64,000 nt of DNA from Sphingobacterium sp. CZ-2 (GTDB taxonomy: Bacteria > Bacteroidota > Bacteroidia > Sphingobacteriales > Sphingobacteriaceae), in assembly GCF_004526235.1 (NCBI RefSeq), contig NZ_CP038159.1:496001-560000 (forward strand), written 5' to 3'. This document shows, piece after piece, positions 1 through 64,000 of this stretch. The position numbers and the translations under genes were made by a program. Within the stretch, counting starts at the first letter, position 1. The number at the start of each line of letters is the position of its first letter. Under the pieces are notes generated by a model. The model did not search any database. It had not been told where the DNA came from and was given only the letters and a program-made list of their open reading frames with translations.

Positions 1-1328
1 TTACCACCCCTGTTACCAAATGGAACTACCAGGTAACCGATGCTACCGAGATTCCGAGTGTGTTGGCCAAAGCATTTTATATTGCTCGTACCGGCCGTCC
101 TGGCCCGGTATTGATCGATATCACCAAGAATGCCCAGATGCAGCTGTTCGATTATGAGGGATATACTTCCTGCGATCATATTCGCAGTTACCGCCCTGCG
201 CCGATCGTGCGTAAGGAATATATAGAAGAAGCCGCAAAAGCGATCAATGCTGCTGAAAAACCTTTTGTCCTTTTCGGACAGGGGATTATCCTGGGTAAAG
301 CAGAAGAGGAATTCAAAGCGTTCATCGAAAAGGCGGGTATCCCTTCAGCGAGTACCGTTATGGGCTTAAGTGCCTTGGAAACCAACCACCCATTACATGT
401 GGGCATGTTGGGAATGCATGGTAACTACGCTCCGAATGTCATGACCAATGCATGTGATGTGTTGATCGCGATCGGTATGCGTTTCGATGACCGTGTAACT
501 GGGCGTTTGGATAAATATGCAAAACAAGCGAAAGTAGTGCACCTGGACATCGACCCTGCGGAGATCGATAAGAATGTGAAAGCACATTATCCGGTGTGGG
601 GCGACTGTAAGGAAACCCTTCCCCTATTGACATCGCTTATTGATAAAAAGGATCACAGTGCATGGTTACAGCAATTCCGTGACCTGGAAAAAGAGGAGAT
701 CAAAGAGGTTATCCACGATGAACTGAACCCGACTTCAGATATCCTGACCATGGGAGAAGTGATCAAAACCTTGAACGAGCTAACAGGTGGTGATGCTGTC
801 ATTGTTACCGATGTTGGTCAGCACCAGATGGTAACCTGCCGTTACGCCAAGTTCAACCAGTCCAAATCCAATGTAACTTCTGGAGGATTGGGAACCATGG
901 GATTCGGCCTACCAGCAGCCATTGGCGCTTGGTATGGTGCTCCGGAAAGGGATGTGGTAGCAATTATCGGGGATGGTGGTATACAGATGACCATCCAGGA
1001 ATTGGGAACCATCATGCAATTCGGTGCCAAAGTGAAGATCCTTATCCTGAACAATGAATTCTTGGGTATGGTGCGTCAGTGGCAACAACTGTTCCACGAC
1101 AAGCGTTATTCTTTTGTGAATATCACCAGCCCTGATTTTGTGGCCGTGGCAAAAGGATATTACATCGATGGAAACAAAATCTCCGAACGTAAGGATTTAA
1201 AAGATGCCTTGAAGGCCATGTTGGACCACGATGGATCGTACCTATTAGAAGTGATGGTGGGCAAGGAAAACAACGTTTTCCCGATGGTCGCGCAAGGAAC
1301 TAGTGTATCAGAAATTAGATTGAAGTAA
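1..1328 (+). CDS. ilvB: Acetolactate synthase large subunit, 5' end cut by window edge
   Basis: Catalytic subunit of acetohydroxyacid synthase, the thiamine-diphosphate enzyme that opens isoleucine and valine synthesis. The reading frame is open from base 3, and the residues before the first internal GTG (base 60) already match the family (TDATEIPSVLAKAFYIA), so the gene starts upstream of the window. Visible are the central FAD-region (MRFDDRVTGR, VVHLDIDPAEIDKN) and the C-terminal ThDP-binding domain with the GDGG motif and NNEFLGMVRQWQ. About 440 residues are present of the usual 560-590, so roughly the first quarter is missing. The regulatory subunit ilvN follows after one base, which indicates a shared transcript. 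Identification is secure. Confidence 0.97.
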   Translation, partial: TTPVTKWNYQVTDATEIPSVLAKAFYIARTGRPGPVLIDITKNAQMQLFDYEGYTSCDHIRSYRPAPIVRKEYIEEAAKAINAAEKPFVLFGQGIILGKAEEEFKAFIEKAGIPSASTVMGLSALETNHPLHVGMLGMHGNYAPNVMTNACDVLIAIGMRFDDRVTGRLDKYAKQAKVVHLDIDPAEIDKNVKAHYPVWGDCKETLPLLTSLIDKKDHSAWLQQFRDLEKEEIKEVIHDELNPTSDILTMGEVIKTLNELTGGDAVIVTDVGQHQMVTCRYAKFNQSKSNVTSGGLGTMGFGLPAAIGAWYGAPERDVVAIIGDGGIQMTIQELGTIMQFGAKVKILILNNEFLGMVRQWQQLFHDKRYSFVNITSPDFVAVAKGYYIDGNKISERKDLKDALKAMLDHDGSYLLEVMVGKENNVFPMVAQGTSVSEIRLK

Positions 1329-1329
1329 A

Positions 1330-1920
1330 ATGGAAAAGCAAGAATATACCGTAACCCTATATACAGAAAATTCGATCGGTATGATCGGACGCATCTCGGG
1401 AATCTTCTCCAGACGCAAAATCAACATTGAAAGCTTGAACACCTCGCCTTCGGAGGTGGATGGTATCCATCGTTTCACTATTTTGATCACTGAATCTGAA
1501 GAAGTGGTAAGGAAACTTTGCCGCCAGATCGAAAAGCAGGTGGAAGTTTTAAAAGCGTATTACAATACCAACGATGAATTGATCTGGCAAGAACAGGCGC
1601 TTTACAAGGTTCCGGCCGATGTGATCGCCGAGAAAGCCTATGTGGAAAGGCTGTTGCGCCAATATGGAGCGAATGTCGTGGTTATCCGGAATGATTACAT
1701 CGTGTTTGAAACAGCAGGTCATCGGGAGGAAATCGATAGGTTAACAGAAGAACTTGGAAAATACAACCTGATTGAATTTGTGCGTGGTGCCCGTATCGCT
1801 ATCATTAAAGATAGTGCTGGTTTCCACTCGAAACTGAAACAGTTCGAACGGGAAGAACCTTCGCAAGAGGTGGTAGAAAACGAATTCCTTGATCAACAGG
1901 ATAAGGTTTTTACCATGTAA
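1330..1920 (+). CDS. ilvN: Acetolactate synthase small (regulatory) subunit
   Basis: Regulatory partner of IlvB that carries valine feedback control. The N-terminal ACT domain is clear (TLYTENSIGMIGRISGIFSRR, then NIESLNTSPSE), followed by a second ACT-like domain that includes FVRGARIAI. At 196 residues it is longer than the E. coli small forms and close to the usual bacterial IlvH length of about 160-200. The ATG follows the ilvB stop by one base, so translational coupling is likely. The last 35 residues are acidic and look poorly conserved. Confidence 0.95.
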   Translation: MEKQEYTVTLYTENSIGMIGRISGIFSRRKINIESLNTSPSEVDGIHRFTILITESEEVVRKLCRQIEKQVEVLKAYYNTNDELIWQEQALYKVPADVIAEKAYVERLLRQYGANVVVIRNDYIVFETAGHREEIDRLTEELGKYNLIEFVRGARIAIIKDSAGFHSKLKQFEREEPSQEVVENEFLDQQDKVFTM

Positions 1921-1943
1921 AACTCTTTTAAGGAGACAACAGA

Positions 1944-1975
1944 TTAATTCATCAGGTTATTAATTCATTAGGTTA
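1944..1975 (+). repeat. Two tandem 16-bp repeats in the ilvN to dinB-like gap
   Basis: TTAATTCATCAGGTTA is followed directly by TTAATTCATTAGGTTA, which differs at one base. The pair fills half of the 67-base gap upstream of the DinB-like gene and ends 12 bases before its ATG. It could be a regulator half-site pair or simple slippage. Confidence 0.8.
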
Positions 1976-1987
1976 AAAAAAACAAAA

Positions 1988-2461
1988 ATGGAACATGTTT
2001 TCAAATTCATAAAAGACAGTCGTTTGGCTTTCATCAAATTGATCGATGGATTATCCAACGAGCAGTTAAACGAAATCCCAGAAGGCTTCAACAATAATAT
2101 CATCTGGAACTTTGGACATATCGTCGTAAGCACACAGACCTTGGTCTATACGCGTACAGGTATCCGCGAAGGGGTCAATTGGGTAAAGTATGTAGATTCT
2201 TATACCAAAGGCACAAAACCGGCCTATACCGTAAAGCCTGAAGAGGTAGAGGAGCTGAAAAGAATAGCGATAGAAAGCATCGAGGCTATTGAAATCGACT
2301 ACAAAGCGGGGCTATTTGATATCATCACGCCCTATGAAACAGGTACCTACTTCGCTACGCTGAATAGCATCGAAGACGTTTTAACAACGACGGCCGGACA
2401 TGATAACCTTCACTTCGGCTATGCCGTCGCACAGAAACGCATAATCAACATCAATAACTAA
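1988..2461 (+). CDS. DinB-family (DinB_2) putative metal-dependent protein
   Basis: A 157-residue four-helix DinB/YfiT-like protein. The three histidines that bind the metal in this superfamily are visible: H44 in WNFGHIV and H138/H142 in GHDNLHFG. Members of the superfamily include thiol-dependent S-transferases and many proteins of unknown function, so substrate and reaction cannot be named. It lies inside the branched-chain amino-acid operon between ilvN and ilvC, on the same strand, with gaps of 67 and 41 bases, so it is probably co-transcribed. No known step of the pathway needs such a protein. There is no signal peptide; it should be cytosolic. Confidence 0.85.
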   Translation: MEHVFKFIKDSRLAFIKLIDGLSNEQLNEIPEGFNNNIIWNFGHIVVSTQTLVYTRTGIREGVNWVKYVDSYTKGTKPAYTVKPEEVEELKRIAIESIEAIEIDYKAGLFDIITPYETGTYFATLNSIEDVLTTTAGHDNLHFGYAVAQKRIININN

Positions 2462-2502
2462 CATAATTCTGAAAAGAAAAATATTTTAAAAACAGGAAGA
2501 TA

Positions 2503-3984
2503 ATGGCAAATTATTTCAACACCTTACCGATTAGAGAGCAATTGAACCAGTTGGGAATTGCAGAATTCATGGACTCAGCGGAATTTGCTGATGGCGTAGA
2601 AGCTTTAAAAGGTAAAAAAATCGTAATCGTAGGCTGTGGTGCACAGGGTTTGAACCAAGGTTTGAACTTGAGAGATAGTGGCTTGGATGTATCCTATGCT
2701 TTACGTAAAGAAGCTATTGAACAAAAAAGAGATTCTTGGAAAAACGCTACGGACAACAATTTCAACGTAGGTACCTACGAAGAATTGATCCCTACAGCGG
2801 ATTTGGTGATCAACCTGACACCAGATAAACAACATACATCGGTTATCAATGCCGTAATGCCTTTGATGAAACAAGGCGCTACCCTATCCTACTCTCATGG
2901 ATTCAACATTGTGGAGGAAGGCATGCAGATCCGTCCGGATATTACGGTGATCATGGTGGCTCCTAAATGTCCAGGTTCAGAGGTTCGTGCAGAATACCTA
3001 AGAGGATTTGGTGTCCCGACCTTGATCGCTGTACACCCAGAAAACGACCCGCAGGAAAAAGGTTGGCCAGAAGCGAAAGCTTACTGTGTAGGAACTGGCG
3101 GTCACCGCGCAGGTGTCCTAAAATCATCTTTCGTAGCCGAAGTTAAATCGGATTTGATGGGCGAGCAAACTATCCTATGTGGATTGTTGCAAACAGGCTC
3201 GATCCTTTCTTTCGACAAAATGGTGGAAAAAGGAATCGACCCAGGCTATGCATCGAAATTGGTACAATACGGTGTGGAAGTAATTACCGAAGCCTTGAAA
3301 CACGGTGGTGTAAGTGGTATGATGGATCGTTTGAGCAACCCTGCAAAGGTTAAGGCATTTGAACTTTCTGAAGAATTGAAGGATATCATGCGTCCTTTGT
3401 TCCAGAAACACCAAGATGATATCATGTCTGGGCATTTCAGCAAGACCATGATGGAAGACTGGGCAAATGGCGATGCCAACCTATTGAAATGGCGTGCAGA
3501 GACCGGTGAAACCGCATTCGAAAAAACACCGGCAGGCGATGTTAAGATCGACGAACAGGAATATTTTGATAATTACGTATTGATGTCGGCATTTATCCGT
3601 GCAGGGGTAGAATTAGCGTTCGAAACCATGGTTCAAGCAGGAATCAAACCAGAATCTGCTTACTATGAGTCGCTACACGAAACACCTTTGATCGCCAATA
3701 CCATCGCTCGTAAAAAATTATTTGAGATGAATCGCGTGATTTCAGATACGGCAGAATATGGTTGTTACTTGTTCGATCAGGCATGTAAACCCTTGTTGGC
3801 AGATTTCATGAAAAAGATTGATACTGATGTGGTTGGAAAGAACTACAATGAAGGAAAAGATGGGTCGGTAGACAATATTAAGTTGGTACAGATTAACGAA
3901 AAACTACGCAATCACGAGGTAGAAGTGGTAGGTAGAAAATTGCGTAAAGCAATGACAGCGATGAAAGCTATCAAAACTGTTTAA
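2503..3984 (+). CDS. ilvC: Ketol-acid reductoisomerase, class II (long form)
   Basis: Converts acetolactate or acetohydroxybutyrate to the dihydroxy acid using NADPH and magnesium. It has 493 residues, the long class II form seen in enterobacteria, with an N-terminal Rossmann domain ([13 protein letters not shown] near residue 43) and two knotted helical domains. Characteristic stretches are [36 protein letters not shown] and ELAFETM. Similarity to E. coli IlvC runs over the full length, including the N-terminal ANYFNTL. The class I enzyme of most other bacteria is only about 330-340 residues. It is the fourth gene of the operon. Confidence 0.98.
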
Positions 3985-4009
3985 TTTTTCGTAAATTAGT
4001 AGATGGTTT

Positions 4010-4047
4010 AAAGGGTAAAATTATGATAATCATAATTTTACCCCTTT
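4010..4047 (+). other. Intra-operon hairpin between ilvC and leuC
   Basis: Bases 4016-4026 pair perfectly with 4030-4040 around a TAA loop. The stem extends through GGG (4013-4015) and AAA (4010-4012) with CCCC and TTT (4041-4047), with one extra C bulged. No T-run follows, so it does not look like a standard intrinsic terminator. It lies 33 bases before the leuC ATG. It could cap or stabilise the mRNA segments, mark a processing site, or, as DNA, be a dyad operator. Confidence 0.75.
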
Positions 4048-4079
4048 GAATTATCAAACCAACCAAGTAATAGAGAGAA

Positions 4080-5477
4080 ATGGGAAAAACATTAGTAGAA
4101 AAAATTTGGGATGCACACGTCGTCAAGCGTCAAGAAGGGTTTCCAGATATGTTATATATCGACACCCACTTGATCCACGAAGTGACTTCCCCACAAGCAT
4201 TTGATGGATTACGTAAGCGCGGACTTCCCGTGTTCCGCCCGCAACAAACGGTAGCTACTGCCGACCATAACGTGCCCACATTAAACCAACACCTTCCGAT
4301 TCAAGAGGAACTATCCCGCTACCAAGTAGATATGTTGACCAAAAACTGCAAGGAATTCGGAATTGAACTATACGGTTTGGGGCATCCTTACCAAGGTATT
4401 GTCCATGTGATCGGTCCAGAATTGGGTATCACCCTTCCCGGAAAAACGATGGTATGTGGCGATAGCCATACCTCTACCCATGGTGCCTTTGGCGCTATCG
4501 CCTTCGGAATCGGAACCTCTCAGGTAGAGCAGGTATTTGCGACGCAATGTTTATTGCAGCAAAAACCAAAGACGATGAAAATTGAAGTGAACGGTGAATT
4601 AGGCAATGGTGTCGGTGCAAAAGACATCATCCTGTACATCATCTCCAAGATATCAGCAGCCGGAGGTACCGGTTATTTTGTGGAATACGCAGGATCTGCG
4701 ATCCGCTCCTTGAGTATGGAAGGTCGTATGACCATCTGTAATATGAGTATCGAAATGGGTGCTCGTGGTGGATTGATCGCACCGGATCAAACCACTTTTG
4801 ATTATATCGAAGGTCGTGAGTTCGCACCAAAAGGTGAGCAATGGGATCAGGCATTGGCCTATTGGAAAACGCTATACTCGGATGAGGATGCTGTTTTCGA
4901 TGAGGTATTGACCTTTGATGCTGCGGATATCCAGCCCATGATTACTTATGGTACCAACCCAGGTATGGGAATCGGTATTACGGAGGAAATCCCAACAACG
5001 GAATCCCAACCAGAGAACGAAAGACCATCTTACCAAAAAGCATTGGACTACATGGGTTTCCATGATGGTGAAGGCGTTTTGGGCAAACCGGTGGATTATG
5101 TGTTCATCGGTAGCTGTACAAACTCCCGCATTGAGGATCTACGTCAGGTTGCTGCCTTTGTAAAAGGGAAGCAGAAAGCAGATAATGTGGAAGTATGGAT
5201 CGTTCCTGGATCAAAACAGGTTGAAGCCCAAGCCAAACAAGAGGGTATCGATAAGGTGTTCGAAGAGGCGGGATTCATGCTTCGCGAACCTGGATGTTCG
5301 GCATGCCTAGGTATGAACGAGGATAAGATCCCTGCAGGTAAATACTGTGTTTCTACTTCTAACAGGAATTTCGAAGGTAGACAGGGGCCGAATGCAAGAA
5401 CCATGTTAGTAAGCCCGTTGACTGCTGCCGCTGCTGCAGTAACCGGAAAAATAGTGGATGTAAGGGAATTGGTGTAA
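4080..5477 (+). CDS. leuC: 3-isopropylmalate dehydratase large subunit
   Basis: Aconitase-family [4Fe-4S] enzyme that isomerises 2- to 3-isopropylmalate, acting with LeuD. It has 465 residues, typical for the bacterial large subunit. The cluster-binding cysteines are seen in FIGSCTNSR and in GCSACLGM near the C terminus. Other family signatures are [14 protein letters not shown] and the N-terminal KIWDAHVV. The ATG at 4080 gives the standard [11 protein letters not shown] start. leuD follows after 19 bases. Confidence 0.97.
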
Positions 5478-5496
5478 GCAGAAATTGTAATCAAGC

Positions 5497-6081
5497 ATGA
5501 AAAAATTTGAAAAATTAAATTCTACGGTGGTTCCTCTACCGATAGAGAATATAGATACCGATCAGATCATTCCAGCTCGTTTCTTGAAGGCTACCACCCG
5601 TGAAGGATTCGGTAATAACCTGTTCCGTGATTGGAGATTCGACAGCAATGACCAACCTAAAGCCGATTTCGTAATGAATGACCCGACCTACCAAGGAAAA
5701 ATCCTGGTAGCCGGTAAAAACTTTGGTTGTGGATCCTCCCGCGAACATGCGGCTTGGGCAATTCAGGACTATGGTTTTGATGTGGTGGTGAGTTCCTTCT
5801 TCGCCGATATCTTCAAAGGGAATGCCTTGAATAATGGGGTGTTGCCTATTACGGTGCCTGAAGATTTCTTGGAGAAGATCTTCGAGAAGGTATTCGAAAA
5901 TCCGGAAACGGCGATTGAGGTAGATCTTGAAAATCAGACTATCAAAATTGCAGAGACAGGAGAATCCTATGCGTTTGAAATCAACCCATACAAGAAATCC
6001 TGTTTGATCAATGGATATGATGATATTGATTTCATCTTGAGCCATAAAGCGGAAATCGAAGCTTTTGAACAAAACAGATAA
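5497..6081 (+). CDS. leuD: 3-isopropylmalate dehydratase small subunit
   Basis: Swivel-domain subunit of isopropylmalate isomerase. It has 194 residues with the family motifs [15 protein letters not shown] near the N terminus and [16 protein letters not shown] in the middle, both of which contact substrate. The stop codon overlaps the start of the next gene by one base (TAATG), a sign of coupled translation with the ATPase that follows. Confidence 0.97.
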
Positions 6082-7493
6082 TGCCGAAAAGCATCCATAT
6101 TGATCGTTTAAACCTGGCCTATGCCGGGAAAAGTATATGGAAAGACCTTTCATGGACCATATATCCAAACGAACACTATGTTTTAGGCGGAAAAAGTGGG
6201 TCTGGTAAAACTTCTTTGGGCAAATACCTTGCTGCACATCATGATGCAGTTTACATCGCCAACTGGTATCAATTTACCAATTTAGAAGGCGATAGAAACT
6301 TTTACTATCAGCAGCGGTATAACCGCCACCAAGGAAAAGATACCCTGACAGTTCGAGCAGAACTAACACATTATGCCCAGAAAGAAGGATTAGACATTCG
6401 GGATATCCAACATAAACTGCAGGCCTTTGGCTATGAGGAGATGTTGGATTCCCAATTGATCGAACTTTCGAGTGGTGAACATAAAAAACTGCAATTGATC
6501 AAGGGATTATGGTTAAAACCAACCTTATTGATCATTGATGAGCCTTATACCGGCTTGGATAAACAGTCCAGAAAGGTATTGAACGAATGGTTGGATGAAC
6601 TGGCAACAGAAGGTGTCCAGCTCATACTGATCACAAACGATGAGCAAGTTCCGAATTCCATCAATAGCTATGCGCATATTGTAGAAGGGAAACTTGTTCG
6701 GGAAGAAACACAGGATGCATTGATCCAGGATGCTGTACGGCAGCAAAAAAACATCCCGGAATTTCTCAAGGTCATCCCACATACAGATCATGAGTACATG
6801 TTCCAATTAAAGGATGTACACATCAAGTATGGTGAAAAAGAGGTGCTGAAGGGCATTGATTGGGAAGTGAAAGTGGGCGAACGCTGGTTGCTTCAAGGGG
6901 CGAATGGTTCTGGAAAGTCCACCTTGCTCAGCTTAATAAATGGGGATCATCCACAATCCTACGGATTGGATATCACCTTGTTCGGAAAGAAAAGAGGCTC
7001 GGGTGAGAGCATTTGGGATATCAAGGAAAAAATAGGGATGATATCTCCCGAAATGCATTGGTATTTCGATCAACAAGCCACCGTGTGGCATACCTTGGCA
7101 TCAGGCTTCTACGATAGTATCGGTTGGTTTATCGATGTCAAATTCCAGGAGAAGAAACAGATCGAAGAACTGATGAACTTTTTTGATCTTACGGAATATA
7201 AAGATCAATTATTACACAGCCTTCCCTTGGGGAAACAACGCCTAGCCCTATTGGCGCGAAGCATCATTAAAAATCCGCCACTTTTAGTGCTGGACGAACC
7301 TTGCCAGGGATTAGATTACAATCAGGCAAGATACTTCAATGATGTAGTCGATGAATTATGCCAGTATGGGAAAACATTGATCTACGTGGGGCACTACGAG
7401 AGTCAGCTACCGAAAGGGATTGACCATAAAATTGAATTAGCGCATGGCCAGGTAAAAGCCATTGAACATAACATAGAAAACGTTTTAAAATAA
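6081..7493 (+). CDS. ModF/PhrA-like tandem ABC ATPase in the leucine operon
   Basis: A soluble protein of 470 residues with two ABC nucleotide-binding domains and no membrane segment. Domain 1 has Walker A at 36-45 (GGKSGSGKTS), signature LSSGE at 129-133 and Walker B at 149-154, but TNDE stands where the switch histidine is expected. Domain 2 has Walker A at 273-281 (GANGSGKST), the atypical signature LPLGKQ at 381-386, Walker B at 401-407 and a normal VGH switch. The layout and the LPLGKQRLALLARS and CQGLD stretches resemble E. coli ModF (PhrA), whose role is poorly defined. No molybdate transport gene is nearby. It is sandwiched between leuD (one-base overlap) and leuB (one-base gap), so it belongs to the operon. 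The role is unknown. Confidence 0.88.
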   Translation: MPKSIHIDRLNLAYAGKSIWKDLSWTIYPNEHYVLGGKSGSGKTSLGKYLAAHHDAVYIANWYQFTNLEGDRNFYYQQRYNRHQGKDTLTVRAELTHYAQKEGLDIRDIQHKLQAFGYEEMLDSQLIELSSGEHKKLQLIKGLWLKPTLLIIDEPYTGLDKQSRKVLNEWLDELATEGVQLILITNDEQVPNSINSYAHIVEGKLVREETQDALIQDAVRQQKNIPEFLKVIPHTDHEYMFQLKDVHIKYGEKEVLKGIDWEVKVGERWLLQGANGSGKSTLLSLINGDHPQSYGLDITLFGKKRGSGESIWDIKEKIGMISPEMHWYFDQQATVWHTLASGFYDSIGWFIDVKFQEKKQIEELMNFFDLTEYKDQLLHSLPLGKQRLALLARSIIKNPPLLVLDEPCQGLDYNQARYFNDVVDELCQYGKTLIYVGHYESQLPKGIDHKIELAHGQVKAIEHNIENVLK

Positions 7494-7494
7494 C

Positions 7495-8568
7495 ATGAAG
7501 AAGAACATTCTTATTATTCCAGGTGATGGAATTGGACAAGAAGTTACAACTTGGGGTAAACAGGTATTGAACCGTATTGCAGAAAAATATAACCATGAAT
7601 TTATTTTTGATGAGGCTATTATGGGCCACACGGCAATCGAAGCTACCGGAAATCCCCTACCCGATGAAACATTAGAAAAAGCAAAAGCATCGGATGCCAT
7701 CCTTTTTGGTGCCATCGGACATGCTAAATACGATAATGATCCTTCCGCAAAGGTACGCCCAGAGCAAGGTCTCTTGAAAATCCGTAAAGAACTCGGATTG
7801 TATGCCAACCTTCGTCCTATCCTTTTGTTCGATGAACTTTTGGATGCTTCCAGCCTAAAACCGGAAGTTTTGCGCGGTACGGATATCCTATTCTTCCGTG
7901 AATTAACTGGTGATGTTTATTTCGGAGAGAAAAAACGCAATGAGGATAATACCTTCGCATCCGATCTGATGAACTACCACCGTTATGAAGTAGAGCGGAT
8001 CACACGCAAAGCGTACGATGCAGCAAGAACAAGAAATAAAAAACTCTGCTCCGTAGATAAGGCGAATGTATTGGAAACGTCACGTCTATGGCGTGAAGTG
8101 GTTCAGGAAATTGCCAAGGAATATCCTGACGTGGAAACAGAACATATGTTCATTGATAATGCAGCCATGCAATTGGTGAAAAACCCGAAGAAATTCGATG
8201 TGGTACTGACCGCTAATCTTTTTGGGGATATCCTAACCGATGAGGCTTCGCAGATTGCAGGCTCGATGGGCATGTTGGCATCTGCATCCATTGGTGATGG
8301 AACTGGCTTTTTTGAACCTATCCATGGCTCTGCCCACGATATCGCCGGCCAGAACAAAGCTAATCCATTAGCTTCTATCCTATCCGCTGCTTTGATGTTA
8401 GATATTGCTTTCGGATTGCAGGATGAGGCCAAAGCGGTAACCAATGCTGTCTCGGAAACATTGAAAGCAGGCTGGAGAACAGGCGATATTGCCAATTCAG
8501 AAACCGCTGCAGACAAGATCTTGGGAACCGAAGAAATGGGAGCCAAGGTGTTGGAATTTTTAAAGTAA
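7495..8568 (+). CDS. leuB: 3-isopropylmalate dehydrogenase
   Basis: NAD-dependent oxidative decarboxylase that makes 2-ketoisocaproate. It has 357 residues, normal for the family. Visible motifs are IPGDGIGQEV at the N terminus, the substrate arginines in LRPILLF and the ELTGDVYFG loop, the metal-binding NLFGDILTDEASQIAGSMG and the adenine-binding PIHGSAHDIAGQNKANP. The ATG lies one base after the stop of the ATPase gene. Confidence 0.97.
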   Translation: MKKNILIIPGDGIGQEVTTWGKQVLNRIAEKYNHEFIFDEAIMGHTAIEATGNPLPDETLEKAKASDAILFGAIGHAKYDNDPSAKVRPEQGLLKIRKELGLYANLRPILLFDELLDASSLKPEVLRGTDILFFRELTGDVYFGEKKRNEDNTFASDLMNYHRYEVERITRKAYDAARTRNKKLCSVDKANVLETSRLWREVVQEIAKEYPDVETEHMFIDNAAMQLVKNPKKFDVVLTANLFGDILTDEASQIAGSMGMLASASIGDGTGFFEPIHGSAHDIAGQNKANPLASILSAALMLDIAFGLQDEAKAVTNAVSETLKAGWRTGDIANSETAADKILGTEEMGAKVLEFLK

Positions 8569-8615
8569 ATTTTGAAAAAGAATAAACCAAGGTATAAACA
8601 TAAATAGATATTGAT

Positions 8616-9770
8616 ATGTTACACGATCCTAATCACTTATATATTTTCGACACGACCTTACGTGATGGCGAACAAGTACCAGGATGTCAGTTGACAACCC
8701 CCGAGAAAGTCGAGATCGCGAAAGATTTAGAACGCTTGGGCGTAGATGTTATCGAAGCAGGATTCCCTGTTTCCAGTCCCGGCGATTTCCAATCGGTAGT
8801 GGAACTTTCCAAAGCGGTGAACGATGTGATCATCTGTGCGTTGACCCGTGCGAATAAGAATGATATCGATGTGGCTGCTGATGCACTTAAGTATGCGAAA
8901 AGACCACGTATCCACACAGGTATTGGCTCTTCGGATATGCACATCAAATACAAATTCAACAGCACAAGGGAAGAAATTTTAGAACGTGCGGTAGCTGCTG
9001 TAAAACATGCGAAATCCTATGTGGAAGATGTGGAGTTTTATGCAGAGGATGCTGGCCGTGCGGATTTGGAATTCTTGGCAAAGATGATCGAAGCGGTAAT
9101 TGGCGCAGGCGCAACAGTAGTCAACATCCCAGATACCAATGGCTATTGCTTGCCTGACCAATACGGTGCTAAAATCAAGTACTTAAAAGACCATGTGAGT
9201 AATATCGACCAAGCCATCATATCGGCACATTGCCACAATGACCTTGGCTTGGCAACGGCAAATTCCATCGCCGCTATCCAAAACGGAGCCCGCCAGGTAG
9301 AATGTACCATCAACGGTATTGGCGAACGCGCAGGAAATACCTCCTTGGAGGAAGTAGCGATGATATTGAAGGTACATCAGCATTCGTTTGGAAATTTAAG
9401 TTCCAATATCGACAGCAAAATGTTCACTTACATTTCCCGTAAGGTGAGCGATATGATGAATATGCCGGTGCAACCGAACAAAGCCATCGTTGGCCGAAAT
9501 GCTTTTGCACATAGCTCCGGAATCCATCAGGATGGTTTCTTGAAACACCGTGAAAATTATGAGATCATCCGTCCAGAAGATGTGGGCTTGGAAGAAGCAG
9601 ATATCATATTAACTGCTCGTTCTGGTCGCCATGCGCTTAAACACCATTTAGAGCGCTTAGGTTATCATTTGGACAAAGATACTTTAGCAGATACCTACCA
9701 ACGGTTTCTGGTCCTTGCAGACGCTAAAAAAGACATCTGCGACGAAGACCTGCTTACCTTGGTGAAATAA
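8616..9770 (+). CDS. leuA: 2-isopropylmalate synthase, short form without regulatory domain
   Basis: Condenses acetyl-CoA with 2-ketoisovalerate, the first committed step to leucine. The HMGL-type TIM barrel is complete: [13 protein letters not shown] near residue 10, the metal histidines in [28 protein letters not shown], and the helical region [14 protein letters not shown]. The protein stops at 384 residues, whereas E. coli LeuA has about 520. The missing part is the C-terminal domain that binds leucine for feedback inhibition. The frame ends in a clean stop and ilvA follows 7 bases later, so this is not a frameshift. Citramalate or homocitrate synthase are less likely given leuB, leuC and leuD next to it. 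Confidence 0.93.
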
Positions 9771-9777
9771 TATTTAG

Positions 9778-11031
9778 ATGAGCTTGGATTTATCAACCTT
9801 AACCCTAGACTCTCAAGCCGCAAAAGAAAGAATCAAAGATGTGGTTGTGCGCACGCCGCTGCAGTACAACCATCATCTTTCTGAAAAGTACGGTGCCGAA
9901 GTTTACCTTAAAAGAGAAGACCTTCAGGTCGTTCGTTCCTATAAACTTAGGGGCGCTTTCAACAAAATATCCAGCCTTTCTCCTGAAGAAAGAGCCAATG
10001 GGGTGGTTTGTGCCAGTGCAGGAAACCATGCCCAAGGCGTAGCCTTATCCTGCAAACGTTTGGATATCAAAGGCGTGATCTTCATGCCTGGGCCTACACC
10101 TCGCCAAAAAATTACCCAGACCGAAATGTGGGGAAATGGCAATATTGAGATCGTCCTGATCGGTGATACCTTCGACGATTGCCAAAAAGCAGCTTTGGAT
10201 TATGCCAAGGAACACTGCATGACCTTTATCCCACCTTTTGATGACCTTAAGATCATTGAAGGCCAAGGAACGGTCGCTGTGGAAATCTTAGAAGATCTTC
10301 CGGATCTGGATGTGGTATTCATCCCTATCGGTGGTGGTGGTCTATCCTCAGGGGTAAGCTATTACTTCAAGAAGCATGCTCCGCAGGTCAAATGTTATGG
10401 TGTAGAACCGGAAGGTGCGGCATCCATGCAGGCTGCTTTGCAGCAAGGAGAACCCGTAGAACTCGACCAGATCAATAAATTTGTGGATGGTGCTGCCGTG
10501 AAGAAAATCGGCAAACTGACTTTCGATATCAGTTCCCAATTGTTGGATAGCGTGAAGTCCATTCCAGAAGGAAAGATCTGTACCACAATTTTACAACTGT
10601 ACAATAAAGACGCTATAGTTGCCGAACCAGCAGGCGCACTTTCCATTGCTGCGCTGGAATTCCATAAAGAGGAGATCAAAGGTAAAAAAGTTGTTTGTAT
10701 CATTTCTGGTGGCAACAACGATATCGATCGCATGAGCGAGATCAAGGAGATGTCTTTACTATATGAGGGCTTCAAGCATTACTTCATCGTTCGCTTCCCG
10801 CAGCGGCCAGGAGCATTACGCCTCTTGGTTACCGAAGTGCTGGGTCCGAAAGATGATATTACCCGTTTCGAATACATCAAAAAAACAGAACGCGAACGCG
10901 GTCCAGCGTTAATTGGTATTGAATTAAACAATCCAAATGATTATATTTCATTTATAGAACGGTTAAAGGAATACAAATTCGACTTTATCGAGGTCAATAA
11001 AGACCAAACATTGTTCGAATACCTCGTTTAA
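9778..11031 (+). CDS. ilvA: Threonine ammonia-lyase (dehydratase), biosynthetic
   Basis: PLP enzyme that makes 2-ketobutyrate, the isoleucine-specific entry to the pathway. The PLP lysine is in SYKLRGAFNK near residue 55, the phosphate-binding loop is IPIGGGGLSSG, and the ISGGNNDIDR stretch is typical. A C-terminal region of about 80 residues (FIVRFPQRPGALR onward) is a single ACT-like regulatory domain, as in the roughly 420-residue Bacillus/Corynebacterium type. It is the last gene of the operon and is followed by a strong hairpin. Confidence 0.96.
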   Translation: MSLDLSTLTLDSQAAKERIKDVVVRTPLQYNHHLSEKYGAEVYLKREDLQVVRSYKLRGAFNKISSLSPEERANGVVCASAGNHAQGVALSCKRLDIKGVIFMPGPTPRQKITQTEMWGNGNIEIVLIGDTFDDCQKAALDYAKEHCMTFIPPFDDLKIIEGQGTVAVEILEDLPDLDVVFIPIGGGGLSSGVSYYFKKHAPQVKCYGVEPEGAASMQAALQQGEPVELDQINKFVDGAAVKKIGKLTFDISSQLLDSVKSIPEGKICTTILQLYNKDAIVAEPAGALSIAALEFHKEEIKGKKVVCIISGGNNDIDRMSEIKEMSLLYEGFKHYFIVRFPQRPGALRLLVTEVLGPKDDITRFEYIKKTERERGPALIGIELNNPNDYISFIERLKEYKFDFIEVNKDQTLFEYLV

Positions 11032-11063
11032 ACAGCAACTAACCCTCCACTATAATAGGATGT

Positions 11064-11097
11064 AACGGCCGACAGAAATTGTTGGCCGTTGCTCTTT
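11064..11097 (+). terminator. Terminator of the ilv-leu operon
   Basis: A 10-bp stem (AACGGCCGAC with GTTGGCCGTT, one G-U pair) closes a 7-base loop and is followed by GCTCTTTTAC. It lies 32 bases after the ilvA stop. The T-run is short but the stem is strong. Confidence 0.8.
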
Positions 11098-11235
11098 TAC
11101 ACGTAATCCCAACAATTTTTGTTACAATTCAATAAATTACTTCGCTTCAATCAAGCTCCTGAAAATTATTTTTTTGTTAATAATCAAACTATTACGCTTT
11201 AATTTTATTTTAGATATATAGAAACCTATAAAATC

Positions 11236-11242
11236 AGGAGGA
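11236..11242 (+). promoter_or_regulatory. Unusually strong Shine-Dalgarno before the DUF2911 gene
   Basis: AGGAGGA lies 4 bases before the ATG at 11247. Most genes in this window lack such a match to the anti-SD sequence, as is usual in Bacteroidota, so it marks this start and may indicate efficient translation. Confidence 0.6.
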
Positions 11243-11246
11243 AAAC

Positions 11247-11810
11247 ATGAAAGCTTATTCAATCATTTTATGCTTGATGGTCATGTGCAGCCTTGGCTTT
11301 GCACAAATAAAAACACCGCCACAAGCACCAGGTCAAAAAGCACCCGCTCAAAAAGCACCTGCCCAGAAACTAAGTCCAGCAGACAGTACGATGGTCAAAA
11401 CCAACGATGGGGTTACCATTAATATCCATTACAGCAGCCCTTCCTTAAAAGGCCGCAAGATCGGAACGGAGGTGGCAGAATTTGGTAAAGTATGGCGCAC
11501 AGGCGCAAATGCTACCACCACCATCTCCTTCGACAACAATGTCACCATCAATGGAAAAGCCTTAGAAGCTGGAAAATACGGCATCCATACCATCCCTGGC
11601 GAAGCCAATACCACCATTATCTTCAATAAGACTTGGGACCAATGGGGTACTAAATACGACCAGAAGGATGATGCGTTACGCGTTGATGTCAAGAACGACA
11701 AATTATCGAGCAGCCAGGAAAGGATGAAAATCATGGCCGATAAATCCGGCAAGGTGAGCATTGCTTGGGGAACTTATGGCGCTTCCTTCCAAGTAAAAGC
11801 AGCCAACTAG
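11247..11810 (+). CDS. Secreted DUF2911 protein
   Basis: 187 residues with a signal peptide (MKAYSIILCLMVMCSLGFAQ, cleavage expected after the AQ near residue 20). A low-complexity linker with three KAPAQ-like units follows, then the DUF2911 domain with FGKVWRTGANATT, LEAGKYGIHTIPG and TWDQWGTKYDQ. DUF2911 proteins are common in Bacteroidota and have no established function. It is expected in the periplasm or outside the cell. It is a single gene between the ilv-leu operon terminator and a bidirectional terminator shared with nrdF. Confidence 0.88.
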   Translation: MKAYSIILCLMVMCSLGFAQIKTPPQAPGQKAPAQKAPAQKLSPADSTMVKTNDGVTINIHYSSPSLKGRKIGTEVAEFGKVWRTGANATTTISFDNNVTINGKALEAGKYGIHTIPGEANTTIIFNKTWDQWGTKYDQKDDALRVDVKNDKLSSSQERMKIMADKSGKVSIAWGTYGASFQVKAAN

Positions 11811-11852
11811 TAACCGCAGCCAAGAAGCCGCAAAAAGAAACTAAAAGAAACT

Positions 11853-11890
11853 AAAAAGCCCCCCAGAAATAATATCCAGGGGGCTTTTTT
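11853..11890 (+). terminator. Bidirectional terminator between DUF2911 gene and nrdF
   Basis: AAAAAGCCCCC (11853-11863) pairs with GGGGGCTTTTT (11879-11889) around a 15-base loop. The arms give a T-run on both strands, which suits the convergent genes on either side. Confidence 0.9.
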
Positions 11891-11909
11891 GATAACAAAG
11901 AGTTTATTC

Positions 11910-12896
11910 TTAAATATCCACTACCGCATCCATCATGAAATCCTCATTCTTCAAATGCACGATTTCGGTTGCTTTTTCGTAGTTCGTCGATTTCTTCGAG
12001 AAGAAATCGTGTTGTGTCGTCTCGGTGTTCAAACCGTTCAAAACAATCGGATTGACCTGCTTTACTTCAAAAATAGGATCAAACCCTAAGTTCATCAAGG
12101 CTTTATTACCATTGTAGCGAACGTATTCCTTTACCTCAGCTGTTAAACCTACCACCGTATACAATTCTTCGGTGTATTTGATCTCATTTTCATAAAGATC
12201 GTTCAATAAGGCTAAGAAACGTTGTTTCACTTCTTCCTTGTTTGGAAGCTTCGCAAATACTTCCTGCGCGATCAATCCTACGAATACTCCGTGGATGGAC
12301 TCATCGGCAACAATCTTCTTGATGATATCGGCAGAGGCCACCATCTGTCCTTGTCCACATAACCATAATGGCAGGAAGAATCCAGAGTAGAAAAGGAAAG
12401 ATTCCAACAGTACCGAAGCAGCCAAGGCCATGAACAATTCTTCATCCGTCACCTTTTCCTTATCGATTGCACGGTAATGGCTATCGATGGTAGATGCTTT
12501 ATACTGTAAGAATTTGTTCTGGGCAACCCAACCGAATACATCGTTGATCTCGTTGGTGGTAGAAACCGTGGTAAAAATGGTCGAATATGATTTGGCGTGG
12601 ATCGCTTCCATCATACACATGTACGATAATACAGCCTTGTTCTGTAAGGAATCGATATGATCGATGATCTTAGGCATACCGGTGTGGCTCTGAAGGGTAT
12701 CCAACAGTGTCAAACCACCTAAGGCTTTCTTATAACACTCTTTCATATCCCAACTCAATCCTTTCCAGCTATCAATATCCTTGGAAGGAATGTATTCCGT
12801 ATCGATCCAGAACTGGCGGATATTTTGTTCCCAGAACATCAATGCATAGTCGTTGTCCGGTGTATTCCAGTTTACGGCTGTAAATTGTTTACTCAT
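11910..12896 (-). CDS. nrdF: Class Ib ribonucleotide reductase small subunit
   Basis: Radical-generating subunit of an aerobic ribonucleotide reductase. All metal ligands and the radical tyrosine can be placed by comparison with E. coli NrdF: D66, E97, H100, E165, E199 and H202, and Y104 (HAKSYSTIF). The length of 328 residues is normal. The N-terminal ANW-like start and VLSYMCMMEAIHAKS stretch resemble Bacillus NrdF, and the presence of nrdI supports class Ib with a dimanganese cofactor. It is the last gene of the minus-strand operon, 51 bases after nrdE, with an SD-like AAGAGGGGA upstream. Confidence 0.95.
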   Translation of the reverse strand: MSKQFTAVNWNTPDNDYALMFWEQNIRQFWIDTEYIPSKDIDSWKGLSWDMKECYKKALGGLTLLDTLQSHTGMPKIIDHIDSLQNKAVLSYMCMMEAIHAKSYSTIFTTVSTTNEINDVFGWVAQNKFLQYKASTIDSHYRAIDKEKVTDEELFMALAASVLLESFLFYSGFFLPLWLCGQGQMVASADIIKKIVADESIHGVFVGLIAQEVFAKLPNKEEVKQRFLALLNDLYENEIKYTEELYTVVGLTAEVKEYVRYNGNKALMNLGFDPIFEVKQVNPIVLNGLNTETTQHDFFSKKSTNYEKATEIVHLKNEDFMMDAVVDI

Positions 12897-12947
12897 TTTT
12901 ATAGGTGTCCCCTCTTTTTAATATTTTAATAATTCTTTTCTGACAGC

Positions 12948-15053
12948 TTATGCTGAACAAGAAATACATTCTTCAATAGTTGATTTACGCGTACGGGTAT
13001 AGTACAGCGATTTTAATCCCAGTTTATGGGCGTAGATGTAATATTTCGCCAAGTCACGGGTAGAATCCTTTGAATTCGTGTGCAAGATCGTCGATACCCC
13101 TTGGTCAATGTGACGTTGGATCACCGAGATCAGTTTCAACACCTTCATCTGATCCATATCGTATGCCGATTTGAAGTAGAAGTAGTTATCATTCGTCAAA
13201 TAAGGCATTGGGTAGTAAGTGGTACTATCTCCATACTCTCTCACCTCGATGATGTCCACGATTGGCATAACAGAAGCCGTCGCGTTCATGATGTAAGAAG
13301 TAGATTGGTTCGGAGCAATGGCCAAACGGTAAGCATGGTAGATACCGTGTTCCGCCACCTGTGCTTTTAGGTTTGTCCAATCTTCTACGGTTGGAATATG
13401 GATGCCTGCGAACAATTCCTTCACCTTGTCGGTTTTAGGTTGGAATTCACGGATCAAATATTGATCGAAATACGTTCCATCCGCATAGCCCGATTTTTCA
13501 AATCCTACGAAAGTTCTTTGGCGTTCCTTAGCAATCTCCATCGATGCCTCCAGCGAATAGTAGTTCATCATCATGAAGAAGGTATTGGCGAAATCCAATG
13601 CTTCTGTAGATTCGTACATGATGAAACTCTTCGCTAAATACCCATGAAGGTTCATGGCACCTAGTCCTACCGAATGCAATTCGCGGTTAGCTTTAGCGAT
13701 GGAAGGAACCATTTCGATATCCGTTACATCGGTTACTACAGTCAAGGCACGCATAGCGGTCTTCACCGTTTCCTTGATGCGTTTATTATCCATCACCGTT
13801 GCGATGTTCAAAGACCCTAGGTTACAGGAAATCCCGTAACGGATGGTATCTTCTTTACCGTAGATGTTGATATCAGAAACTTCCGAGATCTGCATGATCT
13901 CTGTACATAGGTTCGAGAATTTAACTCTTCCCAATCCGTTCAACGCGTGTGCACGGTTGGTGTTCTCCTTGAAGAAGATGTATGGGTATCCCGACTCTTT
14001 TTGCGTTTGTGCAATTTTCACTAACAAGTGACGGGCATTGATTTTTTTCTTTTTAACGTTAGGGTTCGTGATCAGTTCATCATACATCACGTCCATATCC
14101 AACTCATCCAGGTACTGACCATACTCCTGCATAACCGTATGCGGATAGATCAAATAACAAGGCTCATCTTTCTCTGCCAATTCCATGAATTTATCCGGAA
14201 CGATGATACCGATAGATAAGGACTTGATACGTACTTTCTCATCCACATTGATTTTCTTACAATCCAAGAATTCTTCAATGTCCGAGTGGAAGATATTCAA
14301 ATAGACAGCTCCTGCACCAGGACGTTGTCCCAATTGATTGGCATACGAGAAGGTATCTTCCATGATCTTCATGATCGGAAGAACACCACCTGCGCGGCCA
14401 TCAACCCCTTTGATCGCTTCACCGCGTGCGCGGATCTTCGAAATATTGAAAGACACTCCACCACCAATAGATGATAATTTCATGGCCGAATCCACCGCGT
14501 AACCAATACCGTTCAGGTTATCGCCGATCTCATCCAAGAAACAGGAAACCAATTCGCCGGAACGTTTCTTTCCAGCGTTCAAGAACGTCGGGGTAGCGGG
14601 TTGATATTCTTGATTGATCATGATCTCTGCATACTCGATAGCTTTTTGAACGCCTTCTTCTCTTGCTAAGAACAAAGAAACCGCCACCACACGGTCTTCG
14701 TAACGCTCTAGGAATTTCTCCCCCGAATCATCGCGAAGCGCATAACTTTGGAAAAACTTGAAGGCCGCCATAAAAGATTGGAAACGGAATTTCTTTGCAT
14801 ACACAAAGTTGAATACCTCTTCCATTTGCTCAAACGTAAACCATTCGTAGAAATTGATGTAATAGTTGTTTTCTACCAAATAATCGATTTTTTCCTTCAA
14901 GTTGTAGAAGAACACGGTGTTCTTGTTCACATACTCCAGGAAATAGGCGCGCACAGCCTCCTTGTCCTTATCAAGGCTGTACTCGTCATCATGTTTGATC
15001 ATGATTTCGTTATTAAGCAATATCCAATTTTTCGCTACCTCGTTTGCTATCAT
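12948..15053 (-). CDS. nrdE: Class Ib ribonucleotide reductase large subunit
   Basis: Catalytic subunit reducing ribonucleotides to deoxyribonucleotides. From the start chosen here (MIANEVAKNW) it is 701 residues, matching Bacillus NrdE in length and in stretches such as NQEYQPATPTFLNAGKKRSG, GGGVSFNISKIRARGEAI and KTYYPMP-like STTYYPMPYL. Active-site cysteines are seen in GELVSCFLDE and SNLCTEIMQ, and the C-terminal shuttle pair in ECISCSA. An upstream start at 15077 adds eight residues (MTSLKINT) that lack family similarity. Either start overlaps the end of nrdI, so translation is probably coupled. The absence of an N-terminal ATP-cone fits class Ib. Confidence 0.94.
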   Translation of the reverse strand: MIANEVAKNWILLNNEIMIKHDDEYSLDKDKEAVRAYFLEYVNKNTVFFYNLKEKIDYLVENNYYINFYEWFTFEQMEEVFNFVYAKKFRFQSFMAAFKFFQSYALRDDSGEKFLERYEDRVVAVSLFLAREEGVQKAIEYAEIMINQEYQPATPTFLNAGKKRSGELVSCFLDEIGDNLNGIGYAVDSAMKLSSIGGGVSFNISKIRARGEAIKGVDGRAGGVLPIMKIMEDTFSYANQLGQRPGAGAVYLNIFHSDIEEFLDCKKINVDEKVRIKSLSIGIIVPDKFMELAEKDEPCYLIYPHTVMQEYGQYLDELDMDVMYDELITNPNVKKKKINARHLLVKIAQTQKESGYPYIFFKENTNRAHALNGLGRVKFSNLCTEIMQISEVSDINIYGKEDTIRYGISCNLGSLNIATVMDNKRIKETVKTAMRALTVVTDVTDIEMVPSIAKANRELHSVGLGAMNLHGYLAKSFIMYESTEALDFANTFFMMMNYYSLEASMEIAKERQRTFVGFEKSGYADGTYFDQYLIREFQPKTDKVKELFAGIHIPTVEDWTNLKAQVAEHGIYHAYRLAIAPNQSTSYIMNATASVMPIVDIIEVREYGDSTTYYPMPYLTNDNYFYFKSAYDMDQMKVLKLISVIQRHIDQGVSTILHTNSKDSTRDLAKYYIYAHKLGLKSLYYTRTRKSTIEECISCSA

Positions 15054-15420
15054 AGTATTGATTTTTAATGATGTCAATAAATTGATTAATATCTTCCAAT
15101 GTACCAGAAAGTTCGAATTTCATGGCCGTTGGGATTTCGAATTCTGTGCTGATCTTATCAGCTGCTATCGCATAGTTCCTTCCCCAGTTGCGGTTTCCGC
15201 TGGATGTTACCGAGTAGATCATATGGCTTTGCATGGTCAATAACTGAGCGGTCTTATCCGGTACTTTACCAAAATTGGTGGTATAAGTGACCAAATGTCC
15301 CGGCTCCGAGATCTCCATATGCTCCTCAATACGGATGGCTTTCCATCCCGTAACTTGGATCACCTTGTTGATAAAGCGCTCCACATTACCGGTTCTTGAA
15401 TCGTAATATAAATTAATCAT
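15013..15420 (-). CDS. nrdI: NrdI flavodoxin-like protein
   Basis: 135 residues. NrdI is the flavodoxin that supplies the oxidant for assembling the dimanganese-tyrosyl cofactor of NrdF. The FMN phosphate loop is seen as YYDSRTGNVERF near the N terminus, and SVTSSGNRNWGRNY is the conserved second flavin contact. Its end overlaps the start of nrdE by about 40 bases. It lies 23 bases after the thioredoxin-like gene. Confidence 0.93.
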   Translation of the reverse strand: MINLYYDSRTGNVERFINKVIQVTGWKAIRIEEHMEISEPGHLVTYTTNFGKVPDKTAQLLTMQSHMIYSVTSSGNRNWGRNYAIAADKISTEFEIPTAMKFELSGTLEDINQFIDIIKNQYYDSKRGSEKLDIA

Positions 15421-15443
15421 GGTCCTTTAGGTTTATGGATTAA

Positions 15444-15677
15444 TTACAGGGCAATCTGATCCAACTCTTCTGGCTTAAATCCGATGATTCTATTTTTGAT
15501 TTCGTCGTTCTCCAATACAATCACGGTAGGAACGGTACGTACTTTGAACTTAACAGCTAATTCCGGCTCATCAAATGGATTGATAGTTTCGTAGGCAATA
15601 CCTTTGTTGTCTAGGTAAGCCGATACCTGTGCGCATGGTGCACAGTCATTTTTTTCGAATTTAATGATTCTTGCCAT
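15444..15677 (-). CDS. Thioredoxin/NrdH-like redox protein
   Basis: 77 residues, the size of NrdH-redoxin, with a CAPC redox motif (C12 and C15) and the cis-proline in TVPTVIV. It is the first gene of the nrd operon, so it is likely the electron donor that reduces the C-terminal cysteine pair of NrdE. The active-site sequence differs from the CVQC/CMQC of classical NrdH, hence a thioredoxin-family call without a firm symbol. Confidence 0.85.
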   Translation of the reverse strand: MARIIKFEKNDCAPCAQVSAYLDNKGIAYETINPFDEPELAVKFKVRTVPTVIVLENDEIKNRIIGFKPEELDQIAL

Positions 15678-16088
15678 GTTATATTAAGTTGAAAAAGAAT
15701 TTGGGCTTTTTGGGCTCTGCTTCTTTGTTTAAATAAAAAAACGATTGAAATGAGATGGTTTCATACTCATGTAGAACAAATATCCCATATTTTTTAACGT
15801 AGGAGGTAATGATACTTTTCCACATTCATGTGGATTCCGTTGGTAAAACCCACTTGGTTACCTCGAATAATTAGTAAGGTGTTCGTTTTCAATTCACTGA
15901 GGATGTTGATAACTTTAAATTAGCACTTTGTAGCTATTTGTTGACTCCCTTTTTCTTCCTCTTTTTATTGTCAAAATATAAGAGAATTTTTGGTTAATTA
16001 TAACAAATTAGTTATATATAAATCTTCCCTTAGCATCCCAATAATATATTGTTAAATTAGCGTTATCAATTTCGAAACAAACACCCAA
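15678..16088. promoter_or_regulatory. Divergent intergenic region between nrd operon and S9 peptidase
   Basis: 411 bases without a gene, between two divergent transcription units, so both promoters should lie here. I found no clean TAnnTTTG box on either strand and no match to the NrdR box. Two small dyads are present: CCACATTCATGTGG (15820-15833) and a GGTAA...TTACC structure (15842-15862). The right half is strongly AT-rich. Confidence 0.5.
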
Positions 16089-18536
16089 ATGATTATGAAA
16101 TTCAAATTTTTATTACCCTTTTTATTTCTGAGTTCTTTTGGAAGCCTACAAGCTCAAGAAAGCTTGACCTTTCAAAAACCACCAACAGAAATAATGGCAC
16201 TCGCCGATTATCAGCGACCTCCGACCGTAAGGATCAGTACCGATAAAAAATGGGTACTCTTCTCCTACCGCCCAACCTACAAAAACTTGGCAGAACTGGG
16301 CGTGGAAGAAACCAGATTGGCCGGTCTACGCATCAATGCCAAAGCGAGTATTTCTAGTACCGAAACCTACTTTGATGCCTTGAGCCTGCAGTCTATTGAT
16401 GGCAAGGACCTGATCAAGATCAACCTTCCGGAGAATGCCTTGATTTCCAATATCGATTTTTCCCCAGATTCCAAAAAACTGGCTTTCACCAATACCAATG
16501 AAAATGGCGTTGCCCTTTTCATTTACGATATTGCCAGTAGAGAATTGAAAAAAATAACGGATTACAACCTGAATGCCATTGTACATTCACCGTTCACTTG
16601 GTACACGCAGCCGTCATCGCGAGGAACGACGCCATCTTCCGACAAACTTTTAATAAGCTTGGTCAATCCATCTACCGCTCAAACCGACAAGAAAAACAGC
16701 TTGGCTACCGGTCCGATTATTTCCAATGCGGATGGTACAGTTTCCCAATTAAGAACTTACCAGGATCTGTTGAAAACACCGGCTGATGAGGCTGAATTCC
16801 AACGTTTGGTCACTTCCAACCTGGTTTGGGTAGACCTTTCCGGAAAAACGGAACCCTTCAAAGCTGCGGATATGTATATGGGCTCTTCCATCTCTCCAGA
16901 CGGACAATACGTGATGGTCACAACCCTTAAAAAACCATTTTCCTATGTGGTTTCTTTAGGAAGTTTCCCTACCGAGACCAATGTATATGACCTGAAGGGC
17001 AACCTGATCAAAAAAGTGAATGAAACTGCATTGATGGAGATCATGCCGAAGGGCTTCTCTTCAACCCGTCCTGGAAAAAGATCCATGTCATGGCGTTCGG
17101 ACAAAGCAGCAACCCTATCCTTTGTTCAAGCATTGGATGGTGGAGATGCGAACAAACCAGCGGAATTCCGTGATGAGCTCTTCAACTGGGAAGCTCCATT
17201 TCAGGCGGAGCCAAAATCAATGATGAAAATCGCAGACCGCTATGCGGGAGTGGTTTGGGGGAATGATGACTATGCCTTGGTATACAGCCAATGGTATGAT
17301 ACCAGAAACTCGAAAACCTACCTGTTGAATCCAAAAACCGGAAGCAATAAGGTGATCTATGATAGAAATAGCCAGGATGTATATTCCGATCCGGGATCGC
17401 CTTACCGCGATAAAAATGAATTCGGAACGTACAGTATGTACATCAAAAACGGAAAATCCTACTGGATAGGTTCTGGATTTACCAAAGAAGGTGAATTCCC
17501 TTTCATCGAAGAATACGACTTCAAGACCGGCAAGAAAAAACGCATTTATACAGCGAAGGAATCCGATATGCAGGAACGTATCAGCTCGGTGGTCGACATC
17601 GAAAAAGGCGATATCTTGGTATCCCTTCAATCGGCTTCCCAATTCCCGAACTATTACGCGAAAAACATCAAATCCGGCAAGCAGTCAGCCGTAACCAGCA
17701 TCGAGAACCCTTTCAAATCGTTGGATGGAGTGCACAAAGAGGTGTTGAACTACAAGCGTAAGGATGGGGTGGAATTATCCGGTACACTTTACCTTCCAGC
17801 AGGTTATGATAAGAACAAGAAGGAAAAACTTCCTTTATTGATCTGGGCTTACCCAAGGGAGTATAAAGACAAATCCACTGCCGGACAAAGTACAGCCAAT
17901 CCGAAAGAATTCACTTTCCCAAGTTATGGTTCCTTCATCTATTGGGTATCCCGTGGTTATGCGGTACTGGATAATGCAGCCTTCCCTATTGTGGGCGAAG
18001 GTAAACAAGAACCGAACGATTCCTTCATTCCGCAATTGGTGGCGAATGCTGAAGCAGCCATCGACGCCGTTGATCAATTGGGTTATATCGACCGCAACAA
18101 GGTGGCAGTTGGTGGACACTCCTATGGTGCTTTCATGACCGCCCATTTATTGAGCAACTCCAACCTATTTGCAGCTGGAATTGCCCGTTCTGGAGCTTAC
18201 AACCGTACCTTGACGCCTTTTGGTTTCCAAAGCGAGCAGCGTAACTTCTGGGATGACCCGCAACTGTACATGACCATGTCGCCTTTCATGAGCGCACATA
18301 AAATGAAAACACCTATTTTATTGATCCATGGTGCAGCCGACAACAATCCTGGAACATTTACCCTACAGACCGAGCGTTACTTCCAAGCCTTGAAAAACTT
18401 GGGTGCAACTGCCAGAATGGTGATCCTTCCAGGTGAATCGCACGGTTATGCAGCGAAAGAGAATATCTTCCATGTCCTTTGGGAACAAGATCAATTCCTA
18501 GAGAAATATGTGAAAAACAGAGCGGCAACGAAATAA
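16089..18536 (+). CDS. Secreted S9-family serine peptidase (prolyl oligopeptidase type)
   Basis: 815 residues with a signal peptide ending near LQAQ. An N-terminal beta-propeller region with WD40-like PD40 stretches (NIDFSPDSKKLAFTN, SISPDGQYVMVTT) is followed by an alpha/beta hydrolase domain. The catalytic triad can be placed: S678 in GGHSYGAFM, D751 in HGAADNNPG and H785 in ESHGY. The sequence resembles the glutamyl-endopeptidase-like branch of S9 that is common in Bacteroidota. It should act on peptides in the periplasm. ATG 16089 and ATG 16095 are both possible starts. It is monocistronic with a terminator behind it. Confidence 0.92.
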   Translation: MIMKFKFLLPFLFLSSFGSLQAQESLTFQKPPTEIMALADYQRPPTVRISTDKKWVLFSYRPTYKNLAELGVEETRLAGLRINAKASISSTETYFDALSLQSIDGKDLIKINLPENALISNIDFSPDSKKLAFTNTNENGVALFIYDIASRELKKITDYNLNAIVHSPFTWYTQPSSRGTTPSSDKLLISLVNPSTAQTDKKNSLATGPIISNADGTVSQLRTYQDLLKTPADEAEFQRLVTSNLVWVDLSGKTEPFKAADMYMGSSISPDGQYVMVTTLKKPFSYVVSLGSFPTETNVYDLKGNLIKKVNETALMEIMPKGFSSTRPGKRSMSWRSDKAATLSFVQALDGGDANKPAEFRDELFNWEAPFQAEPKSMMKIADRYAGVVWGNDDYALVYSQWYDTRNSKTYLLNPKTGSNKVIYDRNSQDVYSDPGSPYRDKNEFGTYSMYIKNGKSYWIGSGFTKEGEFPFIEEYDFKTGKKKRIYTAKESDMQERISSVVDIEKGDILVSLQSASQFPNYYAKNIKSGKQSAVTSIENPFKSLDGVHKEVLNYKRKDGVELSGTLYLPAGYDKNKKEKLPLLIWAYPREYKDKSTAGQSTANPKEFTFPSYGSFIYWVSRGYAVLDNAAFPIVGEGKQEPNDSFIPQLVANAEAAIDAVDQLGYIDRNKVAVGGHSYGAFMTAHLLSNSNLFAAGIARSGAYNRTLTPFGFQSEQRNFWDDPQLYMTMSPFMSAHKMKTPILLIHGAADNNPGTFTLQTERYFQALKNLGATARMVILPGESHGYAAKENIFHVLWEQDQFLEKYVKNRAATK

Positions 18537-18556
18537 GCCTAATCACATAAAAAAAT

Positions 18557-18595
18557 AAGCGGGAATCAATTTTCATTGAATTCCCGCTTTTTATT
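18557..18595 (+). terminator. Bidirectional terminator between S9 peptidase and susD
   Basis: AAGCGGGAA (18557-18565) pairs with TTCCCGCTT (18581-18589), and the stem continues through TCAAT/ATTGA with one bulged base. A T-run follows. It serves the convergent genes on both sides. Confidence 0.88.
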
Positions 18596-18612
18596 TGAGA
18601 AAGGTATTTTAC

Positions 18613-20256
18613 TTAACCACCATTATATCCTGGATTCTGTTTCAGATTTGGATTAATGGCCATTTGGGTCTGTGGAATCGGAAAGATTTCCTTGTTCACA
18701 TCACCCGTTGCTTTATGGTCCCACCAAGTTCCAGTGGTGAACTTACCAAAACGGATCAGATCGGTCCGGCGCTTCCCTTCAAAGATAAACTCCCGGCCGC
18801 GTTCAGCCAACAATTCATCCAGTGTAAGGGTTGCGGTTGTATACCTGTTGGCCGTCCAGTCAGCTGCCGCAAAAGCACGTTGACGGCTGGAATTGATCAG
18901 GTCTACTGCCGCTTGATTGGCAGCTCCACCATTCTTACGCATTAAAGCCTCCGCTTTATTGAAGATCACCTCGGTCAAGCGATAGATCACATAATCATTC
19001 TCCTGATAATTCTCGTCGGAGGTAATTCCTGATTTATATTTGTTGAATCGAGCGCCGGAGTTTTCTTCCCCTTCAGCCATGGATCCTTCCGATGTTTTAT
19101 CACCCTCACTTTCCCGACGGATGGAATTCACGAAGGATAACGGTTGTTTGGCATATTCTTCCGTTCCCAGCACCGGTGTGGTCGTCCCGCGTTTGTACTG
19201 TGGTCCGAACAGGAACCAGTCTTTTTTACGAAGATCCTGTGCATTGTAGGCATCGAAGGCTGTAGGGATCACCACAAAGGCATTCCATCCGCCATAACTT
19301 ACGCCCAATGCTTCTTTCATATAATCATAGCCCATAAAGAAGCCTCCCCAATCAAAGGTGAATCCGCCCTTACGGCTGTACTGAAATTGAAAGATCGATT
19401 CTGGATTTGCCGAATTGGTATTGCTGAAGATCGCGTTGATGTTCGGGGATAATTTTGGTGTTCCACCAATCCCGCCACCAGCACCGCTGATCACCTTATC
19501 CGCCGCCGCGATACATTCATCCCACATCGGGGTTCCCGTCCATTTTTGGGCGTTCAGGTAAAGCTCTGACAGCATGGCATAACCCGCCGCACGGTTTACT
19601 TTACCCACCGTTTCTGCATTCAGATCCGGAAGTTTGGTCACTTCTGCTTCCAACTCCGTTTTAATGAAATCGAACACTTCCTTACGAGTCTTGGTCTCCG
19701 GATTTACAGGACTGTTGGCAACTTCTGTCACAATGGGAATATTCCCCCACATGTCCATCATGCGGATGTAATGGTATGCCCGAAGGACCTTCAGCTGTGA
19801 AACCACGGATTGTACCTCTTCCGCTGTCATGCCGATTTTTTCAGCATCCAAGGTACTAATGTCAGCAATCGCATTGTTGACAAATCCTACCCCGGTCCAC
19901 ATGAGGTTCCATGCATCGCGCATCCGGTTTTCCGTTTCTGTCCAGGTGTGGTAGTGCATACGGAAATGGTCTCCACCATCATAACCATGACGACCTTTCT
20001 GTGGCCAAGCAAGTTGATCAGCCGAAAGTTCAGAATGGTAATAGAATGCACTTGCTCCAGTTGGTGCCAACCAGGCCTGCATATGCGTAAATGGACGTAA
20101 GGCCGCCTGCATCACCTCCAGTTTGTTCTTATAGAAAGATTCCTTCTCCAATTTACTGTACATGGTCTCATCCAGGTTGGTACAACCTGTCATCAGACTT
20201 GTCCCAATAAAAAGTGCAGCCGCAAATCGTATCGTTTTTTTATCTAGTAATTTCAT
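18613..20256 (-). CDS. RagB/SusD-family glycan-binding lipoprotein
   Basis: Outer-membrane surface lipoprotein that captures glycans for its SusC partner. From ATG 20256 it is 547 residues with a lipoprotein signal ending LMTGC (C25). The start is fixed by the SD sequence GGAGGG 5 bases upstream; the longer open frame to 20298 would run into susC. Typical SusD features include the TPR-like helical core, LRAYHYIRMMDMWGNIPIV, YLNAQKW and the C-terminal LDELLAERGREFIFEGKRR with TDLIRFGKF. It lies 11 bases after susC on the same strand. Confidence 0.95.
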   Translation of the reverse strand: MKLLDKKTIRFAAALFIGTSLMTGCTNLDETMYSKLEKESFYKNKLEVMQAALRPFTHMQAWLAPTGASAFYYHSELSADQLAWPQKGRHGYDGGDHFRMHYHTWTETENRMRDAWNLMWTGVGFVNNAIADISTLDAEKIGMTAEEVQSVVSQLKVLRAYHYIRMMDMWGNIPIVTEVANSPVNPETKTRKEVFDFIKTELEAEVTKLPDLNAETVGKVNRAAGYAMLSELYLNAQKWTGTPMWDECIAAADKVISGAGGGIGGTPKLSPNINAIFSNTNSANPESIFQFQYSRKGGFTFDWGGFFMGYDYMKEALGVSYGGWNAFVVIPTAFDAYNAQDLRKKDWFLFGPQYKRGTTTPVLGTEEYAKQPLSFVNSIRRESEGDKTSEGSMAEGEENSGARFNKYKSGITSDENYQENDYVIYRLTEVIFNKAEALMRKNGGAANQAAVDLINSSRQRAFAAADWTANRYTTATLTLDELLAERGREFIFEGKRRTDLIRFGKFTTGTWWDHKATGDVNKEIFPIPQTQMAINPNLKQNPGYNGG

Positions 20257-20267
20257 AATTCCCTCCT

Positions 20268-23200
20268 TTAAAAGCCAATATTTAATCCCATCGTCCATGA
20301 TTGCGTCCTCGGATAAAAACCACGCGAATCTATCCCGCCATCAAAACCAGTATCCTGCAGCTCCGGATCGATCCCTGAATAGGACGTAATAGTCGCAATA
20401 TTTCTTGCTGTCAGGTATACATACATATTGCGGATCAACGGGGTCTTGGTTCTGATGTTATAACCTAAGGTGATGTTGTCAATCTTAACAAAGGAACCAT
20501 TCTCTAGGTAGTAATCGGAATACTGTGGATCATCGTTCAATTGATCATGCTTTCCAAAAGCAGACTCAAAAACATTGTTCGGAATCCATTTCTTGTTACC
20601 AAAGAACATGTCGGCCGTATTTAGGATATCATACTTGAATTTTCCTCGAAGGAATACCGTCAGGTCAAAACCTTTATAGGTAAAACGGTTACCCAGGGAA
20701 GCCTGGAATTTTGGTATCCCGTTTCCGATATACGCACGGTCATCGTTGTTCATATCTCCGGCATGGGCGGTGCTGCCATCGGCTTTATAGAAAAGCCATT
20801 TCCCTTCGTCATCGAATCCGGCAAAACGTTTACCATAGAAATTCCCGATCTCGCCGCCTTCTTCCAAACGCATGGCATTACCTAAATTCCCCGGACTAGG
20901 AAGTCCTCCGAATTCCAACCAGTTGCTTTTGAAGATATCGCTGGAAAGTTTCGCCAATTTATTTTTCTGGTAATTACCGGTGAAATCGACCTGCCAGGTG
21001 AAGTTTTCCCTAGAGATTGGGAAAGCGGTCAATTGCAGTTCCACCCCTTTGTTCACCACCTCTCCTACGTTATACCAAATGCTTGGCTGCACATAGGCAG
21101 GCAATTGCGCATTATATTCATACAGAAGGTCGGTGGTCTTCCGATGGTAGACATCCAATGCACCAGTGATCTTGCTGTTTAGGAGCGCAAAATCCAAACC
21201 GATGTTGGTCTCTGCCTTCTGTTCCCATTTCAGATCCGGGTTGGCATTGTTCTCTACACCATAGGTCTGGTAATATACCCCATCCTGTGGGTAATACCCG
21301 CCCGTACCTAAACGGATAAAGGAAAGGTAATTCGGGATCCCTTGGTTACCTGTAACCCCATATCCAGCGCGAAGTTTCAATTCATTGACCACGTCCTTGT
21401 TGCCGAAGAAATCTTCGTTGCTGATGTTCCAACCAGCGGAGATCGCTGGGAAGTTACCCCATTTATTGTTCGCTCCAAACTTAGAGGAACCCTCTCTACG
21501 AAGGATCGCCGTCACGAAATATTTATCCGCATAATTGTAGTTAACCCTTCCAAAGAAGGCGATCAGCGTATTTTCATCCTTGAAAGATCCTAAAGCTGGT
21601 CTAGGGTATTTGGTATTGATGATAGCTGTTCCGGAATTGAAATCCCAATCCAGGAATCCATCGGTGGAAAATCCCGAGTTCGACATGTTGAAATACTCCG
21701 CGGTCATGTATTGGTAACTGTAGCCCAATAGACCGGTGAAGGTATGTACATCGTTGAAGGTTTTGTTATAGTCGATGGTACTTTCGAACGTTTTGGTCCA
21801 GTTCAGGTCGTTACGCTTATAGGCATATCCTGTTCCATCATATTCGGTATCATCCGGCCGTTGGTCCCAATCCAGGATCGACCGATATTGTCGGTCATTC
21901 CAGTTGTCGCGAACGTAGGAACCGAAGGCGGACACGCTTAATTCATCCAATATCTGGAATTTCAAGCGAGCATCTCCGGAGAAGGTCTGCTGGTTTCGCT
22001 CTTCGATCCTATGGGCCAAACGGCTCATCGGGTTATAGTTGTTATATTCTTGTGTTTGATAGTAGGTCCCATCCGGATTCATGATGGGTGCCGTCGGATT
22101 TCTTTGGATAGTCTGCTCAAAATCGCCTGTCTTTCCGCCTAAAAGATTGGCCTTATTGAAATTGGCAGCCAGGTTAGCGGTCAATGTCAAACGGTTATCC
22201 AAACCTGTCTGATTGAAGTTGATACGCCCTCCAAATTGTTCTCTTCCATTCTGTTTGGCAATACCCTTAGCATTTTCATAGTTGAAGGATGCCCGGTAAG
22301 TGGAATTTTCTCCCCCACCACTGGCGATGAAATTATGGAAATGGGAAAAATTGTCCTTATTGATCAGCTCATCGTATAGATCGGTGGAAGCACCAAGATC
22401 AAGATCGGGTTTGTTTTCACCCTGAACGATCAGCTGTCGGAATTGATCGGCACTTAACATGCTAGGTTTTCGGTTGACTCTTTCGGTCTGTCCATAGGTC
22501 ATGTATTCGAATTGGGCGGCTCCTGCTTTCCCTTTCTTGGTAGTGACCAAGATGACCCCGCCATTACCGCGGGTACCATAGATCGCAGCGGCGGAACCGT
22601 CCTTCAGGACATCGATGGATTCGATATCGCCCTGTTTGATCAGATCCAAGTTCCCGCCCGGAATACCATCGACTACAATCAAGGGTGAATTGGTTCCTTT
22701 TAGGGAAGCCATACCCCGTAATTGGATGCTGGTACTGGAATTGGGATTGCTACCTTGGGTACGGGTGATGTTCAGACCGGCCACTTTTCCCTGAACAAGG
22801 TCCATGGGACTACGCATCCCGCCTTTATTGAAATCTTTTTCTTTTACGGAGGCTACAGCAGAGGTGATTTCCTTCCTTCTTTGTGTACCGTATCCGACCA
22901 CCACTACTTCCTCCAGACTTTCTTCTTCGGAAATCAGATTGACATTGGCCATGGTGCCACTAACGGTGACCTCCTGGTTGGCGAAGCCAATATAGCTTAC
23001 CTGTAGGACATCGCCATTTTCGGCGGCAATGCTGAATTTTCCGGAGGCATCTGTTTGGGTGCTGGCATCCTTTCCTTTGACCTTAATGGTAACCCCTGAT
23101 AAGGGTGATCCATTGGCACTGTTCTTCACCGTTCCGGTAACTGTCTGTTGAGCGATTACGGAATTTACCTCAACGGTGGCAGCTTTAGGCATGGCATTGG

Positions 23201-23294
23201 CATACCCATAGCTGCAGGCCAAGAGGGCAAAGCATAAAATACTCCCCCGTACAAAGCCTGTGCGATGATTTTGTTTACTGTAATAGTTCGGCAT
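20268..23294 (-). CDS. SusC/RagA-family TonB-linked outer-membrane transporter
   Basis: 1008-residue TonB-dependent transporter forming a complex with the SusD lipoprotein for glycan import. Order of parts: signal peptide, a carboxypeptidase-D-like beta-sandwich (VTGTVKNSANGSPLSGVTIKVKG, about residues 51-120), TonB box region (EEVVVVGYG, about 135-145), plug domain (SAAAIYGTRGNGGVILVTTKKG) and a 22-strand barrel ending in a terminal phenylalanine (MGLNIGF). The substrate cannot be read from the sequence; the upstream GH76 gene suggests an alpha-mannan or related glycan. Confidence 0.96.
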   Translation of the reverse strand: MPNYYSKQNHRTGFVRGSILCFALLACSYGYANAMPKAATVEVNSVIAQQTVTGTVKNSANGSPLSGVTIKVKGKDASTQTDASGKFSIAAENGDVLQVSYIGFANQEVTVSGTMANVNLISEEESLEEVVVVGYGTQRRKEITSAVASVKEKDFNKGGMRSPMDLVQGKVAGLNITRTQGSNPNSSTSIQLRGMASLKGTNSPLIVVDGIPGGNLDLIKQGDIESIDVLKDGSAAAIYGTRGNGGVILVTTKKGKAGAAQFEYMTYGQTERVNRKPSMLSADQFRQLIVQGENKPDLDLGASTDLYDELINKDNFSHFHNFIASGGGENSTYRASFNYENAKGIAKQNGREQFGGRINFNQTGLDNRLTLTANLAANFNKANLLGGKTGDFEQTIQRNPTAPIMNPDGTYYQTQEYNNYNPMSRLAHRIEERNQQTFSGDARLKFQILDELSVSAFGSYVRDNWNDRQYRSILDWDQRPDDTEYDGTGYAYKRNDLNWTKTFESTIDYNKTFNDVHTFTGLLGYSYQYMTAEYFNMSNSGFSTDGFLDWDFNSGTAIINTKYPRPALGSFKDENTLIAFFGRVNYNYADKYFVTAILRREGSSKFGANNKWGNFPAISAGWNISNEDFFGNKDVVNELKLRAGYGVTGNQGIPNYLSFIRLGTGGYYPQDGVYYQTYGVENNANPDLKWEQKAETNIGLDFALLNSKITGALDVYHRKTTDLLYEYNAQLPAYVQPSIWYNVGEVVNKGVELQLTAFPISRENFTWQVDFTGNYQKNKLAKLSSDIFKSNWLEFGGLPSPGNLGNAMRLEEGGEIGNFYGKRFAGFDDEGKWLFYKADGSTAHAGDMNNDDRAYIGNGIPKFQASLGNRFTYKGFDLTVFLRGKFKYDILNTADMFFGNKKWIPNNVFESAFGKHDQLNDDPQYSDYYLENGSFVKIDNITLGYNIRTKTPLIRNMYVYLTARNIATITSYSGIDPELQDTGFDGGIDSRGFYPRTQSWTMGLNIGF

Positions 23295-23460
23295 GTTAAT
23301 TAACGTTTAGTATATAATTATTTAAAGGTTTATATGTTTCAATGTAATTACTAAAACGGTTTAGTTTTTTAGTAAGATTTGTATCAGATTAGTTACAGTA
23401 AGATTAAAACGCTGGCTAAATAGATTTATTATCCATGAGTTGTTAATTTTTGGAAAAAAT
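23295..23460 (-). promoter_or_regulatory. Promoter region of susCD with a LacI-like dyad
   Basis: AT-rich region directly upstream of susC. It contains CTAAAACGGTTTAG (23351-23364), an imperfect dyad centred on CG and similar in type to LacI/PurR-family operators. I could not find a full TAnnTTTG box on the minus strand, so promoter position is not assigned. Confidence 0.4.
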
Positions 23461-23519
23461 TGGAAAAATTATGTTAAATGTTGAGGTGGAGGGGGTTGGG
23501 TGGTGGTAGGTTGTTGGAA

Positions 23520-23584
23520 ATTGGTTGAGGGGTGGTTGAGCAGTGGTTGAGTGGTGGTTAAGGATTGGTTGAGTGGTGGTTTCC
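23520..23584 (+). repeat. Six degenerate 11-bp tandem repeats, G/T-rich strand
   Basis: Units read ATTGGTTGAGG, GGTGGTTGAGC, AGTGGTTGAGT, GGTGGTTAAGG, ATTGGTTGAGT and GGTGGTTTCC. The GGTTGAG core recurs with an 11-base period. A looser G-rich stretch precedes it from about 23484. The array lies upstream of the susC promoter. The open frame on the other strand is low-complexity and not a gene. Confidence 0.8.
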
Positions 23585-23725
23585 TTCCGAGCGAAAGTAG
23601 GATGAAAGTAATGTGAAAGTATGTAAAATGTATGTTTGGCATATAAAAACACGGTTTAAATATGCTTTAAGCATGATTTTATAGCGAAAATCATAGGTTT
23701 GGTTACTGTTTCTTGTACTTTTCCC

Positions 23726-23916
23726 CGTCATTGCGAATCACTCCGTCATTGCGAGGAACGAAGCAATCTTTGGACTGTGTCATCCTGCGCATCGTCGAAG
23801 GATCTGAACGGTTGCATACGAACAGATGCTTCGACTGCGCTCAGCATGACATGGAGAAAGATTGCTTCGTCGTACCTCCTCGCAATGACGCGGAAAGTAC
23901 CTCCTCGCAATGACGC
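23726..23916. repeat. Nested palindromic repeat, copy 1
   Basis: Outer left arm CGTCATTGCGAGGAACG... (23744-23773) pairs with the outer right arm at 23857-23890. An inner left arm (GTCATCCTGCGC..., 23779-23805) pairs with an inner right arm (23824-23850, ends GCATGAC). Extra outer half-units flank it on both sides (23726-23739 and 23897-23915). It lies just past the 3' end of the GH76 gene and 5' of susC. Confidence 0.9.
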
Positions 23917-23951
23917 TAACCCCTTCAATGAGGTCCTACCCACAAAAAAAC

Positions 23952-25139
23952 CTAAAATTTTAACCTTGCGTTCATTTCCGCCATGGCGGCTTGATCAAGC
24001 AACCATTTCTTATTGTTTTTCCGTTCTCCTTTCCAATCCTTATAGAACAATCCATTCTCATCCTTCAGATTTTCCCAGGCATAATCCAAATTATCCTTAA
24101 AACTCTGCAAATAAACCGGATCCCTATCCACCTGGTACAACTCCACAAATCCCCTCATCATCACCGCAATAAACCAAATATCCGAATTCTTCAATAACCT
24201 GAACCTTTTCCCTGCCCTTTCCTCCTCGTCATGGAAAAAATATCCATGAGCAGATTTCGCAATGGCTTGCGCATCTTCCAAATACCTCTTCTCCTTCCCT
24301 ACTTCATACAACAACACCGCAGCCTGCAACATCTGTCCGGAGTTATAAGGAAATTTCGCCCTTCCGATCTTCCCCGACAAGGTCACATGATCAAAATACA
24401 AATGGTCCGTCGGATCCTGTAGGTTTTTCTTCGTCCAAGCATACAAGGAAACAGCTTGATCCAAATACGTTTTCTTCTTGGTTGCCTGATATAGTTTCAT
24501 CAAAAAAACAACACCTGGTGCATTGGAACAGGTATTCTTTGATTCCTTTTTTTGTTCACACCAATAAATCCCTCCGCCTAATTTATCATCCATCCCGCTC
24601 GCCACAAAGCGCCAGATTTCTTCCGATTTCGCCAAGTACTTTTTGTCTTTGGTAGCTAAGTACAGATCCGCAAAATCTATCCCCAGCCAGACATTATCAT
24701 CGTAAAACCGATCCGATTGCCGTGCCGTTCGTACATAGGAAGCATAGCCCACCGGTGCTCTTTGGTCTATATACTCCTCCAATCCGGTCAATACCTTCAT
24801 ATCGATCTCCTTCCTCTTGGCCTTGTTCTTAGGTTGGCTTTCCAAAAGAGCCACCTGCGCAGATAAAGTACCGGAAAATGGCCAGAGGTAGGAATACGCA
24901 TTCCCTTTCGGAGCGGGTTTATTATCCCCCAGATAACTGGCCTGATAGCCTGCATCAAAAGGATAATTTTCGCGCAACAAGAAACTTCCATTCACCGCAT
25001 AATGGGTATAGATGGAATCCAAAATAATTTGAGCCCTTTGTTGTGGGCTAAGTTTAGCCGGTTTGGGCTGTGCTGACGCAAAGCCCGTATCCAGGATAAA
25101 TAAGAAAAAAAACAGGTTGGTTAGGTTGATTATTCTCAT
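23952..25139 (-). CDS. Secreted GH76-family glycoside hydrolase (alpha-1,6-mannanase-like)
   Basis: 395 residues from ATG 25139, with a signal peptide ending FASAQ. The body is an alpha/alpha toroid. GH76 enzymes cut alpha-1,6-mannan backbones and use two adjacent aspartates; a matching pair is visible in DRFYDDNVWLG. Other family-like stretches are YLWPFSG, GGGIYWCEQ and PYNSGQMLQAAVLLYE. The ATG follows the stop of the GMC gene by one base and has an AAGGA sequence upstream; the longer open frame to 25175 runs into that gene. Co-transcribed with the upstream oxidoreductase. Exact substrate unproven. Confidence 0.88.
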   Translation of the reverse strand: MRIINLTNLFFFLFILDTGFASAQPKPAKLSPQQRAQIILDSIYTHYAVNGSFLLRENYPFDAGYQASYLGDNKPAPKGNAYSYLWPFSGTLSAQVALLESQPKNKAKRKEIDMKVLTGLEEYIDQRAPVGYASYVRTARQSDRFYDDNVWLGIDFADLYLATKDKKYLAKSEEIWRFVASGMDDKLGGGIYWCEQKKESKNTCSNAPGVVFLMKLYQATKKKTYLDQAVSLYAWTKKNLQDPTDHLYFDHVTLSGKIGRAKFPYNSGQMLQAAVLLYEVGKEKRYLEDAQAIAKSAHGYFFHDEEERAGKRFRLLKNSDIWFIAVMMRGFVELYQVDRDPVYLQSFKDNLDYAWENLKDENGLFYKDWKGERKNNKKWLLDQAAMAEMNARLKF

Positions 25140-25140
25140 C

Positions 25141-26856
25141 TTATAAATTTCCTTTTTTAAGTTCTGAAACAGCATGATCTACGGCCCTTGCTGCAAAAGC
25201 CATATAAGTCAGGGAAGGGTTCTGGGTGGATGTCGAGGTCATGCTCGAACCATCCGTCACATATACATTTTTACAGGCGTGTAGCTGGTGCCATTTGTTC
25301 AACATGGAGGTCTTCGGATCCAGGCCCATCCTTACGCCGCCCATTTCGTGGATATCCAATCCCGGTGCCTGCCAGGCATCATTACGTTGGATATTCTTAA
25401 AACCTGCTGCCAGGAACATCTCTTCCATCGTATCGAGATAATCCTTCTTCATCTTATTATCATTATCATCGTAATCAACCGACACCCGCAACAATGGCAT
25501 TCCCCATTCATCTTTCTCCTTTCCATCCAAGGCTACATAATTAGAAGCCTTCGGTATGGTCTCCCCCATCATATGCGAACCCACGCCCCAGTTTCCAAGC
25601 TTCGGGTTGAGGATGGATTCCTTAAGCGAAATCCCTAATCCAGATTCATCCGAATAAGAGGAACGGTAGGCTCCAAAACCAGCAGCATAGCCCCGTAGAT
25701 AATCCGTTTCCTGTTTATGCAGGTTACGGAATCTCGGGATATAACCACCACCGGCAGGGTTCCTACCATCGGTTTTATAATCCAGATAGCCTTCATACTC
25801 CGCAGAAATCCTTGCGCTGTAATTGTGGAAGGCCACATATTTACCCAGCGTACCACTATCATTTCCCAAACCATTTGGAAAACGTTGGGAGGTGGAATTC
25901 AGCAGCAATAAATTGGAATTGAGTGCCGCAGCATTCAGGAAGATTACTTTCGCGAAGAAATCGATTTCTTCTTTGCTGTCCTTGTCGATGACTTTTACCC
26001 CTATTGCCTTCCCCTTGCTTTCATCATATAAAATAGAATGCACGACGGAATTTGGTCGTAAGGTCATATTTCCAGTCTTTGCTGCCCAGGGTAAGGTAGA
26101 GGCATTCGAACTGAAATAACCTCCAAAGGGACAGCCTCGCTGGCATAAGGTTCTATTTTGACATTTCACCCTGCCTTGATCGATGTGAATCTGATTGGCA
26201 TGGGATAGGTGCGCACAGCGGGCAGAGATCACCTTTCTTTCGGGATATTTCTGCTCCACTTGCTGTTTGAAATATTTTTCGACGATGTTTAGCGGATAGG
26301 CCGGTAGGAATTCCCCATCCGGTAATTCCGGAAGACCATCCCTATCCCCTGCAATACCGGCAAAACGTTCCACATGATCGTACCAAGGTTTGATATCCGC
26401 ATAGCGGATTGGCCAATCCACGGCAAATCCATCTCTGGCAGGACCTTCAAAATCAAAGTCCGACCATCGCTGGGTCTGTCTTGCCCAAAGCAAGGATTTA
26501 CCCCCTACCTGATACCCCCTGATCCAATCGAAGGGCTTTTCCTGCACATAGGGATGCTCCTTATCCTTCACAAAAAAATGAGCGGCATCCTCATGAAAAG
26601 CATAGCAACGGTTAACGATCGGGTTTTCCTGTTTTACCGCATAGGGCAGTTCATTCCGATGTTCAAATTCCCAAGGATAGAGGTTCGTGGTGGGATAATC
26701 CTTTACATGTTTCACATCCCTTCCACGTTCCAGGACCAAAGTTTTCAGCCCCTTTTCACACAATTCCTTAGCTGTCCATCCCCCACTGATTCCAGAACCG
26801 ATCACGATGGCATCGTAAGTGCGGTTATCTCGTGTATCTATATTCAGATTTGCCAT
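25141..26856 (-). CDS. GMC-family oxidoreductase (sugar dehydrogenase catalytic subunit-like)
   Basis: 571 residues. The FAD-binding Rossmann motif GSGISGG is at 20-26, with VLERGRD as the second strand. A Cys-rich stretch CQNRTLCQRGCPFGG follows, and the C-terminal GMC domain shows DIHEMGGVRMG and TSTQNPSLTYMAFAARA. It resembles the large subunit of membrane sugar dehydrogenases such as gluconate 2-dehydrogenase and the 3-keto-glycoside-forming enzymes. The small subunit is encoded two bases upstream. No cytochrome c subunit gene is present here, so the electron acceptor is unknown. Confidence 0.9.
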   Translation of the reverse strand: MANLNIDTRDNRTYDAIVIGSGISGGWTAKELCEKGLKTLVLERGRDVKHVKDYPTTNLYPWEFEHRNELPYAVKQENPIVNRCYAFHEDAAHFFVKDKEHPYVQEKPFDWIRGYQVGGKSLLWARQTQRWSDFDFEGPARDGFAVDWPIRYADIKPWYDHVERFAGIAGDRDGLPELPDGEFLPAYPLNIVEKYFKQQVEQKYPERKVISARCAHLSHANQIHIDQGRVKCQNRTLCQRGCPFGGYFSSNASTLPWAAKTGNMTLRPNSVVHSILYDESKGKAIGVKVIDKDSKEEIDFFAKVIFLNAAALNSNLLLLNSTSQRFPNGLGNDSGTLGKYVAFHNYSARISAEYEGYLDYKTDGRNPAGGGYIPRFRNLHKQETDYLRGYAAGFGAYRSSYSDESGLGISLKESILNPKLGNWGVGSHMMGETIPKASNYVALDGKEKDEWGMPLLRVSVDYDDNDNKMKKDYLDTMEEMFLAAGFKNIQRNDAWQAPGLDIHEMGGVRMGLDPKTSMLNKWHQLHACKNVYVTDGSSMTSTSTQNPSLTYMAFAARAVDHAVSELKKGNL

Positions 26857-26858
26857 TT

Positions 26859-27338
26859 TTATGCCTTGATTTTTAACGCCCCATCATACCTAGCAGGAAC
26901 CAGTTCATAGATCAATTTATTCTTCATCACGTATTCGGAATTCTTATAGCCTTGGATACCGCGTCTTTTCAGGATGCGGAGAAAGACATCGTCCTTTGGA
27001 AGACCTTCCAAATAGCTCATCAATTCGGTTTGAGGATTATTTTGAGGTTTAGGCACCGCTTTTAGCCCCTTTAGGAAAGCCTCCTGGTTTTCGGGACTTT
27101 CGCAATCATCGACCATCTTCATGACGAAGAGGTGCAGTTTTAAATCTTTTGCTCCAGGGCTATCGGTTTTGGGGATGATGGTTTCCAACAGTTCTGCCAA
27201 GAGTTCCTCATCGGCCTTGGTCAGTTTGATCTGTTTTAATGCTATGCTGGGGGCTTCCGCGCTGAAGTCGCAAGAGGAAGCAATCCAGATTCCCCCTGCC
27301 AGCACGAAAAACTGCTTTAGCGCCGTCCGTCTATTCAT
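26859..27338 (-). CDS. Gluconate 2-dehydrogenase subunit 3 family protein
   Basis: 159 residues. The N terminus (MNRRTALKQF) has a twin-arginine pair, a hydrophobic stretch and IASSC (C23), so it could be a Tat-exported lipoprotein. The rest matches the subunit-3 family (ELLETIIPKTDSPGAKDL, FVMKMVDDC). Such proteins carry or stabilise the partner GMC flavoprotein, which itself lacks a signal peptide, so export would occur as a complex. First gene of the GMC-GH76 unit. Confidence 0.88.
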   Translation of the reverse strand: MNRRTALKQFFVLAGGIWIASSCDFSAEAPSIALKQIKLTKADEELLAELLETIIPKTDSPGAKDLKLHLFVMKMVDDCESPENQEAFLKGLKAVPKPQNNPQTELMSYLEGLPKDDVFLRILKRRGIQGYKNSEYVMKNKLIYELVPARYDGALKIKA

Positions 27339-27397
27339 AAGTTTATAATCAAGAAACTAAATTTACGAATATTACGGAAAGATAAAAGGCTTACATC

Positions 27398-28048
27398 TTA
27401 AAATAACGAATTTTTTACCTCTGCTAAATCGTTTAAAAGTAAATCAGCATGGTTAAGTCTTTGGCGTTCTACCGCTTGTTTGCTCACGGCTATACAGTAC
27501 AGTCCTGCGTCCTTGGCTGCTGTACATCCGGTACTGGTATCTTCAATGACCACAATCTCTTCCTTGGGTATATTTAGCTTTTCGACCGCCAATAAATAGG
27601 GTTCTGGATTTGGCTTTGGGCTTTCCACCAATTCACGGGTCACGAAAAAGGAGAAATAATCCAATAGTTGATGTTCTCCCAGAACAGTTTGTACGGTAGT
27701 TTGGTAGCTAGAGGTCACCAAGCCTAAAGTAAGCCCTTCTGCCTTTGCTTTCTCTAGGATTTCTTTTGCATGCGGCATTAAGCGGATGTTCTTCATGTTT
27801 GCCTTGGCATAATTGGCCCGTGTTGCGAACCACATATCTTCTTCATCTACCTGAAGCTGATGCTCCCGGTTCAGCATCTCTACATTATCCTTTAAGGTAT
27901 GACCTGCAAAGTCACGGATCCAATCGTCAAAATCGATCTCAAAATCGTAATCCGATTTTAAGATCGGTGCCCAGTTGCTAAAATAAAAGTACTCTGAATC
28001 AATTAAAGTACCGTCCATGTCGAATAGAACAGCGTTGATGTTTCTCAT
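27398..28048 (-). CDS. HAD-family hydrolase, beta-phosphoglucomutase-like
   Basis: 216 residues, HAD subfamily IA. Motif I is FDMDGTLIDSE at the N terminus, motif II is VTSSYQT, the lysine of motif III lies in ESPKPNPEPY and the acidic motif IV is VVIEDTSTGCTAAKDAG. It is closest in type to beta-phosphoglucomutase or sugar-phosphate phosphatases; the substrate is not determined. A TAACTTTG box ends 4 bases before the ATG, suggesting its own promoter and a very short leader. Confidence 0.9.
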   Translation of the reverse strand: MRNINAVLFDMDGTLIDSEYFYFSNWAPILKSDYDFEIDFDDWIRDFAGHTLKDNVEMLNREHQLQVDEEDMWFATRANYAKANMKNIRLMPHAKEILEKAKAEGLTLGLVTSSYQTTVQTVLGEHQLLDYFSFFVTRELVESPKPNPEPYLLAVEKLNIPKEEIVVIEDTSTGCTAAKDAGLYCIAVSKQAVERQRLNHADLLLNDLAEVKNSLF

Positions 28049-28052
28049 GCTG

Positions 28053-28060
28053 CAAAGTTA
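28053..28060 (-). promoter_or_regulatory. -7 box abutting the HAD gene start
   Basis: Minus-strand TAACTTTG is an exact TAnnTTTG match and ends 4 bases before the ATG. No convincing -33 element was found. If used, the transcript would be leaderless or nearly so. Confidence 0.5.
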
Positions 28061-28106
28061 ACCAACACAATATTAACAGACTGTTATTTTAAAAAAACTT
28101 AACATA

Positions 28107-28397
28107 CTAGCTTCCAGCAATCGGGCTACCGAAAATACCTACGGCCATTTCTGCCCAGATAACCGCCAGAACGAACAATACCAATAGGATATAGATCCAG
28201 CTCTTACTTTTATTCTTTACATTTCTGTAGATCAGGTCGATCCCAAATGCCGCCGCAAATAATAATACCGCAGCCACTAAAAAATCGAATAGGCTCCAAT
28301 TAACTTCATTAGTGAATTGCATAGCAATGGCCGGAACCATCAGCAATATTCCCGCTACCGCGTAAGGAACAAAATTTACTTGATTTTGAACTGTCAT
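28107..28397 (-). CDS. Small three-helix membrane protein, unknown function
   Basis: 96 residues with three predicted membrane segments (about 10-26, 36-54 and 68-87) separated by a charged loop YRNVKNKSKSW. I do not recognise the family. It sits alone between the HAD gene and the fucosidase unit, in the inner membrane by inference. Confidence 0.75.
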   Translation of the reverse strand: MTVQNQVNFVPYAVAGILLMVPAIAMQFTNEVNWSLFDFLVAAVLLFAAAFGIDLIYRNVKNKSKSWIYILLVLFVLAVIWAEMAVGIFGSPIAGS

Positions 28398-28653
28398 GTT
28401 TCTTGTTTTAAAAGTTTATAAAAGTACTTTGAATTACAAAGTAAATAAAAGTATAAGATGTTTTGCAAGAAAAATATCAGCTATAGGACTTAGGTAGTTC
28501 TGTTTCAGGTAATTAAAATTTTAAATCACCTTTAGTTCATTAAAATCCTTCTTCAATTTACCAGTTATCATGTATCATATGTAATACATATTACCCCTAT
28601 CTGTTTCTTATATTTCGTGAATTCTGTATCTTAACGGCAATATCCATTTATAT

Positions 28654-30558
28654 ATGAAAAGATCTTACCTCTTCAGTTTATTATTATTGAGTCCATTGTT
28701 TTCATTAGGGCAAACTGCTCCGGCTCCTTATGGCGCATTACCGAGTGAACGGCAGTTACGCTGGCATGAAATGGAGATGTACACCTTGATCCACTATACC
28801 CCTACGACCTTCCAGAACAAGGAATGGGGATTTGGGGATGCAGATCCAAAGATCTTCAACCCAGCAAAATTTGATGCCGATCAGATTGCAAGAGCTGCAG
28901 CCTCCGGAGGTTTCAAAGGGTTGATCTCCGTGGCAAAGCACCATGATGGTTTCTGTTTATGGCCAACCAAAACAACATCCTATTCCGTAGCAAGCTCCCC
29001 TTGGGAGAATGGAAAGGGCGATATGGTCAAGGAATTCATGGAAGCCGCCCATGATAATGGTTTAAAATTTGGCGTTTACCTTTCTGCCTGGGATCGTAAC
29101 GATACCCGGTATGGCAGCAAGGCCTATGCTGATGCCTACAGGGAACAATTGACGGAATTGATGAGCAATTATGGGGAGCTGTTTACTTCTTGGCACGATG
29201 GTGCAAATGGAGGAGATGGTTACTATGGTGGTAAGAACGAGAAGCGGACCATCGATCGAACAACCTACTATGAATGGACTGAAAAAACCTGGCCGATCGT
29301 CCGGAAACTGCAACCAAACGCGATGATTTTTTCCGATGTGGGTCCGGATATGCGCTGGGTGGGAAATGAACATGGATTTGCGGCCGAAACCAGCTGGTCG
29401 ACCATTACGCCCAAAAGCCAGAACGGTAAAACACCTGTTCCCGGCGAAGTAGATGGTTCTAACCTGCCTACCGGTGACCGCAATGGTCAATATTGGATTC
29501 CGGCAGAATGCGATGTTCCGCAGCGACCAGGTTGGTTCTACCATGCCGTTCAGGACAGCAAGGTAAAAACACCGAACCAGCTGTTTGAGATCTATTTGAA
29601 ATCCGTTGGTCGAGGTGGTGGCATGAATTTGGGCCTAGCCCCTATGCCGGATGGTTATCTGCATGAAAATGACGTCAAATCCTTAGCAGCTTTCGGAGAA
29701 AAACTGCGGTTGACCTTTGCCTACAATTTGGCGGAGGGAGCTACCGCAACCACAAGTAATACACGAGAAAACCACGCCCAATTTTCAACCAAAAATCTAT
29801 TTGATGGGGACCGATACTCCTATTACGCCTCGGATGATAAGGTATTAGATCCAAGCTTGGAAATTACCCTAGCCAAAGAACAGACGTTCGATCTTATCCG
29901 TCTTCGGGAAAACATCAAATTGGGGCAACGCCTGGATAGCGTCCAAATCGACATCTGGGAAAACAACCAGTGGAACCCATTGACCCGTGCAACCAGCATC
30001 GGAGCGAACAGACTGATCAAATTAAATAAGCCGGTTAGTACATCTAAAATTAGGCTGAAATTATTCGCTCCAGTCGCCCCTACCCTGAGTGATTTTGCAC
30101 TATTTCTAGAAGAAAAATCAGATTTCAAATTCAATTCCGAGCTACCCAATAAATTGGACAAGAAGGAAATCACCATTATCCATGCCGATAAAAATATCCG
30201 TGCTGCCTTAGATAATGAACTTTCCAGCTATTGGGAAACAACCTTGAGTGCTCCTGGTTATGTGGAATTCCGATTGTCAAAGACCTATACCCTTACCGGG
30301 ATGCAGTTTACCCCTCGACAGGACCAAAAACACACCGGAACACCAACCAAATATCGGGTAGAATTGAGTGTGGATGGAAAGACCTGGCAAGCGGTTGCAC
30401 AAGGGGAATTCTCGAATATCAAAGCCAATGCTGTTCCACAGCATATCTCTTTTGGAAGTCCAAAACAGGCGCATTATATCCGGTTTATCCCTTCGGAAAA
30501 TTTAAGTGGCGACAAGCAGTTTGCAGTAGCAGAATTTGAAATATTCACAAAAGAATAA
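28654..30558 (+). CDS. GH29 alpha-L-fucosidase with C-terminal discoidin-like domain
   Basis: 634 residues, secreted (signal ends FSLGQ near 20). GH29 catalytic barrel: HYTPTTFQNKEWGFG, KHHDGFCLWPT (95-105), and SWHDGANGG, in which D182 is the likely nucleophile. The C-terminal third has an F5/8 type C (CBM32-like) fold region (ATTSNTRENHAQFSTKNLFDGD, SYWETTLSAPGYVEF) for glycan binding. The gene for GH95 follows after 27 bases, forming a two-enzyme fucose-release unit in the periplasm. Confidence 0.94.
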   Translation: MKRSYLFSLLLLSPLFSLGQTAPAPYGALPSERQLRWHEMEMYTLIHYTPTTFQNKEWGFGDADPKIFNPAKFDADQIARAAASGGFKGLISVAKHHDGFCLWPTKTTSYSVASSPWENGKGDMVKEFMEAAHDNGLKFGVYLSAWDRNDTRYGSKAYADAYREQLTELMSNYGELFTSWHDGANGGDGYYGGKNEKRTIDRTTYYEWTEKTWPIVRKLQPNAMIFSDVGPDMRWVGNEHGFAAETSWSTITPKSQNGKTPVPGEVDGSNLPTGDRNGQYWIPAECDVPQRPGWFYHAVQDSKVKTPNQLFEIYLKSVGRGGGMNLGLAPMPDGYLHENDVKSLAAFGEKLRLTFAYNLAEGATATTSNTRENHAQFSTKNLFDGDRYSYYASDDKVLDPSLEITLAKEQTFDLIRLRENIKLGQRLDSVQIDIWENNQWNPLTRATSIGANRLIKLNKPVSTSKIRLKLFAPVAPTLSDFALFLEEKSDFKFNSELPNKLDKKEITIIHADKNIRAALDNELSSYWETTLSAPGYVEFRLSKTYTLTGMQFTPRQDQKHTGTPTKYRVELSVDGKTWQAVAQGEFSNIKANAVPQHISFGSPKQAHYIRFIPSENLSGDKQFAVAEFEIFTKE

Positions 30559-30585
30559 ACCAACAATAAATAAATCAACCAACCT

Positions 30586-32904
30586 ATGAAAAAAATGTTA
30601 ATCGGATTATGCTTTATGCTCGGTATGGCGAATGCCCAAGACCTACGCATGTGGTATAACCAGCCTGCCCAAAGATGGGAGGAAACCCTACCCCTGGGAA
30701 ATGGCCTTATCGGGATGATGCCGGATGGCAAAGTACATGATGAGAGCATCGTGCTGAATGAAATTTCCCTATGGTCTGGAAGTCCGCAGGATGCGAACAA
30801 CTATGAGGCAAAAAACAGCCTGAAGGAAATACAAGGGCTCTTGTTTCAAGGAAAGAACAACCTAGCTGAAGCGCTAGTGAATAAAAACTTTGTTTGTGTG
30901 GGTGCCGGATCTGGTCAGGGGAATGGCGCAAATGTTCCATACGGCTGTTTCCAGAATTTCGGCTGGTTAAACATCCTGCATTTCGACCAGCAAGAAGTGA
31001 GCAATTATAAACGTTGGCTGGACCTGGACGAAGCAAAAGCATCTACCTCCTTTACCAGTAAGGGGACTAATTTTCTACGGGAATATTTTACCTCCTTTGA
31101 TCAGAATGTGGGATTGATCCGCTTATCTGCCAACAAGAAGAAATCCATCGGGTTTGCCCTGCATTTCTACCGCGACGAACATATCGACGATTACCAGATC
31201 AAGGGAAATGAAATCACGGTTACCGGCAGCCTGCCGGATGGAAAAGGTGGTAAAGGGTTAACCTTTGCAGCAAAGATAAAAGTCATCAACAAAGGTGGAA
31301 AAATCACCTTGCATGATAACCAGATCATCTTGAAAGAAGCCGATGAAGCGCAGATCCTATTTTCGGCCACGACCAGTTATTACGATCATGAACCTGTTGC
31401 GTATGTTAATCAACAGATCGTGAAAGCCTCCAAAAGCAATTTCAGCAAACACTTTAAGGTCCATGTAAAGAAATATGCCGCTAAATTCGATCGGGTGGAA
31501 CTGACTATTGCAGACGAGCAATCCAAGGACAATATCCCAACGCCGGAAAGGATCAGTAATTTTTATAAGAACCCAGCACAGGATAATGGGATGGCGGTAT
31601 TGTATTACCAATTCGGTCGATACTTAACCTTGTCCAGTGCGGCGCCTGATCAAGCAAAGGCTTTACCTCCCAATCTACAAGGCTTATGGGCACATCAGAT
31701 CCAGACACCATGGAATGGGGATTATCACCTGAACATCAATGCCCAGATGAACCATTGGGGCGTTGAGGTCAGTAATCTATCCGAATACCACAAACCATTT
31801 ATCGAAATGATCAAAAATGTGGCCAAGGAAGGGACCAAAACAGCCAAGGCCTATTACGGTGCGCCGGGTTGGGTGGTCTATATGATGACCAATGTTTGGG
31901 GTTATTCTTCACCGGGGGAGCATGCTTCCTGGGGAGCCAGTACGGCTTCGGGCTGGCTATGTAACCATCTATGGGAACATTATCAGTTTACCCAAGATAA
32001 GGCTTATCTCCGCGATATCTATCCTGTACTGAAGGATGCAGCACTGTTCTATCAAGCTACCTTGGTCAAGGACCCTAAGACTGGTTGGCTAGTAACCTCG
32101 CCATCAGTATCTCCAGAAAATGGTTTTAAAATGGCTAACGGCAAACGAGCTGCCGTCGTGATGGGACCAACCATCGACAATCAGATCGTTCGGGAATTAT
32201 ACCTATCGGTCATTGCTGCAGACAGCATCTTAGGGACTTCGGATAACTTTGCCCAATCATTGCGGCAAGATCTGGGTAAAATACCACCAGCAGTGGTTGT
32301 CAGCAAATCCGGACGGGTAATGGAATGGTTGGAAGATTACGAAGAAACGGAACCGCAGCACCGCCATGTATCCCACTTATACGGTCTTTACCCGGCGAAT
32401 TTCATTTCACCGATTACGAGTCCGAAATGGGCAGAAGCCGCTAAAGAGACATTGAAGGTTCGTGGGGATGAAGGTACGGGTTGGTCAAGAGCTTGGAAGA
32501 TCCTATTCTGGGCAAGGTTGCATGATGGAGATCATTCCTTAGAGATCCTTCGCCAATTGTTGAAACCGGCCTATGCACAAAACACCACCTATCAAGGCGC
32601 TGGTGCAGGGACCTATCCTAACCTCTTCTGTGCACATCCACCCTTCCAGATCGATGGGAATTTTGGAGGCTCTGCAGGAATTGCAGAAATGCTTATCCAG
32701 AGCCACGATGGAGTGATCCATTTGTTACCGGCTTTACCTTCTGCCTGGAAGGATGGTCAAGTAAAAGGCCTGAAAGCAAGAGGGAATTATACGGTTGATT
32801 TTACCTGGAAAGATGGGCAGGTAATGGATTATAACATCCGAGGTAAAAAAGGCGAAGAGGTAAAAGTGAGGATCAATGATGTAGAAAAAACCATCAAGAT
32901 CTAA
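30586..32904 (+). CDS. GH95 alpha-L-fucosidase
   Basis: 772 residues with a short signal peptide (ends ANAQ). GH95 enzymes are inverting alpha-1,2-fucosidases with an (alpha/alpha)6 barrel. The N-terminal domain starts with [21 protein letters not shown]; the barrel contains [26 protein letters not shown] (E511 is the likely acid) and [17 protein letters not shown]. Length is normal. It probably acts with GH29 of the same operon to strip different fucose linkages from host-type or plant glycans. No SusC/D pair is adjacent. Confidence 0.95.
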
Positions 32905-32922
32905 TTCTTAATAAAATATTAA

Positions 32923-32970
32923 CAGAGGGTTATTCTTATATTATAATATAGAGAATAACCCTCTGCTTTT
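32923..32970 (+). terminator. Terminator of the fucosidase operon
   Basis: A perfect 14-bp stem (CAGAGGGTTATTCT at 32923-32936 with its complement at 32952-32965) encloses a further AT palindrome, giving about 20 bp in all. CTTTT follows. Confidence 0.9.
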
Positions 32971-33021
32971 GGGTCATAAATTATATTTAATGATATGTAA
33001 TTATCAGAAAATTAATGATTT

Positions 33022-34518
33022 ATGAAATCAACTATTCAGAACTTTGTCAGATGCACTGTTGTTATTCTATGCTTCCTTCCCTTATATCAGTGCAAGAAAT
33101 TAATCAATCCCGAAGATCTAAAACCGGAGCTGTTATATGATTTCAAATTTGAAATCAACAATTTCACCTCCATTGTAGAACCCTTTTCCTCCTCTGCAGA
33201 TTTTTCGAGTCCTAGCCATTCAGTTAGCCAATCAGCTATTCGGAAGGATAATACCAATCATTCCAATCCTTATATCGACCCCAGTTTATTGTATCTATGG
33301 CGTTTCAACAGGCGAGAATTCCAACCTGATTATGTATTTGCTAGCGACCATACCCCATCGGTAGAGTTTAGATCAAAAAACAACGGTATTAATACTATTT
33401 CAGATGGATTTTATACCCGACAGTTCCCCGGTGATTATGCCTTGACCGGTACTAATCCGGAGGTCTTCCGGATGCGTTTGCCCCAGAAGTTCCAAGGTCA
33501 GCTAAAGACTATTGAATTTGAAATCGGCATCAGTGAGCATTCCGCCAAAGGGTTCACCTTGAGGGCATACAAAAATGATAGACCCCTACCCGATTTTGAA
33601 CAGAAGTTTGTTTTTCCAACGGGGAGAAAGGAATTTTTTCCGCACAAAAGAAGCTATGATGTCCAAGAAATTACGAAAAAGCAGGACATCGATTATTTTC
33701 AATTGCAATTTGATTACCCCGATAATCATAAAGGATCAGGGACGGTGAAGGTGGATAATATCCGTATTTTTGGCGAACGTAGGTCTGTGCCGCATCCTCA
33801 ACTAAAAAGAAAATTAATGTATATGATCTACAATGAGGACATGGCCCATTGGCAATCGATCGACAGCATCGGATTCGGAGAAAACGCAAGCATAAATCTC
33901 AAACTTCCGGAAGGGGATTATCGAGGAGCCTTCCTATTTGCAGAAACCAGCGAGGAATTAAACCTTCCCAGCCGGCAAACGGCTATCGAAAATTTTCGAT
34001 TCGATCATGATTTTTCAGATGGCAGAGCCCGATTTTTTGGAAATACCAATAGGTTTAGGGTTGGAAAAACCGGAAATAGCAGCTCCATTACCTTACAACG
34101 ACTCTATAACCAGATCACCATCGAATTGACGGATGTCGCTGTCTTAAACCATTTGGTTAAATTAAGGGTCAGCCCTATCAATAACATGTTGAGTTGGACT
34201 CCCTTCAGCAATCAATTACAGATCCATACGCCGGTGAAGGAAGTGAAACCGATAGAAATCTTCAGTAATTTCCAAGTGATGAACCGTTTTGTATTCAACC
34301 ATTTTGTAGGGAATTTCAAGGAGGATAGAAGGATTGATTATAAGTTGGAACTCTTTAATAGCGTGGGTGTAGATCAATCGACTGTTGTGAGTATAGACGT
34401 TAGAAGCAATGTAAAGGTGATGATTCGAGGGAATATGTATCCAACACCGACAACTGATGCAGGATTCAAGGCCACCTTGGATGAAAGCTGGACGGATGAA
34501 AAGATAATAGAATTTTAA
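33022..34518 (+). CDS. Lipoprotein of unknown function
   Basis: 498 residues. The lipoprotein signal ends LYQC (C24). I do not recognise a named family. Visible: a Ser-rich segment (residues 52-75), a beta-rich middle part with FEIGISEHSAKGFTLRAYKND and GSGTVKVDNIRIFGE that could be a jelly-roll carbohydrate-binding-like domain, then a C-terminal half (from YMIYNEDMAHW) whose strand pattern and phrases such as LPEGDYRGAFLF recall fimbrillin-associated lipoproteins (FimB/Mfa2-like). Both resemblances are weak. Monocistronic; convergent with a CotH-family gene. Confidence 0.7.
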   Translation: MKSTIQNFVRCTVVILCFLPLYQCKKLINPEDLKPELLYDFKFEINNFTSIVEPFSSSADFSSPSHSVSQSAIRKDNTNHSNPYIDPSLLYLWRFNRREFQPDYVFASDHTPSVEFRSKNNGINTISDGFYTRQFPGDYALTGTNPEVFRMRLPQKFQGQLKTIEFEIGISEHSAKGFTLRAYKNDRPLPDFEQKFVFPTGRKEFFPHKRSYDVQEITKKQDIDYFQLQFDYPDNHKGSGTVKVDNIRIFGERRSVPHPQLKRKLMYMIYNEDMAHWQSIDSIGFGENASINLKLPEGDYRGAFLFAETSEELNLPSRQTAIENFRFDHDFSDGRARFFGNTNRFRVGKTGNSSSITLQRLYNQITIELTDVAVLNHLVKLRVSPINNMLSWTPFSNQLQIHTPVKEVKPIEIFSNFQVMNRFVFNHFVGNFKEDRRIDYKLELFNSVGVDQSTVVSIDVRSNVKVMIRGNMYPTPTTDAGFKATLDESWTDEKIIEF

Positions 34519-34531
34519 GGAGCAGGTGGAT

Positions 34532-34558
34532 AGGGCATTCCTTGGAATGCCCTTCTTC
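34532..34558 (+). terminator. Hairpin between convergent lipoprotein and CotH genes
   Basis: AGGGCATTC and GAATGCCCT pair around a CTTG loop (34532-34553), followed by a short pyrimidine run. It lies in a 40-base convergent gap, so it may serve both genes. Confidence 0.7.
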
Positions 34559-35800
34559 CTATAATTGGTTGATATAGTTATCTAGGTGCTGGGCTCTTTT
34601 TCTTAGGTAGGTTTTCATGTTCTTCTTGGTCTCTGCATGGTTGTTTGGACCAACTTTCCATAGGGCAAAATCCAACTGCTGTGATTGGCGGATTTTAGCG
34701 GCATAATCCTCGATATAATCCATTAGGGCTTCAAACTGATTGGATTTATAATTTCTCCACGTATTCTTGTACATATTCCTGATTTCAGGATCTTTCAAGA
34801 AACGGGTAAAAAATTTATGGCCTAAGCGGCTATCTGTTTCCTTAAATAAGGGAAGCGTTTCAAAATGGAAATATTGCTGTTTGATTTCATCCATACCAAA
34901 ACCCCAGTCAAAATCCCATATTGGGCCCATGGTATATTTCCCGCTTGGGGTTTTATGCATATACACACTTTTTGGGTAGTTGATTTCATAATTTGCCGTC
35001 AATGCATTGACGATCATATAATTTACCAATTGTTGTTTGTCGATCAGCTTTCCATAATCATTATTCGGAAATTTGGTATCCATCATCAGCCTTTCCAGGT
35101 TTTCGAATTCAGATTTGATCGAATTGAATTCTGCATCTGAACTGATGTCTGGTGCTTTGATCATGACCGGCAGATTGAATCCAGCAGTTTTAAACTGGAA
35201 TTCCTCATCAAAATTCATATCCAGCTCCAACAACTGTCCATCATCGCCCACATTTACGCGTCCTTCCTTCACTTCAATCTGTTGGGTCAACATATAACTT
35301 CCTCTATATTTTCCATTGATGGTCACATCCACAGGGATCATGGTATTGGTAAAAGGCATACCCAATTGTTGACCAACCTTACAGGCAATAGCATTGCACA
35401 TAAAGGAATAATCCAAATGGTTGGCCAATAATACCCAGTCTTTGGCTGCAGCAAAGCCTAGTATGGAGGTTGATTCATCAAGTTTCAACCGATATGGTTT
35501 TTTTGCCCTGAACCAGGTGGTATTTCCACGACCTTTGATTCTAGTGGTTGCTTTTGGTAAATCGGCATAGGCAGATTGTCCATCAATCTCCACTTCTGCA
35601 TTTAGATAAACATCCTTTTCTACCACTTCAGCATTGTTTTGGATCTGAAGATAAAGATGAGGGATGATAGCAGGCACACTTTCATCCAATGTTGCAAACT
35701 CTTCTTTTAAAGGTTCCAATTCTGGGGATTCTTTCTTATCACAGGAGCTGTACAGCAAAACTGTCAGCATACTTAAGATAACTATTAGGTTATTTTTCAT
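34559..35800 (-). CDS. CotH-kinase-family lipoprotein
   Basis: 413 residues with a lipoprotein signal (YSSC, C20). The CotH kinase fold is recognised by TTRIKGRGNTTWFRAKKPYRLKLDE, KDWVLLANHLDYSFMCNAIACKVG, GKYRGSYMLTQQIEVKEGRV and the metal-binding GPIWDFDWGFG. CotH proteins of Bacillus spores are atypical kinases; in Bacteroidota they are secreted or lipid-anchored and their targets are unknown. The leading about 45 residues after the cysteine are acidic and probably a linker. Confidence 0.88.
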   Translation of the reverse strand: MKNNLIVILSMLTVLLYSSCDKKESPELEPLKEEFATLDESVPAIIPHLYLQIQNNAEVVEKDVYLNAEVEIDGQSAYADLPKATTRIKGRGNTTWFRAKKPYRLKLDESTSILGFAAAKDWVLLANHLDYSFMCNAIACKVGQQLGMPFTNTMIPVDVTINGKYRGSYMLTQQIEVKEGRVNVGDDGQLLELDMNFDEEFQFKTAGFNLPVMIKAPDISSDAEFNSIKSEFENLERLMMDTKFPNNDYGKLIDKQQLVNYMIVNALTANYEINYPKSVYMHKTPSGKYTMGPIWDFDWGFGMDEIKQQYFHFETLPLFKETDSRLGHKFFTRFLKDPEIRNMYKNTWRNYKSNQFEALMDYIEDYAAKIRQSQQLDFALWKVGPNNHAETKKNMKTYLRKRAQHLDNYINQL

Positions 35801-35996
35801 GATTTTTTATCGTTTAACAATAAGGCTGCAAATCTAACCCCTCTCGGTTATGCCCGATGTCTCATAAATGATTTTCATTTTCAAAAAAAGTTTTGAGAAT
35901 ATCAGAAATTAGAAAAAAGGCTGATTTTCGCAGTGTTAATAGATAAATTAATCTTTGCTTTTTATTCTCTTAATAGTATTACTCTATAATTGCTAT

Positions 35997-37094
35997 ATGT
36001 CATTATTGATAATACTAACTAGTCTTCAATTCCTGACAGGAATATATTTTTATCATATCAATAGCTTACGGGAAGAAAGGGGATTCTTCCTGCGGTTCAT
36101 GATGGGTATTATTTTATTCGTATTTATCAACCATTTTTTAACGAGCATATTTACGGGAACTGACCAACAGTTCATTTATAGCAGCGTATCGCTGTGTGTG
36201 GCATCGGTCTCCTCCCTATATATCCGGAACAACAGCATCGAACAACAGACCTCTCCTTATCTGCTGCTGATCGCTTTATTTCCCTTTGTGCTGTTTTATG
36301 TTTATTACTTTCTCAATCTCATATTTTCCGAACAGCTTCTTCGCGGCGAGATCTTTCACCTACTGGATTTCTTTTACCATAATTTCCAGACCTTTTTACT
36401 GATGGGATCTATTGCCTACGATCTATTCATATTGAAGCCGCTAAGTTCTAAAATCAGGATGCTTTCCAGTTCCTTGGATGGTTCTTTGGCCCTCGCTTTA
36501 TTTGCAAGTAAGTTTTGCATGCTACTGGTTTCCATCGGATCAGGCTTTATGTATCATTTTGGTTATTTTTTTAAGATTCCGAACAGCCTCTATCTAAGTC
36601 TGGTTTTCCTGTTGATATTCTACTTCCGTTTTTCATATAAAATAAAGGCACTGATTCTTCAAGTACGCTATGCACATGATATCCATAGGTCTTTAGAAAT
36701 GAAATCTGTAAATGAAAAACTGGAGAAGGAAAAGTTCATCTTTCAACAGATTCAACAGTATTTCTGCCATAAACTGGATTATTTAGACAAAGAATTTGAT
36801 CTGCATACCTTCGCAAGCCGGACGAAACTCAGCAAAAAAGAAATCGAAACGATCATCAGAAAAGAGGAGAACTGCAGTTTTGCAACCTTTCTGAAAAGAA
36901 AGCGAATCCAATATTGCATGGATCATATCGAGGACTTTATTGGTATTGAAGAAACCATTTATTCCTTGGCAAGTGATCTTGGCTTCAAATCCTTGAGCAG
37001 TTTCATTCATGCTTTTAAAAAGGAAGTCGGATGTAGTCCTTATATCTACCTGCATAATAAAAGGCAGAACCTGGTTGAACTTAAAGGTAATTAA
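35997..37094 (+). CDS. Membrane-anchored AraC-family regulator
   Basis: 365 residues from ATG 35997; a longer open frame begins with TTG at 35955 and adds only hydrophobic residues. The N-terminal about 220 residues form roughly seven hydrophobic helices with no enzymatic motif. The C terminus (from about 265) is an AraC-type double helix-turn-helix: LHTFASRTKLSKKEIETII and LGFKSLSSFIHAFKKEVGCSPY. This arrangement of a membrane sensor joined to an AraC DNA-binding domain is frequent in Sphingobacteriales. Ligand and targets are unknown. Confidence 0.85.
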   Translation: MSLLIILTSLQFLTGIYFYHINSLREERGFFLRFMMGIILFVFINHFLTSIFTGTDQQFIYSSVSLCVASVSSLYIRNNSIEQQTSPYLLLIALFPFVLFYVYYFLNLIFSEQLLRGEIFHLLDFFYHNFQTFLLMGSIAYDLFILKPLSSKIRMLSSSLDGSLALALFASKFCMLLVSIGSGFMYHFGYFFKIPNSLYLSLVFLLIFYFRFSYKIKALILQVRYAHDIHRSLEMKSVNEKLEKEKFIFQQIQQYFCHKLDYLDKEFDLHTFASRTKLSKKEIETIIRKEENCSFATFLKRKRIQYCMDHIEDFIGIEETIYSLASDLGFKSLSSFIHAFKKEVGCSPYIYLHNKRQNLVELKGN

Positions 37095-37099
37095 ATAAA

Positions 37100-37130
37100 A
37101 AAGCCTGTTACGTTTCCATAACAGGCTTTA
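37100..37130 (+). terminator. Bidirectional terminator between AraC gene and glyS
   Basis: AAAGCCTGTTA (37100-37110) pairs perfectly with TAACAGGCTTT (37119-37129) around an 8-base loop, with A-rich and T-rich flanks for use on both strands. Confidence 0.9.
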
Positions 37131-37146
37131 TATATTCCTCTAAAGA

Positions 37147-38616
37147 TTAGATTAATTGTTTCAATAAGCCACTTAAACTTACCCGGTCAGCAATGATCCT
37201 TTCTAGATCTTCTGCATTTACACGTTCCTGTTCCATGCTGTCGCGGTGACGGATAGTTACGGTATTATCTTCCAATGACTGGTGATCCACTGTGATACAG
37301 AAAGGCGTACCGATGGCATCTTGACGGCGATAGCGCTTACCAATGGAATCCTTCTCATCGTATTGGATATTGTAATCCAATTTCAATTTCGCCATGATCT
37401 CTCTTGCTTTTTCAGGTAGGCCATCCTTTTTGGTCAATGGTAACACCGCAGCCTTCACTGGAGCGATCGCTGGATGGAATTTCAAGACCACGCGTGAATC
37501 CTGTCTTTCCTCGGTAGAAAGGTCTTCCTGTACCAGGCTATTCGCCAATACGGTAAGGAATAAACGATCCAATCCGATAGAGGTTTCAATCACATAAGGG
37601 ATATAGCTCTGGTTGATTTCAGGATCAAAATATTGAAGTTTCTTTCCTGAGAATTCCTGATGTTGTTTTAAATCGAAATCTGTACGGGAGTGGATACCTT
37701 CCACTTCTTTGAAACCGAATGGGAATTGATACTCGATATCGACTGCAGCGTTCGCATAATGCGCTAATTTCACATGGTCATGGAAACGGTATTTGTTAGG
37801 ATCTGCTCCTAATGCCAAATGCCATTTCAAACGTGTTTCTTTCCATTGCTTATACCAGTCTAATTCCGAGCCTGGACGAACGAAGAATTGCATCTCCATT
37901 TGTTCAAATTCACGCATACGCATGATGAACTGACGAGCGATGACCTCATTACGGAAGGCTTTACCAATCTGCGCAATACCAAAAGGGATTTTCATACGAC
38001 CTGTCTTTTGAACATTCAGGAAGTTCACAAAGATACCCTGTGCCGTTTCCGGACGAAGATATACTTGTTCTGCTCCATCAGCCATAGCACCCATTTGGGT
38101 AGCAAACATCAGGTTGAATTGACGCACATCGGTCCAGTTCTTGGTTCCCGAGATAGGACAAACGATGTTATGGTCTTCAATTATGGTTTTTAGACGAGCA
38201 AGATCATCCGCATTCAAGGCATCATCTAGATCTTTTTGTAGCTGCGCGGCCTTATCCGTTTTACCATCCTTTTCATAACGGTCGATTTTATCTTCGATCA
38301 ATTGATCTGCACGATAGCGTTTCTTGGAGTCCTTATTGTCGATCATGGGATCATTGAACCCATCCACGTGTCCGGAAGCTTTCCAAGTGGTTGGATGCAT
38401 GAAAATAGCGGCATCAATACCTACTATATTTTCATTCAATTGCACCATGGATTTCCACCAATAGGTCTTCAGGTTGTTTTTCAGTTCAGAACCTAATTGA
38501 CCATAATCATATACGGCACTTAGGCCGTCGTATATTTCACTCGAAGGAAAAACAAAACCATATTCCTTCGCATGGGAAATAATATTCTTGAAAAAATCGT
38601 CTGTTTGCTTGCTCAT
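37147..38616 (-). CDS. glyS: Glycine--tRNA ligase, homodimeric type
   Basis: 489 residues from ATG 38616 (a TTG at 38625 extends the frame by three residues). This is the alpha2 eukaryote/archaea-like type, not the alpha2-beta2 enzyme of E. coli. Class II motifs are visible: YDYGQLGSELKNNL, LRPETAQGIFVNF, FGIAQIGKAFRNE and VIETSIGLDRL, with the C-terminal anticodon domain (PAIAPVKAAVLPLTKKDG, YDEKDSIGKRYRRQDAIGTPF). The promoter lies next to the start codon (38623-38657). Confidence 0.97.
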   Translation of the reverse strand: MSKQTDDFFKNIISHAKEYGFVFPSSEIYDGLSAVYDYGQLGSELKNNLKTYWWKSMVQLNENIVGIDAAIFMHPTTWKASGHVDGFNDPMIDNKDSKKRYRADQLIEDKIDRYEKDGKTDKAAQLQKDLDDALNADDLARLKTIIEDHNIVCPISGTKNWTDVRQFNLMFATQMGAMADGAEQVYLRPETAQGIFVNFLNVQKTGRMKIPFGIAQIGKAFRNEVIARQFIMRMREFEQMEMQFFVRPGSELDWYKQWKETRLKWHLALGADPNKYRFHDHVKLAHYANAAVDIEYQFPFGFKEVEGIHSRTDFDLKQHQEFSGKKLQYFDPEINQSYIPYVIETSIGLDRLFLTVLANSLVQEDLSTEERQDSRVVLKFHPAIAPVKAAVLPLTKKDGLPEKAREIMAKLKLDYNIQYDEKDSIGKRYRRQDAIGTPFCITVDHQSLEDNTVTIRHRDSMEQERVNAEDLERIIADRVSLSGLLKQLI

Positions 38617-38622
38617 AAGGGG

Positions 38623-38657
38623 CAAATATAATGTATTCGTATGACTTATTTTGCCAA
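38623..38657 (-). promoter_or_regulatory. Promoter of glyS
   Basis: Minus-strand TATATTTG (38630-38623) is an exact TAnnTTTG match, with TTG (38657-38655) 24 bases upstream inside the end of bcp. The -7 box ends 6 bases before the ATG, so the glyS transcript should have almost no leader. Confidence 0.6.
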
Positions 38658-39110
38658 TAAGTCCCGAATTTGTTGGGTTGCGTTCTTGTTGTCCACTTTT
38701 TTGATAATATGTTCGATCTTACCCTCCTCATCGATAACGAAAGTGGTTCTATTGGTGCCCATGTATTTTTTACCGTACATGTTTTTTTCTGCCCAAACGC
38801 CATAATCATTCACGATCTTCTGATCCTCATCGGCCAATAAGGTAAAGGGTAATTCAAATTTTTCTATGAACTTCTGATGGGACTGCTCGCTGTCGGTACT
38901 TACGCCGATCACTTCGAAACCATCCTGCTTTAGGCTTTGGTAATTATCCCGGAAATTACAAGCTTCGGTGGTACATCCCGGTGTATTATCTTTTGGATAA
39001 AAATAAAGGATTACCTTTTTCCCTTTAAAATCCGATAGGTTAACTGTATTTCCTTGTTGGTCCTTTGCTGTAATTGCAGGAGCTTGATCCCCTATTGCTA
39101 ATGTTGCCAT
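38646..39110 (-). CDS. bcp: Thioredoxin-dependent peroxiredoxin, BCP/PrxQ type
   Basis: 154 residues, cytosolic. It reduces hydroperoxides with thioredoxin as electron donor. The peroxidatic cysteine is C46 and the resolving cysteine C51 in NTPGCTTEACNFRD, the two-cysteine arrangement of BCP. Other features are ILYFYPKDNTPG and GTNRTTFVID. It sits between the M23 peptidase gene and glyS on the same strand. Confidence 0.95.
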   Translation of the reverse strand: MATLAIGDQAPAITAKDQQGNTVNLSDFKGKKVILYFYPKDNTPGCTTEACNFRDNYQSLKQDGFEVIGVSTDSEQSHQKFIEKFELPFTLLADEDQKIVNDYGVWAEKNMYGKKYMGTNRTTFVIDEEGKIEHIIKKVDNKNATQQIRDLLAK

Positions 39111-39145
39111 AATCTTTCTTATTTGGTGAGAATTATCTTATAGTC

Positions 39146-40867
39146 TTATCTGGTGAAATTTGCTTCATACACTTTTTCATTGTCCTTCCAATCCTTCACG
39201 ACCAATTTGAATCGGTGCTGGCCTTTGGAAAGACTAGGTTCAAAGCGATGCCACAGGTGCCTATTCTTGGAATCGTATTCCATCAGTACCCATTGATCAT
39301 CTATATAGGCATTGAACGATTGGATTCCCGAAAAGTTGTCGGCAATGGTAAAATCTATCTTAGATTGGGCGGCCACATTCTTGCCAGGGCTGAAATTCCT
39401 TGGGGTAATTGTCGGTGCGATGGTATCCACCACGATATAAAAGGAGCCAAATACCTTGGTATTCACGGTTACCCAATCTTTTTCGAATTTACCACCTACC
39501 GAACCGTTCTGCACCGATGCAATCAACGCTTTGCTTTCCAAATGGGGTGGGAGATTGGTTGGTTTAATGCTGAGTTTATAGGTCGAAAACAAGGGTACCA
39601 TAGTGCTTCCTACATGGTGCACTTGGGAATAGGAATTTGGGCGTTGAGCACTCTGGCTATAATTGAAATCCAGATCGGAATATAATGCGCCTTCTGGAAT
39701 ATCTACCTGGATAAAATCTACCGTATATTTATTGTCCTTATTATAGGCGAAGAGTTCGCCTTTCGCAGGATTAGCTTTTGGTTGATAACTGGATCTATTC
39801 TGAACCTTAAAATTCAATTCACTGCAATTTCCGCGGACATCCTTTACCACATATTTTACATCATGGACCTGATCATCCTTCAATTCAATGATTCCTTGGT
39901 TATCCAGGTGCTTGAAGATATTTATGGGGTTTCCCGGATCTTTGAAGCTTTTCTGCACTTTCGCTTTCGTTCTTTTAAAAGTGGCAAAGTCGATGTATCC
40001 GTGGATAGCACTTGAGCTGTTGAAATCCAGTTCTTCAAAGAGCACGGTAGAGATCGCTTTTCCATCCAAGAACAATTCGATGGAATAGACGCCGTTCTGA
40101 AATCCTCCTGCCCGATGCCTATCAATGGTATTGATCCCTAAACCAAACTTTCCATTCACAGGAATAACTGCACCGGAAGCTAGGGTATAACGCCCAGACC
40201 CCAATGCCTTAACGGCTTGAGGACGTCTTGGTGTGCCTTCATTGAACAAGGGATCTTGGAGATCATACACCGTAATCCCATTAATGGTTGGATTATAATT
40301 ATCGGTAAACTTCAGCCCGAAAAGTTGTGGATTCTGAGGTCTTTGGGTTTTCGTATCCCGGATTTCAAAATGCAGGTGTGGACCGGCAGAACCTCCTGTA
40401 TTTCCCGCATTTCCGATAAACTGTCCCTTGGTTAATTTCACCTGCCCTTCCTTCAATTCCATATCCACATCAAAACGCTTCTGTTTGTACTGTTCCGCTT
40501 TCATGATGTTGGTCAAGGTAGAATTAAAGCTGTCCATATGCAGGTATACGGTGGTATAGCCATTAGGATGGGTGATGTAGACAGAATTTCCGCCACCACC
40601 GATCTGTACCCTTAATCGGGAAACATAACCTTCAGCGGCAGCATGCAAAGGCAATCCAATGCGCTGCTGGGTCCTGTAATCATCCCCCGCATGAAAATGG
40701 GTGGACCTTAATTCCCCAAAAGTACCGGAAGCATCCTGCGCAATATTCAAAGGGTTTCTAAAATACCCTTGTGGATAGGTTTTGGAGGTAATGATATTTG
40801 GGTTCTGTGCCTGGGTTGTTAGGCCAAGCATCAGGGTTGTTATCAATGTGAGTGTGCTTTTTTTCAT
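39146..40867 (-). CDS. Secreted M23-family metallopeptidase
   Basis: 573 residues with a signal peptide (ends TTQAQ). The LytM/M23 domain occupies about residues 50-185: HAGDD (H59 and D63 bind zinc) and GPHLHFE (H166 zinc, H164 catalytic). The remaining about 390 residues form Ig-like beta-rich regions (for example the segment with TIADNFSGIQSFNAYIDDQWV). M23 enzymes cut peptidoglycan cross-bridges or peptides; the zinc ligands are all present, so it is likely active in the periplasm. Starts one base after the FAH-family gene stop. Confidence 0.92.
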   Translation of the reverse strand: MKKSTLTLITTLMLGLTTQAQNPNIITSKTYPQGYFRNPLNIAQDASGTFGELRSTHFHAGDDYRTQQRIGLPLHAAAEGYVSRLRVQIGGGGNSVYITHPNGYTTVYLHMDSFNSTLTNIMKAEQYKQKRFDVDMELKEGQVKLTKGQFIGNAGNTGGSAGPHLHFEIRDTKTQRPQNPQLFGLKFTDNYNPTINGITVYDLQDPLFNEGTPRRPQAVKALGSGRYTLASGAVIPVNGKFGLGINTIDRHRAGGFQNGVYSIELFLDGKAISTVLFEELDFNSSSAIHGYIDFATFKRTKAKVQKSFKDPGNPINIFKHLDNQGIIELKDDQVHDVKYVVKDVRGNCSELNFKVQNRSSYQPKANPAKGELFAYNKDNKYTVDFIQVDIPEGALYSDLDFNYSQSAQRPNSYSQVHHVGSTMVPLFSTYKLSIKPTNLPPHLESKALIASVQNGSVGGKFEKDWVTVNTKVFGSFYIVVDTIAPTITPRNFSPGKNVAAQSKIDFTIADNFSGIQSFNAYIDDQWVLMEYDSKNRHLWHRFEPSLSKGQHRFKLVVKDWKDNEKVYEANFTR

Positions 40868-40868
40868 A

Positions 40869-41480
40869 TTATTTGATATGGCAGGTAAACATGCTTTTGC
40901 CTTCCAAAAACCCTTCCAGTTTATCCCCGATCTGGATAGGTCCTACGCCGGCAGGTGTACCTGTGTAAATTAAATCGCCTTTTCTTAAGGTGATGTAGGT
41001 TGATACAAAACTGATCAGGCTATCATAATCAAAAATCATATCCTGGGTATTTCCTTCTTGAACAGTTTCGTCGTTCTTCTTCATGGAGAAAGAGAGATTG
41101 CGAGGGTCCTCGAATTGATCTTTCGGAATCAGCGGACTGATCACTGCAGAATGGTCAAAGGCCTTTGCCAATTCCCAAGGTAAGCCTTTTGCTTTGTGGG
41201 CTGACTGAATATCACGTGCCGTAAAGTCGATCCCTAAACCGATGGCATCGTAATATTTATTGGCAAATTTCTTGGAAACATGTTTTCCTTCGTTACAAAT
41301 GCGTAATACTACTTCTACTTCATAATGTACATCTTTGGAAAATTCTGGATAGTAGAAATCTTTATTGTCTTTTAGTATGGCCGTATCGGGTTTTAGAAAA
41401 ATCACCGGACTTTCAGGGACTGGATTATTTAATTCTTTGGCATGATCAATATAGTTTCTACCAATTGCAATTACTTTCAT
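40869..41480 (-). CDS. Fumarylacetoacetate hydrolase-family protein
   Basis: 203 residues, the short FAH form. Metal-binding glutamates are expected in HYEVEVVLRI and the aspartate in GIDFTARDIQ; the N-terminal IGRNYIDHAKELNN and PVIFLKPDTAI are typical, as is GDLIYTGTPAGVGPI. Small FAH proteins include acylpyruvate hydrolases and oxaloacetate decarboxylases, so the substrate is open. First gene of a tight minus-strand run with the M23 peptidase and bcp. Confidence 0.9.
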   Translation of the reverse strand: MKVIAIGRNYIDHAKELNNPVPESPVIFLKPDTAILKDNKDFYYPEFSKDVHYEVEVVLRICNEGKHVSKKFANKYYDAIGLGIDFTARDIQSAHKAKGLPWELAKAFDHSAVISPLIPKDQFEDPRNLSFSMKKNDETVQEGNTQDMIFDYDSLISFVSTYITLRKGDLIYTGTPAGVGPIQIGDKLEGFLEGKSMFTCHIK

Positions 41481-41634
41481 TTATTTGATTTTGATGTTTT
41501 TCAATTTGGACTGGAATCCAAATCCTTCTCAAACAAATCTAAAGAAATTGCCTTGCTATGGCAAATCCTAAGGCAAGTAAGCAAACCTTTGCGTAATAAA
41601 AAACAGGGATTTAGGCGGAAAATTATGGTTAGTA

Positions 41635-41668
41635 TTTGGAGATTTTTCTTAAAAAGTAAATACATTTG
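41635..41668 (+). promoter_or_regulatory. Promoter of metZ
   Basis: TTTG (41635-41638) and TACATTTG (41661-41668) are separated by 22 bases, an exact match to the Bacteroidota promoter pattern. The -7 box ends 6 bases before the ATG at 41675, so the transcript is likely leaderless or nearly so. Confidence 0.7.
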
Positions 41669-41674
41669 TTCATC

Positions 41675-42847
41675 ATGAACAAAGAACAATCCAAAATCAT
41701 CCGAGAACAGGCTCAACGATCCAACATCCGGGAGCATTCGGTGCCCTTATACCTAACATCCAGTTTTATATTCGACAGTGCAGAACAAGGCCGTGCGGTT
41801 TTTGCGGAAGAGGAAGAGGCAATGGTCTATTCCCGGTATGCTAACCCGAACACAACGGAGTTCATCAATAAGGTATGTTTGTTGGAAGGAGCTGAGGCTG
41901 GCTTGGCATTTGGATCGGGCATGGGTGCTATTTTTGCTTGTTTTGCAGGTTTTATAGAAAGTGGAGACCATATCGTTTCTTCTAGAGCAATCTTTGGCTC
42001 TACCCATCAATTGTTCACGCAGTTGTTCCCACGCTGGGGAGTGACCACCACCTATGTGGATGCGATCAATCCGGAGGAATGGGAAAAAGCGATCCAGCCG
42101 AACACCAAGTTCATCTTTTTGGAATCGCCTTCTAATCCGGGTCTGGAATTGGTGGATCTGGAATGGTTAGGAGGTCTGAAGAAGAAATACCCGAACATTA
42201 TTTTTGCGATCGATAATTGCTTTGCTACGCCATACCTTCAGAAGCCTTTACAATATGGCTTTGATCTATCCATTCATTCGGCCACTAAATACATGGACGG
42301 ACAAGGACGTGTATTGGGCGGGGTGATCGTTGGAAAGCAGGAATTGATGGATAAACTGATGTTTTTTATTCGCCATACCGGACCAGCGATGTCGGCATTT
42401 AATGCTTGGGTTCTTTCGAAGAGTATAGAAACATTGGGACTGCGGATGGATCGTCATTGTTCAAATGCTTTGGCATTGGCCGAGACTTTGGAAAAACATG
42501 ATGAGATTCTGGATGTGAAATATCCTTTTCTGCCTTCGCATCCGCAGTATGAACTGGCGAAGAAACAGATGAAAGCAGGGGGTGGAATTGTGACGATTGA
42601 AGTTAAGGGTGGTAAGGAAAGGGCATTTAAGTTTTTGGACGCTTTGAAAATGATTCTTTATACTTCGAATTTAGGGGATTCAAGGTCTATTGCTACCCAT
42701 CCTGGTACAACTACGCATTCGAAATTGAAGGAAGAGGAAAGGGAGAAATTGGGGATAAGACCTGGGACAATCAGGTTGTCGATTGGTATTGAGGATCAAG
42801 AGGATATTATTGAGGATATCTTGCAAGCTTTGGAAGCGAGTAGGTAG
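41675..42847 (+). CDS. metZ: Trans-sulfuration PLP enzyme, O-succinylhomoserine sulfhydrylase-like
   Basis: 390 residues from ATG 41675; the open frame upstream starts with TTG inside the promoter box. It belongs to the Cys/Met metabolism PLP family: YSRYANPNTTEF, FGSGMGAIFACF and the PLP lysine in HSATKYMDGQGRVLGG. The DGQGRVLGG signature is that of MetZ enzymes, which make homocysteine directly from O-succinyl- or O-acetylhomoserine and sulfide. Methionine gamma-lyase or cystathionine gamma-synthase remain possible alternatives. Monocistronic; nested repeat copy 2 lies behind it. Confidence 0.88.
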   Translation: MNKEQSKIIREQAQRSNIREHSVPLYLTSSFIFDSAEQGRAVFAEEEEAMVYSRYANPNTTEFINKVCLLEGAEAGLAFGSGMGAIFACFAGFIESGDHIVSSRAIFGSTHQLFTQLFPRWGVTTTYVDAINPEEWEKAIQPNTKFIFLESPSNPGLELVDLEWLGGLKKKYPNIIFAIDNCFATPYLQKPLQYGFDLSIHSATKYMDGQGRVLGGVIVGKQELMDKLMFFIRHTGPAMSAFNAWVLSKSIETLGLRMDRHCSNALALAETLEKHDEILDVKYPFLPSHPQYELAKKQMKAGGGIVTIEVKGGKERAFKFLDALKMILYTSNLGDSRSIATHPGTTTHSKLKEEEREKLGIRPGTIRLSIGIEDQEDIIEDILQALEASR

Positions 42848-42869
42848 ACTGTAATTGATAGGCTTTTTA

Positions 42870-42965
42870 CGTCATTGCGAGCTTTATCGTCATTGCGAGG
42901 AGGCACGACGAAGCAATCTTTACACTAATCGAAAGATTGCTTCGTCGTACCTCCTCGCAATGACG
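42870..42965. repeat. Palindromic repeat, copy 2 (outer arms only)
   Basis: The left arm at 42888-42921 and right arm at 42932-42965 are 34-base complements with one mismatch, closing a 10-base loop. An additional half-unit CGTCATTGCGAG precedes it (42870-42881). It lacks the inner arms of the other copies. It fills the gap between the convergent metZ and tpx genes and could terminate both. Confidence 0.92.
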
Positions 42966-42984
42966 GGTATTATTTCACAAACTT

Positions 42985-43482
42985 CTACAAAGCTGCTAAA
43001 GCAGCTTCATAATTCGGTTCTTCTACCGTTTCAGCGACCTGCTCTGTATATTTCACTTTTCCATCTTCATCAACCACCACCACTGATCTACTCAACAAAC
43101 CTGTCAAAGGACCATCCGTAAATTTCACACCATATGCCTGAGCAAAAGACTCATCTTTAAAATCAGACAAAGTAATCACATTATCCAATCCCTCTGCTGC
43201 GCAAAATCTACTTTGCGCAAAAGGCAAATCCTTCGAAATACATAACACCACTGTATTATCCAATCCTGATGCTTTCTCATTAAATTGTCTAACCGACGCT
43301 GCACAAGTTCCAGTATCAATACTTGGGAAAATATTTAATATAACCTGTTTTCCTGCAAAATCCTTCAATGATTTTTGTGACAGATCTCCTGTCGTCAATG
43401 TAAAATCTGGAGCTACATCTCCTACTTTGGGAAGATTTCCACTGGTATGCACTGCATTACCTTTAAATGATACTTCTGCCAT
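42985..43482 (-). CDS. tpx: Thiol peroxidase, Tpx type
   Basis: 165 residues, atypical two-cysteine peroxiredoxin of the Tpx group. The peroxidatic cysteine is C60 (IDTGTCAAS) and the resolving cysteine C94 (SRFCAAE), the same spacing as E. coli Tpx (61/95). It removes alkyl hydroperoxides with thioredoxin. Monocistronic by position. Confidence 0.96.
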
Positions 43483-43659
43483 AATAGCCTATTTTTTTTA
43501 GTTTCTATAAATCTAAAACCAATATAGCTTAAAATATGTTTGATAAAAAATGGATTACCTACCGATTTATTAAAAGTTGACAAATATTTAATATTTTAAT
43601 AATTATTTACTATGTTAGCATAATATTAAAATAAACTTAAAACGCTAATCAATATTTAT

Positions 43660-44880
43660 ATGAAACGATTATTACTCTGTTTACTCATGGCATCGCCTGC
43701 CCTTGCCTTTTCCCAAGGTTCGCAGGTAAATACCCAAAGCCAAAAAGCAGTGGGTATGGCTGGAGCAGGATCCGCTTTGTTTATTGATGAAACATCGATC
43801 CTCTACAATCCAGGTGCATTGGTAAAAATGGAAAACAACGCCATTTCCCTGGGTGCAAGTGCGATCATGTATCGCTCCGCCTTCCAAGAGAAAGGTAGCT
43901 CCGAAGTACATCATACACGTTTTCAAATCTCTCCTCCGGTTTCCTTGTTTGCTGCATTTGGACCGAAGGATTCTTGGTGGAAAGCAGGTATCGGGATCTA
44001 TACCCCTTACGGTGGATCGGTAGATTGGGGCAAGGAATGGCCGGGAAGATATTCATTGACCAATCTTTCCATGCGTGCATTTTACATCCAACCAACATTA
44101 AGCTTTAAGATCACAGACCAATTCAGCGTTGGTGGTGGTTTTGTGTATAACGTAGGTATCGTAGATTTAGGAAGAGCATTACCGGTATTCGGTTCTGACG
44201 GAAAAGCCGGCCAGGCTGATTTAAGTGGAACAGGCACAGGAATGGGATATAACCTAGGTGTTCACTATAACCTAGCCGATGAATTTGCTATTTCCTTGAA
44301 CTACCGTTCTAAAGTGATTACGAAATTAGAAGGTGGAGATGCAACTTTCGATGTTCCGGCATCTTTGGCTGCCAATTTCCCGAACGGTAAATTTGATGCT
44401 GAATTGCCTTTACCGGCTTCTTTCAACGTAGGTATTGCTTTCCCTGTTTCTGAGAAAGTGAAAACAGCGATCGATGCATCCTTCATCGATTACAGCATTT
44501 ACAAAGAGTTGGTGTTCGATTATGAGAACAACACCCCTACCCTTCAAGATACGCGATCCGAAAAAAATTATCAGAATGCATTTTCAGCGAAAATTGGTTT
44601 CAACTATGAGGCCACAGATAAATTGGAGCTACGAGCAGGTACCGGTTATGTGTATACACCAGTGCAGGCAAAATACGTATATCCTGAGACGCCAGATAAC
44701 AACCGTATGATGGCAGCAGCTGGATTGACTTATAAGTTCACGCCTAATTGGCAAATGTCTGCGGCTTATGTGTTCCAAAAAATCCTGAAAAGAACAACTA
44801 CCAACGCGGAAACCCAATTATCAGGTGCTTACGAAACCAATATTCACGCCCCAGGAATTTCATTAAGCTATTCTTGGTAG
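43660..44880 (+). CDS. OmpP1/FadL/TodX-family outer-membrane protein
   Basis: 406 residues with a signal peptide ending AFSQG. The family-typical N terminus is visible (QSQKAVGMAGAGSALFIDETSILYNPGAL), followed by a beta-barrel ending in SLSYSW. FadL-type channels bring hydrophobic molecules such as fatty acids across the outer membrane. It lies 19 bases upstream of an SGNH lipoprotein gene, a pairing often seen in Bacteroidota. Confidence 0.92.
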   Translation: MKRLLLCLLMASPALAFSQGSQVNTQSQKAVGMAGAGSALFIDETSILYNPGALVKMENNAISLGASAIMYRSAFQEKGSSEVHHTRFQISPPVSLFAAFGPKDSWWKAGIGIYTPYGGSVDWGKEWPGRYSLTNLSMRAFYIQPTLSFKITDQFSVGGGFVYNVGIVDLGRALPVFGSDGKAGQADLSGTGTGMGYNLGVHYNLADEFAISLNYRSKVITKLEGGDATFDVPASLAANFPNGKFDAELPLPASFNVGIAFPVSEKVKTAIDASFIDYSIYKELVFDYENNTPTLQDTRSEKNYQNAFSAKIGFNYEATDKLELRAGTGYVYTPVQAKYVYPETPDNNRMMAAAGLTYKFTPNWQMSAAYVFQKILKRTTTNAETQLSGAYETNIHAPGISLSYSW

Positions 44881-44899
44881 GAATCAAATTATGATCAAC

Positions 44900-46201
44900 A
44901 TGAAAAATAAATTTAACTTATATATCGGATTAGCCTTATTGGGATTGGCTAGTTCATGTGCGCCCAGCTTAGATGAATTGGAAGCGACCAAAGGTACAGC
45001 AGATTTTTCAAAATTCATTGCTGTCGGAAACTCCCTAACGGCTGGATATTCCAACAATGGCCTTTACTTAGAAGGACAAAAAGTGGCATTCCCGAACTTG
45101 ATCGCTGAAAAGATGAAAGAAGTTGGCGGCGGAGCATTTACCTCCCCATTTTTTAGTGCCGACCAAGCAAATGGTTCTGGATATATTACCTTCAAAGGGT
45201 TTACAGATTCCGGATCACCGATCACTGAACCAGTTGCTGCACAGGCCGAACGAGGAAAGAATGCCCAAGGAGGTCCTTTATACACAAAATATTTGGATCC
45301 AATCCAAAACTTAGGTGTACCAGGCATGCGTTTGGATCTTGGAACACAACCAGGCATGGGTTCGGAAGCAGGAAACCCTTATTTTGAACGTTTGTTACCT
45401 GATGCGACCAAAAATTCTACCAGCTATCTACAATACGTAGGATCACACGATTATACATTCTTCTCTTTTTGGTTAGGAAATAACGATGTGTTAGGTTTTG
45501 CGACAAATGGTGGCGTGGAATCAAACATTACCAACAAATTAATCAGTTTGGAAACTTTCAAAGCGGCCTATACTGCTTTCATCACAACCTTAACCCAAGG
45601 AGAGAAAAAAGGGGTGGTAGCGACCATTCCTGATGTAACCAGTGTCCCTTTCTTTAATACGGTTACCACAGCACGTTTAAATGCAGCTGTAGAAGCGGCA
45701 ACAGGTGGACAAGCCAAAAATGTATATATCGCAACTGGAAACGGCACACCACGTATAGCAACAGCTAACGATCTGTTTATATTGACTTTCCCAACGGCTA
45801 AATTGGGTGTTGAAAATGCATTAAAAATCCCTTATGGTTTGCATCCATTGAATCCCATTGAAAGTAAATATGTTTTGGATGAAGGAGAAATCAACTTAGT
45901 GGTTTCCCGTATCTCAGAAATCAATACCTTTATCAAAGAGACTGCGGCGGCCAAAAAGCTAGCTTTAGCGGATGTTCATGCCTTTTTGAACAAGGTTAAA
46001 ACGGGTTATATCTATAACGGTGTGATGATCAGTTCAGCATACATTACCGGTAATGCGTTTTCATTGGATGGTGTGCATTTAACCCCTATGGGAAATGCTA
46101 TTGTAGCCAACCTGTTCATTGATGCCATCAACAAACAATACGGCTCTTCCATTGGTAAAATGGACATTAGCCTATATCCTGGGGTTAATTTCCCCGGCTA
46201 A
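44900..46201 (+). CDS. SGNH/GDSL-hydrolase lipoprotein
   Basis: 433 residues from ATG 44900 (an ATG at 44891 adds three residues). Lipoprotein signal ends LASSC. SGNH blocks: block I GNSLTAGYSN (GNS in place of GDS), block III WLGNNDVLG and block V DGVHLTPMG supplying the catalytic Asp and His. Such proteins are esterases or lipases acting at the cell surface. Operon partner of the upstream FadL-type channel, which suggests lipid hydrolysis coupled to uptake. A terminator follows. Confidence 0.88.
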   Translation: MKNKFNLYIGLALLGLASSCAPSLDELEATKGTADFSKFIAVGNSLTAGYSNNGLYLEGQKVAFPNLIAEKMKEVGGGAFTSPFFSADQANGSGYITFKGFTDSGSPITEPVAAQAERGKNAQGGPLYTKYLDPIQNLGVPGMRLDLGTQPGMGSEAGNPYFERLLPDATKNSTSYLQYVGSHDYTFFSFWLGNNDVLGFATNGGVESNITNKLISLETFKAAYTAFITTLTQGEKKGVVATIPDVTSVPFFNTVTTARLNAAVEAATGGQAKNVYIATGNGTPRIATANDLFILTFPTAKLGVENALKIPYGLHPLNPIESKYVLDEGEINLVVSRISEINTFIKETAAAKKLALADVHAFLNKVKTGYIYNGVMISSAYITGNAFSLDGVHLTPMGNAIVANLFIDAINKQYGSSIGKMDISLYPGVNFPG

Positions 46202-46227
46202 TTTTAGAAAAATAGCAGACGACTTAT

Positions 46228-46258
46228 AAAAAAGCTACCCTTCGGGGTGGCTTTTTTT
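46228..46258 (+). terminator. Terminator after the SGNH lipoprotein gene
   Basis: AAAAAAGCTACCC pairs with GGGTGGCTTTTTT around a TTCG loop (46228-46257; one G-U pair). A clear intrinsic terminator 26 bases after the stop. Confidence 0.92.
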
Positions 46259-46260
46259 CT

Positions 46261-46268
46261 TATTTTCG
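46261..46268 (+). promoter_or_regulatory. Possible -7 box of lolD
   Basis: TATTTTCG differs from TAnnTTTG at one base and ends 4 bases before the lolD ATG. It abuts the preceding terminator. No convincing -33 box is present. Confidence 0.35.
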
Positions 46269-46272
46269 CATT

Positions 46273-46926
46273 ATGATCTTACAAGCCAACAACATATTCA
46301 AATCCTACGGAGATTTGGAAATCCTGAAAGGGGTAAGTGTATCGGTAAAGAAAGGAGAAATCGTTTCCATCGTAGGAGCCTCCGGAGCCGGAAAGAGTAC
46401 ATTATTGCACATTATTGGCACCTTGGATAAGCCTGACCGTGGAACGATCATGTTGGAAGGCCAGGATGTTTTCTCGCTTTCAGAAAAGCAGTTAAGTGAT
46501 TTCCGAAACAAACATATCGGCTTTGTATTTCAATTCCATCATCTTCTTCCGGAATTTACCGCTTTGGAGAATGTCTGTATTCCGGGTTATATTGCCGGCA
46601 AGGACCGCAAGACCGTTGAACAGAAAGGCTTGGAGCTCTTGGAGATCCTGGGTGTAAAGCATCGCGCCAACCACAAACCCTCGGCCATGTCGGGAGGTGA
46701 GCAACAACGGGTTTCCGTGGCCAGAGCCTTGATCAATGATCCTACATTGGTCCTAGCAGATGAACCTTCGGGTAACCTGGATTCTGAAAATGCCACCGCT
46801 TTGCACCAATTATTCTTTGACCTTCGGGATAAGATGCAACAGACTTTTATCATCGTAACGCATAATGAAGAATTGGCGAGGATTTCTGATCGCACCATTC
46901 ATATGCGTGATGGTTTGATTTATTAG
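46273..46926 (+). CDS. lolD: Lipoprotein-release ABC transporter ATPase, LolD-like
   Basis: 217-residue ABC ATPase. Walker A is GASGAGKST, signature [14 protein letters not shown], Walker [13 protein letters not shown] and switch histidine in IVTHNEE. The sequence is typical of LolD/MacB-type ATPases that drive extraction of lipoproteins from the inner membrane, and [14 protein letters not shown] is characteristic of LolD. The LolC/E permease is not in the window. Three short-gap genes follow. Confidence 0.9.
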
Positions 46927-46935
46927 AATTACACT

Positions 46936-47403
46936 ATGCAAAAAATATTGATTACCTATGGGACCCGTCCCCTGGCGCAACGTTTGGCCAAACAATTTTC
47001 AGATAAATTTGAAGTCGTTTTTGCCAGCTCTGAAGAAGTGCCTAGTTTCCTACAGGCAAATTACCTAAAAATACCAACGGGAGTAAATCCGACCTATGCC
47101 CATGAATTGTTGAAATTAAGCTTGGACAAACAGATCGATTATATCCTGCCTTTGGGCGAATCGGAGATCAATAGTTTAGCAGAATCTAAGTTATTGTTCG
47201 AAGAATACGATATTATTCCTTTAGTGCCTAATCTATCGGATCTACCTGTGTATTTTACGATTGAAAATCCTCCCTCCCAAGCGGAGATCCATATTTATTT
47301 ACAAGGAAAAGGCCTGGATGTAGAACAGAAACTGCATTTACCGGCAACCGGATTGTTGATGGTCTCGGATGATCAAGAAGAATTGGCCTTAGTAACTATA
47401 TAA
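46936..47403 (+). CDS. Orphan pre-ATP-grasp-like protein, unknown function
   Basis: 155 residues. The start is a Rossmann-like alternation (MQKILITYGTRPLAQRLAKQF) and the middle DYILPLGESEINSLAESKLLFEE resembles the pre-ATP-grasp domain at the N terminus of carbamoyl-phosphate synthase-like and PylC-like ligases. The ATP-grasp domain itself is absent; the gene ends in a clean stop. It follows lolD by 9 bases and precedes a degenerate HAD gene by 21 bases. The fold call is an inference and the function is unknown. Confidence 0.7.
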   Translation: MQKILITYGTRPLAQRLAKQFSDKFEVVFASSEEVPSFLQANYLKIPTGVNPTYAHELLKLSLDKQIDYILPLGESEINSLAESKLLFEEYDIIPLVPNLSDLPVYFTIENPPSQAEIHIYLQGKGLDVEQKLHLPATGLLMVSDDQEELALVTI

Positions 47404-47424
47404 AGCTTGAGTAATCATATAAAG

Positions 47425-47976
47425 ATGAATTGGAAAGATATCCCAATGGATAAGAAAGTATATCTCTTTGAATTGGATGATGTGCTTTATCCTAAGCACG
47501 ATTATTTGTTACAGATATATTACCTCTTTGGACAATTTGTTGAATTTTCCGAGGCTCGGGAAATCAGCAAATCCCTAACTGCCTTTATGAAGGAAAAGTT
47601 GTTTTCCGAAGGTGAGGCTGCTGTATTTGAGGCGGCTAAAAAAGAATTCAAGTTTGAACAGGATTATAGCGAAAATTATGAGCGATTGCAGGTTAATGGG
47701 CATTTACCGCTAAAATTATTGTTATTTAATGAAATTAAGTTGCTTTTTGCAGCCTTATTGGAACAAGGGAAAACGATTGCCGTTTTGACTAAGGGTAATC
47801 CTGCATTGCAGCTGAACAAGCTCAAGCACATCGACTGGCAAGGGTTAGAAAAAGGGGTGAAAGTCTATTTTATCGATGAATTGGTATTCCGCAATATAGA
47901 TCCAATTCCTTATATTGCTTCTGAAAATGGGTGTTTACCCGAAGAGATTATTTTCATAGAAGAAAAACTAACCTAA
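47425..47976 (+). CDS. Degenerate HAD-superfamily protein
   Basis: 183 residues from ATG 47425 (TTG 47407 and ATG 47446 are alternatives). The N-terminal motif reads LFELDDVLYP where active HAD enzymes have FDLDDTLYP: the first aspartate, the nucleophile, is glutamate. Motif II Thr is seen in VLTKGNP, while the lysine of motif III and acidic motif IV (IIFIEEKLT) are reduced or lost because the protein ends there. It is probably not a phosphatase. The next gene starts 2 bases after its stop. Confidence 0.75.
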   Translation: MNWKDIPMDKKVYLFELDDVLYPKHDYLLQIYYLFGQFVEFSEAREISKSLTAFMKEKLFSEGEAAVFEAAKKEFKFEQDYSENYERLQVNGHLPLKLLLFNEIKLLFAALLEQGKTIAVLTKGNPALQLNKLKHIDWQGLEKGVKVYFIDELVFRNIDPIPYIASENGCLPEEIIFIEEKLT

Positions 47977-47978
47977 TT

Positions 47979-49463
47979 ATGTTTAAAAAGAAAATCCTTG
48001 TGGGGGCGCTTTTAGCCCTAGTGGTAGCCGCCAGCTGTAAAAAAGATCCTGTAAATACGGAGACTGATAAAGATGCTGAAAAAGAAATTTTGTTCAGAGA
48101 TTCGGCTTATTATTATTCTTTAGCCCTATCCTTATGGACGGATAAATTACCGCAGCCAAAACTGATCGGTAATGAGCCAGACTTAAAGTCCTTCACTGGA
48201 AAATTTAAGACCGCAGAAGAGGTATTGGATGAGTTGAGAAAATCCGCTACACTGGATCGTTTCAGTTTCGTAGACCGCGCTGGAACTGTGAGTGAAGAAA
48301 TTCAACAAGGTGTGTATAAAGAGACCGGTGCTACACCGATATTCCTGTTGGAATCAGCTGGTTCAACCAACGCGAATCTTTATATCCGTTATGTTCAAAA
48401 GAACTCACCAGCAGCTAAAGCGGGTTTGATTCGTGGAATGCGAGTAGTCAGCATCAACGGGGATACTAAGGTTGATTATAATTCGGAGAGTGCTAATGAA
48501 TTTAAGAACGCCATGAAATTCTTCTCTGGCGAAACCTTAAAATTAGTGGTGGTAAGTCCAATCGATGGTAAGGAAAGCACGATTACCGTTACGGGCGATG
48601 CCTACCAGATTGATCCGATCATGGTCAATAAAGTAATCGATCATAATGGTAAGAAAGTAGGTTACATGGCATATACCTCATTTGTCAATCTATACAACAA
48701 CCAGGGGCAGCCAAACAGCTATCATACAGCGATGGAAAATGTGTTCAAAGCTTTTGAAGGCGTGGATGAGCTAGTGATTGATCTGCGTTATAATGGTGGT
48801 GGATCAACTTGGTCTGCGGAATATTTAGCCAATCAATTGGTGCCAACCACCCATGCAAAAGCATTGATGTATAAATATAAAGTGAACTATGTATTGGAAG
48901 ATGCTGGATTATTGCAACCCGGCAAAGCTTTTGGTCCTGTTTATTTCGACAAGAAAAACACGCTGAACCTAAAACGCGTATATTTCCTTGGAACAAAGCA
49001 GACTGCATCGGCTAGCGAATTGGTGATCAACAGCTTGAAACCGTATATGGATGTACAATTGATCACAGTGAGAGGCAATGATGGGTCCATTGGAACTTAT
49101 GGAAAACCTGTTGGTTTCTTTGAATCCAAAGTAGTCCATGGTTATGGTTCGTATTACATCACCTCCTTCCAAATGGTAAACAAGGATGAATTTGGTGATT
49201 ATTTCAATGGATTGAAAGGTGAAAAAACGGATTCGTACGAAAGCTTTGCACTTCAATTAGGAGATCCAAACGAGCGTATGTTTTCGGATGCGCTATATCA
49301 TATCACGAACGGAACATATCGTAGTGCTTCAGCGAGTATGCGCAGAACGACAAAATCGGGAAAACCTGAGATGGAAGCAACGAGCATACAACCTCAGACA
49401 CCTCACATTACCGGTATGTTTAAGTTTTCAAATGAGCAAAATTTAAAAAACATCCTTAAGTAA
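47979..49463 (+). CDS. S41-family peptidase lipoprotein with PDZ domain, paralog 1
   Basis: 494 residues from ATG 47979; the open frame upstream runs through the previous gene. Lipoprotein signal ends VVAASC. A PDZ domain (YVQKNSPAAKAGLIRGMRVVSINGD, about 145-200) precedes the S41 core with DELVIDLRYNGGGSTWSAEYLA and the nucleophile serine in KQTASASELVINSLKPY. C-terminal-processing peptidases use a Ser-Lys pair; GTYGKPVGFF supplies a conserved lysine that may contribute. A second homologous gene follows, so this is a tandem duplication. Confidence 0.9.
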   Translation: MFKKKILVGALLALVVAASCKKDPVNTETDKDAEKEILFRDSAYYYSLALSLWTDKLPQPKLIGNEPDLKSFTGKFKTAEEVLDELRKSATLDRFSFVDRAGTVSEEIQQGVYKETGATPIFLLESAGSTNANLYIRYVQKNSPAAKAGLIRGMRVVSINGDTKVDYNSESANEFKNAMKFFSGETLKLVVVSPIDGKESTITVTGDAYQIDPIMVNKVIDHNGKKVGYMAYTSFVNLYNNQGQPNSYHTAMENVFKAFEGVDELVIDLRYNGGGSTWSAEYLANQLVPTTHAKALMYKYKVNYVLEDAGLLQPGKAFGPVYFDKKNTLNLKRVYFLGTKQTASASELVINSLKPYMDVQLITVRGNDGSIGTYGKPVGFFESKVVHGYGSYYITSFQMVNKDEFGDYFNGLKGEKTDSYESFALQLGDPNERMFSDALYHITNGTYRSASASMRRTTKSGKPEMEATSIQPQTPHITGMFKFSNEQNLKNILK

Positions 49464-49550
49464 TTAATCTAATCAGCATGTGCTAAGTCTATAATTTGGA
49501 ATTATAATTGCGCAAGCAACAATACATACATTTTAACATAGAATTGGCAC

Positions 49551-51011
49551 ATGCTGAATAAATATTTCACCCTACTTTTTTTAGTCCTTATCGGACTATC
49601 ATCCTGTAAAAAGGATACGGATAAAATCCCATCTCCTGAAAAACCTCCTGTAAGCAACAACAGAACTACGGATGAGAAAGTGCGGGATAGTATCTATTTC
49701 TATTACAAATACCTTTCTTACTGGGAATCCAGCATTCCTGTGTATAACCCGATTTCGGACATCAGCGATAAATATAGCAGTGGCGAAAGCTTGTTAAATC
49801 ATTTAATGGGATTAACGCCTGTTAAAAATGATTATGTATTTCATGGTCCTGGACAGAACATCGTTGAAAATTATACCGGTCCTTTGGATAGGTTCTCTTG
49901 GATCGAAGATATCAGTTCGACTTCTAGCAGAAGTGCCCGGGCAGATACATATGATGGTTTCGGGCTCTTTGTTGTTTTTGAAGGTGGAGATGCCAATTCA
50001 GCAGCCTATGTAGGCCTTTCAGAAGGTAATTCACCAGCCGACAAAGCTGGGATTAAACGTGGGGATAAAATCATCAAAATAAATGGCGTGGAGGCATTGG
50101 GTAAAAACTTCAGGTTAATTGAAGCGGAACTGAACAAAACCCAATTGGTATTGGATCTGGAAAGGGCCGGAGTTCCTTTCACTAAAACACTTACTTATGG
50201 CTCCTACGATATTTTCCCGGTGGTAAAAGACAGTGTTTATACCGTAAATGCTGATAAGGTGGGTTATTTCGCGTTATCATCCTTTGAAGAAATGACCAAT
50301 GATGCTGGTCAATACACGGCCATGTATAATGCCATGAATGCAGCTTTCAATAAATTTAACCAACAGGCCATCAACAAGATTATTATCGACCTGCGATATA
50401 ATACCGGTGGTTATGTCAGTACTGCTATATACTTGGCGAACAAAATCGTCAACAGCAATGGCGCAGGTAAATTGATGTTCAGCTACGATATCAACAAAAA
50501 CCTGAAAGAAGAGAAGGCCAAAGGAAGTCGTGAATTTGATGATGTAATGTTCAACAATTCGGCGACAAATATTACCGATGTATATTTCTTGGTATCGGAT
50601 TATACCGCATCAGCTTCAGAAATTGTGATTTCCGCGCTGAAACCCTATGCTAATGTGCGCCTTATTGGAGAACATGGAAGTACTTATGGCAAACCTGTAG
50701 GGTTCTTCCGTCAGGATATCCTAAACAAAGCAGGCCTTTGGGCAGCATCCTTCAAGATTGTAAACAGCGCAGGCTATACCGATTATTGGGATGGCATTCC
50801 AGCCGATAAACCCGGTGTTTTTGACAATGTTCGCTTTGATTTTGGAGATCTTCGTGAGGATATGTTAGCTACGGCTATACAGCATATCCGTTCAGGTTCT
50901 TATACCTTATCAGGAAGCAGTGCCAAAGCAAGTAGCCAAACAGGTACAACCAGAACATCTTCTGCAGTTCCCGTTAATAAATTACGTGAGAGGAATATGA
51001 TTAAGGATTAA
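49551..51011 (+). CDS. S41-family peptidase lipoprotein with PDZ domain, paralog 2
   Basis: 486 residues. Lipoprotein signal ends GLSSC. Same layout as its neighbour: PDZ (LSEGNSPADKAGIKRGDKIIKINGVEAL), then KIIIDLRYNTGGYVSTAIYLA, nucleophile in SDYTASASEIVISALKPY and HGSTYGKPVGFF. The C terminus is Ser/Thr-rich. The two copies share motif order but differ clearly in sequence, so the duplication is not recent. An 87-base gap separates them, which may hold an internal promoter. Confidence 0.9.
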   Translation: MLNKYFTLLFLVLIGLSSCKKDTDKIPSPEKPPVSNNRTTDEKVRDSIYFYYKYLSYWESSIPVYNPISDISDKYSSGESLLNHLMGLTPVKNDYVFHGPGQNIVENYTGPLDRFSWIEDISSTSSRSARADTYDGFGLFVVFEGGDANSAAYVGLSEGNSPADKAGIKRGDKIIKINGVEALGKNFRLIEAELNKTQLVLDLERAGVPFTKTLTYGSYDIFPVVKDSVYTVNADKVGYFALSSFEEMTNDAGQYTAMYNAMNAAFNKFNQQAINKIIIDLRYNTGGYVSTAIYLANKIVNSNGAGKLMFSYDINKNLKEEKAKGSREFDDVMFNNSATNITDVYFLVSDYTASASEIVISALKPYANVRLIGEHGSTYGKPVGFFRQDILNKAGLWAASFKIVNSAGYTDYWDGIPADKPGVFDNVRFDFGDLREDMLATAIQHIRSGSYTLSGSSAKASSQTGTTRTSSAVPVNKLRERNMIKD

Positions 51012-51042
51012 GAATTAGTTATTTAATTCTTAACTTTACTGC

Positions 51043-52053
51043 ATGGCAGGGAACAAACCAACAACGATTAAGGAAATTGCGCGAAAGTTGAAGATTTCAC
51101 CTTCAACGGTTTCGCGCGCATTGAACGACCATCCGAGTATAGGCTTGGTCACGACCATGCGTGTAAAGAAAATGGCCGAGGAAATGGCTTACGAGCCTAA
51201 CCAGACTGCTATCTTTTTCAAACAGCGTAAGACCTTTACCATCGGTGTTATTCTCCCGAAATTATCGGAACCTTTCTTTTCTGAGGCGATCAGTGCCATC
51301 GAAGATGTGGCGGATGAAAAGAAGTACACCGTACTTTTAGGGCAATCCCTAGATGATGAGAACCGCGAAAGCCATATCATCCAGACCTTCAAAAAGCATC
51401 GTGTGGATGGTATTTTAATTTCCCTAGGGAAAAACACGGGAGATACCGACTTTGTGGATATCCTCTCCAAAACCGAAATCCCAGTAGTATTTTTTGATTG
51501 TGTCCCAGATCTGGATAACGTACATAAAGTATATAGCGATCTTTCTTCAGGTATGATCGAGGCTATCGATGCTTTTGTAGAAAGAGGACATCGTAAGATT
51601 GCCTTGATCAATGGACCAGAATCCCTACTTGCGTCCAAAGAACGTTCAGAAGCCTTTTTAAAAGCCCTTAAAAAACAAGGAATCACTTCGGACGAAAGCT
51701 ATGTTGTCCATACCGATCTAACAGAGAAAGGGAATGAGGAAGCGATGGAAAAACTATGCTCCCTAGCCGACCGACCATCTGCCGTAGTCTCCTTCAATGA
51801 TTTTGTAACCCTAGATCTGATTCGGTATGCGAAGCAGAAGGGCATTGTTTTGAATCAGGATATGTTCTTCATCTCCTACGCCAATTATCCATTATGGAAA
51901 TACATGGACAATCCGCCAATGGGAAGTATTGAACAATATCCGGATAAGCAGGCCCAGAAGGCTGCGGAAATCTTATTCGATTGCATCGATAAGAAGGAAC
52001 ATGTTGCAGAACCACAACATGTCGTTTTCCCATCGAAATTAGTAATGAAATAA
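51043..52053 (+). CDS. LacI-family transcriptional regulator
   Basis: 336 residues. The N-terminal helix-turn-helix is TIKEIARKLKISPSTVSRALNDHPSIG and the hinge is YEPNQTAIFFKQRKTFTIGV, followed by a periplasmic-binding-protein-like effector domain (VDGILISLG, RGHRKIALINGP, VSFNDFVTLDLI). Ligand is probably a sugar but cannot be named. TAACTTTA (51031-51038), one base from the -7 consensus, ends 4 bases before the ATG. No obvious target gene is adjacent. Confidence 0.93.
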   Translation: MAGNKPTTIKEIARKLKISPSTVSRALNDHPSIGLVTTMRVKKMAEEMAYEPNQTAIFFKQRKTFTIGVILPKLSEPFFSEAISAIEDVADEKKYTVLLGQSLDDENRESHIIQTFKKHRVDGILISLGKNTGDTDFVDILSKTEIPVVFFDCVPDLDNVHKVYSDLSSGMIEAIDAFVERGHRKIALINGPESLLASKERSEAFLKALKKQGITSDESYVVHTDLTEKGNEEAMEKLCSLADRPSAVVSFNDFVTLDLIRYAKQKGIVLNQDMFFISYANYPLWKYMDNPPMGSIEQYPDKQAQKAAEILFDCIDKKEHVAEPQHVVFPSKLVMK

Positions 52054-52056
52054 GGC

Positions 52057-52473
52057 TTAGTTGATCTGAATGCTGTAGGTGATATCCACACCACCCTGAG
52101 CTAACATATCATGTACAGAGCAATATTTTTTCACGGCAAGTTCAGCTGCTTTTTGCGCTTTTGCCTCATCAATATCGCCTTTTAAACGGAATGCAATATG
52201 AATTTTCGTGAAGATATTAGGTATTTCTTCCCGACGGTCTCCTGTTACTTCCACTTGAATATCCTGCAGATCCTGACGTTGTTTTTGGAGGATGGTAGTC
52301 AAATCGAATACACTACAAGAACCCAAAGCCATCAGCACCAATTCCATAGGTCTGACACCTTTTCCTTCGCCGCCGATGGAATCTGGCCCATCAATATTTA
52401 CTTTCACGGATGACAACTCGCTGGATGCTTCGAAATGAACCGCATCGTTCTGTCTTGATAAATGTACTTTCAT
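52057..52473 (-). CDS. OsmC-family protein
   Basis: 138 residues. OsmC/Ohr proteins are thiol-dependent peroxidases. The pattern GEGKGVRPMELVLMALGSCSVFDL carries the first cysteine, and KKYCSVHDML the second, matching the OsmC/YhfA group. The convergent LacI gene ends 3 bases away. A TAATTTTG box lies 24 bases upstream. Confidence 0.92.
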   Translation of the reverse strand: MKVHLSRQNDAVHFEASSELSSVKVNIDGPDSIGGEGKGVRPMELVLMALGSCSVFDLTTILQKQRQDLQDIQVEVTGDRREEIPNIFTKIHIAFRLKGDIDEAKAQKAAELAVKKYCSVHDMLAQGGVDITYSIQIN

Positions 52474-52497
52474 TGTTTTTTAATCTCTATGCTTATA

Positions 52498-52505
52498 CAA
52501 AATTA
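52498..52505 (-). promoter_or_regulatory. -7 box of the OsmC-family gene
   Basis: Minus-strand TAATTTTG, an exact TAnnTTTG match, 24 bases before the ATG at 52473. The -33 element is not clear. Confidence 0.45.
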
Positions 52506-52538
52506 GCAAAAAAACAAGGCAATTATCGAAATAATATC

Positions 52539-52569
52539 TTGCCCCTTCCGAATAAATAACCTATTTTTA
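52539..52569 (+). promoter_or_regulatory. Promoter of sucC
   Basis: TTG (52539-52541) and TATTTTTA (52562-52569, one base from TAnnTTTG) are separated by 20 bases, 18 bases before the sucC ATG. Confidence 0.5.
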
Positions 52570-52587
52570 CAGCAAATTTTTTTATCA

Positions 52588-53787
52588 ATGAACATTCACG
52601 AATATCAAGGAAAAGAAATACTTAAGAGTTTCGGAGTAAGAGTACAAGAAGGTATTGTTGCCGAAACCCCAGAGCAGGCTGTTGAAGCTGCTAAGAGAAT
52701 GAAAGAAGAATTCAACTCGGATTGGGTTGTGGTAAAAGCACAGATCCATGCGGGTGGCCGTGGTAAAGGTGGTGGTGTAAAATTAGCAAAAAACCATGAT
52801 GAAGTATTGCAACGCGCAACAGACATCATCGGTATGCAATTGGTTACTCCACAGACTGGTCCAGAAGGTAAAAAAGTTAACAAGGTTTTGATTGCACAGG
52901 ATGTTTACTACCCTGGCGAAAGCGAAACAAAAGAATTCTACATGTCTGTATTGTTAGACCGTGCAACTGGTCGTAACATCATTATGTACTCTACTGAAGG
53001 TGGTATGGACATCGAGGAAGTAGCTGAGAAAACTCCTCACTTAATTTTCAAAGAAGAAATCGATCCTAAAGTTGGTCTTCAAGGTTTCCAAGCACGTAAA
53101 ATTGCTTTCAACCTAGGATTAACAGGTGCTGCACATAAAGATATGGTGAAGTTCGTAGCTGCATTATACAAAGCATACGATTCTATTGATGCTTCTATGT
53201 TCGAGATCAACCCGGTATTAAAAACATCTGATGATAAGATCATGGCAGTTGATGCTAAGGTTAACTTAGATGAGAACGCATTATACCGTCATGCTGACAT
53301 CGCTGCTATGCGTGATGTTACGGAAGAAGATCCAACCGAAGTTGAAGCGGGTGAATCAAACCTTAACTACGTTAAATTAGATGGTAATGTAGGTTGTATG
53401 GTAAATGGTGCTGGTTTAGCGATGGCTACCATGGATATCATTAAGATTGCTGGTGGTGAGCCTGCAAACTTCTTGGACGTTGGTGGTACGGCAAATGCAG
53501 AAACAGTGAAAGCTGGTTTCAACATCATCTTAAAAGACCCTAACGTAAAAGCAATCTTGATCAACATCTTCGGAGGTATCGTTCGTTGTGACCGTGTAGC
53601 GCAAGGTGTTATCGACGCTTACAATGAAATCGGAAATATCCCAGTTCCTATTATCGTACGTCTTCAAGGTACAAACGCTAAAGAAGCGAAAGAATTGATC
53701 GACAAATCTGGTCTTCAGGTATACTCAGCGATCTTATTGAAAGAAGCTGCTGAATTAGTAACTAAAGTATTGGAAGAAGGTAAATAA
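52588..53787 (+). CDS. sucC: ADP-forming succinate--CoA ligase subunit beta
   Basis: 399 residues, beta subunit of succinyl-CoA synthetase in the TCA cycle. Visible are MNIHEYQGKEILKSFGV at the N terminus, the ATP-grasp region (VVKAQIHAGGRGKGGGVKL), EINPVL with the metal ligands, and the CoA-ligase domain GNVGCMVNGAGLAMATMD, FLDVGG and NIFGGIVRCD. sucD is not adjacent here. A terminator follows. Confidence 0.97.
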   Translation: MNIHEYQGKEILKSFGVRVQEGIVAETPEQAVEAAKRMKEEFNSDWVVVKAQIHAGGRGKGGGVKLAKNHDEVLQRATDIIGMQLVTPQTGPEGKKVNKVLIAQDVYYPGESETKEFYMSVLLDRATGRNIIMYSTEGGMDIEEVAEKTPHLIFKEEIDPKVGLQGFQARKIAFNLGLTGAAHKDMVKFVAALYKAYDSIDASMFEINPVLKTSDDKIMAVDAKVNLDENALYRHADIAAMRDVTEEDPTEVEAGESNLNYVKLDGNVGCMVNGAGLAMATMDIIKIAGGEPANFLDVGGTANAETVKAGFNIILKDPNVKAILINIFGGIVRCDRVAQGVIDAYNEIGNIPVPIIVRLQGTNAKEAKELIDKSGLQVYSAILLKEAAELVTKVLEEGK

Positions 53788-53807
53788 TCTCCTTCTAAAA
53801 GATAATG

Positions 53808-53838
53808 AATGGCCTTCCTTTGGGAGGCCATTTCTTTT
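53808..53838 (+). terminator. Terminator after sucC
   Basis: AATGGCCT (53808-53815) pairs with AGGCCATT (53825-53832); three inner pairs leave a TTT triloop. TCTTTT follows. Confidence 0.85.
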
Positions 53839-53857
53839 AATACTAATTCGTAAATAG

Positions 53858-53865
53858 TACCTTTG
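53858..53865 (+). promoter_or_regulatory. -7 box of hemL
   Basis: TACCTTTG is an exact TAnnTTTG match 22 bases before the hemL ATG. The -33 region (TTTT near 53835) overlaps the sucC terminator T-run and is only a weak match. Confidence 0.55.
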
Positions 53866-53887
53866 TTAAAATAAAAAACATTAAGAA

Positions 53888-55201
53888 ATGACAACATCTA
53901 CTTCGGATATTTCACGTAAGAAATCAGCGGAATTATTTGAGAAGGCAAAAGCATATTTCCCGGGAGGGGTAAACTCTCCTGTTCGCGCCTTTAAATCTGT
54001 TTATGGAACTCCCCTATTTATTGAGCGTGGAGACCAGGCACATTTATGGGATGCCGATGGCAATGAATTTATCGATTACTGTTGTTCTTGGGGGCCGTTG
54101 ATTTTAGGGCATAACAACGCCAAGATTCGAGAAGCGGTACAGGAACAATTAAGTAAAGGCTTGAGTTTTGGTGCTCCAACGGAATTGGAAAACCACTTGG
54201 CCGAACTTATCCTCAACAACAACAAAAAGATTGAAAAAATACGTTTTGTAAGTTCTGGAACGGAAGCGGTGATGTCGGCTATTCGTTTGGCAAGAGGATA
54301 TACCAAAAGAGATAAGATCGTGAAGTTTGAAGGTTGCTATCATGGGCATTCCGATTCCTTATTGGTAAAGGCAGGATCCGGTCTGGTAACCTTTGGAGAA
54401 ACCTCTTCTGCAGGTGTTCCAAAAGCGTTTGCGGATGAGACGATCGTTATTGCATTGAACGACAAAGAGGCTTTGGAAAAGGTTTTTGCGGACTTCAAAG
54501 ATCAGATCGCTGCAGTAATCATCGAAGGAGTACCCGCGAACAATGGCTTATTGATTCAGGATAAGGATTATATCCACTTCCTACGGGATATAACCAAAGA
54601 AAATGGATCATTATTGATCTTTGATGAAGTGATAACCGGATTCCGTTTGGGATTCGAAGGCGCTTCGAAATATTACGACATCCAACCTGACATCCTAACT
54701 TATGGTAAGATTATCGGTGGCGGGATGCCTGTAGGTGCCTATGGCGCATCAAAAGAAATCATGGGATGCATCTCACCTGATGGAGCCGTTTATCAGGCAG
54801 GTACGCTTTCTGGAAATCCCGTAGCTATGGCGGCTGGAATTGCCGCCCTTTCCATTCTGGCAGCTCCTGGATTCTATGAGCAGCTGGAAGCTACCACTCA
54901 AAAGTTTGTGGAAGAAATCCGTGCATATATCCAAGAGAAAAATTATGTGGTCAACATCACGACGATCGGATCTATTTTCTGGTTTGCATTTTCTGAAAAC
55001 GATAAAATCCAACGTGCGGATGAAATTGATCCTGCTTCCATGGAAAAATATAAAGTCATGCACCGAGAGCTTTTGAACCGTGGTATTTATTTTGGCCCTT
55101 CTGGATATGAAGTGGGCTTTATTTCGGCAGCACACACAGAAGATGACTTAAATCAGACATTAGTTGCTATAAAAGCAGCTTTAGACGTCGTATTTCAATA
55201 A
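53888..55201 (+). CDS. hemL: Glutamate-1-semialdehyde 2,1-aminomutase
   Basis: 437 residues, PLP enzyme that makes 5-aminolevulinate for tetrapyrrole synthesis. Features are FPGGVNSPVRAFKSV, FVSSGTEAVMSAIRLARGYT, GCYHGHSDSLLVKAGSG and the PLP lysine in LTYGKIIGGGMPVGAYG, plus AGTLSGNPVAMAAG. Length is standard. It has its own -7 box. Confidence 0.97.
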   Translation: MTTSTSDISRKKSAELFEKAKAYFPGGVNSPVRAFKSVYGTPLFIERGDQAHLWDADGNEFIDYCCSWGPLILGHNNAKIREAVQEQLSKGLSFGAPTELENHLAELILNNNKKIEKIRFVSSGTEAVMSAIRLARGYTKRDKIVKFEGCYHGHSDSLLVKAGSGLVTFGETSSAGVPKAFADETIVIALNDKEALEKVFADFKDQIAAVIIEGVPANNGLLIQDKDYIHFLRDITKENGSLLIFDEVITGFRLGFEGASKYYDIQPDILTYGKIIGGGMPVGAYGASKEIMGCISPDGAVYQAGTLSGNPVAMAAGIAALSILAAPGFYEQLEATTQKFVEEIRAYIQEKNYVVNITTIGSIFWFAFSENDKIQRADEIDPASMEKYKVMHRELLNRGIYFGPSGYEVGFISAAHTEDDLNQTLVAIKAALDVVFQ

Positions 55202-55262
55202 AAAACAAACTATCTTGGATTCAAATTGTTATCATATTATCAATTCGACTAAATATAAAAAA

Positions 55263-56075
55263 ATGAAAACATTAAAATCAGCATTGGCAGTAGTTACAGC
55301 AACAGTATTATTGGCTTCATGTAACACTCCAACTAAAAACAAGGATGGCGAAGTAAGAGACACGACTGCATTAGCAGATTCTGTTGGTGCAATTGCCGTA
55401 AATCCACTTCCTCATGCTAAGGATTTTCCAGGTGCGACATTGAAAGTTACCGAATTAACATCAGAGAAATTAGGTGCCGATTCAGCGAAGATCACTGTTA
55501 AATACGGTGTGTCAAACTTTAACTTGACTGAACAGACTGAGCATACCCATCATATGGCTAACTCCCATGATGGTCAACATATCCATTTTATCTTAGATAA
55601 TAAGCCGTATGTTGCTTTGTATAAACCAGAACATACGTTTACAGTTCCTGTAAACTCTGAGCATTACTTATTGTCGTTCTTGTCACGTTCATTCCATGAG
55701 TCGATCAAGACTGCAGATGCTTCGAAATTGATCAAGTTCAAAGTAGAAGCTGATGGAAAGATCACCGAACTTCCTCAACCAACAGAACCATCAGTATTCT
55801 ATAGCCGTCCGAAAGGCGATTATAAAGGCGATGAGACTAATGTGTTGTTGTTGGACTTCTTTGTATCTAATACTACATTAGGAGCGGATGCAAATAAAGT
55901 AAAAGCGACTATCAATGGTCAAGAGTTCATGTTGGATCAATGGGTTCCTTATGAAGTATTGAACTTACCTAAAGGCGAAGCAACTGTAGTTCTTACTTTG
56001 GTAGATAAAGATGGAAATGCAGTAACAGGTGATAACGTTTCTGTTGAAAGAAAAGTTAATTTGTTGGAGAAATAG
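55263..56075 (+). CDS. Lipoprotein of unknown function with a His-rich motif
   Basis: 270 residues from ATG 55263; an open frame continues upstream to 55215 but lacks family character, and MKTLKSALAVV gives a proper lipoprotein signal ending LLASC. I do not recognise the family with confidence. The central part has EQTEHTHHMANSHDGQHIHFILD, rich in histidine, followed by alternating strand pattern (HTFTVPVNSEHYLLSFLSRSFHES). It could bind metal or belong to a DUF4399-like group. Possibly surface-exposed. Confidence 0.75.
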   Translation: MKTLKSALAVVTATVLLASCNTPTKNKDGEVRDTTALADSVGAIAVNPLPHAKDFPGATLKVTELTSEKLGADSAKITVKYGVSNFNLTEQTEHTHHMANSHDGQHIHFILDNKPYVALYKPEHTFTVPVNSEHYLLSFLSRSFHESIKTADASKLIKFKVEADGKITELPQPTEPSVFYSRPKGDYKGDETNVLLLDFFVSNTTLGADANKVKATINGQEFMLDQWVPYEVLNLPKGEATVVLTLVDKDGNAVTGDNVSVERKVNLLEK

Positions 56076-56089
56076 ATAGTAATATCTAT

Positions 56090-56122
56090 TAGACATTAGA
56101 TAATAGATATTAGATAATAGAC
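56090..56122. repeat. AT-rich repeat, left arm flanking nested repeat copy 3
   Basis: TAGACATTAGATAA and TAGATATTAGATAA stand in tandem (14-base period), then TAGAC. The reverse complement of 56503-56535 matches 25 of the 33 bases, so the two sites form a degenerate outer inverted repeat around the element at 56266-56496. Confidence 0.7.
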
Positions 56123-56180
56123 TTTTGACAAGTGTGCTAAAATTGTTCATTGATTAATGAACGTGTTTTAGTTTAAATAG

Positions 56181-56216
56181 AAAGCCTGGGAGAATTGATC
56201 TTCCAGGCTTTTTTAT
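56181..56216 (+). terminator. Terminator after the lipoprotein gene
   Basis: AAAGCCTGG (56181-56189) pairs with CCAGGCTTT (56203-56211), with inner AGA/TCT pairs. TTTTTATT follows. Confidence 0.9.
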
Positions 56217-56265
56217 TGTTTTGTTTGTTTACTGTTTTCGGATTTTTATTTCTTTTGTTCAACCC

Positions 56266-56496
56266 CGTCATTGCGAGGAGCTTTGCCGTCATTGCGAAGG
56301 TTTTTGCCGTCATTGCGAGGAGGTACGAGGAAGCAATCTTTGGACTTTGTCATCCTAAGCGTAATCTTTGTCATCCTGAGCGTAATCTTTGTCATCCTGA
56401 GCGCAGTCGAAGGATCTATACAGTTACTAACGAACAGATGCTTCGACTACGCTCAGCATGACATGCGGGAAGATTGCTTCGTTCCTCGCAATGACG
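56266..56496. repeat. Nested palindromic repeat, copy 3, internally expanded
   Basis: Three outer left half-units start at 56266, 56287 and 56308; the last (56308-56340) pairs with the outer right arm 56471-56496. Inside, GTCATCCTAAGCG..., GTCATCCTGAGCG... and GTCATCCTGAGCG... repeat at 56349, 56370 and 56391 (two 21-base units, then the full inner arm to 56417), facing the inner right arm 56436-56462. It lies between the convergent lipoprotein and argC genes. The open frames read through it are not genes. Confidence 0.92.
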
Positions 56497-56502
56497 GATG
56501 AA

Positions 56503-56535
56503 GTCTATCATCTAACGTCTAACATCTATAATCTA
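56503..56535. repeat. AT-rich repeat, right arm flanking nested repeat copy 3
   Basis: Starts GTCTATCATCTAACG and is a degenerate reverse complement of 56090-56122 (25 of 33 bases). It ends 7 bases before the argC stop. Confidence 0.65.
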
Positions 56536-56541
56536 CCCCCC

Positions 56542-57582
56542 TTAGAATCCCACCGACTTCAAATTCAAGCCGGCTCTTTCATCCAAGCCAAACATCAAGT
56601 TCATGTTCTGAACAGCTTGGCCGGATGCGCCTTTCAGCAAGTTATCCGTTGCGTTTAAGATCAATAATTTATTGCCATGCTTCTCCAGATGCATGATACT
56701 CTTATTGGTATTCACGACCTGTTTCAGGTCAATGTTAGCTTTTGAAACATGTGTAAATGGATGCGTTGCATAAAAATCCTCATACAACTCATAGGCTTCT
56801 TCCTCTGAAAGATCAACATCTACATAAATAGCAGAGAAAATTCCTCTTGCAAAATCTCCGCGCTGCGGAATAAAATTAATCCTACTTGCTGCACGTTCTA
56901 ACAAAGAACCTTCAGCAGCTGCCAATGGCCCATCACCTTCCGGTAAAAAGCCAGGCTGCAATTGATCAAGTGATTCCGAGATCTCCTGCAGATGTTGGTG
57001 TTCAAAAGATTTATAGGCTGAAAGGTTGTTGTTCCTCCAGGAGAAATGGGTGGTTGCCGATGGCTTCTGCCCAGCTCCAGTAGAACCCGTTGTGGCATTC
57101 ACATGGATCTCACCTTTCAATAATCCTTTTGAAGCCAATGGCAATAATGCCAATTGGATATTGGTCGCAAAGCAACCCGGATTAGCAATGTATTGAGCCG
57201 ATTTTATCGCTTCCTTATTCAATTCCGGCAAACCATACACAAACTGTGCGCCTTGATAAGCCGTATTTGCCCGTAAGCGGTAATCCTGAGAAAGATCAAT
57301 GATCTTTACCCTTGGATCCACGGGATTCGCATCCAAGAACTTCTTGGCATCTCCATGGCCCACACAAAGGAACAGAACATCCACATCACTGTGAAAATCG
57401 GACGAGAAGGTCAATTCCGTATCGCCAAAAAGATCGTTATGAACATCGGCCAATTTATTGCCGGCATTCGAAGCCGAATTGGCAAATACGATATCCACCT
57501 GTGGATGGAATATCAAAATACGCAGGAGTTCTCCTCCCGTATATCCTGCCGAACCAATAATTCCTACCCTGATCTTTTCCAT
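56542..57582 (-). CDS. argC: N-acetyl-gamma-glutamyl-phosphate reductase
   Basis: 346 residues, NADPH-dependent reductase of arginine synthesis. N-terminal Rossmann motif GSAGYTGGELLR; catalytic cysteine C137 in NPGCFATN; later STGSTGAG-like ATTGSTGAGQKPS. Last gene of a minus-strand unit after the GNAT and argG genes (43-base gap). In some Bacteroidota the pathway runs through N-succinyl intermediates, which cannot be decided here. Confidence 0.95.
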   Translation of the reverse strand: MEKIRVGIIGSAGYTGGELLRILIFHPQVDIVFANSASNAGNKLADVHNDLFGDTELTFSSDFHSDVDVLFLCVGHGDAKKFLDANPVDPRVKIIDLSQDYRLRANTAYQGAQFVYGLPELNKEAIKSAQYIANPGCFATNIQLALLPLASKGLLKGEIHVNATTGSTGAGQKPSATTHFSWRNNNLSAYKSFEHQHLQEISESLDQLQPGFLPEGDGPLAAAEGSLLERAASRINFIPQRGDFARGIFSAIYVDVDLSEEEAYELYEDFYATHPFTHVSKANIDLKQVVNTNKSIMHLEKHGNKLLILNATDNLLKGASGQAVQNMNLMFGLDERAGLNLKSVGF

Positions 57583-57625
57583 TTTTCCTCGCTGTTTCCT
57601 TAAAATTCCTTGTTGTTTACTTATG

Positions 57626-58813
57626 TTATCCTTTGCTGTTTACTTTATGCCAAATGATGGTTTGGTTACCAAAAATCTTGGAGAACCCCTTCACATCATC
57701 ACCAGTATATCCTTTATTCATTTCCCCATAGCTACCGAATTTATTGGACATCAGATCATGCTCCGATTCGATACCCAAAATAACAAAGCGGTAAGGGTGT
57801 AATTCTACAAAAACACGACCTGTTACCGTTTCTTGAGAACTTTGCAAGAAAGCCTCCATATCACGCATTACCGGATCATGCATTTGGCCTTCATGCATAT
57901 AATTTCCATAAAAACCAGCCAATTGATCTTTCCAAGACAATTGCCATTTGGTCAAGGTATGTTTTTCTAAAGTATGATGCGCTTTGATCAAGATCAATGG
58001 ACCAGCAGCCTCAAATCCTACACGGCCTTTGATACCGATAATGGTATCTCCAACGTGGATATCGCGGCCGATTCCATAAGGTTGAGCCAAAGCCTGTAAT
58101 TCTTGGATCACTTTTACAGCGCCAATTTTATTGCCATTCAAACCTACAGGCTCACCTTTTTCAAAGTCGATACTTACCTGCATTGGCTCGGTTGAAGTAA
58201 CAGGGGTTGGCCATGCCGCATCTGGTAGGTATTGGTTGGAGGTCAATGTCTCCGCACCTCCTACAGATGTACCCCACAAGCCTTTATTAATAGAATATTT
58301 TGCCTTTTCTGCCGAATATTCCACACCATGCTTATTCAAATATTCAATTTCATCCTCGCGAGATAACTGAAGATCACGGATTGGCGTGATGATCTCCACT
58401 CCAGGAATCAAGGTCTGGAAGATCATATCAAAACGTACCTGATCATTTCCTGCTCCGGTTGAACCGTGAGCCACACATTCAGCACCGATCTTCTTCGCGT
58501 AATTGGCAATTGCTGTTGCCTGGCTAACACGCTCGGCAGACACCGAAAGTGGATAGGTCGCATTCTTCAGTACATTACCAAAAATAAGATACTTAATCGT
58601 TCCACGGTAATAGTCTTCAGTTTCATCAATGGTCGTATGGGATTTCACGCCTAACTCGTACGCCCTATTTTCAATTGTCTTTAATTCCTCATCCGAAAAA
58701 CCACCGGTATTAACGATGACAGAATGAACTTCCAAACCTAGGTCACGAGAAAGATAGATACAACAGAAGGAAGTATCCAACCCACCACTAAATGCTAAAA
58801 CTACTTTTTTCAT
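57626..58813 (-). CDS. argG: Argininosuccinate synthase
   Basis: 395 residues. The ATP PP-loop motif SGGLDTS is at 9-15, with VAHGSTGAGNDQVRF and the citrulline-binding LWGTSVGGAETLTS further on. It joins citrulline and aspartate with ATP. Second gene of the arginine unit, 41 bases after the GNAT gene. Confidence 0.96.
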   Translation of the reverse strand: MKKVVLAFSGGLDTSFCCIYLSRDLGLEVHSVIVNTGGFSDEELKTIENRAYELGVKSHTTIDETEDYYRGTIKYLIFGNVLKNATYPLSVSAERVSQATAIANYAKKIGAECVAHGSTGAGNDQVRFDMIFQTLIPGVEIITPIRDLQLSREDEIEYLNKHGVEYSAEKAKYSINKGLWGTSVGGAETLTSNQYLPDAAWPTPVTSTEPMQVSIDFEKGEPVGLNGNKIGAVKVIQELQALAQPYGIGRDIHVGDTIIGIKGRVGFEAAGPLILIKAHHTLEKHTLTKWQLSWKDQLAGFYGNYMHEGQMHDPVMRDMEAFLQSSQETVTGRVFVELHPYRFVILGIESEHDLMSNKFGSYGEMNKGYTGDDVKGFSKIFGNQTIIWHKVNSKG

Positions 58814-58854
58814 TTTATAACGATTAATATGCTGATAATAACAAAAATAACAAT

Positions 58855-59571
58855 TTAAAAACCTTTTACAGGTTTAACGCCTACCGGAAACACCGTTGCT
58901 ACCATTTTTTTGGTAGACTTCCATAGCTTCGCTTCAATGCGTTTCAATAAAGACTGTTTCTTGGAGATACGGTCCAAACGTTCTTTAGCTTCCGCTTTAC
59001 GCTGGATCTTTTCCTTGAGCTCTTTTTCTTTTTCCACTGGATCCCAAAGCATGGCGGTACACATGCAGTTCTTACGGTCCTTCGCCATCAGAATATCGTA
59101 ATTCACACAAGATTGACATCCTTTCCAGAATTCTTCATCTTGGGTCAATTCCGAATAGGTCACCGGTTCGTATCCCAGGTCCGAGTTGATTTTCATGACT
59201 GCCAATCCGGTAGTCAGACCAAAGATCTTGGCCTTCGGATATTTTTCATGCGATAATTCAAAGACCCTTTTCTTGATGGCTTTTGCAAGACCCACCTTTC
59301 GGAAAATAGGATTGACGATCAGGCCAGAGTTGGCCACATAGTCCCCATGGCTCCAGGTCTCGATATAACAGAAACCTGCCCAAGTACCGTCCTTGTGCAA
59401 AGCGATCACTGCCTTCCCTTCCTCCATCTTTCTGGCCACGTATTCGGGTTTACGACGTGCAATACCTGTACCACGAGCCTTTGCAGACTCAAACATTTCG
59501 TCACAGATAACCTCAGCATAACCAATATGATCTGCTGTAGCGGGAATAATCAAAAAATCTGAAAGTGTCAT
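58855..59571 (-). CDS. GNAT-family acetyltransferase of the arginine operon
   Basis: 238 residues. GNAT fold with an acetyl-CoA loop region in NPIFRKVGLAKAIKKR (about 88-104). A cysteine cluster (CQSCVN and NCMCT, about residues 153-172) is unusual and could bind metal. The C-terminal about 55 residues are highly charged and probably a coiled coil. Its place as first gene before argG and argC suggests it makes N-acetylglutamate, the first arginine precursor, as an alternative to ArgA or ArgJ; this is inference from context. A long structured leader precedes it. Confidence 0.85.
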   Translation of the reverse strand: MTLSDFLIIPATADHIGYAEVICDEMFESAKARGTGIARRKPEYVARKMEEGKAVIALHKDGTWAGFCYIETWSHGDYVANSGLIVNPIFRKVGLAKAIKKRVFELSHEKYPKAKIFGLTTGLAVMKINSDLGYEPVTYSELTQDEEFWKGCQSCVNYDILMAKDRKNCMCTAMLWDPVEKEKELKEKIQRKAEAKERLDRISKKQSLLKRIEAKLWKSTKKMVATVFPVGVKPVKGF

Positions 59572-59581
59572 TTAAATTTAT

Positions 59582-59788
59582 CGACCTAAAATGTAAATAC
59601 CGAAGTATTTGGATTATCTAATCTTACTCTAACCATCTTCCATCGAGCTTGATGGAAAATCAATATGGGAAATTTGCCTGCCTCGTAAATCAAGCTCGAG
59701 GCAGAATAGGTCGTCGGAATCGAAGTATTGGACAATTAAATGATCGAACATGCACATAGGACACCTGAACAAGCTTGTAGAAAGCTTG
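59582..59788 (-). promoter_or_regulatory. Candidate structured RNA leader of the arginine operon
   Basis: On the minus strand, CGACCUA (59713-59707) can pair with UAGGUCG (59588-59582), 10 bases before the AUG. It encloses three hairpins: CUGCCUCG/CGAGGCAG (59704-59678), UUCCAUC/GAUGGAA (59657-59638) and AAAUAC-UUCG-GUAUUU (59609-59594). The first loop region GAGCUUGAU (59697-59689) is the exact complement of AUCAAGCUC (59653-59645) spanning the second loop, so they may kiss or form an alternative helix. Upstream is a fourth hairpin, CAAGCUU/AAGCUUG (59788-59770). The class is not recognised. Confidence 0.55.
59721..59733. repeat. Direct repeat partner in the arginine leader
   Basis: CGAAGTATTGGA (59721-59732) repeats CGAAGTATTTGGA (59601-59613) with one base fewer, exactly 120 bases apart. 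The first copy forms part of the UUCG hairpin on the minus strand. Confidence 0.6.
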
Positions 59789-59859
59789 GCCAAATAATCC
59801 CAAAAATGTTCTGTTACAAATCATCTTCTTATCGTTTTATATCCTGTGATCAGACTGCG

Positions 59860-59893
59860 CAAAAGTAAACAATTATTTTTTTCTTTTATGCAA
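59860..59893 (-). promoter_or_regulatory. Promoter of the arginine operon
   Basis: Minus-strand TACTTTTG (59867-59860), an exact TAnnTTTG match, with TTG (59893-59891) 23 bases upstream. It would give a leader of about 280 bases before the GNAT start codon. The rest of the gene-free stretch 59868-60010 is AT-rich with no other structure seen. Confidence 0.6.
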
Positions 59894-60010
59894 TATCAAT
59901 GTAGTTTTTTTACATAAAAAATTACATCTATTCTACTTATTTGCAATCCTTTCAATTAGACCACTACATTATTGAAACGTTTAAAATCTTTCATTGTTTT
60001 GTAAGATTTT

Positions 60011-60043
60011 GGGAGATTGGCGGGAGATTGTTGGGAGATTGGT
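60011..60043 (+). repeat. Three 11-bp tandem repeats
   Basis: GGGAGATTGGC, GGGAGATTGTT and GGGAGATTGGT stand in tandem, 32 bases upstream of a -7 box. The period is the same 11 bases as the array at 23520-23584. Confidence 0.85.
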
Positions 60044-60074
60044 AGGGATATGCTCCAAACCGTAAATATTTCCT

Positions 60075-60082
60075 TAGTTTTG
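60075..60082 (+). promoter_or_regulatory. -7 box of the small membrane protein gene
   Basis: TAGTTTTG is an exact TAnnTTTG match, 18 bases before the ATG at 60101. No clear -33 box; the 11-bp repeats lie just upstream. Confidence 0.5.
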
Positions 60083-60100
60083 CAGAAATATTTAAATATC

Positions 60101-60373
60101 ATGGTTGGTCCAAGTATTATTTTCTATATCCTGTTCGTGATTCCTTATGTGTATTTTATGTACTGGCTGGTTAAGCAGGACAAGAAAAAGCACATGTGGG
60201 GGATATTGGTGGTTACGGTGATTGCGATTGCTGGGGTATTGGTGTCGCAGACTGCAAGTAAGGTTGCGATGGAAAATTATAAGCAGCATCAGGTTGATGC
60301 GAGGGAGCAGGAAAATGAGGCGAGAGAGCAGGAAGTTCAATTGCAAGCGGACAGCTTGAAAAATAAGAAATAA
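60101..60373 (+). CDS. Small membrane protein, unknown function
   Basis: 90 residues from ATG 60101; the open frame continues upstream to a TTG at 60017 but through the tandem repeats and promoter, so the internal ATG is preferred. Two membrane helices (about 3-23 and 34-52) are followed by a charged, glutamate/glutamine-rich helix (KQHQVDAREQENEAREQEVQ) that could form a coiled coil in the periplasm or cytosol. No family recognised. Confidence 0.7.
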   Translation: MVGPSIIFYILFVIPYVYFMYWLVKQDKKKHMWGILVVTVIAIAGVLVSQTASKVAMENYKQHQVDAREQENEAREQEVQLQADSLKNKK

Positions 60374-60381
60374 GGTTTAGG

Positions 60382-60608
60382 TCAATGCGAGACCTTGTCA
60401 TTGTAAACTTCGCGTCATTGCGAGGCTTCGACATTGTAAACTTCACGTTATTGCGAGGAACGAAGCAATCTTTAGCCATGTCATGGTGAGCGAAGTCGAA
60501 CCATCTGTTCGTACATAACCATTCGTACAGATCCTGCGACTGCGCTCAGGATGACATGGGGCGCCAGCATACCCAAAGATTGCTTCGTCGTACCTCCTCG
60601 CAATGACG
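60382..60608. repeat. Nested palindromic repeat, copy 4
   Basis: Outer left arm ACGTTATTGCGAGG... (60445-60473) pairs with the outer right arm 60575-60608. The inner left arm (60480-60506, starts GTCATGGTGAGCG) pairs with the inner right arm 60529-60555 (ends CAGGATGAC). Degenerate half-units with TCATTG and ATTGTAAACTTC precede it from 60382. It lies between the convergent small membrane protein gene and the S9A gene. Confidence 0.9.
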
Positions 60609-60670
60609 CGAAGGTATCACTCACGCGAAGATTTCGAATTCCCAACTCCGAAATCCCCACTTCGAATTCC

Positions 60671-62827
60671 CTACTCCCTTATCCCTTCCAGCTTAAACAA
60701 GAAAGCATAATTCAGCGCTACATCCTTCAAGTAATCAAACCTTCCAGAAGCGCCGCCATGCCCGTAATCCATATCCGTTTTCAACAAGATCACATTACTT
60801 CCTTTTTTGGTAGCCCTTAATTTCGCCACCCATTTCGCCGGTTCAAAATACTGCACCTGCGAATCATGCAAGCCCGTTGTTACCAACAGATTCGGATATT
60901 CCTTAGCTTCGATATTCTCATAAGGCGAATACGATTTCATATATTCATATGCCTCTTTCTGGTTCGGGTTCCCCCACTCATCATACTCATTGGTCGTCAA
61001 TGGAATCGTTTCATCCAACATGGTATTCACCACATCCACAAAAGGAACCTGCGCAATAATACCATTCCAAAGCTCTGGTGCCATATTAATAATTGCACCC
61101 ATCAATAATCCACCCGCACTACCGCCCTGCGCATACAAATGGTTTTTCGACGTATATTTCTGATCCACCAAGAACTGCCCACAATCGATGAAATCCGTAA
61201 AGGTATTCTTCTTTTTCATCATCTTACCGTCCTCATACCATTGTCTTCCCATTTCCTCTCCCCCGCGGATATGTGCGATGGCAAAAATAAAACCCCGATC
61301 CAATAAACTCAAACGGGTCGAACTGAAGGTCGGATCCATTGAACTTCCGTATGATCCATACGCATACAACAATAAAGGCGCTTTCCCATCCTTCTTCGTT
61401 CCCTTCTTATAAACAATTGAAATCGGAACTTCCACACCATCCCTTACCTTAGCCATGATTCTTTCGGTAGTATATTGGTTGGCATCATATCCTCCCAAAA
61501 CCTCCTGTTGCTTCAACAAGGTCTTATCCTTGGTCTTCATGTTGTAATCATAGGTGGAAGATGGGGTAACCATCGAGGTATAGCCATATCGAACCACATC
61601 CGTATGGTATTCCGGATTGGCACTGGAATATACCGTATAGGCTGCTTCGCCAAAATCCATGTAATGTTGGCTGTTATCTTTTAGATTACGGATCGCCAGG
61701 TTGGTCAACCCATTCTTGCGTTCAGATACCACCAAGTAATTCTCAAATTCATCCAAGCCCTCGATCAGCACATCCTTTCTATGCGGGATATATTCCTTCC
61801 AGTTTTCCTTTCCGGTCTTATCCAAAGGCGTTTCCATCACCTTGAAGTTCTGGGCACCATCATTCGTTTGGATCAGGAAACGATCCGCTAATGGCGTTAC
61901 AGAGTACAGCACATTCTTCATCCTCGGCTGGAACACCTTAAAGGTTCCGTTCGGATCATCCGAACGCAGGTATAAGGTTTCCGAACTCAATGTACCTCCC
62001 GATTGGATGAAAATATACTGATCATTCTTGGATTTCCATACCCCAATATAATTGGTGTTATCCTTTTCATCATAAACGGTGGCATCGGTCTTGGAATCGG
62101 TTCCCAAGGTATGACGCTTAATCTTCTCACTCAATAAAGTCACCGGATTTTTAGCCGTGTAGAAAAGGGTCTTGTTATCATTCGCCCAGATCGCAGAACC
62201 AGAAGTCCGCGCGATCCTGTCCTTTAATATCTCCCCTGTTTCCAGGTTTTTGATGTAGATCACATATTCCCGACGGGATACCGTATCCACCCCATAAGCA
62301 ACCATTTTATTATCCGGACTTACCGAAACACCACCCAAGGAGTAATAAGGAAATCCTTCGGCCATTTTATCCACATCCAAAAGCACCTCCTCAGGAGCTT
62401 GAAGATTACCTTTCTTCCGACACACCTTGTAATATTGCTTCCCTTCTTCGGTACGTTGGTAATAATAATAGCCATTTTTCAGATAGGGAACACTTTCATC
62501 TGTTTCCTTGATCCTGCTCTTCATCTCCTTGAAAAGCACATCCTGAAAACCTTCCGTGTCCTGCATCATCGCCTTGGTATAATTATTTTCCGCTTCCAGG
62601 TAAGAAACAACTTTTGAAGAGTCTGGGCCCTTCTTAAAATAATCATTCATCCAATAGTAAGGATCCTGAACGGTATCGCCATGGATTATACGTTGGAATG
62701 CTTTTAATTCCGCAATGGGAGCTGTGGCCTCTGGCCAAATTATAGGGTCTTTTTTCACGCTTGTCTCTTGTGAACATGATGAAATAATCATCGATAGTAT
62801 TAAACCAAAAACAATTTTTTCTTTCAT
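60671..62827 (-). CDS. S9A prolyl-oligopeptidase-type lipoprotein
   Basis: 718 residues from ATG 62827 (the open frame reaches 62872 without a sensible start). The lipoprotein signal ends IISSC. N-terminal beta-propeller with DPYYWMNDY, then the hydrolase domain. The triad can be placed: S570 in GGSAGGLLMG, D655 in GLHDSQVQY and H690 in DYGHGGASG. GGSAGG and the propeller entry resemble protease II (OpdB) more than true prolyl oligopeptidase. Likely a periplasmic oligopeptidase. Monocistronic. Confidence 0.92.
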   Translation of the reverse strand: MKEKIVFGLILSMIISSCSQETSVKKDPIIWPEATAPIAELKAFQRIIHGDTVQDPYYWMNDYFKKGPDSSKVVSYLEAENNYTKAMMQDTEGFQDVLFKEMKSRIKETDESVPYLKNGYYYYQRTEEGKQYYKVCRKKGNLQAPEEVLLDVDKMAEGFPYYSLGGVSVSPDNKMVAYGVDTVSRREYVIYIKNLETGEILKDRIARTSGSAIWANDNKTLFYTAKNPVTLLSEKIKRHTLGTDSKTDATVYDEKDNTNYIGVWKSKNDQYIFIQSGGTLSSETLYLRSDDPNGTFKVFQPRMKNVLYSVTPLADRFLIQTNDGAQNFKVMETPLDKTGKENWKEYIPHRKDVLIEGLDEFENYLVVSERKNGLTNLAIRNLKDNSQHYMDFGEAAYTVYSSANPEYHTDVVRYGYTSMVTPSSTYDYNMKTKDKTLLKQQEVLGGYDANQYTTERIMAKVRDGVEVPISIVYKKGTKKDGKAPLLLYAYGSYGSSMDPTFSSTRLSLLDRGFIFAIAHIRGGEEMGRQWYEDGKMMKKKNTFTDFIDCGQFLVDQKYTSKNHLYAQGGSAGGLLMGAIINMAPELWNGIIAQVPFVDVVNTMLDETIPLTTNEYDEWGNPNQKEAYEYMKSYSPYENIEAKEYPNLLVTTGLHDSQVQYFEPAKWVAKLRATKKGSNVILLKTDMDYGHGGASGRFDYLKDVALNYAFLFKLEGIRE

Positions 62828-62921
62828 ATATTTAAATTTAATAATGGTCTTAGTTGGGATTAAATTTAGCAATAATATCTAGTTTTTAGATTAATTAACA
62901 GATGAATATCCCATAAAACAT

Positions 62922-62929
62922 TAATTTTG
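62922..62929 (+). promoter_or_regulatory. -7 box of the subtilase gene
   Basis: TAATTTTG is an exact TAnnTTTG match 22 bases before the ATG at 62952. The -33 position is not clear. Confidence 0.5.
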
Positions 62930-62951
62930 GAAAATTATAATCTTAATAAAT

Positions 62952-64000
62952 ATGTTAAAAACAAATAAATTGTTGTGCTATCTCGCTTTAGGTATCCTAC
63001 CTTTCTATAGCGTTGCCCAAGAAAAAGATAAAGCTCCGGCAAATTGGTTCAATTTGGATCACCAAAAAGATGGAGCGATGGGAATCAGCACAGACAAAGC
63101 CTACGAATTATTAAAGGGCCGTAAAGCTAGCCCGGTAATCGTGGCCGTATTGGATGGTGGTGTGGATATCCATCATGAAGATTTAAAAGATGTGCTTTGG
63201 AAGAATAAAAAGGAAATCCCTGGAAATGGTAAGGATGATGATGGCAATGGCTATATCGATGATGTATATGGTTGGAATTTCCTTGGGAATGCCAAAGGTG
63301 AAAACGTGGACCACGATAACCTGGAAGTGACCCGTTTGATCCGTATCTATGAACCTAAATACATTTCCGTCCTTCCTTCTACACCTCTTTCTGAAAAAGA
63401 AAGAAGAGAATTTGTCGCTTATCAAAAAATGGTGACCGATTATACCTCCAAAATGGATGAGGCGGCGTTCGGTAAGCAGAACTATGTGCGTATCAAAGAA
63501 AGCTTGGAAGCCATTGTAAAAGGTATCGGAAAGGATCCTAAAGCTATTACGGCAGCGGATCTGGATGCATTCCCTAACCCGAACAACAACCAAAAGAACA
63601 TCATCCGAATCGCTAAAAAGGAAATGGAAAAAGGAAGCTTTGAAAAATTCTTTGAGGACATCAAAGAAGGTGCTACCTATTTCAGCGATCAGGTAGATTA
63701 CCACTTGAACAAAGGTTTCGACCCGCGTCCGTTGATCGGCGATACGTACGATGATGCATCGGAACGTCATTATGGAAATGCAGATGTAAAAGGTCCTGAT
63801 GCCGACCATGGTACCCACGTAGCAGGGATCATCGGCGCCAAACGCAAAAACAACCTGGGTATCGATGGCGTATCCGATCAGGTACAGATCATGTCGGTTC
63901 GTGTGGTTCCCAATGGTGATGAAAGAGATAAGGACGTAGCCAATGCCATCCGTTATGCGGTAGATAACGGCGCAAAGGTGATCAATATGAGTTTCGGAAA
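62952..64000 (+). CDS. S8 subtilisin-family peptidase, 3' end cut by window edge
   Basis: 349 residues are visible from ATG 62952 and the frame is open to the last base. A signal peptide ends near SVAQ. The catalytic aspartate is D68 in VAVLDGGVD and the histidine is H286 in DHGTHVAG; the serine lies beyond the window. Subtilisins usually have about 30-50 residues between Asp and His; here there are about 218, so an insertion of roughly 170-190 residues, charged and mostly helical, sits between them. GAKVINMSFG is the start of the conserved strand before the oxyanion region. Secreted or surface protease. Confidence 0.93.
   Translation, partial: MLKTNKLLCYLALGILPFYSVAQEKDKAPANWFNLDHQKDGAMGISTDKAYELLKGRKASPVIVAVLDGGVDIHHEDLKDVLWKNKKEIPGNGKDDDGNGYIDDVYGWNFLGNAKGENVDHDNLEVTRLIRIYEPKYISVLPSTPLSEKERREFVAYQKMVTDYTSKMDEAAFGKQNYVRIKESLEAIVKGIGKDPKAITAADLDAFPNPNNNQKNIIRIAKKEMEKGSFEKFFEDIKEGATYFSDQVDYHLNKGFDPRPLIGDTYDDASERHYGNADVKGPDADHGTHVAGIIGAKRKNNLGIDGVSDQVQIMSVRVVPNGDERDKDVANAIRYAVDNGAKVINMSFG

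Follow-up and report, generated by a model that had tools for sequence, protein, structure and literature searches.

The leader of the GNAT-argG-argC operon of Sphingobacterium sp. CZ-2 (59571-59850 on the minus strand of the window, the 64,000-nt stretch of DNA analysed here) is probably a ribosome-sensing attenuator, that is, a leader-peptide control of the arginine operon in which ribosomes would stall at a tandem pair of CGA codons and whose output would be mainly translational. Most likely it is the ribosome, as it translates, that acts as the sensor. The leader encodes a conserved 44-codon open reading frame (ORF), and translation of this leader peptide very probably controls the RNA fold at the operon start, by which the cell would register a lack of arginine via its ribosomes. 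On comparative grounds, the finding extends from this one leader to a family of leaders across several Bacteroidota families.

The operon and its promoter

The operon opens with a gene for a GNAT-like acetyltransferase (58855..59571, minus strand), which is followed on the same strand by argG, encoding argininosuccinate synthase (57626..58813; TIGR00032 over cutoff), and argC, encoding N-acetyl-gamma-glutamyl-phosphate reductase (56542..57582; TIGR01850 over cutoff). This arrangement is widely kept, argG lying within 400 nt of the GNAT gene on the same strand at 159 of 165 loci. Profile matches of the first gene are weak and fall below every Pfam and NCBIfam cutoff (Acetyltransf_1, E 0.014); its product gives a PDB profile match to the GNAT protein PA4794 at 6e-7. 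The protein is about 70% identical across the Sphingobacteriaceae, where its gene nearly always adjoins argG, and its C-terminal part, which contains Cys residues, is conserved (CQSCVNYD...KNCMCTAMLW); a second paralogue with 48-52% identity is found in several larger Sphingobacterium genomes (G062, G066, G080, G020 and others). Possibly, the product of the first gene is an unrecognised enzyme of the arginine pathway.

A search for the C-terminal domain of the arginine repressor ArgR (PF02863) found none in 31 genomes, of which 19 are Sphingobacterium (that of the window plus 18 more) and 12 represent other families of the class; a Bacteroides control genome does have the domain. Another arginine control is thus to be expected in these organisms.

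A preliminary description of this region had read a promoter match of the form TTG-N23-TACTTTTG on the minus strand. Such a Bacteroidota-type promoter is present in the sequence (59860..59893, minus strand; TTG at 59893-59891, N23, TACTTTTG at 59867-59860), and all 30 of the 30 same-genus leaders carry a TAnnTTTG box at about the same position. The leader that would follow from it folds at -76 kcal/mol, against a shuffle mean of -61.4 (z -3.05), and beats 200 of 200 dinucleotide shuffles. A search of the window's leader region for a terminator-like site found none.

A conserved leader peptide ending in arginine codons

What the preliminary description did not mention is the 44-codon ORF at 59690..59824 (minus strand; MICNRTFLGLFGQAFYKLVQVSYVHVRSFNCPILRFRRPILPRA, stop TGA), the terminal codons of which are the 5' strands of the helices P1 and P2 and of the loop contact described below. 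The ORF is present in all 92 distinct leaders picked by the motif [LI]RxRRPx[LM]PRA, which come from Sphingobacterium, Parapedobacter and near relatives. It runs for 44 codons from ATG or GTG in 91 of the 92 (ATG 89, GTG 2) and has no internal stop. The first 30 same-genus loci all keep the frame and the C-terminal CPxLR[FL]RRPILPRA, and identical leader peptides occur in named Sphingobacterium records (e.g. L092, S. endophyticum).

The pattern of substitutions indicates that the ORF is coding and under purifying selection in its frame. In frame, codons 2-30 have a pairwise pN/pS of 0.50 and codons 31-44 one of 0.20, while codons 2-30 give 1.16 and 0.85 in the two other frames. The N-terminal 30 residues drift, with length, C-terminus and position being kept. 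Near the proposed stall site, Pro32, Leu34 and Arg35 lie outside every helix and are held as residues across the 92 leaders through varying codons (four for Pro32, six for Leu34, six for Arg35), so that here the conservation of the residue is independent of the codon; for codons 38-43 it is confounded by RNA pairing. RNA structure as the sole cause of peptide conservation is thus insufficient, because codons 32-36 are conserved as residues although outside all helices. A small protein without a regulatory role is also unlikely, because of the N-terminal drift, the fixed length, C-terminus and position, and the pairing of the C-terminal codons with downstream RNA. Eight representative leader peptides had no Pfam or NCBIfam match, and an ORF this short, with no family model to fit it, will probably escape annotation.

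The last 10 codons hold four arginine codons. The tandem pair CGA-CGA at codons 37-38 (59711..59716, minus strand), which we propose as the stall site, is invariant in 92 of 92 leaders; the arginine codons 35 and 43 vary, the penultimate one (codon 43, 59696..59698, minus strand) being CGA in 58, CGG in 33 and AGA in 1. CGA is the rarest arginine codon in the large ORFs of the window (51 of 615, 8%, in a mechanically derived ORF set). Among the tRNAs detected in the organism's own genome, the tRNA-Arg anticodons are ACG (two), CCG, TCT and CCT, and none is tRNA-Arg(UCG) (anticodon TCG), so that the reading of CGA should fall to the ACG (I34) tRNA via inosine wobble. Codon 37 lies outside P1, and pairing thus leaves its invariance unexplained. 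In-frame CGA-CGA is also found in 67 of 104 arginine-terminal upstream ORFs (uORFs) beyond the 92-leader group, including those of clades that lack P1 (e.g. Mucilaginibacter); Pedobacter leaders have CGG-CAA in its place.

Such a pair has precedents as a slow site in Salmonella, where inserting an Arg-Arg pair with CGA into the his leader leads to strong de-attenuation (PMC4046918) and CGA-CGA has been employed as a slow codon pair (PMC11805395). In the Salmonella speF leader, however, rare and frequent arginine codons are equally effective (PMC6386406), and the rarity of CGA is thus not required for arginine sensing there.

Pairing of the terminal codons with the operon start

All helices described here are on the minus strand. 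The 7-bp closing helix that the preliminary description had placed with its 3' strand ending 10 nt before the AUG is present as P1, in which CGACCTA (59707..59713, codons 38-40) pairs with TAGGTCG (59582..59588), the latter ending 10 nt 5' of the GNAT start codon; this 3' strand ends 6-10 nt before the ATG in 85 of 92 leaders, and relatives show U-A to C-G compensatory changes in the helix. Of the three hairpins that it saw inside the closing helix, one with a UUCG tetraloop, all are likewise there. In P2, for which both the fold and relatives speak, CTGCCTCG (59697..59704, codons 41-43) pairs with CGAGGCAG (59678..59685), relatives showing G-C to A-U and U-A to C-G compensatory changes, and the stop codon of the leader ORF sits in its loop. 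P3 (59635..59660) pairs 59660-59651 with 59644-59635 around the loop AAGCTC (59650-59645), and P4 (59595..59610), read from sequence and fold as AAATAC-UUCG-GUAUUU, carries the tetraloop. The 9-nt complementarity of two loop regions, also noticed before, holds between GAGCTTGAT in the P2 loop (59689..59697) and ATCAAGCTC in P3 (59645..59653); it shows compensatory changes in relatives and could form either a loop-loop contact or an alternative helix.

Covariation was counted on 42 distinct anchored segments, in which the anchors GGTC, GG[CT][AG] and G[CT][CT]CG are favoured by construction and it is the other positions that carry weight. Pairing holds in 95.5% of the cells when P1, P2 and the loop contact are taken together, and double-sided changes number 42, against 13.8 in shuffled and at most 8 in slid controls. 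The changes fall on third codon positions: the pair at codon 39 (P1) is U-A in 21 segments and C-G in 12, that at codon 41 (P2) G-C in 36 and A-U in 6, that at codon 42 (P2) U-A in 30 and C-G in 9, and that of codon 43 with the P3 loop A-U in 26, G-C in 14 and G-U in 2 of the 42. On a GNAT tree of 56 loci, the key positions changed 2-4 times each, and the partner nearly always co-changed or did not differ; 2-4 independent changes per pair are too few for a significant sign test. From a MAFFT alignment of all 92 full leaders, by contrast, a consensus fold retrieved no more than a 5-pair stretch of P2, because linker lengths differ; hence the use of anchored segments. The compensatory changes thus counted support the pairing of P1, of P2 and between the P2 and P3 loops.

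With codons 38-43 forming the 5' strands of P1 and P2, conserved pairing lies beneath the would-be stalled ribosome. Covering codons 37-40 in a folding model moves the fold only part of the way that the proposal below requires: for the P1 3' region the mean unpaired probability goes from 0.25 to 0.36, and for the start region as a whole it is nearly unchanged. Of the leaders examined, only those of Sphingobacterium, Parapedobacter and near relatives have P1.

Distribution of the leader peptide across Bacteroidota

The same kind of uORF, 33-48 codons long, precedes the GNAT orthologue of other Sphingobacteriaceae, of Myroides and of members of several further families, with C-terminal variants such as RHRRPFMPRV, SRRRPYMPRA, LRRRPLYIPRF, NRQNYTPRI, TPVAYFPRR, RPVFYIRR and SRVTRVRA. 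When uORFs ending 75-165 nt before the GNAT gene were counted, an ATG-started ORF of 33-48 amino acids with arginine last or second-last was found in 194 of 224 distinct acetyltransferase-argG leaders and in 2 of 224 on the antisense strand; arginine is last or second-last in 196 of the 205 ORFs of the counted size and position. Since the 92-leader set was chosen by motif, the fairer figure is that for the leaders outside it, of which 104 of 132 have an arginine-terminal uORF (1.75 of 132 in shuffles; shuffled motif-set leaders gave 1.3 of 92). A chance ORF can be ruled out by the antisense count, by the one or two per group in shuffles and by the in-frame pN/pS.

The exact motif is of narrower distribution. 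A class-wide draw with the same DNA pattern yielded zero matches outside the genus, so the exact RRP.LPR motif appears to be the form of a narrow clade; a match in genus g19 (L031) was discounted because its reading frame is unrelated. In distant clades the motif has shrunk to an arginine at the last or second-last position, and the leaders without an arginine-terminal uORF are mostly those of the most distant families.

In other genera the uORF persists and P1 and the remaining fold are replaced by other structures. Apparently, then, the kind of leader peptide has been kept in other Bacteroidota and is read out by different RNA structures. In the clades with Arg-Arg-stop (L081, L083, L085, L089, L086, L131) an invariant hairpin, GACGC-TGAT-GCGTC, surrounds the leader stop codon, and a second hairpin has the loop TACGC or TACGT and a covarying stem. 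The genus of L081, L083, L085 and L089 has a nearly invariant leader peptide over all 41 residues (MKKHFLSYVTDMINASKEVVFSTLMSVVFVHPTPVAYFPRR), the N-terminal part of which drifts elsewhere. In L069, L070, L072, L074 and L078, two successive hairpins, of the kind AAAGACT...AGTCTTT and TCCG...CGGATTTT and each followed by a U-run, stand directly before the GNAT start; these hairpin pairs look like a terminator-like read-out in place of P1.

Discussion

The model that we favour, in which the leader works as an attenuator sensed by the ribosome, would operate as follows. Ribosomes would translate the 44-codon leader ORF, and with ample arginyl-tRNA a ribosome would reach the stop codon and depart, upon which P1, P2, P3 and the P2-P3 loop contact would fold, burying the region 5' of the GNAT start and keeping the operon low. 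With scarce arginyl-tRNA, it would stall at CGA-CGA (codons 37-38). By the usual footprint, a ribosome with codon 37 in its A site covers the mRNA to about codon 41, i.e. all of the P1 5' strand. The stalled ribosome would thus cover this strand and, one codon later, P2 as well; P1 would fail to form, the GNAT start would be freed and its translation could begin. argG and argC would follow GNAT via the shared transcript and protection from Rho. Because a stall would prevent the closing helix and completion of the ORF would permit it, expression would be higher at low arginyl-tRNA, which is the right sense for a biosynthetic operon. Of this, the comparison of leaders shows the ORF, its selection as coding sequence, the invariance of the tandem codons and the covariation of the helices overlapping the ORF end; that the ORF is translated in vivo, that ribosomes stall on it, which way the switch goes and that it acts on translation rather than transcription we infer.

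The closest known parallel is orf34 of Salmonella and E. coli, or SpeFL (PF10940, DUF2618), likewise a short ORF with two consecutive arginine codons and an arginine at its stop (PMC6386406). In Salmonella, the two consecutive arginine codons are required for the arginine response, ribosome pausing at low arginine picks an alternative mRNA structure, and the leader sequesters the ribosome-binding site (RBS), all of which is paralleled by our proposal (PMC6386406). The differences are clear, however: orf34 belongs to Gammaproteobacteria, lies upstream of speF (ornithine decarboxylase), is induced by ornithine and has its tandem arginines at codons 12-13 of 34, whereas the Sphingobacterium leader has a different fold and is located 5' of GNAT-argG-argC; eight representative leader peptides matched neither PF10940 nor, at E<=1, any Pfam family. 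With attenuators of the his/trp type our leader shares an ORF with codons for the end product and a translation rate that would select between RNA structures. Unlike in these, the output looks translational (a helix at the start site and no terminator found in the window's leader), there are just four arginine codons in the control region, the ORF is longer and its C-terminal residues are conserved.

Those residues deserve attention, as the conservation of P-x-L-R-[FL]-R-R-P-I-L-P-R-A exceeds what codon sensing alone would need, and an arginine-sensing arrest peptide thus stays the main rival, although we consider it unlikely. Among leader peptides that let the ribosome sense an amino acid are TnaC and the fungal arginine attenuator peptide (AAP), the latter sensing arginine, and in TnaC and SpeFL the nascent chain reacts to its effector inside the exit tunnel, so that the ribosome stalls. 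Our leader resembles TnaC and AAP in having a conserved peptide sequence; an arrest induced by arginine would be hypothetical here. By analogy, nascent PxLR[FL]RRPILPRA would sense arginine (or ornithine or citrulline) in the tunnel and the ribosome would stall or slow at the tandem arginines or at the stop, the RNA fold reading the stall. This could account for the holding of Pro32, Leu34 and Arg35 despite codon variation, for the stop-adjacent arginine, kept as a residue in nearly all clades with its codon free, and for C-termini that remain alike where the RNA differs. However, distant clades keep just the arginine at the last or second-last position, the invariant CGA-CGA indicates decoding, and RNA pairing constrains codons 38-43 and so freezes their residues too. 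There is also a difficulty of logic: AAP represses by stalling at its own stop codon in high arginine, and such a stall here would also break P1 and switch the biosynthetic operon on, the wrong sense unless the read-out differs.

The other alternatives concern what the RNA does. The preliminary description had seen in the leader the features of a ligand-binding regulatory RNA. Comparative evidence upholds it as far as a conserved cis-regulatory leader is concerned, one with several hairpins, a loop-loop contact and a helix closing at the translation start. A metabolite-binding riboswitch with an aptamer built from P1-P4 would fit the closed multi-helix fold, the covarying loop-loop pairing and the position of P1 at the start region, but we regard it as very improbable, since the 5' half of the fold is coding sequence on which selection acts at the amino-acid level and sister genera replace the fold but keep the ORF. 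As to the checks proposed with that description, covariation in the closing helix and hairpins is supported by the compensatory changes in P1 and P2, and a search of Rfam gave no match to the leader at the gathering threshold and no bacterial family at a relaxed one. It is also very improbable that the same leader-peptide sensor acts chiefly on transcription, through Rho or intrinsic termination or mRNA decay, and not by blocking GNAT initiation. In other clades the stretch from the ORF to the GNAT start does contain hairpins with U-runs behind them, and orf34 of Salmonella works through Rho and RNase G besides the RBS (PMC6386406); the window's leader, however, is without a terminator-like site, and P1 ends just upstream of the start codon in most of the 92 leaders, where initiation would be blocked.

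Our literature search found no description of an arginine leader peptide in Bacteroidota, and little on the control of amino-acid synthesis in Bacteroidota other than Bacteroides; since most subscription journals and all preprints were outside its coverage, novelty here means "not found", not "proved". In Flavobacterium psychrophilum there are clues to leader peptides before amino-acid operons, the main text naming neither arginine operons nor the present peptide (PMC9723704), and leader-like small ORFs have been reported in B. thetaiotaomicron (PMC7366714).

Taken together, the breadth of this leader-peptide family offers a concrete and testable arginine control in Bacteroidota. One may even speculate, though we hold it to be rather unlikely, that nascent leader peptides throughout the Bacteroidota detect arginine or a metabolite of its pathway in the ribosome, and not tRNA charging alone, taking the place of the missing ArgR, and that evolution has retained this sensor but exchanged its RNA read-out time and again. 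As far as the attenuator proposed here is concerned, the sensor peptide appears to be kept while the RNA output is replaced between genera, and CGA-CGA would be a naturally conserved stall candidate in bacteria beyond the usual models.
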